Below are positions 1-34,392 of a DNA stretch of 34,392 nucleotides, one piece after another. A model generated the notes under the pieces. That model saw nothing but the letters and a program-made list of their open reading frames with translations. It was not told the DNA's origin and did not search any database. The stretch comes from Fimbriiglobus sp. GTDB taxonomy: Bacteria; Planctomycetota; Planctomycetia; Gemmatales; Gemmataceae. The position numbers and the translations under genes are program-made. The stretch spans positions 1 to 34,392 of the forward strand of contig JANXTU010000493.1 in assembly GCA_025352235.1 (NCBI GenBank), in the 5' to 3' direction. How positions within the stretch are numbered: the stretch's first letter is position 1; each line of letters opens with the position of its first letter.

Positions 1-1498
<1,498 letters not shown>

Positions 1499-1500
<2 letters not shown>

Positions 1501-1588
1501 AGTCGCCTTCCTACCCCGGCTTCGGCCGACGCAGGTTCGAAGGGTTTGATCTCAGCCCCCGGAACAACCGGCGACACCCCTGGCAGAG
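1499..1588 (-). promoter_or_regulatory. TPP riboswitch (THI element) upstream of thiC
   Basis: Reverse complement reads AGGGGTGTCGCCGGTTGTTCCGGGGGCTGAGATCAAACCCTTCGAACCTGCGTCGGCCGAAGCCGGGGTAGGAAGGCGA, with conserved GGGGTG, CTGAGA, ACCCTT.GAACCTG and GGGTAGGAA elements. Confidence 0.95.
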
Positions 1589-1670
1589 TCATTGTAGGGG
1601 CTTGCACACCGAAATCTGGCGTGGGTGTTCAAGAATGCAAATTCTCCATCTTCGATCCCGCATTTCTCGC

Positions 1671-2600
1671 TTAAAACCGCACGCCGAGGCTGAACATGAT
1701 GTTGATGTCTTGGATGTTCCCGTCGAGGGGTGGGATGAGGTTCGTCCAGTTGTAGGTCCACTCGGCGCGGACGCCGGCGAGGAGGATCCAACCGCCGAAG
1801 TCCTTTTCCCAATTGAGAGCGGTGCCGAGGTAAACGCCGGTGTACACGCCGTGGTGTCGGCGGTAGCCGCCCGGATCGCCGACCGGTTCGTAACCGACGC
1901 TCGCGGTGCCCCAGCGGCCACCGACGTCGGTTCCGAATCGCCAGTTGCTATCCGAAGTTTGCCCGACCGTACCGGGTCCGTCGAGGAACCAATCGCGGCC
2001 GAGGCCGAAGTTCAAACTCGAGCGCCGCAGCGCCCGGATTCCGAGCGGGATCGAATCGCGGTTGCTCGGATCGTCCCCTTTCAAACTGCCGACTTCCACG
2101 AGGACCGGGTGATCGAGGCGGTTCCCCTTGTTGTAGGTGTTCCCCAAGCCGAGATCGAGCGTCCAAGCGGCGTCGCCGGCTTGGTTGAAGAACAGCGTCC
2201 GCGAGCCGATTTGGTTCACCCAACCGGTTTGCAATGCGCCGTTGAACCCCCCGGCTTGGCCCAAAATCGACGGGCCCGAGCGCGCGTAGAGTTCGTAGGT
2301 CACCAGCCCATTCGCGCCGACGCCATCGCCCCCGGCGGGGCGGTCGCCGCCCCACGGGCTGTAGACGGCGCCGGGAATTCCTTGGGGCGCCAAGCCGGCG
2401 GCGGGCGGTGTCATCGCGTCGACCGGCTGGGGGCCGAGCCCGGCGGTCGGCGTCAAGATCGACATTGGCGGCAATGGGCCGAAGGTCGGCGCCGGTTGCG
2501 TCGGCTTGGTGCTAAAGAGGGGACTTTGCGCGGAGACCGAAGCCGATCCGCACGCCACACCTAGGCCCAGGCCCGCGAGGAGAATCCGAAACGCTCTCAT
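1671..2600 (-). CDS. Secreted/outer-membrane beta-barrel-like protein (planctomycete family)
   Basis: Start set to MRAFRILLAGLGLGVACGSASVSAQS (signal peptide); Gly/Trp/Tyr-rich alternating body ending in NIMFSLGVRF, as in beta-barrels. Confidence 0.65.
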   Translation of the reverse strand: MRAFRILLAGLGLGVACGSASVSAQSPLFSTKPTQPAPTFGPLPPMSILTPTAGLGPQPVDAMTPPAAGLAPQGIPGAVYSPWGGDRPAGGDGVGANGLVTYELYARSGPSILGQAGGFNGALQTGWVNQIGSRTLFFNQAGDAAWTLDLGLGNTYNKGNRLDHPVLVEVGSLKGDDPSNRDSIPLGIRALRRSSLNFGLGRDWFLDGPGTVGQTSDSNWRFGTDVGGRWGTASVGYEPVGDPGGYRRHHGVYTGVYLGTALNWEKDFGGWILLAGVRAEWTYNWTNLIPPLDGNIQDINIMFSLGVRF

Positions 2601-2765
2601 GCCGTGCCCCGTCTGCTCGGTTCCACCGCGCCCGCGAAATACCACGGATCGCGCTCGACACCGTTACATCGACCGAACGCTGGGGGAACCTTAACGGTTT
2701 TTTCTGTCGCAACGATTCCGCGGGGCTCGGACTCGGCCGCATTCCACAATCCTATAATCGACCCC

Positions 2766-4241
2766 ATGGAAACGGTCGAACTGCGAGATGCCGCGTCGGC
2801 GCGCGAATACCTGCTGCAAGGGCTTTGGTTCCAACGCGCCCTCAAACCCGTGGCGGCCACGGTGAAGCCGGCGCTCGAGTGGGCGTTGGAAGTGGCCTCG
2901 TCGGGTCAACCGCTGCCGCCCGTCGGTTTTTTGGCCGATCTCGGGGCCATCGCCTTCGGTACCGAGTCGGGCAAGCTTGCGAAAGACGCCCCCGCGATCC
3001 CCGGTTGGCCGGTCGGGGCGGCGCGGAATTACGAAGACTTCCTCCTCGGGAAAATCTACGCCGATTGGACCTTCGAACGCGCGGCCGAGGCGCTGCGCCG
3101 GTACGCGGGGCACGACCGGGCCAAGGGTTTGGCTTACGTCGTCCAACAATTTCGGGAGCGGGCGAATCTCGGCGGGGTCGAACTGTCGCCGGGGGTCATC
3201 CGGGGATTGCTCGCACGGTCCCCCGAAGAGAATTTGCGGGAGGGTTACGAGTCTCTCGAGCGCGACGGTCCATCCCCGCTATTGCTGCAGCAATACGACG
3301 ACCTCACCCGCGCCGCCCGCCGGCTCGGGGAGATCCTCGGCGGAGAAGATGTGATCGCGCTGGAGCAGCGCACGGCGCTCGCCGACATGGGGGCTTATGT
3401 CGCGCATCGGCAGATTCTGCAAATCGCGGCGAAGTTCGAAGCCCGCTTGCCCGCGCGGCCCGTGCGGCCGTGGGCCGGGCGCAAAGAGGTACCGACGCGC
3501 GTGATGGACGAGGATCAATACCCCGTCGGCGGATATTCGTCGATTTCGAACCGCGGGTCCATCGAGAGCTTGCTCCACTCGCAATTGGCGTACATGGAGA
3601 CCGATGAAGGCCCCGATCTGTTCGACGTGAAGTACGTCCGCGACGAACTCTTTTTCTACTCGCGCGACGAGAACCAATTTCTGCGTCGCCGGCGGGTCTT
3701 CGTCTTCGTGCTCGACCCGTCGCTCGCGGAGGCGCGCTTCAAAGACTCGACGCTACCCTGCCAACGGATCGTGCTGGTTCAAGCGCTGGTGCTGACACTG
3801 ATCCGGAAGTTGTCGGACTGGCTGAGTCAAGATGCCTTGCGGTTCGTCTTGCTCTTCCCGACGCCCGCGGAGACGTGGCCGTTGCTCGACGAAGCGAAGT
3901 TGTTGGAAGTCCTGTTGATCGAGCAACGGGCCCGCAGGTCGGTCGTGCTGGCCTACCCGGGCGGGCCGGCCGGCTCGATCCCGCCGACGACCTTGGACGG
4001 CGCAGCGGCGATCTCGGATTTCTGCATCCAGCTCGCGCGGACGAGTCAGGTTCACGTTCTCGAAATTGCTACGGCACCACTGCTGGCGGAGGTCGAAGGG
4101 CCGGTGTTGCACACGCTGGCGGTGAATTCCGACACGCCCAAACTCCGCGACGGCGACGGACGACCCCACGACTGGATCGCGGACGACGCCTTTGACGGCT
4201 GGGTCGAGGCGCTCCTGCGCATCCTGCAATTGTGGGTTTGA
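2766..4241 (+). CDS. Uncharacterised protein with C-terminal vWA-like region
   Basis: Start METVELRDAAS at 2766, 491 aa; contains GGYSSISNRGSIESLLHSQLAYM...DLFDVKYVRDELFFYSRDENQFLRRRRVFVFVLDPSL followed by alternating beta/alpha segments. Confidence 0.6.
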   Translation: METVELRDAASAREYLLQGLWFQRALKPVAATVKPALEWALEVASSGQPLPPVGFLADLGAIAFGTESGKLAKDAPAIPGWPVGAARNYEDFLLGKIYADWTFERAAEALRRYAGHDRAKGLAYVVQQFRERANLGGVELSPGVIRGLLARSPEENLREGYESLERDGPSPLLLQQYDDLTRAARRLGEILGGEDVIALEQRTALADMGAYVAHRQILQIAAKFEARLPARPVRPWAGRKEVPTRVMDEDQYPVGGYSSISNRGSIESLLHSQLAYMETDEGPDLFDVKYVRDELFFYSRDENQFLRRRRVFVFVLDPSLAEARFKDSTLPCQRIVLVQALVLTLIRKLSDWLSQDALRFVLLFPTPAETWPLLDEAKLLEVLLIEQRARRSVVLAYPGGPAGSIPPTTLDGAAAISDFCIQLARTSQVHVLEIATAPLLAEVEGPVLHTLAVNSDTPKLRDGDGRPHDWIADDAFDGWVEALLRILQLWV

Positions 4242-4248
4242 GTGTCGC

Positions 4249-5067
4249 TTACTTCGCCGGCGCGACCACCGCCGGTACCGCCGGCGCGCAGGGCACTTGC
4301 GATCCTTGGCAAGGACCGCATTGACTCTTGTTCTTGCGGCGGTTGCAAAAATCGTCGAGGGGCGATTGCGACGGCACGTAAATCCGATCACCCGGTTGCA
4401 GTTGGTAATTCGTGGCGGTATCGCCCAATTGGATAATCTGGTTGTAACAGACCGGCAGCACCACCCGGCAACCGTCGGCGGGCGTCGGCCGGGACAGGAT
4501 GATCTTCTTCATATCGGCTTGTCGGGTGAGCCCCCCGGCCGTGAGGAGGCCGTCGAGGACCGTCTCCCTGCCGGCCAGCGGGTAGGCGCGCGGGGCGTTC
4601 ACTTCGCCCAACACGTAGTAGACTTTGCTCTCCCGGCCGATCAATCGCACCATGATCGGCACCTTGTCTTTGGACCGAGCGTCGATCCATTTCTTGAGGT
4701 CGATTTCGATCTGCGGGATCGTTTTCCATGCGACCACCGGTCGGCCGAGCGCACCCAAATCGATGGTGCCATCTTGCAGAACCGGTTGATTCCCCGGGAG
4801 GCGGATCGGTGAATCGAGATCGGTCGGCTCGACCGACAGCGCGTCGCCCGGCTCGACGATGTACGCTGCGAGGGAGGCTTTATCGAGTTCCTTCGGCAGA
4901 GCCGCCGGGTTGACTGCGGCCTCCCGGAATTCCACGGCCGGTTTGATGAGCTTGTGCACCGGCGGAGTGAAGCCGAGCGTCGAGGCGACGGTGTTGCAGC
5001 CGGTTCCCGAGACGAGGAAAGCCAATGCGAATGTCACGGCGAGGGGTCGAAAACGCGGACACATCAC
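4249..5067 (-). CDS. Polysaccharide biosynthesis/export lipoprotein (Wza/Poly_export, SLBB)
   Basis: Lipobox VSGTGC; YIVEPGDALSVEPTD; SKVYYVLGEVNAPRAYPLAGRETVLDGLLTAGGLT; LQPGDRIYVP. Confidence 0.9.
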   Translation of the reverse strand: MMCPRFRPLAVTFALAFLVSGTGCNTVASTLGFTPPVHKLIKPAVEFREAAVNPAALPKELDKASLAAYIVEPGDALSVEPTDLDSPIRLPGNQPVLQDGTIDLGALGRPVVAWKTIPQIEIDLKKWIDARSKDKVPIMVRLIGRESKVYYVLGEVNAPRAYPLAGRETVLDGLLTAGGLTRQADMKKIILSRPTPADGCRVVLPVCYNQIIQLGDTATNYQLQPGDRIYVPSQSPLDDFCNRRKNKSQCGPCQGSQVPCAPAVPAVVAPAK

Positions 5068-5260
5068 TTTACTCCACGGGGGACCGTAGGGGTAAAGTCG
5101 GTCGAATGGGGAATGCAGCTTGAATGGATCACGCTAAAGAGATGGGCAGGGTGTCGCAACGATTCTTGGAGGTGGCTGGGCCTGGGGTCATCGAACGCGG
5201 ATGCGGTATTTGCGAGATCGTCTCGTCGTGCTTCTGGGAGGCGTTCCCGGCAGTCGTCCA

Positions 5261-5290
5261 AAAGCGATTGTTCCAAAGGCGATTGTTCCA
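5261..5290. repeat. 15-bp tandem duplication
   Basis: aaagcgattgttcca / aaggcgattgttcca, one mismatch. Confidence 0.7.
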
Positions 5291-5596
5291 ACACCCCCCT
5301 CTGTCGGATCGGGGATTTCTTCAAATTTCATGACGCAAGTCATTGCTGAACAAGAGGATCGGCCACAAGGACCGTTTCGGCTCCGATTCTTCCAATTCTT
5401 TTAAATGGTTCCAGAGTGGGGTGTCACACACTCTGTTGGAAGCAATTTCCCGAGGTGTTTTCGATGCGCAGCGACATCGCGCCAAGAGTCACCTCCGAAC
5501 ACCGCCGGCGAGGACAACCTCCAAGAATCGTTGCCACACTCGATGGGCAAGTCCGTACGCACTGCGCACGGATTCGTCGGACTACCGAACTTCCGT

Positions 5597-6244
5597 TTAC
5601 ATGCGCAGGTGCGCCGGCACCCCGTTGTGTTCCGCGCCGCTGATCCGATTCGTTACTTGCGTGTCTGCGGAAGGCGATCCGAGCAGCGTTGGCAAGGCCC
5701 GCTCCACGGTTTGCTGCAATGACGCAGACGCGGTCGCCAGGGCCACTTCGCCGAGCTTGCGGACTTCTTCGGAAACCTGATCGGCGAGTTTGCCCACGAT
5801 TTGGTCGAGCCAACCGGGCAGCTTCATCGGGGCCGCCGCTGTTGCGGGCGCCGTCGGTGCTGCGAAGGTCGAAGGGGCTGATTTCGCACGCGCGGGCTCG
5901 GGTGGGCCGTACGAGCGGCGGAATAAGATCATCCCCCCGATAAAGCCGAGCGCGGCCGCGCCGCCGACCATTGCCCAAGGGCGATTCCGCGTATGCTGAG
6001 ACACGTCGAACGTCGCCTTCATTTGTTCGGTGACGCTCTCTTTCACTTCCGCGAAACTGTCCTTCATCGTCGCAATGGTATCGGGCACCGCCGTTTTGAC
6101 TTGCTCGACCATGTTCGTGACGGTCGTGGTCGCACTTTGGATGGTGTCGGTAACTTGAGTCTCGAGCGCGCTGACTTTCTGCGCCAAGGAATCTCGCGTT
6201 TCGACCATCTTCTGTTCGATCACTTCGGTGGATTCGTCAGGCAT
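5597..6244 (-). CDS. DUF883/YqjD-like membrane-anchored protein
   Basis: Start MPDESTEVIEQKMVETRDSLAQKVSALE; long amphipathic helix, then NRPWAMVGGAAALGFIGGMILFRR, the C-terminal TM pattern of DUF883. Confidence 0.7.
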   Translation of the reverse strand: MPDESTEVIEQKMVETRDSLAQKVSALETQVTDTIQSATTTVTNMVEQVKTAVPDTIATMKDSFAEVKESVTEQMKATFDVSQHTRNRPWAMVGGAAALGFIGGMILFRRSYGPPEPARAKSAPSTFAAPTAPATAAAPMKLPGWLDQIVGKLADQVSEEVRKLGEVALATASASLQQTVERALPTLLGSPSADTQVTNRISGAEHNGVPAHLRM

Positions 6245-6651
6245 GATACGGTCTCCTGAATGGCGTTGAAGGCTTTGTCGGGGAGGGGATTGTAAGAGGC
6301 GAGCAAACGCGAACCGACGATCATGGAGATTCCGCCGAGCAGCAGGACGACTCCGGCGACGATGGCCCAACTGGCCCACGCGGGGCAGCCCGTGAGCTGC
6401 TGAAGGAGATGGACCGCGGCGACCAACAGCATCACGACGCCGACGAAAAGCAACAGCGCGCCGAACCCGAAATACTGAGCCACTTGCCGAGTGCGGCGAA
6501 TATCTTCCAAAAACTCGGCGCGCACGAGATCGACTTGTTGGCGGAACAAGAGTTGCGCGTCGGCGACAATCCCCGAGAAGAGCTCCGTCAGACTCGATCC
6601 GTTCGGGGTGCCGTCCGTCGGCGTTTCGGCCGTGGCGATTTCCGTTTGCAT
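6220..6651 (-). CDS. Phage holin family / YqjE-like membrane protein
   Basis: Start MQTEIATAETP; SLTELFSGIVADAQLLFRQQVDLVRAEF and two TM helices; overlaps the next gene by 25 bp. Confidence 0.75.
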   Translation of the reverse strand: MQTEIATAETPTDGTPNGSSLTELFSGIVADAQLLFRQQVDLVRAEFLEDIRRTRQVAQYFGFGALLLFVGVVMLLVAAVHLLQQLTGCPAWASWAIVAGVVLLLGGISMIVGSRLLASYNPLPDKAFNAIQETVSCLTNPPK

Positions 6652-6710
6652 CTGTCGGCTCCGATTGAAAGTTGTTCCGTCGAAATGCAATCCGCGTGCC
6701 GCGGACATTA

Positions 6711-6753
6711 CAAATGAAAAGGCCCGGTTCGGAATCGCTTCCGGACCGGGCCT
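6711..6753 (-). terminator. Rho-independent terminator
   Basis: Stem aggcccggttcggaa / ttccggaccgggcct with tcgc loop, followed on the minus strand by TTTTCATTTG; lies just after the stop of the 6772-7302 gene. Confidence 0.8.
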
Positions 6754-6771
6754 ACCTCGTTCTCGGGCGAA

Positions 6772-7302
6772 TTAGATCCGCACGGCGCCGATCAGTTCCT
6801 TGACGGCTGCTTGGGTGTCTTGTTTTTCTTCGCGCTCGATGGCCGGACCGCCTTCGTCCTCCATCCGGTTCACCGCGTCGCGATCTTCAATGGTGTGCAC
6901 CGTCGGCAGGAGCGCGAAGTCACCGCGGAGAACCCGCAGTGCCATCTTTTCCCGTTCGATCTCGGCCCCCGAGCGCAGGCCGAACGAATGGAACATCTCG
7001 CCGATCAGCGAAGTGCGACCGAAAAGGTATTGCAGCATCACGGCGCCGCCGACGATCGGCAAAACGAGCCACATCAGACTGAGTGTCAGGCTGAGGGCCA
7101 AGCCGCCGACGATCAGGACGCCCGCGGTGGCTTTGGCCGCGCGGCCTGCCGTCCACTCGCTTTCGACTTCGTCGAGGCGTTCGGTGATCGCGGCGGGGCC
7201 GCCGTCGATCACACTTTTCAACCGGCACTCCAGCGCCGCTTCCCCCTTCAGCGGGGCGCGGTCCAATTCCGCAGAAACCGGGGGGTTGAGGAGCGAACCC
7301 AT
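6772..7302 (-). CDS. Hypothetical membrane protein
   Basis: 176 aa with hydrophobic ATAGVLIVGGLALSLTLSLMWLVLPIVGGAVMLQYLFG and SD-like TAGGAG before ATG. Confidence 0.65.
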   Translation of the reverse strand: MGSLLNPPVSAELDRAPLKGEAALECRLKSVIDGGPAAITERLDEVESEWTAGRAAKATAGVLIVGGLALSLTLSLMWLVLPIVGGAVMLQYLFGRTSLIGEMFHSFGLRSGAEIEREKMALRVLRGDFALLPTVHTIEDRDAVNRMEDEGGPAIEREEKQDTQAAVKELIGAVRI

Positions 7303-7318
7303 GGTGGACTCCTATCGG

Positions 7319-7365
7319 GGCGGTTCGATCCGGTTTTGCACATCCTGAATCGAAATCGAACCGCC
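7319..7365. repeat. 11-bp perfect inverted repeat in the 5' leader of the 6772-7302 gene
   Basis: ggcggttcgat (7319-7329) / atcgaaccgcc (7355-7365). Confidence 0.7.
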
Positions 7366-7426
7366 GATGGGGATAGCCGTACATCCTGAGGCCGGAAGGC
7401 ATACACGCAAACCCGATGCCGATCGG

Positions 7427-7597
7427 TTACGTCAATGCCCGCGGCGAACGGCCGAAGATCAGAGAGGCGACGAAGACGATCACGAACACGATGAACGTGA
7501 TTTTGGCAGCCCAAGCGGCAACCCCTTCGAGAGCGGTGAAGCCGAGGACGGCGGCGACGAGAGCAATGATCAGAAACAGGATGGCCCAGCGTAACAT
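7427..7597 (-). CDS. DUF1328 family small membrane protein (YtjA-like)
   Basis: 56 aa [53 protein letters not shown]1328 pattern. Confidence 0.88.
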
Positions 7598-7750
7598 GGT
7601 GAACTCCGATTGGGTGTTGAATGAAATCAGCCAGTGCATTTGGTGTGCCGAACCTTTTCCCTGCGGAGAAGGCGCAATGCCCTTCATCTCGGGCTGACGA
7701 GTTCGCAATGTACGCGCAGCGATTTGCCCATCCGCATTCGGGGTCGCAAA

Positions 7751-7787
7751 CGAAAAAGCCCCGCCCATCTTGCGATGGGCGGGGCTT
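7751..7787 (-). terminator. Rho-independent terminator
   Basis: 14-bp perfect stem aagccccgcccatc / gatgggcggggctt, loop ttgc, T-tract on the minus strand (GGGCTTTTTCG). Confidence 0.85.
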
Positions 7788-7805
7788 GGGGAGAGTCGTT
7801 CAAAT

Positions 7806-8018
7806 TCACTCGGCTTGATCAGAGATTCTCTCGCCCGCCTTTTTGACTTTGTCACCCACGGCCGCGGTAACATTTTTCGTTTTGTCCTTGGCCTTCCCGG
7901 CGAGAGATTTGGCCTTGTCGCCCGCGGCTCCCGCCGCATCGACCACGGCGTTTTTGGCGTCCTTGGCTTTTTCGACCACGGCGTCTTTGACATCTTCGAG
8001 TTTTTGCTGGATCGACAT
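7806..8018 (-). CDS. Small Lys/Ala-rich amphipathic-helix protein (LEA/CsbD-like composition)
   Basis: 70 aa [70 protein letters not shown]; terminator directly downstream. Confidence 0.65.
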
Positions 8019-8148
8019 TCGGGTTCCCCGGTCGGCTGAGCGAGTGATCTCGGACCGACATGGCCCGAGGCGATGACAACCCGGCAAGGCCCGTGCCGAG
8101 TCTTGAAATTCACTGGACAACGCCCGAGCCGCGCGGTCTAATTGCCAC

Positions 8149-10881
8149 ATGATTTCCACTCTCCTGATGACTCTACTCGTCACGCCCGGCGCCGAACCGG
8201 CCGCGGACAAAGTTCGGCCGCTCCTCGCAGCGCACTGCGTGTCGTGCCATGGACCAGCCAAGCAAAAAGGCGGACTCCGGCTCGACCGGAAAGCCGACGC
8301 CCTCCAAGGCGGCGACAGTGGCCCGGCCATCGTGCCGGGAAAGCCGGCGGCGAGTCTGCTCCTCAAAAAAATCGCGAGCCGCGATGCCGGCGAGCAAATG
8401 CCCCCCGACGGGGATCGCCTCGACCCGGCGCAAGTGAAGATCTTGACGGATTGGATCGCCGCCGGCGCCGTTTGGCCCGAAGCGGCGGTGGTGAACGCGG
8501 TCCCGCACTGGGCGTTTCAACCGCTGAAGCGACCGCCGATTCCGGGGTCGAGCGCGAACCCGATCGACGGATTCCTCCACGAGAAGCTCACTGCGGCCGG
8601 GTTGAAGCCGAACCCCGTGGCCGATCGACGCACGCTGCTCCGTCGGCTCAAGTTCGACTTGCTCGGCCTGCCGCCGACCCCGGAGGAAATCGATGCATTC
8701 CTCGCGGACAATTCCCCGGATGCCTACGGCAAGTTCGTGGACGCGTACCTCGCTTCCCCGCAGTACGGTGAGCGCTGGGCGCGGCACTGGCTCGATGCCG
8801 TGCGGTACGCCGAAAGTCACGGCTTCGAGACAAACACCCCCCGGCCGAACGCGTGGAAGTACCGCGACTGGGTCATCGGCCGGTGGAATGCCGACGCTCC
8901 GTTCGACCGTTTCGTATTCGAGCAATTGGCCGGGGATAGCGCCGGCACCGGGTTCCTCGTCGCCGGGGCGTGGGACGCCGTGAAAAGCCCCGACCCGGTG
9001 TTGACGGCGAACCAACGGGCCGACGAACTCCACGACATGGTCGCCACCACCGGCTCGGCGTTCCTCGGCCTCACCGTCGGTTGCGCCCGCTGCCACGCCC
9101 ACAAGTTCGACCCGATCTCGCAGGTCGACTACTACCGGTTCAAAGCGGTATTCGCCGGCGTCCAGCACGGCGAACGGGCGCTTCGACTCGGCGATCTCAC
9201 CGCGCGAGCCAAAGAAGAGCAAACTGTCCGGACGGCGCTCGCCGCGCTGGAAGCGCGTCTGACGGAGTTTGAACCGCTGGCCGACCCGGCCGCCAAAACC
9301 GCGACCCGCGATCCGGTGAACGCTGCGCGGAACAGCGAGCGCTTCGCCCCGGTGAAAGCGAAGTTCGTCCGTTTCGCGATTCTCGCCGCGAGCAGCGCCG
9401 AACCTTGCCTCGACGAACTCGAGATCTTCACGGCCGGGCCGGCGTCGAAGAACGTGGCCCTCGCCTCGGGCGGCGCGAAAGCGACCTCCGATGGCGACTA
9501 CTCGGCCTCGCCGGCGATCCACCGGCTCAGCCACCTCATCGATGGGCAGTACGGCAACGGCCGCAGTTGGATCTCGAACCGCGTCGGCCACGGCACCGTC
9601 ACGGTGGAACTGCCGGAGGTCGCCTCGATCGACCGGATCGTCTGGGCACGCGACCGCGAGGGAAAGTACCTCGACCGGCTGCCGACGCGCTACCGGATCG
9701 AAGTTTCGCTCGACGGGGAAATTTGGCGGGCCGTCGCAACTTCGGACGACCGCTTGACGCCGGGGTCCCGTACCCAAGTCGAACCGGCGGGGCTGACGGA
9801 CTCGGACCGAAAGCGTTGGCAAAAGCTAACGGCGGACGCCGCCGGCGCCCGCGTGAAATTGGCGGCGCTGGTTCAATCGGAGATGGTCTACGCCGGACGA
9901 TTCGGCGCGCCCGAATCGACGTTCCGCCTCCACCGCGGCGACCCGATGGCCCCGAAAGAAGCCGTCGGCCCCGGAATCCTCGCGGAGATCGGCCCGAAGC
10001 GGACGATCCCGGACACCGCCACCGAACCGGAACGCCGTGCGGCGCTCGCGCGCTGGATCGTCGATCCCGCGAATCCGCTGACCGCCAGGGTGATCGTCAA
10101 CCGGCTTTGGCAGCACCACTTCGGCCGCGGGCTCGTCGAGACGCCCAGCGACTTCGGCCGCAACGGCACCCGCCCGAGCCACCCCGAGTTGCTCGACTGG
10201 CTCGCCGCCGAATTGATGTCCCCCAGTGGCCCGGCGAAACCGTGGACGTTGAAGGCGATCCACAAACTGATGGTGACTTCCGAAGCCTATCGGCAATCGT
10301 CGACGACCTCCCCGGAAGGATTGGCGAAGGATGCCCAAGCGAAACTGCTGTGGCGCTTCCCGCCGCGCCGGCTCGAAGCCGAGGCGATCCGCGATGGCGT
10401 GTTGTTCGTCACCGGCAAGCTCGACCTCACCCCCGGTGGGCCCGGGTTCGACCTCTTCGAACCCAACGGAAACTACGTCCGCGTCTTCACCCCGAAGAAG
10501 ACCTTCGGCTCGGCCGAGTTCCGCCGGATGATCTACCAGACGAAGCACCGGATGCAGCTCGACGACACCTTCGGCGCCTTTGACTGCCCCGACGGCGGCC
10601 AGATCGCCCCGAAACGGAACAGCTCCACGACCCCGCTGCAAGCGCTCAACTTGCTGAACGCCCCCTTCTTGGTGGAGCAAGCGAAATTCTTGGCCGACCG
10701 AGCGACCGCCGACGCCGGGAAAGACCCCGAAGCGCAGGTTCGCCGCGTCTTCGCCTTGGCCTTCCAACGGCCGCCTTCCCCTAGGGAATTGGAAGGGGCA
10801 TTGAAGCTGGTAAAGGAACACGGATTACCGGCGCTCGGCCGGGCGGTGTTGAATGCGAGTGAGTTTTTGATGGTGGATTGA
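8149..10881 (+). CDS. PSD1 / planctomycete cytochrome c domain protein (DUF1549, discoidin-like insert, DUF1553)
   Basis: CVSCH haem motif; GGLRLD; DUF1549 block RRLKFDLLGLPPTPEEIDAFLAD; DUF1553 block NPLTARVIVNRLWQHHFGRGLVETPSDFGRNG; KRNSSTTPLQALNLLNAPF. Confidence 0.95.
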   Translation: MISTLLMTLLVTPGAEPAADKVRPLLAAHCVSCHGPAKQKGGLRLDRKADALQGGDSGPAIVPGKPAASLLLKKIASRDAGEQMPPDGDRLDPAQVKILTDWIAAGAVWPEAAVVNAVPHWAFQPLKRPPIPGSSANPIDGFLHEKLTAAGLKPNPVADRRTLLRRLKFDLLGLPPTPEEIDAFLADNSPDAYGKFVDAYLASPQYGERWARHWLDAVRYAESHGFETNTPRPNAWKYRDWVIGRWNADAPFDRFVFEQLAGDSAGTGFLVAGAWDAVKSPDPVLTANQRADELHDMVATTGSAFLGLTVGCARCHAHKFDPISQVDYYRFKAVFAGVQHGERALRLGDLTARAKEEQTVRTALAALEARLTEFEPLADPAAKTATRDPVNAARNSERFAPVKAKFVRFAILAASSAEPCLDELEIFTAGPASKNVALASGGAKATSDGDYSASPAIHRLSHLIDGQYGNGRSWISNRVGHGTVTVELPEVASIDRIVWARDREGKYLDRLPTRYRIEVSLDGEIWRAVATSDDRLTPGSRTQVEPAGLTDSDRKRWQKLTADAAGARVKLAALVQSEMVYAGRFGAPESTFRLHRGDPMAPKEAVGPGILAEIGPKRTIPDTATEPERRAALARWIVDPANPLTARVIVNRLWQHHFGRGLVETPSDFGRNGTRPSHPELLDWLAAELMSPSGPAKPWTLKAIHKLMVTSEAYRQSSTTSPEGLAKDAQAKLLWRFPPRRLEAEAIRDGVLFVTGKLDLTPGGPGFDLFEPNGNYVRVFTPKKTFGSAEFRRMIYQTKHRMQLDDTFGAFDCPDGGQIAPKRNSSTTPLQALNLLNAPFLVEQAKFLADRATADAGKDPEAQVRRVFALAFQRPPSPRELEGALKLVKEHGLPALGRAVLNASEFLMVD

Positions 10882-10929
10882 GGACCGGTGAGGCGGCCGA
10901 GTATGGATTCCTGTCCCGGAGGCTCTCAA

Positions 10930-10991
10930 AATGATTCCAGCGCTATTTCACACACCTTTGCGTGGAACCATTGCAAAAAGCTGGAATCATT
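10930..10991. repeat. 60-bp palindromic interspersed repeat, copy A
   Basis: Arms aatgattccag / ctggaatcatt (11 bp). 49/60 identical to copy B at 25581-25640; shared gcttattgagactg motif at 11055-11068. Confidence 0.8.
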
Positions 10992-11083
10992 GGACGAGCC
11001 GCCGGGATCGCCGAGCGGGTAAGGCCTTACGACGAGTGCGGCGAATTGAGGTGCGCTTATTGAGACTGAAAATGCACATGCCC

Positions 11084-11150
11084 ATGTTCCTCACCCCCCC
11101 GTCGGTCGCTCTTCGGCGATACCGGGAACGGACTCGCCGGGCCGAGCTGA
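11084..11150 (+). pseudogene. Decayed partial duplicate of the DUF1501 gene 5' end
   Basis: atgttcctcaccccccc-gtcggtcgctc...ttcggcgataccgggaacggactcgccgg aligns to 11228-11303 (atgttccccacccccttcggtcgctc...ctcggcgatgccgggaacggtctcgccgg) with an internal deletion of roughly 18 nt. Confidence 0.75.
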
Positions 11151-11227
11151 ATCCGGGTGCGTGTTGAATGCACTCCAGTGCTGCAAATCCGTCTGTATTG
11201 CTTGAGGAAACGGAGAAGGTCCCACGA

Positions 11228-12688
11228 ATGTTCCCCACCCCCTTCGGTCGCTCGTTCCTCAATCGCCGGTCGTTCCTCGGCGATGCCGGGAACGGTCTCG
11301 CCGGAATCGCGCTGGCGGCCTTGCTCGCCGAGGCGGCTGAGAAATCGGCCATCGCCCCGATCATCCGGCCGGATGCGCCGCTCGCCCCGCGTAAGCCGCA
11401 CCACGCGGCCAAGGCGAAGCGAGTCCTGACGATCTTCTGCTCCGGCGCCGTCAGCCACCTCGACAGCTTCGACTACAAACCGGAGTTGGTGAAGCGCGAC
11501 GGCCAACCGCTGCCGGGGAATTCCAAGCTGGTCACGTTCCAAGGGGAGAACGGCAACCTCACCAAGCCACTCTGGAAGTACAAACCGCGCGGGAAGTCCG
11601 GGAAGATGCTTTCGGATCTTTTCCCGAAGCTCGCCGAGTTCGCCGACGACCTCTGCTTCCTGCACGGCATGACCGCCAAGAGCAACACGCACGGCCCGGC
11701 CGAAAATCAGATGAGCACCGGCTTCACGCTCGACGGGTTCCCGAGCGCCGGGGCCTGGGTCAGCTACGCCCTCGGCAGCGAATGCGCCGATCTCCCGGCG
11801 TTCGTCGCCATCCCCGATCCGCGCGGCGTCCCGCAGGTCGGCCCCAACAACTGGGGCAGCGCCTTCCTCCCGGCCGTGTTCCAAGGGACGCCCTTCTCCG
11901 CCGACAAACCGCTGCCGAATTTGATCCGCCCGGCGGCGATCTCGGAAACGACCGACCGTGCGACCCGCGATTATTTGAAGATGCTGAACGAAGAGCACCT
12001 CAAAGCCCGCCCCGGCGACACCGACTTGGCCGCGCGCATCGCCGGCCACGAACTCGCGGCCAAGATGCAATTGAAGGCGAAGGAAGTCGCCGACCTCACG
12101 AAAGAACCGAAGTCGGTCCACGAGGAATACGGCACCGGCGACGCGGACAAAGTGAAGGCCGGGTTCGCCCGCAACTGCCTGCTCGCCCGCCGATTGCTCG
12201 AGCGCGATGTGCGCTTCGTCCAGCTCTTCAACGGCTCGTACGCCATGGGCGAGGGTGTCGGCAACTGGGACGGGCACAAGGCGTTGAAGGATCAATATTC
12301 GATCCACGCCCCGATCTTCGACGGGCCGTGCGCGGCCCTGCTCCACGACCTCAAACGCACCGGATTATTGAAAGATACGCTCGTCGTGTGGGTGACGGAA
12401 TTCGGCCGGATGCCGACGTTCCAAAAAGGGGCGAGCGGCCGCGACCACAACCCGAAGGGGTTCACGGTTTGGCTCGCGGGGGCCGGGGTGAAGGCCGGGT
12501 TCAGTCACGGTGCCACCGATGAATTCGGGCACGCCGCGGTCGAAGGTGTCTCCACCATTTACGACCTGCACGCCACGATCCTGCACATCCTCGGACTCGA
12601 TCACGAACGACTGACGTTCTACCACAACGGCATCCACCGCCGGCTCACCGACGTCCACGGCTCGGTCATCCGGCCGATCTTGGCCTGA
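11228..12688 (+). CDS. DUF1501 domain-containing protein with Tat signal
   Basis: MFPTPFGRSFLNRRSFLGDAGNGLAGIALAALLA; VLTIFCSGAVSHLDSFDYKPEL; VWVTEFGRMPTFQKGASGRDHNP. Confidence 0.95.
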   Translation: MFPTPFGRSFLNRRSFLGDAGNGLAGIALAALLAEAAEKSAIAPIIRPDAPLAPRKPHHAAKAKRVLTIFCSGAVSHLDSFDYKPELVKRDGQPLPGNSKLVTFQGENGNLTKPLWKYKPRGKSGKMLSDLFPKLAEFADDLCFLHGMTAKSNTHGPAENQMSTGFTLDGFPSAGAWVSYALGSECADLPAFVAIPDPRGVPQVGPNNWGSAFLPAVFQGTPFSADKPLPNLIRPAAISETTDRATRDYLKMLNEEHLKARPGDTDLAARIAGHELAAKMQLKAKEVADLTKEPKSVHEEYGTGDADKVKAGFARNCLLARRLLERDVRFVQLFNGSYAMGEGVGNWDGHKALKDQYSIHAPIFDGPCAALLHDLKRTGLLKDTLVVWVTEFGRMPTFQKGASGRDHNPKGFTVWLAGAGVKAGFSHGATDEFGHAAVEGVSTIYDLHATILHILGLDHERLTFYHNGIHRRLTDVHGSVIRPILA

Positions 12689-12768
12689 CGCTTGCGCCTT
12701 CAACTCCGGGCCGTCGGGTATACAACATCCCCGGTCCGTTCCTCCCCCGACTCCTGCGAGGTTTCTCG

Positions 12769-13713
12769 ATGGCCAAGGCACGCATCTCCATCGGCACATG
12801 GGCGTACATCTTCAATCAGGAAGTGCCGACGAACGACTTCCACACCATCTTGCACAAGCTCGAAGACCTGGGTTACGACGGCGTCGAACTCGGCAGCTTC
12901 GGCCCGCACCCCAGCCCGGCGTCGCACCCGACGAAGGCGAGCCGGGCGAAGCTCAAGAAAGAAATCGCCGACCACGGCTTGGCCCTCTCCGGCATCGCCG
13001 TCGATCTGTGGGCGTTCAAAACCCCCGGCGTCAGCATCGTCGACGAAATCCCGGCGGCCTACCTCACGGCCTTCCTCGGCTGGTGCGCCTTCGCCTCCGA
13101 ACTCGACGCCAAGACGATCCGCGTCGACACCGTCCTCGCGCCGACGTACTTCACCGACGATGTCGAAGGGAAGAAACTCGGGGCGGAGAAAGGCTTCGAC
13201 CGGTTCGTCGGCGTCTGGGACAAGTGCGCCAAGATCGCCGCGGACCACGGCTTGAACGTCTGCTGGGAATTCGAACCGGGGTTCGTGTTCAACAAGCCAT
13301 CGGAAATCGTGGCGCTCGTGAACGCGGTGCGGGCCAAGGGGAACGCCAACTTCGGCGTGCTGTACGACACCTGCCACGCCCACATGTGCGCGGGCATCGG
13401 CGCGAACCAAAGCGGCGAGAAGCAAACCCTGCCGGGCGGGGCGATGGAACTGCTGGCCCAGTTGAAGGGGGCGATCAACCACGTTCACGTTATCGACAGC
13501 GACGGCAGCCTGAACGAGCACAACACGAGCACGCACAACCCGTTCGGCACGGGGCATTTGAACTTCGACGAACTCATCCCGGCGATCCGGGCCGCGGGCA
13601 TCCCGAGCGATTGGTGGTGCGTCGATCTGTGCTTCTGGCCCAACGCCTGGGACGTGACGGCGCAGAGCAAGAAGTACCTCGACAAGATGCGCGAAAAATA
13701 CGCCGCGGCGTGA
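12769..13713 (+). CDS. Sugar phosphate isomerase/epimerase (xylose-isomerase-like TIM barrel)
   Basis: DLGYDGVELGSFGPHP; VCWEFEPGFVFNKPSEIVALVNAV; NFGVLYDTCHAHM; HVHVIDSDGSL. Confidence 0.85.
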   Translation: MAKARISIGTWAYIFNQEVPTNDFHTILHKLEDLGYDGVELGSFGPHPSPASHPTKASRAKLKKEIADHGLALSGIAVDLWAFKTPGVSIVDEIPAAYLTAFLGWCAFASELDAKTIRVDTVLAPTYFTDDVEGKKLGAEKGFDRFVGVWDKCAKIAADHGLNVCWEFEPGFVFNKPSEIVALVNAVRAKGNANFGVLYDTCHAHMCAGIGANQSGEKQTLPGGAMELLAQLKGAINHVHVIDSDGSLNEHNTSTHNPFGTGHLNFDELIPAIRAAGIPSDWWCVDLCFWPNAWDVTAQSKKYLDKMREKYAAA

Positions 13714-13722
13714 GGATCGACC

Positions 13723-14388
13723 ATGATTGCCAAGTTCGTCGACCCGCCCGAAACGATGGCCGACTTGCACGAACGCCTGGGGTTCGTGCCGCTCGACCGC
13801 ATCGGCCTGATCCCGCCGCCCGGTCTAGCGACGGAAGAAGATGTCGTACGCTATCAGGAAGGCGAACCCAAACGGCTGTTCGAACTCGTGGATGGCGTCC
13901 TTTTGGAGAAAACCGTGGGATCGCGCGAGTCGTTTTTAGCCGCTTCGATCGTCGGAGCGATTTTTATCTACTTGAAAGGCAACAATCGGGGCATCCTCAC
14001 GGGCGCCGACGGCATGTATCGCATGATGGCCCGCAACGTCCGCATGCCCGATGTCACCTTCACCCCTTGGCGAAACCTCCCCGAACGCCGGATGCCGAAA
14101 TCGGCGGTTTGGGGAGTGATCCCCGGATTGGCGGTCGAGGTCCTCAGCGAAGATAACACCGTCCAAGAGATGGAGCGGAAGGTTCTGGAGTATCAAAAGC
14201 TCGGTATCGAAGTGATCTGGATCATCGATCCGGATAGCGAAACCGCCAAGGTTCACCGACTCGATGGCGAGGTCCATCAACTGACTTCGCTCGATTCTCT
14301 TACGGCTGAGAGCGTTCTTCCTGGATTTTCTTTGTCCCTCGCCGAACTGTTTACCGAGCCGACACCGCCCGACGAAGAGATCGAATAA
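13723..14388 (+). CDS. Uma2 family endonuclease (DUF820, PD-(D/E)XK fold)
   Basis: RLFELVDGVLLEK...RMPDVTFTPWRNLP...PGLAVEVLSEDNTVQEMERKVLEYQKLGIEVIWIIDP; C-terminal LTAESVLPGFSLSLAELF. Confidence 0.92.
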   Translation: MIAKFVDPPETMADLHERLGFVPLDRIGLIPPPGLATEEDVVRYQEGEPKRLFELVDGVLLEKTVGSRESFLAASIVGAIFIYLKGNNRGILTGADGMYRMMARNVRMPDVTFTPWRNLPERRMPKSAVWGVIPGLAVEVLSEDNTVQEMERKVLEYQKLGIEVIWIIDPDSETAKVHRLDGEVHQLTSLDSLTAESVLPGFSLSLAELFTEPTPPDEEIE

Positions 14389-14424
14389 ATCCCCCATCCG
14401 CATTCGCACAGAGGTCTTCTCCCG

Positions 14425-15576
14425 ATGCCCAAGAAATCCTTTCGCGTCGGCATGATCGGCTACGGCTTCATGGGGCGCGCCCATACGAACGCCTACAAGC
14501 AGGTCGGCCAATTCTTCCCTTCGGAACACGAGGTAATCCTGCAAGCCGTTTGCGCCCGCGATGCGGCCAAGGCCCAAGCGTTCGCCGACCAGTGGGGCTA
14601 CGCGAACATCGAGACCGACTGGAAGAAGTTGATCGCCCGGCCGGACATCGACGCGGTCGACATCTGCGTGCCAAATAACCTGCACGCGGAAATTTCGATT
14701 GCCGCGGCGAAGGCCGGGAAGATGATCTTGTGCGAGAAGCCGCTGGCGATGAACGCCGCCGAGGGGCGGACGATGGTCGACGCCGTCGAGAAGGCCGGCG
14801 TCGCCAACATGGTCTGGTACAACTACCGCCGTATCCCCGCCGTGAGCTTGGCCAAGAAGCTCATCGACGAAGGCCGGCTCGGCAAGATCTTCCACTACCG
14901 GGCCAAGTTCCTCCAAGACTGGACCATCAAATCCGACCTGCCGCAGGGCGGCCAAGGGCTGTGGCGCCTGGACGCAGCCGCCGCCGGGGCCGGGGTCTCC
15001 GGGGATTTGCTCGCGCATTGCATCGACACGGCGTTGTGGTTCAACGGCAGCCTGAGCAGCGTCTGCGCGATGACGGAAGTCTTCGTCAAGGAACGTCCGC
15101 ACACGCTGACCGGGAAGATGGAGCAAGTGACCATCGACGACGCCTGCATCTTCTTCGGCAAGTTCGCCAATGGTAGCTTGGCCAACTTCGAAAGCACCCG
15201 TTACGCCCGCGGCCACAAGGCCCAGTACACGCTCGAAATCAACGGCGAGAACATGTCGCTGCTGTGGGACTTGCACGATTTGCACCGCCTGCAAATCTTC
15301 GATTACAAAGACGACAGCGCCATCCGCGGTTGGAAGAGCATCCACGTCACCGACAACAGCCCGGACCACCCGTACATGGCCAACTGGTGGGTGCCCGGCC
15401 TCGCCGTCGGCTACGACACCAGCTTCACGCACCAAGTCGCCGACTTCTTGCAAGGGCTGAGCACGGGCAAGCCGGCCAGCCCGACCTTCCGCGACGCGCT
15501 CGAAACGCAGCTGGTGCTGGACGCGGTGCTGGAGTCGGCGAAGACGCACCAGTGGAAGGATGTCGGCGCGGTATAG
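14425..15576 (+). CDS. Gfo/Idh/MocA family oxidoreductase
   Basis: [74 protein letters not shown]. Confidence 0.95.
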
Positions 15577-15609
15577 TTATTAGGGATTCGAGCGATAAAG
15601 GAGAACGGA

Positions 15610-16167
15610 ATGTCGACCGTGGCCACCAAGCCGATGACGGCGGAAGATTTTTTTCTCACCGAGGAATTCGAGGACGGCAAGTACGAACTCGTGCGAGGGG
15701 AGATCGAATTCATGCCGCCGCCCGGAATCCGCCATGGCGAAGTTCAGGGGCTCGTTTACTTCTCCATCAAATCATACTTGCTGACGCATCGCATCGGCCG
15801 CGTGGTGACGGAAAGCGGGGCGATCACCGAGCGCAACCCCGACTCCGTCCGCGGGCCGGATGTCAGCTTCTACAGCGCGGCCCGTTTGCCTTTCGGCGTC
15901 GAGATCATCGCGTACCACGACCTGCCGCCCGATCTCTGCGTGGAAGTGAGGTCGCCGTCGGATACCAAATCCGGCCTGCGGGCCAAGGCCCACGAGTACC
16001 TCGCGGGCGGTGTCCAGTTGGTTTGGGTCGTGGATCCCAAAGATTTCACGGTGACCGTTTACGACAGCAACTTGAAATCGACAGTGCTCGAAGCGGAAGC
16101 GACGCTCACGGCCGAATCCGTCCTGCCCGGGTTCCGCTGCGCCGTCTCCGACTTTTTCAACGGGTGA
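15610..16167 (+). CDS. Uma2 family endonuclease (second copy)
   Basis: MTAEDFFLTEEFEDGKYELVRGEIEFMPPPGIRHGEVQ...GPDVSFYSAARLP...DLCVEVRSPSDTKSGLRAKAHEYLAGGVQLVWVVDP. Confidence 0.93.
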   Translation: MSTVATKPMTAEDFFLTEEFEDGKYELVRGEIEFMPPPGIRHGEVQGLVYFSIKSYLLTHRIGRVVTESGAITERNPDSVRGPDVSFYSAARLPFGVEIIAYHDLPPDLCVEVRSPSDTKSGLRAKAHEYLAGGVQLVWVVDPKDFTVTVYDSNLKSTVLEAEATLTAESVLPGFRCAVSDFFNG

Positions 16168-16648
16168 TGGAGTACGTCGCCGATTGCCCCGTCGCCTCTT
16201 CGACTTCCACGCGCATCGTTTCGGGCGTGTAGCCGTATTGCTTTTCCAACTCCTTGGCCAACCGTCCGGCGAACCACTTCGCCAGCAACTCCGTCGTCGT
16301 ATTCGCGATGGGCAGCGCCGCGCAGTCTTCCTTCGGGAAGCTCCACATCTTCGCGCCGAAGTTCACGGTGTAGTTATTCCCCGCATCGGTGACGGGCAGC
16401 AGCGGATTCTCCATCGCCAAGAGCAGGTGGTGGTCGAGTTCGTCCACGATCGATTGCGTCCGCCGTTTGAGCGCGACGAAGTCGAAGATGTAGTGGTTGG
16501 CGTCGAGCGGCCCTTCGACCTCGACCGCGACGCGGTAATTGTGGCCGTGCAAACGCTCGCAATCGTCGCCGTTGTAGGTGATGAAATGCGCGCAGCAGAA
16601 CAAGAAGTAATCCTTGTTCACGCGGATGGAATATCGTTCGTCGGGCAT
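16157..16648 (-). CDS. 6-pyruvoyl-tetrahydropterin synthase / 6-carboxytetrahydropterin synthase family
   Basis: FCCAHFITYNGDDCERLHGHNYRVAVEVEG; ELDHHLLL; NTTTELLAKWFAGRLAKEL; RVEVEEATGQSATY. Confidence 0.9.
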   Translation of the reverse strand: MPDERYSIRVNKDYFLFCCAHFITYNGDDCERLHGHNYRVAVEVEGPLDANHYIFDFVALKRRTQSIVDELDHHLLLAMENPLLPVTDAGNNYTVNFGAKMWSFPKEDCAALPIANTTTELLAKWFAGRLAKELEKQYGYTPETMRVEVEEATGQSATYSITR

Positions 16649-16652
16649 GGGG

Positions 16653-17501
16653 TCACAACCAATCGGAAACGGGCCAAGCGAACGGGTCGCTCGCTTTCAA
16701 TTTACCGTCTCGCAACGCGATGAACAGGCACGCCGTGACGAGGTCGGCCGTGGTGCCGGGATTCAGGCGGTTGCCGTCGCAACGGAGGTAGGTGTCCAAT
16801 CCGAGCGCGGCGGCACGTCCATCGGAAGTTCCGATTCCCCCGTACTGCAATACGCTCGCCGCCCGAATCCTGACCTCCAGCGCACTCATCCCACCGCGCT
16901 TGCGATGGACGAGCGAATCGGGAAACTTGGCGAGCCATTGTAATTGGCACTCGATGACGGCGGCTTCCACGCATCCCAATCGCTCGAAGGCTCGGAGCAA
17001 ATGCGGGACGCCGAAATCGAACACATCCGCGAAACCGGTGGCGTATTGTTTCGCGATCATGTCCCGATCCGCCGCGAGGCGCATGGCGTCGAGGAGCGTC
17101 ACCGTCGGTTCGTCGTTCACCGATTGCTCGGAAACATCGCCTAACCCCCCGGCCGAAGCGAGGCGGATCGCCTCGAACGCATATTTCGCATCGTCGATGG
17201 TCAGCGACGCCAGGATCGCTTCGAGTTGCTCACGGTTCTCGGATTTCGCCAGCGGCACCAACAGCAGGATGATCCCGAGGTTCGTATTCGACGGCGTGAC
17301 CTCCCGCCGCAATTGCACGGCGCGCAGGATCGTCTCGCCGACGCCGCCACCTTCCGTCAACGCCTTCATCAGCGCCCCGGCCGAGTGGATGAAGTCGAGG
17401 TAGTTCAGATCGGCGAAGTTCGCGCCGGGGTGGACGTTGCCGACTTTGCGGGCGAGCACTTCCCAAACGCAGGCGGTGTGCGCGGCCATGGCGGCGTTCA
17501 T
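16653..17501 (-). CDS. Triphosphoribosyl-dephospho-CoA synthase (CitG/MdcB-like), H4MPT-cluster paralogue
   Basis: Start MNAAMAAHTACVWEVLARKVGNVHPGANFADLNYLDFIHSAGALMKAL; NTNLGIILLLVPLA; NRLNPGTTADLVTACLFIALRDG; ATGA overlap with the upstream gene. Confidence 0.85.
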   Translation of the reverse strand: MNAAMAAHTACVWEVLARKVGNVHPGANFADLNYLDFIHSAGALMKALTEGGGVGETILRAVQLRREVTPSNTNLGIILLLVPLAKSENREQLEAILASLTIDDAKYAFEAIRLASAGGLGDVSEQSVNDEPTVTLLDAMRLAADRDMIAKQYATGFADVFDFGVPHLLRAFERLGCVEAAVIECQLQWLAKFPDSLVHRKRGGMSALEVRIRAASVLQYGGIGTSDGRAAALGLDTYLRCDGNRLNPGTTADLVTACLFIALRDGKLKASDPFAWPVSDWL

Positions 17502-18337
17502 CGTGTTACCTCTGCGATGAACCGGATGATCTCCGCCGCGACATCGATCCCGCAGGTCGCCGCGAGCGCTTTCCACCCCGGTACGGCGTTGACTTCGATC
17601 ACGACCCAGCGGCCCGCTTCATCGCACAGCAAATCGACTCCGGCGATGACCGCCCCCGTGGCCCGCGCCGCATCGAGCGCCAACTTCTGTTGGGCGGGTG
17701 CGAGTTTACACGGCTCCGTCGTTCCCCCTTGCGCGACGTTGGTCCGCCAGTCGCCGTGACCGTGGCGCTTCATCGAGGCGAGGACGCGGTCACCGAGTAC
17801 GAACACTCTCAGATCCCACCCGGGGTGGTGGATGAACTCTTGCAAATACAGGACGCCGCCGGTTTGCTCGATGGCGTGGAACGTCCGCCACGCGACCTCC
17901 GCATCGGTCAGGCGCACCATCCCGCGACCTTCGGAGCCGAAGATCGGTTTGACGACAATATCGCCGCCGAGGTCGGCGAACGCGAGCATCGCATCGGCCG
18001 CGGTCTGCGTGCAAATCGTGCGCGGCACCGGCAGTCCGGCTTCGTCCAATCGCGAAGTCGTCAAGAATTTATCGACGCAGGTTTCGAGCGCGCGGGGCGG
18101 GTTGAACACGGGGATTTTAGATGCGTGCAAGCAATCCATGCGGAAGATGATTTGCTCCAACGACCCGGCCGGCATGGTGCGGACGATGATGGCATCGAAG
18201 GGCGGGTGAGAACGGGGCACTTCGGCAATCACCCGGCGGAAGTCGATGGCCTCCGCGCGGTGCCCATCTCCGGTGGCGGCGCGGAGCAAATCCTGCACAT
18301 GCCAGCCGGTACCGCCGCAGAGAATGCCGAGACGCAT
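17498..18337 (-). CDS. RimK-like ATP-grasp ligase (MptN-like)
   Basis: NPPRALETCVDKFLTTSRLDEAGLPVPRTICTQ; DIVVKPIFGSEGRGMVRL; WVVIEVNAVPGWKAL; located next to mch. Confidence 0.88.
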   Translation of the reverse strand: MRLGILCGGTGWHVQDLLRAATGDGHRAEAIDFRRVIAEVPRSHPPFDAIIVRTMPAGSLEQIIFRMDCLHASKIPVFNPPRALETCVDKFLTTSRLDEAGLPVPRTICTQTAADAMLAFADLGGDIVVKPIFGSEGRGMVRLTDAEVAWRTFHAIEQTGGVLYLQEFIHHPGWDLRVFVLGDRVLASMKRHGHGDWRTNVAQGGTTEPCKLAPAQQKLALDAARATGAVIAGVDLLCDEAGRWVVIEVNAVPGWKALAATCGIDVAAEIIRFIAEVTR

Positions 18338-18340
18338 GGA

Positions 18341-19273
18341 TCACGCTCCGAAAAAGGACTTCTTCAACAACCCCGCATCCGTACTGCCGAACGTCCGCGC
18401 CCGGCCAGTTCGCAGATTCACGAACGTGACTTCCGCGGGACTGAAGAGCAGCGGGTCGATCTTGTAAAAGTCTCCGTAGCGGGCGAACAAATCGGCGAAG
18501 AGTTCGCCGTGATCGTTCGACGCATTCGACGGCACCTTCGGGCCGATCTCGTCGATGATCGCATCGTCGCAATCCACCCACAGCGTCACGCGGCCGCCGT
18601 ACAAGATGGCGTCGTTCGTCCGGCCGATCGCGGCGAGCTCGTCCTTCGCCACGGGAGGCAGCGGAGCGACGCCGAACCCGCTGACGACGGCGTTCACGTC
18701 GAACTTCAATTCGTGCAGTTTGTGGAGCGCGGTTTCCACGGTGCGCGCCACGACTTGGATCGCCCCCGCGATGCTGCTGGCCGGGGCGACTAGCAGTGTC
18801 AACCGGTTGACCGCGGCGGGTAACCTCTCGCGGATCGCGGCGACCACACTTTCATCCGGCATCTTGCGGCTTTCGAGTACGCCGACGGCGCAATTCGAAT
18901 CGTCCGATATTTTCAGATGTTTGATGACCTCTTCGCGCCCGGCGAGGGCCCGCATCGGGCCGGATCCCATGGCGAAAAACTTGCCGGCTTGCACCTGCCA
19001 ACCGGCGTATTGCGAGCCGAGGCAGGCGAGCACCGGGGCGTCGGTCGTGACCGCGATGGTCGGCCCCATGTGGCCGTTGACGAGCGCGACCTCGGCGAGA
19101 TCGGCGAGGCAAATGCGTGCCATTTGCAACCCCGCTTGCAGGCCCCCGGTTGCGGCGACTCCGCAATCGATGACGCGCGCGCCGCCGACTTCGGACACCG
19201 TGACGCGGATCGCCTCGGCGAGTTCGACCATCTCGTCGGCGAGGGCTTCGGCCCGTTCGTTCAAGCGGATCAT
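18341..19273 (-). CDS. mch: Methenyltetrahydromethanopterin cyclohydrolase
   Basis: MIRLNERAEALADEMVELAEAIRV; RVIDCGVAATGGLQAGLQMARICLADLAEVAL; YAGWQVQAGKFFAMGSGPMRALAG; VSGFGVAPLPPVAKDELAAIGRTNDAILYGG. Confidence 0.95.
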   Translation of the reverse strand: MIRLNERAEALADEMVELAEAIRVTVSEVGGARVIDCGVAATGGLQAGLQMARICLADLAEVALVNGHMGPTIAVTTDAPVLACLGSQYAGWQVQAGKFFAMGSGPMRALAGREEVIKHLKISDDSNCAVGVLESRKMPDESVVAAIRERLPAAVNRLTLLVAPASSIAGAIQVVARTVETALHKLHELKFDVNAVVSGFGVAPLPPVAKDELAAIGRTNDAILYGGRVTLWVDCDDAIIDEIGPKVPSNASNDHGELFADLFARYGDFYKIDPLLFSPAEVTFVNLRTGRARTFGSTDAGLLKKSFFGA

Positions 19274-20367
19274 CGCGGCGCACTCACTCGGGCCAGTTCC
19301 AGTAATCGTTCGCGGCACTCCGGTTCAGTATCGGCGGCCGCGAACAAAGTGACCACGGGTTGCCCCGCCGAAATGACCGAACCGACCGCCGGGATGTCGG
19401 CGAAGTTCGACCCGCGCCACGGATGATCGGCGGGGACGACGAAGGTGCGAGGGGCGTACAGAATCGCCTTCCCATGGATTTTCCGGTCCCCCCTCTCCGC
19501 TTCGGAGAGGGGGTGAGGGCGTGAGGTCTCGAAGTGGGCGATGTGCTCCGCCAATAGCGACCGTCCCAACGCCCGCTCGTACAGTTCCACCGAAGCCGTG
19601 TAGCGTGGGTTGACTTCGAGGACCAAGACGCGGTCCCCGGAGAGGATGAAATCGACCCCGATCAGTCCGCGGAGACCGAACGGTCGCAACGCTTCGCCAA
19701 TCCGCGTCAGTTCCGCTGTCAACGCGTTGTCAGTGGGAAGCGGGCCGATGTTCCCGCAGTAGTGGAACGGCGGCGCGTGCAACCACCACTCGCCAATGAG
19801 TTGGGAGCAGACGCCGAGGAGTTCGGGGGAACCGCTAGCGGGGAAAAGAAAGAGTGCCGAATACGATGGGCCGAGGATGAATTCTTGGAAGTAGTATTCG
19901 GGCGTGGGAAGATCGAGTTCGCCGGCGAACCGAATGCCCAGACCTCCCGCGCCGCGGAGGGGTTTTCGCAACGAGCCACCGGGCTCGCCCCGGTGGGGTC
20001 CACCTGCGCCCGGTGGCTCGACGATCCGGGGCATTCGCACAACTTTTGACAATTCGAACGGATCGCGGACGCGCTTCAAAACCTCCGGCCCGACCCCGAA
20101 CAATTCCCGATCCCGCGAGATCGCTTCCACCACCTCCGGATCGTTTTCTAGCCCGCCGGTATACATCCACGGCCCCGGAGGAGCTTGTCCCGCGAGTGCG
20201 ACAAATCCTTGTGGATACTCGTCCATGGGGCACGGGATCACAGGCCCCACGGCCCGCGTATCGTTGTCGGCGAAGAGGTCGATGACGACCGGTTGCCAGC
20301 CGGCGCGGACGGCAGACGCCGCAGCCGCGCGGCCGCTGGCGCCGACGATCAGCAGGGTGCGGCTCAC
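19270..20367 (-). CDS. ATP-grasp domain protein of the H4MPT cluster, GTG start
   Basis: GTG at 20367 gives [78 protein letters not shown]; overlaps both neighbours. Confidence 0.85.
   Translation of the reverse strand: MSRTLLIVGASGRAAAASAVRAGWQPVVIDLFADNDTRAVGPVIPCPMDEYPQGFVALAGQAPPGPWMYTGGLENDPEVVEAISRDRELFGVGPEVLKRVRDPFELSKVVRMPRIVEPPGAGGPHRGEPGGSLRKPLRGAGGLGIRFAGELDLPTPEYYFQEFILGPSYSALFLFPASGSPELLGVCSQLIGEWWLHAPPFHYCGNIGPLPTDNALTAELTRIGEALRPFGLRGLIGVDFILSGDRVLVLEVNPRYTASVELYERALGRSLLAEHIAHFETSRPHPLSEAERGDRKIHGKAILYAPRTFVVPADHPWRGSNFADIPAVGSVISAGQPVVTLFAAADTEPECRERLLELARVSAPR
19489..19513. repeat. Palindromic repeat inside CDS (PHPLSEAERG type)
   Basis: ccccctctccg-ctt-cggagaggggg, 11-bp perfect stem; encodes RPHPLSEAERGD in frame. 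Confidence 0.8.
19972..20020. repeat. Palindromic repeat inside CDS (EPPGAGGPHRGEPGGS type)
   Basis: cgagccaccgggc ... gcccggtggctcg, 13-bp perfect arms. Confidence 0.8.
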
Positions 20368-23033
20368 TCCCGGATCGGCGTCGGCAAGCCGAGCCGCCAA
20401 CGGAGCGTCTGCAATTCCTTTGATTGGATGATGCGCAAGATGTCTTGGTAGTCGTCGGTCCACGGCGGGATTTCGGGGTTCACCGGGATCGGCTTCCACG
20501 GCAATTCCACCGTCGACGAACTCGACTCGACGAAGGCCGGGCCGAGATCGGCTTCCGTCGGCGCGAGCACGATCCACGACGATTCCGTCTTCCCCGGCAT
20601 CGGGTTGGACTTGTCTTCCCAAATCCGGCACGCCATCCCGTGTTGCGCCGCAATGGCCGCGACGATCGGTTCGAGCCGCAAGTAGCGGTTGGACACGTGC
20701 ATGGCCAACAAACCGTTTTTGGCGATACGCTCGCTGTACAACTTCACCGATTCGACCGTCAACAAGTGGACCGGGATCGAATCGGAACTGAAGGCGTCGA
20801 TCAACAGGAGGTCGTATTTCGGGCCGCCGTATTTTTCGAGCATCAAGCGGGCGTCACCCATGACGATGTCGACGTGTGCCCCGCGTTGGCGGGCGTCGGT
20901 CACGTAAGTGAAGTGCTTGCCGCCGTCGATCATCGTTTTGACGGCCGGGTCGATTTCGTAGAAGGTCATCTCTTGACCGGCGATGGCGTAACCCGCTCCG
21001 GACCCGGTGCCGAGGCCGACCATGCCGACCTTGGGCAAACCCTTGCGGGCGAAGGCTTCGCGGAACATCGCCCCGACCGGGCCGGTGCGGTGGTAGTACG
21101 TCAGCGGGTCGCCGCTCTGATCCCACGATTCTTTCGCCCCGAGCAGGGCGACGCTCTCCCACACCGAGAACGCCCCGAGGGCGCGGAGGTCGTCGCGCAG
21201 CATCGGCGCGACGGAGTATTCGCGCGGCTCATATTCGCGTTGGGCTTTGTCGTCGGCCCGCGGCAACGGCACGCGGTAGCGGCCTTGGAACTGCCGACCG
21301 TGTAGGGTCGTGCCGTGCGACATATCGCGCGTGTCGATGCGCAGCGCGAGGGCGACATCGTAGAAACCGGCGATGGCATCGCCGTCGGACTTCACGAGCC
21401 GAAGCGGATAGAGATAGTTGGCGGGCGTCACGGCATTGTCTTGCGGGTAACCGTCGAGACGCATGATGCCGAAGTAGCTGCGGATCGATTCGCGGGACAT
21501 TTCGGTTTTCGGGTCGTAGCCGCGCGCGAGATCGCGGAAGGCCGAACTCGTGAGGATGGCGGCGGCGCAGAGGCCGAAGCGGAGCGGGCGGTCGATGAAC
21601 AAGAAGCAGAATAGGCACGGCGGCGCGAACACCGCGAACAGGACAACGATCTTGCCATCGACTAAACGTGTTGCGTCGGCGACCCAGTCGCAGGCGGTGC
21701 GGAAGGTTTCGTAACGGCCCAGCGAGACCAACGCGGCGCAGACGGCGAGCATTGCGATCGGGATCAAGATGTCGAGGAACAACGCGATGCCGGCCGATTC
21801 GACCGAGCCTTCGGCGCCGGGTTCGGCGGGCCCGCGCTTCGCCGCGGGGATCAGCATGCAGCCGATGGCGATGGCGATGGGATACTCGAACGCTTGCGGA
21901 AACACCAGCGGAGCGACGATGGCGTTGAAGAGTCCCCCGAGGACGCCGCCGAACGAGATCCAGAGGAAGTAATTCGTGAGGAATTTGGGGTGCGGCCGGT
22001 CGTTCGCCAGTTCGGTGTGCATGAGCAGCGCGAGCAAGAAGTAGGCGGTGAGGTGCATGGCCAGCATCAAGAAATGCGACACGACATCGTATTTCGCCAC
22101 CATCGTGAAGATCAACAACAGCATGGCGACGGGGGCCGCGTTGCCGAGGACCAACTTGTACCAGGCCGGTGTCCGCGCGAAGGCGATGATGAACGTCAGC
22201 AGGTACAGCGCCAGCGGGATGACCCAGAGCAGCGGTACGGAACCGACGTCGGTGGTCATGTGCGTGGTCACGCCGAGCATCAGGCTCGACGGCACGAACG
22301 CCCGGCCGAGCCAGCGCAGCTTTTGCCCGAGTCTCGGCTCCGCCACCGGCGCCTCGGGGAGTTCTTTCCCGGCGGGCCGCAGCGGGTTCAACGCCGCCCG
22401 GCCACACTGGATCGACAGGCCGATCAAAATCAAAAATCCGCCTGCGAAGAGCCACGTCTGTTGGACGGTGCGGAACGTCGGCTCGGTGAACAGCGGGTAG
22501 CCCAGCAGCGAGATCAAGCTACCGGCGTTGCTCGCGGCGTACAGAAAGTAGGGATCTTTCGCGCTCGGGTGCGCGGTGGCGGTGAACCAGCGCTGCAGCA
22601 GCGGGGCGCTCGTGGAGACCGCGAGGAACGGCAGACCGATGGCGACGGCGAGCATCGAGATGACGGCGAAGAACGGCAGCGACCCGCCTTCGGGGGCGAG
22701 CGATTTCAGGATCGGCACCGCGGAGTGCCCTGGCGTCAGCAAGGCCGCCGCGGCGAGGACGGCGCCGCCGAGGGTGAGCACGCCGATGTGGATCGCGACT
22801 TGTTTCGCTTGGCTGCGCAGGCCGGTCAATTTGTGGGCGTACCAGTAGCCGAGGAGCAACAGCGCTTGGAAGAAGACCATGCAGGTGTTCCACACGGCCG
22901 GGTTTCCCCCGACGTGCGGCAGCACCATCTTCCCGACCATCGGCTGGACCATGAACAGCAGCGTCGCGCTCAGGAACATCGTCAGGGCGAACAGTGCGGG
23001 CACGCGGCGTCTCCGGGGAGGGAATTCGATCAT
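20364..23033 (-). CDS. Multi-TM fused MFS/spermidine synthase-like protein
   Basis: Start [57 protein letters not shown]-terminal [67 protein letters not shown]. Confidence 0.92.
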
Positions 23034-23962
23034 TCGTCCGCGGGGATTTCGCCGCCGGCCCGCGTGGCGAGCGCGGCGAGCGTCCGGATGGAGACGCTCT
23101 GCCGGAGGAACCGGACGCTCCCATCGGCCAGGGCGATATTGGCCCCGAGGCTGTGGAAGGCGTAGATTTCGTAGGCGTTGGTGCAATTCACGGCGCACTC
23201 CCCGACCAGCGTGAAGCCGTCCGGGCTCGTCCCTTCGATGCCGAATCCTTTTTGATGATCGGCCCACAAGCCGCCGGTGACTTGCCCCGGCCCCCCGCTG
23301 CCGAAGGGGGGGGCGAGGTCGAGTACGCGCTTGCCTTTGACCCAGTACTCCGGACGATTGGCATCTTCCGCGATCAAGATCGTGTTTGAAAGGCCGTCCG
23401 TGATTTGCGCGATCGAGGAACCTTGCGAACTCATCACGCCGCGCCAAACGTTGGAGTATGCCGGCCCATCCGGATAACCGAGTTGCGCCAAGAGCGTGAC
23501 GGCCACGACCGACACGTTCGTGTAGTCCCACGCCGCCCCGGCGAACGGGGAACCCGCGACCCCGGGGACGGCGGATTGGCCGAGGCGATTGCCCGCGGCG
23601 CTCGGGCAAAGGAAGGTTTTCACCTGGGCCGAGCGGGTCGTGGCATTGGCGTTGTCGTACCAATTCGCGTTCATCGCGAGCTGGTTGCGGATCGATTCCT
23701 GTTCCAGTTGGGGGAGCACCAAGGCCGGCCAACCGTGGAACGGGGGCGCCGTGGTGTTTGAATTCGGAAACCGTTGTTGCGACGATTCGTAATTGAGGCA
23801 GGCCAGCCCGAGTTGTTTCAAATTGTTCTGGCAACTGGCCCGCGCGGCCGCTTCGCGGACTTTTTGCACCGCCGGCAGCAAAAGACCCAGCAAGACCGCG
23901 ATGATGGCGATCACCACGAGCAGTTCGATCAACGTAAATGCGATTCTCGACCGGCCTGGCAT
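23030..23962 (-). CDS. DUF1559 domain pseudopilin (type II secretion G-like)
   Basis: [50 protein letters not shown]-terminal [18 protein letters not shown]. Confidence 0.97.
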
Positions 23963-24000
23963 AGCGTTTCCTCTGAATTAGACCGTTATCAAACCGTTGT

Positions 24001-25365
24001 TCACTCGTCTAAGCCGGACCCGAAGCCGTCGTCTTCCACCGGCGGTTTCGGCGCGGGCTTCGGCTTCTCGATGACCTTGATCGTTTCGATGACGCGCGGC
24101 GCCGGCTTTTCCACGATGGCCAGTCTCGGCTTCGCGGGGGCTTTCGCAACCGGCCTCTCGGCCTGGATCGCCTTCGGTTTCACCGGCTCGCGTTTGGCCG
24201 GTGGGGCTTTCGCGGGCGCCGCGTCCGCCGGGGCACTCCGCTTCGGCGAGTACGACGGGATCTCGTCGAGGTCGTCGTCCACGTCTTCGATCAGCGAGCG
24301 CCCGAGAGGCATCCGGTCATCGTCCGCCGGAACGCGTGCCGGCGGGGCTTTCGGTTGCAAAATCGGTTGTTGCGGTAAACGGCTCGGCTGATGCAAAATC
24401 GGCCGCGGTTCGACGGGCCGTTGCGGCTGAAGAATCGGCGGTGGCGGTGGCGAAGCCGGACGGGGTCCGCGATCGTTCCGCGTCGCGAGAGGGCGTTCGA
24501 GCGGCGGCGAGGGGAGCAACGGCTTCGGCGCCGGGAGCGCCAGCGGCACGGGCGGCGGCAATTGCTGCACCGCCGGGGGCGGGCCGTTGCGCCGGAGTTC
24601 GTCGCCGAAGCGGTTGACCACGTAGGTCCCGCTCGTCTTGTGCTTTTCGATTTCGATCAGCCCGTGCCGCTGGCCGTCTTCGAGCAGTTCACTGAAGGTG
24701 CGGTAGCCGTGGTACTCCTCGTTGAACGACGGCTTCTTCCGCTTCATCGTGTCCTTGACCATCGACGAGAAGATGACGTCCTTGTTCTCGCGGCGCAGGG
24801 CGACGAGCGAATCGACGAGCAGGTTGAAGACCTTGCGTTTGACTTCGGGCACCTGCACGCCGCCGTGGATTTGCAGCACGTCGGGGCGGTCGAGGTCTTC
24901 GTAGTAGATGAATTCGTCGCAGTTGTCGCGCAGCAGGTTCGACGTCGCTTCGACCAACCCGAGCCCGATGACGTGTTTGCCGAGTTCCTTCAATTTGGAA
25001 ACCAGCGGCGAGAAGTCGCTGTCGCCGGAGACGATCACGAAAGTGTCGATGTGGTCTTTCGAGTAGGCCAAGTCAATGGCGTCGACCACGAGTCGGATGT
25101 CGGCGGAGTTCTTGCCGGTCATCGAGCGCTTCGGAATTTCGATGAGTTCGATGGCCGCTTCGTGGAGAGACCCGGCGTAGGTGCCGAAGCGGCTCCAGTC
25201 GGCGTAGGCCTTCTTGGCAACGATCTTGCCTTTCTCGACGAGGCGTTCCAAAACCTTTTCGATTTGGAAGCGATCCCTTCGGCCGCCGAAGCCGAGGGCG
25301 AGGTTCTCGAAATCCACGAACACGGCCAGCGTGCGTTCGCCGTCTCCGGCGCGGGAATGTTTCAT
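24001..25365 (-). CDS. NYN (LabA/DUF88) domain protein with OST-HTH/LOTUS-like domain and Pro-rich disordered tail
   Basis: Start MKHSRAGDGERTLAVFVDFENLALGF; IRLVVDAIDLAYSKDHIDTFVIVSGDSDFSPLVSKLKELGKHVIGLG; RKVFNLLVDSLVALRRENKDVIFSSMVKDTMKRKKPSFNEEYHGYRTFSELLEDGQRHGLIEI; then about 200 aa P/A/K-rich. Confidence 0.9.
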   Translation of the reverse strand: MKHSRAGDGERTLAVFVDFENLALGFGGRRDRFQIEKVLERLVEKGKIVAKKAYADWSRFGTYAGSLHEAAIELIEIPKRSMTGKNSADIRLVVDAIDLAYSKDHIDTFVIVSGDSDFSPLVSKLKELGKHVIGLGLVEATSNLLRDNCDEFIYYEDLDRPDVLQIHGGVQVPEVKRKVFNLLVDSLVALRRENKDVIFSSMVKDTMKRKKPSFNEEYHGYRTFSELLEDGQRHGLIEIEKHKTSGTYVVNRFGDELRRNGPPPAVQQLPPPVPLALPAPKPLLPSPPLERPLATRNDRGPRPASPPPPPILQPQRPVEPRPILHQPSRLPQQPILQPKAPPARVPADDDRMPLGRSLIEDVDDDLDEIPSYSPKRSAPADAAPAKAPPAKREPVKPKAIQAERPVAKAPAKPRLAIVEKPAPRVIETIKVIEKPKPAPKPPVEDDGFGSGLDE

Positions 25366-25580
25366 GTCGCAATCGGCTCCGCCAAGTCTTCGGGCGGCTC
25401 CCCGCCCATTCGGTCTCTGCAATACATCATGCGGGCGGACGCGAAAACGACAACCGCGCCGCGCCGGGTTGGTGTGTCAATCCCCGACGCCGACGAGCGT
25501 GAAGCTTTTGGTCGGGTTCAGCGAGGGGTGGTTGTGAAACTGCTTCGGCATGGGGTGATCCTTGAGGGGGACGACGCAAA

Positions 25581-25640
25581 ATGATTCCAGCCCGAAGCGA
25601 CACACCCTTCCGTGGAACCATTGCAAATTACTGGAATCAT
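25581..25640. repeat. 60-bp palindromic interspersed repeat, copy B
   Basis: atgattccag...ctggaatcat arms; 49/60 identical to copy A; gcttattgagactg at 25685-25698. Confidence 0.8.
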
Positions 25641-25729
25641 CCCATAACGCTCAGCCCAGCATCGAGTTGCGGCAAATTCGCAAAGCTTATTGAGACTGGA
25701 ACCTTCATCGGTTTGCTCCAAGGCGACAT

Positions 25730-25850
25730 TCTTCATAGGACGGGTGGACTCATCGGAACCCGCCGCCGTGAGGAATTTCGCTCCGCAGTCATTCGGTAGG
25801 CTGCTTCATCCCGGCGGCGGATTCCGAAGACTCCACCCGCCCTACGAAGA
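25730..25850. repeat. Long inverted repeat (GTAGGGCGGGTGGAGTC family)
   Basis: Arms tcttcataggacgggtggactcatcggaacccgccgccg (25730-25768) and cggcggcggattccgaagactccacccgccctacgaaga (25812-25850). Confidence 0.85.
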
Positions 25851-26026
25851 ACAGGCACACCAACCCGCCGCAACCCCATCCTTGCGGCTCTCGGTGCCAC
25901 TGCGAGCAACCGAACGCATTTTCAGCATCCACGGAAAGCGGCGAGCCCGCGGATGCCTTTGGGCTGACACGGCTCCGCCGTCCTCCTACAGTAAGCGATT
26001 CCAATCCCACTCCTCGGAGCAGAATC

Positions 26027-26782
26027 ATGGCCGACCTCTTTCGTTTGGATGGCAAAGTCGCGGTGGTCACCGGCGGGGGCCAAGGCATCGGCGAAGCCAT
26101 CTGTCGCCGGCTCGCGGCGGCGGGGGCCAAGGTCGGCGTTTTCGACATGGCCGCGGCGAATGCCGAGCGCGTCGCCCAAGAGATCGGCGGGGTGGCGATG
26201 GTCGGCGACCTGACGAAAGAAGACGACTTGGCGCGGGTATTCGCCGAAGTCGTAGCGAAGGCCGGCCCGGTCGATATCCTCGTGAACAACGCCGGCGTCG
26301 CCAGCCGCAAGGGGCGCGACGTGGCGATTTGGGAATCGGTGCGGGAAGATTGGGAATACGTGATGAACATCAACGTCACCGGTTTGGTGCTCTGCTGCAA
26401 GGCGGTGCTGCCGGGGATGATCGAGAAGAAGTACGGGCGGATCGTGAACATCGCGAGCATCGCCGGCAAAGAAGGCAACCCGAAGATGGGGCCGTATTCT
26501 GCCAGCAAAGCGGCCGTGATCGCACTGACGAAATCGCTGAGCAAAGAACTCGTCGGCAAAGGGGACATCTGCGTCAACAGCGTCTCCCCGGCCGTGATCC
26601 AGACGCCGATCCTCGATCAACTCAGCGTCGAGCAAGTGAACATGATGCTCAGCAAAATCCCGCTCGGCCGCACGGGCAAGCCGGACGAAGTCGCGGCCCT
26701 CGTGCACTTCCTCAGCAGCGCCGATTGCAGCTTCACGACGGGCTTCTGCTTCGACATCAGCGGTGGCCGGGCGACGTATTGA
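26027..26782 (+). CDS. SDR family oxidoreductase
   Basis: KVAVVTGGGQGIGEAICRRLA; VDILVNNAGVAS; YGRIVNIASIAG; YSASKAAVIALTKSL. Confidence 0.95.
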   Translation: MADLFRLDGKVAVVTGGGQGIGEAICRRLAAAGAKVGVFDMAAANAERVAQEIGGVAMVGDLTKEDDLARVFAEVVAKAGPVDILVNNAGVASRKGRDVAIWESVREDWEYVMNINVTGLVLCCKAVLPGMIEKKYGRIVNIASIAGKEGNPKMGPYSASKAAVIALTKSLSKELVGKGDICVNSVSPAVIQTPILDQLSVEQVNMMLSKIPLGRTGKPDEVAALVHFLSSADCSFTTGFCFDISGGRATY

Positions 26783-26803
26783 AATGCAATCCGCCGCAGT
26801 TCG

Positions 26804-26935
26804 GATGCCGGGGCGGAGCATCGTCGCCTTTCGCTCCGCGAAAGTGCGGCCTCGGCGGGGAGTGCGGGATCTAATGCCACCACGAGCGGTCCCGCCATTC
26901 GCGGAGCGAAAGGCGGCGATGCTCCGCCCGGCATC
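26804..26935. repeat. Long inverted repeat (GGAGCATCG(C/T)CGCCTTTCGCTCCGCGAA family)
   Basis: gatgccggggcggagcatcgtcgcctttcgctccgcgaa (26804-26842) vs ttcgcggagcgaaaggcggcgatgctccgcccggcatc (26898-26935). Confidence 0.85.
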
Positions 26936-27044
26936 GCTCTCCCGACAGCCGGCAACGTCGGACTCTCCTTTGGAGAGAAAAGCCCGGACACCTCCAATCG
27001 ATGTGCGAAACGCGGAAAACTCACCAACGGATCAGGAGCGCACC

Positions 27045-28781
27045 ATGTCCACGAATCGCTGGTCCGTCCGCGTTTGGCCCGGGATCGCCATCATTGCGTT
27101 CGTCGCGTTCCTGATGATCGTCCCGTCGCTGGTCGCCCCTCGGACGATGCTGCACTTCGCCGCATTTTTCGGGGGTCCGCTGCTCGGCACGATCCTCGCC
27201 GTCGTCTGGTGGACGGCGTTTTCGCGGACGCGCGGCGGCATCCAATGGGCCGTGCTCACGCTGTTCGTGCTCCCGCTCTTCGGACTGTGCGCCTTCGAGA
27301 TCGCTGACAAGCAAATGCCGATAGGCCCGGTGATCTTCGGGGCGCCGTTCGTGTTGCTCGTTTGGGTCGCTTGGCTCGCGGTCAGTGCCCCCCTGCCCCG
27401 TCGCATGCGCCAATACGGCACGGTGGCGTCGCTCGCGGTGAGTTGGGTCGCCTTCGGTATGCTCCGCATGGACGGCACCGATGCCGATATGCTCCCCGAT
27501 TTCTCCTTCCGCTTCAGCCCGATGCCCGAAGACCGCGACGCCGACGACTTGAAGAACCGGCCGACGATCACCCCGGCGAAACCGTTGTCCGAGTCGGCGA
27601 AGGAGTCGCTCGACTGGGCCGAGTTCCGCGGGCCGAATCGCGATGGGATCGTCCGGGGGATCAGCATCGACCCCGATTGGGCCGCCCACCCGCCGAAGGA
27701 AATTTGGAAGCAGAAGATCGGCCCCGGTTGGGGCACGTTCGCCGTCGTCGGCGACCGACTCTTCACCCAAGAGCAGCGCGGTGGTAACGAAGCGGTCGTC
27801 TGCTACGACGCCGCAACGGGCGGGGAAATTTGGCGGCACTACGAGGCGGTGAAGTTCAGCGATGCCAACGCCGGCGCCGGCCCGCGCGCGACACCGACCA
27901 TCGTCGGCGGCAGGTTGTACGCGATGGGCGCCACCGGGCTTTTACTCTGTTTGAACGCCGAGAACGGCGCGTTGATTTGGAAGACGGACATCACCGTCGA
28001 CACCGGCGGGAAGCCGCCGCAGTGGGGCTATTCCTCGTCGCCGTTGGTCAGCGTGGGTGTGGTCGTCGTTTACGCGGGCGGACCGGCGAACCAAGGCACA
28101 GCGGGATTCGACGCCGGCACGGGTCGATTCCGTTGGTCGGCGGGACAAGCCAACCACGGTTACAGCTCGGCTCAGCTCGCAACTATCGGCGGCGTCGAAC
28201 AAGTGCTGATGCAAAGCGATCACGGCCTCGAAGCCTTCGATGCGAAAATGGGCGGAGTCCTCTGGAATTACAAATGGCACATCCCCGGCCTGAACCGCGT
28301 GACGCAACCGACCCCCGTTGCGCCGGGTGAGTTTCTCATTGGTACCGGCGTCGGCGGTGAGATGGGCACCCGGCGGATCAAAGTGAGCAAGACCAGCGAT
28401 TCTTGGCGGGTCGATGTCGTCTGGTCCACGGACAAATTGAAACCGTACTTCAACGACGGCATCTCCTCGGACGGCTACTTCTACGGTTTCGATGGCCCGA
28501 AATTGGTTTGCGTCGATCTCCGCGACGGCTCGATCAAATGGGGCTTGGGAACCAAATACGGGAACGGGCAAGTCCTGCTTTTGAACGATCAAAAACTGCT
28601 CGTCGTCCAAGCCGTCGACGGCAAGGTGTACCTGTTGAACGCGACGCCCGACGAACCGACCGAACTCGGCAAACTCAACGCGATCACCGGCAAAACGTGG
28701 AATCACGCGGTCGTCAACCGCGGGCGGTTGTATGTCCGCAACGGCACGTGGGCAGCGGGCTACGAGTTGAAGGGAAAGTGA
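27045..28781 (+). CDS. PQQ-binding-like beta-propeller repeat protein with N-terminal TM helices
   Basis: Start MSTNRWSVRVWPGIAIIAFVAFLMIVPS; WAEFRGPNRDGIV; VVCYDAATGGEIWRH; LLCLNAENGALIWKTDI; LVCVDLRDGSIKWGLG. Confidence 0.93.
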   Translation: MSTNRWSVRVWPGIAIIAFVAFLMIVPSLVAPRTMLHFAAFFGGPLLGTILAVVWWTAFSRTRGGIQWAVLTLFVLPLFGLCAFEIADKQMPIGPVIFGAPFVLLVWVAWLAVSAPLPRRMRQYGTVASLAVSWVAFGMLRMDGTDADMLPDFSFRFSPMPEDRDADDLKNRPTITPAKPLSESAKESLDWAEFRGPNRDGIVRGISIDPDWAAHPPKEIWKQKIGPGWGTFAVVGDRLFTQEQRGGNEAVVCYDAATGGEIWRHYEAVKFSDANAGAGPRATPTIVGGRLYAMGATGLLLCLNAENGALIWKTDITVDTGGKPPQWGYSSSPLVSVGVVVVYAGGPANQGTAGFDAGTGRFRWSAGQANHGYSSAQLATIGGVEQVLMQSDHGLEAFDAKMGGVLWNYKWHIPGLNRVTQPTPVAPGEFLIGTGVGGEMGTRRIKVSKTSDSWRVDVVWSTDKLKPYFNDGISSDGYFYGFDGPKLVCVDLRDGSIKWGLGTKYGNGQVLLLNDQKLLVVQAVDGKVYLLNATPDEPTELGKLNAITGKTWNHAVVNRGRLYVRNGTWAAGYELKGK

Positions 28782-28784
28782 CAT

Positions 28785-29261
28785 TCATGAGGGTTGCCCC
28801 ACGGATAGCCTGTGGAGTCTGATCGGACCGACGATGATGCGCCTCATGGCGAAGAACCAGTCGGTTGCGATCCAAGCGGTATCGTCCATCGGGATCACCC
28901 GCTTAGTTTTCCAATCGGCGCCTCGAAGAACTTCTTGCATGGCGACGGCCGCGTTGGTGTTGCTGGTGTGAATGATCACGGGGCAGACCGGGGACCGCGT
29001 CGCCAGGAACTCGGCCACATGGCGCCCTTCGCCCGCATCGACCGGACATCCTGCCGGGCCGATCTTCATGTCGAGGTCGTTGTCGAGAGATATCACCACT
29101 GCGCGTTCGAGATCCGTTTCTAAGTAAGCGATCATCTCGGCGGATTCGTCGAAGAATCGAGTTTCGAAGGTGTAAAAACGGTCGGCGATACAGGCGCGCA
29201 TCGCGGCTCGGCGAGCCGCGTTGTCTTCGAGGATCACAATCGTCTTTGCCATTGTCCTCAC
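28785..29261 (-). CDS. Cyclic-phosphate processing receiver (cREC)-like protein
   Basis: MAKTIVILEDNAARRAAMRACI; AVVISLDNDLDM; VAEFLATRSPVCPVIIHTSNTNAAVAMQEVLRGADWKTKRVIPMDD. Confidence 0.75.
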   Translation of the reverse strand: MRTMAKTIVILEDNAARRAAMRACIADRFYTFETRFFDESAEMIAYLETDLERAVVISLDNDLDMKIGPAGCPVDAGEGRHVAEFLATRSPVCPVIIHTSNTNAAVAMQEVLRGADWKTKRVIPMDDTAWIATDWFFAMRRIIVGPIRLHRLSVGQPS

Positions 29262-29626
29262 TCCAGTATCTGGGTCACCGAGCCGTCCGCCGGGAAAAAC
29301 CTAACCGCACCTCGATCCACCGATAAACCCTGTCGCCGCAACTCTTCGGCCACTTCTTTCAATCCCTGTTTGTCGTCGAACTGGAATGTTCCCGAGAGAT
29401 TCGTCACATCGACGATTCGACCACCACGAACGGTCATGTCCCCGGCGTACAGGGCCGGCGAACCGCCACCGAGAACTTTCGGGTGCAGATGCGGACCATC
29501 GGGTAGGACATGAATCGCTCCGACGACATCTCTCACGTAAACATATCCGCCGTCGGCGATCCTCGAATCCACCGGCCGGCTTCGCGAATCCACCGGAAAC
29601 GGTGTCGGATCGAGGGGGTATTTCAA
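29258..29626 (-). CDS. Small conserved-looking hypothetical protein overlapping the cREC gene
   Basis: 122 aa; GGYVYVRDVVGAIHVLPDGPHLHPKVLGGGSPALYAGDMTVRGGRIVDVTNLSGTFQFDDKQGLKEVAEELRRQGL; GTGA overlap with 28785-29261. Confidence 0.7.
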   Translation of the reverse strand: MKYPLDPTPFPVDSRSRPVDSRIADGGYVYVRDVVGAIHVLPDGPHLHPKVLGGGSPALYAGDMTVRGGRIVDVTNLSGTFQFDDKQGLKEVAEELRRQGLSVDRGAVRFFPADGSVTQILE

Positions 29627-29739
29627 AATCTTCCCAGTTCATGGCTGCAATGAATCACCTCGCACCCTCCACAAGCCAACAAGCATTTTATTCAATATCC
29701 GAACCTTCCGCGCACGATTCGCAACAGGCCACTCGTTTG

Positions 29740-29772
29740 GAACATCCCGCCAAGTTCGCTGGCGGGATGTTC
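29740..29772. repeat. Palindromic repeat in a divergent intergenic region
   Basis: gaacatcccgcca-agttcgc-tggcgggatgttc, 13-bp perfect stem. Confidence 0.8.
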
Positions 29773-29840
29773 TCCGCTTCGCACTTCGCCGGAATTTCCT
29801 AAGTTACCGTCGATTCACCCCGTCGTTTCCGAGGCGTTCC

Positions 29841-32402
29841 ATGGCCCGCACCGTACGCACTTACACCGTATTGCCTTCGATCCCGGATCGCCTGAAGGCG
29901 TTGCAGATCCTCGCGTACAACCTCTGGTGGTGTTGGAACGCCGACGCCGTGGCGCTGTTCAGCAAGATCGCGCCGAAGCAGTTCGAAGAACTCGACCACA
30001 GCCCCGTCCGCCTCGGCTACGCCATCGACCAAGCCCGGCTCGAAGAACTCGTCCACGATGCCGGGTTCCTCGCCCACCTCGACCGCGTCGAAGCGGCCAT
30101 GGGCCATTATTTGCAGGCGAAGACTTGGTTCCAGGAAACGTACCCGAACGAAACGGCACTGAAGATCGCGTACTTCTCGATGGAGTTCGGCATCCATGAG
30201 AGCGTCCCCGTTTACTCCGGCGGCCTCGGCGTCCTCGCCGGGGACCACCTCAAATCGGCCAGCGACCTCGGCCTACCCCTCGTCGGCGTCAGCATGATGT
30301 ACCGCGAGGGCTACTTCCGCCAGTACCTCAACGCCGACGGCTGGCAGCAAGAGCGTTACCCCGAGAACGACTTTTTCAGCCTGCCGTTGATCGCGGAAGT
30401 CGGCGCCGACGGCAACCCGATCCTCGTGAGCGTGAGCTTGCCGGGCCGCGAGGTGGCGCTGAAAATTTGGCGCATTCAAGTCGGCCGGGTGCCGCTGTAT
30501 TTGCTCGACGCCAACATCCCGGAGAACCGGCCCGAAGACCGCGGCATCACGTCGCAGCTCTACGGTGGCGACCAAAACATGCGGATGATGCAAGAGATCG
30601 TCCTCGGCATCGGCGGCATGCGGGCGCTGCGGGCGCTCGGCAAAGAGCCGACGGTCTGCCACATGAACGAGGGGCACGCCGCGTTCAGCAGCCTCGAGCG
30701 CGTCCGCCAGTTGATCGAAGACAAGAAACTTGATTTCGCTACGGCGAGCGAAGCGGTCAAGGCCGGGACGGTCTTCACGACGCACACGCCGGTGCCCGCC
30801 GGGAACGATGTCTTCCCGCCGGCGATGATGGACCAGTACTTCACCGAATATTACCGTCAACTCGGCCTCGACCGCCGGGCCTTCTTCACGCTCGGCCGAC
30901 AGAACCCGGACGACGAGGCCGAGCCGTTCGGCATGACGGTGCTCGCCATCAAGATGGCGAACTCGAGCAACGGCGTCAGCAAGCTCCACGGCACCGTGTC
31001 GCGCAAAATGTGGAACGCCATCTGGCCGACGATCGCCAGCGTCGAAGTGCCGATCACGTCGATCACCAACGGCGTGCACACGCAGAGCTGGCTCGCCCCG
31101 GAGATGGGCCAACTGCTCGAACGCTACCTGCACATCGAATGGGAAGCCAAGCCGACGGATCACGCGGTCTGGTCGAAGATCGACCCGGTACCCGATGGCG
31201 AACTCTGGCGGACGCACGAAAAATGCCGGACGCGCCTGATCGCCTTCGCGCGGTCCCGTTTGAAGATGCAACTCACCCGGCGCGGCGCCCCGCATTCGGA
31301 AATCGCCGCGGCCGATGAAGTCCTGGACCCCGAAGCCCTGACCATCGGCTTCGCCCGCCGCTTCGCCACGTACAAGCGCGGCGACCTCGTTTTCCGGGAC
31401 GCCGCGCGGCTCGCGGCCATCGTCAACAACACCCAGCGGCCGGTGCAATTCATCTTCGCCGGCAAGGCCCACCCGAAAGATCAGGGCGGCAAAGAATTGA
31501 TCGCGCGCGTCGTGCAGAACGCCCGCATCCCGGAGTTCCGCAAGCGCGTCGTCTTCATCGAAGACTACGACATGAACGTCGCCCGCCACATGGTCCACGG
31601 CGTCGACGTCTGGCTGAACAACCCGCGCCGCCCGCTCGAAGCGTCGGGCACCAGCGGCATGAAGATCGCCCCCAACGGCGGGTTGAACCTGTCGATCCTC
31701 GACGGCTGGTGGGTCGAAGGGTGCACCAACGACAACGGCTGGGCCATCGGCGGCGGCGAGGAGTACTCCGACCTCAAGTACCAAGACGAAGTCGAGAGCC
31801 GGCTGCTGTACGAACTGCTCGAGCGCGACATCGCTCCGACGTTCTACAACCGAGGCGCCGACGGCCTGCCGCGCGAGTGGATCCGCCGGATGAAGCGGGC
31901 GATTTCGACCCTCGTGCCCGAGTTCAACACCAACCGCATGGTGCAAGAATACCTCGAGCGCTGCTACCTCCCGGCCTTCACCCGCGAGGCCAAACTGACG
32001 GCCGATCAACTCGCCCCGGCTTTGGAACTGGCCAACTGGCGCAAGCGCGTCGGCGGCGCCTGGAACGACGTGCGCGTCGAAACCGTCGAAGCCCCGACGG
32101 CCCAGACGCTCTGGGTCGGCAAAGACTTTCCGGTCAAGGTGAAGGTGGCGCTCGGCGCGATCCGCCCCGAGGAAGTGGACGTCCAACTCTACTACGGCAT
32201 CGTCGATAACAAAGGCGAGATCGGCGACCCGAAGACGGCGTCGTTGCAAGCGTCGTCGCCGCCCGATTCCAACCGCGCGGTGTTGTTCACCGGGGCCGTG
32301 CCCTGCAAGTCCAGCGGGCAATTCGGCTTCAGCGTCCGCGTGCTGCCGAAACATCCGAACTTGCCGAATGCGTTGGAACCCGGTTTGGTGACCTGGGGCT
32401 AA
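29841..32402 (+). CDS. glgP: Alpha-glucan phosphorylase (glycogen phosphorylase family)
   Basis: NLWWCWNADAVALF; AYFSMEFGIHESVPVYSGGLGVLAGDHLKSASDLGLPLVGV; CHMNEGHAAF; RFATYKRGDL; GTSGMKIAPNGGLNLSILDGWWVEG. Confidence 0.95.
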   Translation: MARTVRTYTVLPSIPDRLKALQILAYNLWWCWNADAVALFSKIAPKQFEELDHSPVRLGYAIDQARLEELVHDAGFLAHLDRVEAAMGHYLQAKTWFQETYPNETALKIAYFSMEFGIHESVPVYSGGLGVLAGDHLKSASDLGLPLVGVSMMYREGYFRQYLNADGWQQERYPENDFFSLPLIAEVGADGNPILVSVSLPGREVALKIWRIQVGRVPLYLLDANIPENRPEDRGITSQLYGGDQNMRMMQEIVLGIGGMRALRALGKEPTVCHMNEGHAAFSSLERVRQLIEDKKLDFATASEAVKAGTVFTTHTPVPAGNDVFPPAMMDQYFTEYYRQLGLDRRAFFTLGRQNPDDEAEPFGMTVLAIKMANSSNGVSKLHGTVSRKMWNAIWPTIASVEVPITSITNGVHTQSWLAPEMGQLLERYLHIEWEAKPTDHAVWSKIDPVPDGELWRTHEKCRTRLIAFARSRLKMQLTRRGAPHSEIAAADEVLDPEALTIGFARRFATYKRGDLVFRDAARLAAIVNNTQRPVQFIFAGKAHPKDQGGKELIARVVQNARIPEFRKRVVFIEDYDMNVARHMVHGVDVWLNNPRRPLEASGTSGMKIAPNGGLNLSILDGWWVEGCTNDNGWAIGGGEEYSDLKYQDEVESRLLYELLERDIAPTFYNRGADGLPREWIRRMKRAISTLVPEFNTNRMVQEYLERCYLPAFTREAKLTADQLAPALELANWRKRVGGAWNDVRVETVEAPTAQTLWVGKDFPVKVKVALGAIRPEEVDVQLYYGIVDNKGEIGDPKTASLQASSPPDSNRAVLFTGAVPCKSSGQFGFSVRVLPKHPNLPNALEPGLVTWG

Positions 32403-32469
32403 GCGCGGTTGATCGCGACCCCCGGACGCCTTAGTCTAGAGGCGAATCCTCTCGCCTCCGGGGTCCGCG

Positions 32470-34392
32470 ATGCCTCTCTTCGCCAGCGTCTTGTTCCACC
32501 ACGAGAACGGCCGGACGATCCTGCACGCCATGCCCGTGATGGCGACGGTGCTCGTGCTGCTCGCCATCGCCTACCGCTACTACTCCGCTTTCCTCGCTGC
32601 GCGCGTCGCGGTGCTCGATGACAACCGGGTGACACCGGCGCACCGGTTGAACGACGGGCAGAACTACCACCCCACAAACAAGTGGGTGTTATTCGGCCAC
32701 CACTTCGCGGCGATCTCCGGGGCCGGGCCGCTCATCGGGCCGGTGCTCGCCATCCAATACGGGTACATGCCGGGGTTGCTCTGGCTCGTCATCGGCGTCT
32801 GCCTGGCCGGGGCCGTGCAGGATATGCTCGTGCTCGCGGCGAGTGTCCGGCGCGACGGCAAATCGATCGCCGAGATCGCCCGGTTCGAACTCGGCAAACC
32901 GGCCGCGGTGTTGGCCAGCATCGCGATTCTGTTCATCGTCATCATCGCGCTCGCGGGCTTGGGGTTCGTGGTGGTGAAAGCACTGGGAGGCGAAGAGGCG
33001 AGCTTGCCGGCGGGAATGACGATCACCCTGCCTGAGGAAAACGCTCAAGAAGTTCTTCGCACCGACGATGCGCCCATCTGGGGGTTTCCGGGCGGATGTG
33101 AGGTTCGGTATTCCGGCAGCTCGCCTGCCACCCGACGTTCCGAGTCGTTCAAAGTCCGCAGTCCGAACGGTGGACTGCCCGTCGTCGAAGTCGAGCGCGC
33201 GGATGGCGCAACGATGTACACCCTCCCCGCCGGCTGCACCCAGGTCATCCCCGGATCGTCGTGGGGGACCTTCACCATCGCGTGCACCATCCCCATCGCG
33301 CTGTTCACCGGCCTGTGGATGTACCGCATCCGCCCCGGCCGCGTGATCGAGGCCTCGCTCCTCGGCGGCGGACTGACCCTCTTCGCCGTCGTTGCTGGCG
33401 GCTGGATTCCCGGCTCCGCGCTCGAACCTTACTTCTCGCTCTCGCGGAACGAAACGATCATCGCGCTGGTCGTCTACGGCTTCATCGCGGCGGTGTTGCC
33501 CGTCTGGTTGCTGCTCGGCCCGCGCGATTATTTGTCGAGCTTCTTGAAAATCGGCACCGTGATCCTGCTCGTTGCCAGCGTCTGCATCGCCAATCCGCCG
33601 CTACAAGCGCCGATGCTCAACGAAGTCTTCATCAACGGCGGGCCGACCTTCCCCGGCAGCATTTTCCCGTTCGTCTTCATCTGCGTCATGTGCGGGGCCG
33701 TGTCCGGCTTCCATTCGCTCGTGTCAAGCGGCACCACGCCGAAGATGATCGAGAAGGAATCGCACATCCGCACCATCGGCTACGGGGCGATGCTGATCGA
33801 AGGGCTCGTCGGCGTCACGGCGCTGATCGCCGCGGCGTCGTTGCCGAACGATCTTTACTACGACATCAACATCGCCATCGAGCGCTCGCCGGAGTTCCAA
33901 ACGCAACTGAAAGAGATGGACGAGAAGTACGGGCGCGATCCGAATGCGAACCTCGGCACCGAGAAGACGCACGATTGGAAACTCGGCAAGGTCGAAGAGA
34001 AAGTCGGCGGCGAGTCGCTGCGTGGCCGCACCGGCGGCGCCGTGACACTCGCCGTCGGGATGTCGCTGATCTTCGAGCGCACCTTCGAAATTCTCGACAT
34101 CGGCGGCAGCGGATTATTGAAGTACTGGTACCACTTCGCCATCATGTTCGAGGCCCTGTTCATCCTCACGACCATCGACGCCGGCACGCGCATCGGCCGG
34201 TTCTTACTGCAAGAAACGATGGGCCGCGTCTACAAGCCCTTCGCCCGGCCAGACTGGTTGCCGGGGGCGCTGTTGGCGAGCGCCCTCGTGACGGGCGGTT
34301 GGGGCTGGTTGATTTACACCGGCAGCATCGACACCATCTGGCCGATGTTCGGCATCGCCAATCAATCGCTCGCGGTGCTGGCGCTCGCGCTC
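32470..34392 (+). CDS. cstA: Carbon starvation protein CstA (truncated by right window edge)
   Basis: Hand-translated open frame of 641 codons with no stop: NPTNKWVLFGHHFAAISGAGPLIGPVLA region, VQDMLVL, SSWGTFTIACTIPIALFTGLWMYRIRPGRVIEASLLGGGL, CGAVSGFHSLVSSGTTPKMI. Absent from the supplied plus-strand ORF track. Confidence 0.93.
   Translation, partial: MPLFASVLFHHENGRTILHAMPVMATVLVLLAIAYRYYSAFLAARVAVLDDNRVTPAHRLNDGQNYHPTNKWVLFGHHFAAISGAGPLIGPVLAIQYGYMPGLLWLVIGVCLAGAVQDMLVLAASVRRDGKSIAEIARFELGKPAAVLASIAILFIVIIALAGLGFVVVKALGGEEASLPAGMTITLPEENAQEVLRTDDAPIWGFPGGCEVRYSGSSPATRRSESFKVRSPNGGLPVVEVERADGATMYTLPAGCTQVIPGSSWGTFTIACTIPIALFTGLWMYRIRPGRVIEASLLGGGLTLFAVVAGGWIPGSALEPYFSLSRNETIIALVVYGFIAAVLPVWLLLGPRDYLSSFLKIGTVILLVASVCIANPPLQAPMLNEVFINGGPTFPGSIFPFVFICVMCGAVSGFHSLVSSGTTPKMIEKESHIRTIGYGAMLIEGLVGVTALIAAASLPNDLYYDINIAIERSPEFQTQLKEMDEKYGRDPNANLGTEKTHDWKLGKVEEKVGGESLRGRTGGAVTLAVGMSLIFERTFEILDIGGSGLLKYWYHFAIMFEALFILTTIDAGTRIGRFLLQETMGRVYKPFARPDWLPGALLASALVTGGWGWLIYTGSIDTIWPMFGIANQSLAVLALAL

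What the first reader, a model, noticed from the sequence alone, without database searches (positions are those of the whole stretch)
28785..29626. Two-gene cREC plus small-protein module, candidate uncharacterised conflict or RNA-processing system
A cyclic-phosphate-processing receiver-like protein overlaps (GTGA) a 122-aa protein with a distinctive HLHPKVLGGGSPALYAGDMTVRGGRIVDVTNLSGTFQF core. That core resembles, from memory, the H..L.GG.PV..AG.M....G.I..I.N.SGHY motif of small planctomycete and effector-like proteins. cREC domains have been predicted to act on cyclic-phosphate RNA ends or nucleotides in conflict/repair contexts. The pair is flanked by housekeeping genes, so it reads as a self-contained cassette.
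Basis: inference. Interest (0 to 1): 0.68.

Follow-up and report, generated by a model that had tools for sequence, protein, structure and literature searches.

The report
Toxin-like small protein paired with cREC
In many planctomycete bacteria a small protein, related to the tips of large Rhs toxins, is encoded directly in front of a receiver-fold (cREC) protein; the best guess is a poison-and-antidote pair, but no activity of either protein has been shown.

Summary
Both genes are real and adjacent, but conservation favours an ATG start for cREC at 29252, so the genes lie 5 nt apart and the GTGA overlap is not needed. The 155-aa protein is a cREC member (PF20274, 37.5 bits, cut-off 27; receiver fold in an AF2 model). 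The 122-aa protein (B) has no Pfam, NCBIfam, PADLOC or PDB match.

The pairing recurs. In 398 genomes of the class, 22 of 26 strong B hits have cREC next on the same strand, always B then cREC, in varying surroundings. The other four lack cREC: two have a different 148-aa partner, one ends a longer protein followed by a third unrelated ORF, one is the C-terminal tip of an Rhs protein. Weaker relatives sit in Rhs or giant proteins. cREC can stand without B (in G020 B is missing between the same flanking genes); no strong stand-alone B lacked a small downstream gene.

Best reading (about 0.45): a polymorphic-toxin-type domain freed from its delivery protein, kept with a receiver-fold antidote. 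Toxicity, chemistry and binding are untested. Rivals: a non-toxic enzyme pair, or a regulator pair.

The parts
29258..29626 (-). Gene B: 122-aa stand-alone toxin-tip-like domain (TTG start, conserved MKxPxD start region, H.HP..LG ... AG ... N.SGTF core)
   Evidence: ORF; family alignments; no Pfam/NCBIfam/PADLOC hit; AF2 pLDDT 85, pTM 0.80; no PDB fold match, best E 1.3; pN/pS about 0.2-0.3
28785..29252 (-). Gene A: 155-aa cREC receiver-fold protein, preferred ATG start at 29252 (frame open to GTG at 29261)
   Evidence: PF20274 37.5 bits against cut-off 27; alignment of 24 partners with R14, L56, D57, H95, W127, W132 invariant; AF2 pLDDT 88 with (beta-alpha)5 order; PDB fold hits are receiver domains, E 2.6e-6
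29253..29257 (-). 5-nt gap between the B stop codon and the preferred cREC ATG; a GAGG-like ribosome site spans the stop
   Evidence: sequence, start conservation; inference
29627..29840 (-). Intergenic region that must hold the promoter of the pair; the divergent neighbour 29841-32402 is a glycogen-phosphorylase-type gene
   Evidence: inference

Best explanation
B and cREC form a two-gene poison-antidote cassette. B is a toxin domain of the kind found at the C-terminal tip of Rhs polymorphic toxins, here a stand-alone cytoplasmic protein made just ahead of its antidote. cREC, a receiver-fold protein, neutralises it. Shown: recurrent ordered pairing, Rhs-tip relationship of B, partner change, B absent while cREC is kept, receiver fold of cREC (model). 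Inferred: B is toxic; cREC is the antidote. Guessed: B is a metal-independent RNase-like enzyme with H46/H48, N76 and S78 in its active site, leaving cyclic-phosphate products that cREC opens; plain binding by cREC would serve as well.
For: 22 of 26 strong B hits have cREC directly downstream, same strand, fixed order. The remaining four have no cREC: two stand-alone B have an unrelated 148-aa partner family, one longer B protein is followed by a third unrelated ORF, one B is an Rhs tip, which resembles toxin domains changing immunity partners. B-type domains follow Rhs cores: Rhs_assc_core 72.7 bits in L023, 60.1 in L069, 38.1 in L071, 82.2 in L051. On a cREC tree the 'with B' label needs 6 changes against 16.3 shuffled, 0 of 500 as low, and G020, which lacks B, sits among paired cRECs; its junction is DUF1553-cREC-DUF1501 where relatives have B between. 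B and cREC distances correlate, rho 0.73 in 21 pairs, not corrected for species relatedness. The pair is patchy: 10 of 102 genomes of the order have B, none of the three other listed genomes of the same genus.
Against: B is well conserved for a toxin and lacks a secretion or delivery part in the window. The window's genome shows no Rhs core (90% complete), so delivery to other cells from there is unlikely. cREC genes over the cut-off occur in 99 of 298 genomes, mostly without B, so cREC has a life of its own. No toxicity, binding or catalysis data exist. H48 is not invariant (P in L030), which weakens the two-histidine idea. B could not be tied to any known fold.
Confidence: 0.45

Rival explanations
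1. Non-toxic metabolic or RNA/NAD pair: B is an enzyme (or binding subunit) whose product or substrate is a cyclic phosphate or ADP-ribose phosphate, and cREC processes it as a housekeeping or repair step; the Rhs versions are toxins borrowed from that enzyme.
For: cREC is common without B and its distant relatives sit beside ordinary genes; cREC is predicted to open cyclic phosphates and is linked to RNA ligases, sirtuins and Nudix enzymes in phages (PMC7824862, PMC9503650); B is well conserved.
Against: Patchy presence, change of partner and B lost while cREC stays fit a conflict module better; no RNA-repair or NAD gene was seen directly beside the pair in the window.
Confidence: 0.3
2. Regulatory pair: B binds cREC and controls it, or is controlled by it, as an orphan receiver module without a histidine kinase.
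For: Receiver fold with conserved E9/D10 and D57; fixed order and co-divergence; three cRECs carry an extra ~170-aa C-terminal domain.
Against: The cREC family is described as never linked to histidine kinases (PMC7824862); no kinase next to the window pair; a regulator role does not explain B at Rhs tips.
Confidence: 0.15
3. Orphan or reserve toxin-immunity cassette feeding tip exchange of Rhs genes, rather than a stand-alone system.
For: Stand-alone toxin cassettes are a known part of polymorphic toxin systems (PMC3482391); B also occurs as an Rhs tip.
Against: No Rhs core in the window's own genome; cREC was not found next to an Rhs-fused B.
Confidence: 0.1

Closest known systems
cREC (cyclic-phosphate processing receiver domain), PF20274
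   Same: Profile over the cut-off; receiver fold; conserved aspartate D57 and SLDxDL / HTxN motifs
   Different: Published contexts are RNA repair and NAD/ADPr systems of phages; here the partner is a toxin-tip-like domain; no catalysis shown in either case
Rhs polymorphic toxins with C-terminal tip domains and downstream immunity genes
   Same: B-type domains sit right after Rhs cores; small gene directly downstream; partner changes
   Different: In the window B stands alone, without Rhs core or secretion part; the antidote candidate is a receiver-fold protein; the 2012 catalogue of polymorphic toxins (PMC3482391) holds no 'receiver' in the text held
Type II toxin-antitoxin pairs
   Same: Two small neighbouring genes, same strand, patchy, antidote candidate retained when the other gene is lost
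   Different: Toxin candidate first, antidote second; no DNA-binding antitoxin; toxicity untested
Plant IQM-type proteins with an AG...SGHY motif (recalled, not tested)
   Same: From memory, similar H...AG...G...SGHY spacing
   Different: No sequence was compared here; a lead only

Membership tests
cREC (PF20274) | Profile score over the curated cut-off | tested here: met
   37.5 bits against 27; partners in L015, L018, L019, L020 37.5-43.4 bits
cREC (PF20274) | Receiver (Rossmann-like) fold | tested here: met
   AF2 pLDDT 88, alternating beta-alpha order; top PDB fold hits are receiver domains
cREC (PF20274) | Two conserved aspartates | tested here: met
   D57 invariant, D10 and D59 at 90% or more in 24 sequences
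cREC (PF20274) | Hydrolysis of cyclic phosphates or 1''-2'' cADPr-type products | not testable with these tools
   Predicted only, also in the source papers
Classical response regulator | Lysine at the end of strand 5 and a partner histidine kinase | tested here: not met
   No conserved lysine there; R118/P121 conserved instead; no kinase directly beside the pair; Response_reg score 17.9 under cut-off 30.2
Polymorphic toxin tip domain | Homologous domain at the C-terminus of Rhs or similar carriers | tested here: met
   L023, L069, L071, L051; HMM hits with E 1e-4 or better
Polymorphic toxin tip domain | Carried on a delivered protein in this genome | tested here: not met
   B stands alone; no Rhs core in own genome
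Toxin-antitoxin / immunity pair | Fixed two-gene linkage across genomes | tested here: met
   22 of 26 strong hits
Toxin-antitoxin / immunity pair | Toxicity of one product and rescue by the other | not testable with these tools
   Needs expression tests
Known anti-phage defence system | Match to a PADLOC model | tested here: not met
   No match for either protein

The most novel reading that the evidence does not exclude
A toxin-domain family with a fold not found among solved structures, whose antidote is a receiver-fold enzyme that repairs or removes the cyclic-phosphate (or ADP-ribose phosphate) product: an antidote that works by chemistry, and a first biological job for cREC in bacterial chromosomes.
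Probability: 0.15. Interest if true: 0.8.

Novelty: new variant of a known kind. Interest (0 to 1): 0.55.

Why it matters
cREC domains have only been predicted to process cyclic phosphates. A tight, recurrent partner with toxin-tip ancestry gives a small, two-protein system in which that prediction can be tested. B also defines an unnamed domain family shared by stand-alone genes and Rhs tips.

Tried and rejected
PDB sequence search for B alone and as a profile: only chance hits. PDB fold search for B: nothing. Viral contigs: no B relative; plasmids: none; phages for cREC: none by tblastn; the cREC profile could not be turned into a collection scan. PHROGs: nothing useful for B; cREC hits a phage family of unknown function, phrog_1479. 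Idea that the extra C-terminal domain of some cRECs is the alternative 148-aa partner: no support by hhalign or phmmer. Idea that the L057 downstream ORF belongs to the 148-aa family: no support. Reading the partner of the Rhs-fused B in L023: frames are broken there, left open. Sequence upstream of B in L057 is masked and was not pursued. Literature on SGHY effectors and planctomycete toxins gave no prior description of B.

Full report
What is there. Gene B is 29258-29626 (-), 122 aa, TTG start. Gene A, cREC, is 28785-29252 (-) if its start is taken at the conserved ATG, or to 29261 with the upstream GTG. Relatives begin MxxIVILEDN, and the coding strand reads GAGTGAGGACAATG across the B stop codon, so the ATG with a GAGG-like site is the better start; the GTGA overlap is not needed. 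The pair runs convergent to a PQQ/BamB-type gene ending at 28781 and divergent to a glycogen-phosphorylase-type gene starting at 29841. Both genes show purifying selection.

What the proteins are. cREC: PF20274 at 37.5 bits, over its cut-off of 27, and only a weak, sub-threshold match to Response_reg. Its AF2 model (pLDDT 88) matches receiver domains in the PDB (E 2.6e-6). R14, L56, D57, H95, W127 and W132 are invariant in 24 partners; the classical strand-5 lysine is absent. B: no match for the window protein in Pfam, NCBIfam, PADLOC or PHROGs, none in the PDB by sequence or fold. Its model is confident (pLDDT 85), made from the window plus five relatives. In predicted viral structures three unnamed proteins match (G8DGH9 E 1.1e-4, E5EQ39 2.2e-3, A0A0P0YMH7 1.7e-2); their identity was not read.

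Recurrence. Searches in the order, class and phylum and one scan of genome contigs gave about 30 relatives, nearly all in the window's class. In the 398 class genomes, 26 B hits exceed 100 bits; 22 have cREC next, downstream on the same strand, 11-70 nt between profile edges. Surroundings differ: DUF1553/DUF1501 genes in G025 and G087, other genes in the window and elsewhere. The four exceptions: G050 and G062 have instead two 148-aa proteins related to each other (82.8 bits); G232 (L057) has B at the end of a longer protein followed by an unrelated ORF; G001 (L023) has B after an Rhs core (72.7 bits). Weaker relatives end or sit in Rhs proteins (L051, L069, L071) and other large proteins (L066, L067). 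The B group has SGTF where most distant members have SGHY/SGHF.

Gain and loss. cREC over the cut-off is in 99 of 298 class genomes and mostly without B. On a tree of 48 cRECs the 'with B' state is clustered (6 changes, shuffled mean 16.3, 0 of 500). G020 lies inside a paired clade but lacks B: its cREC sits about 35 nt behind the DUF1553 gene and before the DUF1501 gene, where G025 and G087 have B between. None of the strong stand-alone B hits was without a small downstream gene; G344 lies at a contig end and is unreadable. B and cREC distances correlate (rho 0.73, 21 pairs); species relatedness was not removed.

How it most likely works. Inference: B is a toxin domain detached from Rhs carriers and kept in the cytoplasm with a receiver-fold antidote. 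The asymmetry of loss, the change of partner and the Rhs link support this; they do not prove toxicity. The chemistry is a guess: H46, H48, N76 and S78 would suit a metal-independent RNase-like site, whose cyclic-phosphate product would suit the predicted role of cREC (PMC7824862, PMC9503650). H48 is P in one relative, so the guess is weak. The window's genome has no Rhs core, so the pair there is unlikely to be a reserve for tip exchange.

Comparison. cREC membership is met on sequence and fold, untested on activity. A classical response regulator is excluded. Toxin-tip homology is met, delivery is not. PADLOC has no model for it. Papers found name cREC only as a prediction in viral NAD/RNA systems; none of those searched or read names this pair.

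Noticed in passing
window 2604-4241 (+): Protein with PF19996/PF19997, vWA component of 'FtsH ternary systems' (98 and 135.9 bits).
   Followed up: no
window 24001-25422 (-): 473-aa protein with an NYN domain (PF01936, 124.7 bits), a possible RNase.
   Followed up: no
L058 1748-2725 (-), L059 1849-2817 (+), L039 1891-2862 (+): cREC fused to a ~170-aa C-terminal domain of unknown kind, directly after B.
   Followed up: partly
L021 4488-4934 (-), L022 8877-9323 (+), L153: 148-aa family that follows B in place of cREC; a further broken copy in G050 contig 1107 shows no B beside it.
   Followed up: partly
L121 1230-1732 (-): Natural B-less site: cREC between the DUF1553 and DUF1501 genes without B.
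   Followed up: yes
window 18341-19318 (-): Methenyl-H4MPT cyclohydrolase (PF02289, 384 bits) next to ATP-grasp genes, a C1 pathway cluster.
   Followed up: no
window 28785-29626 (B model m812110e0e6f9): Predicted viral proteins G8DGH9 and E5EQ39 match the B fold with probability 1.00; names not available here.
   Followed up: no
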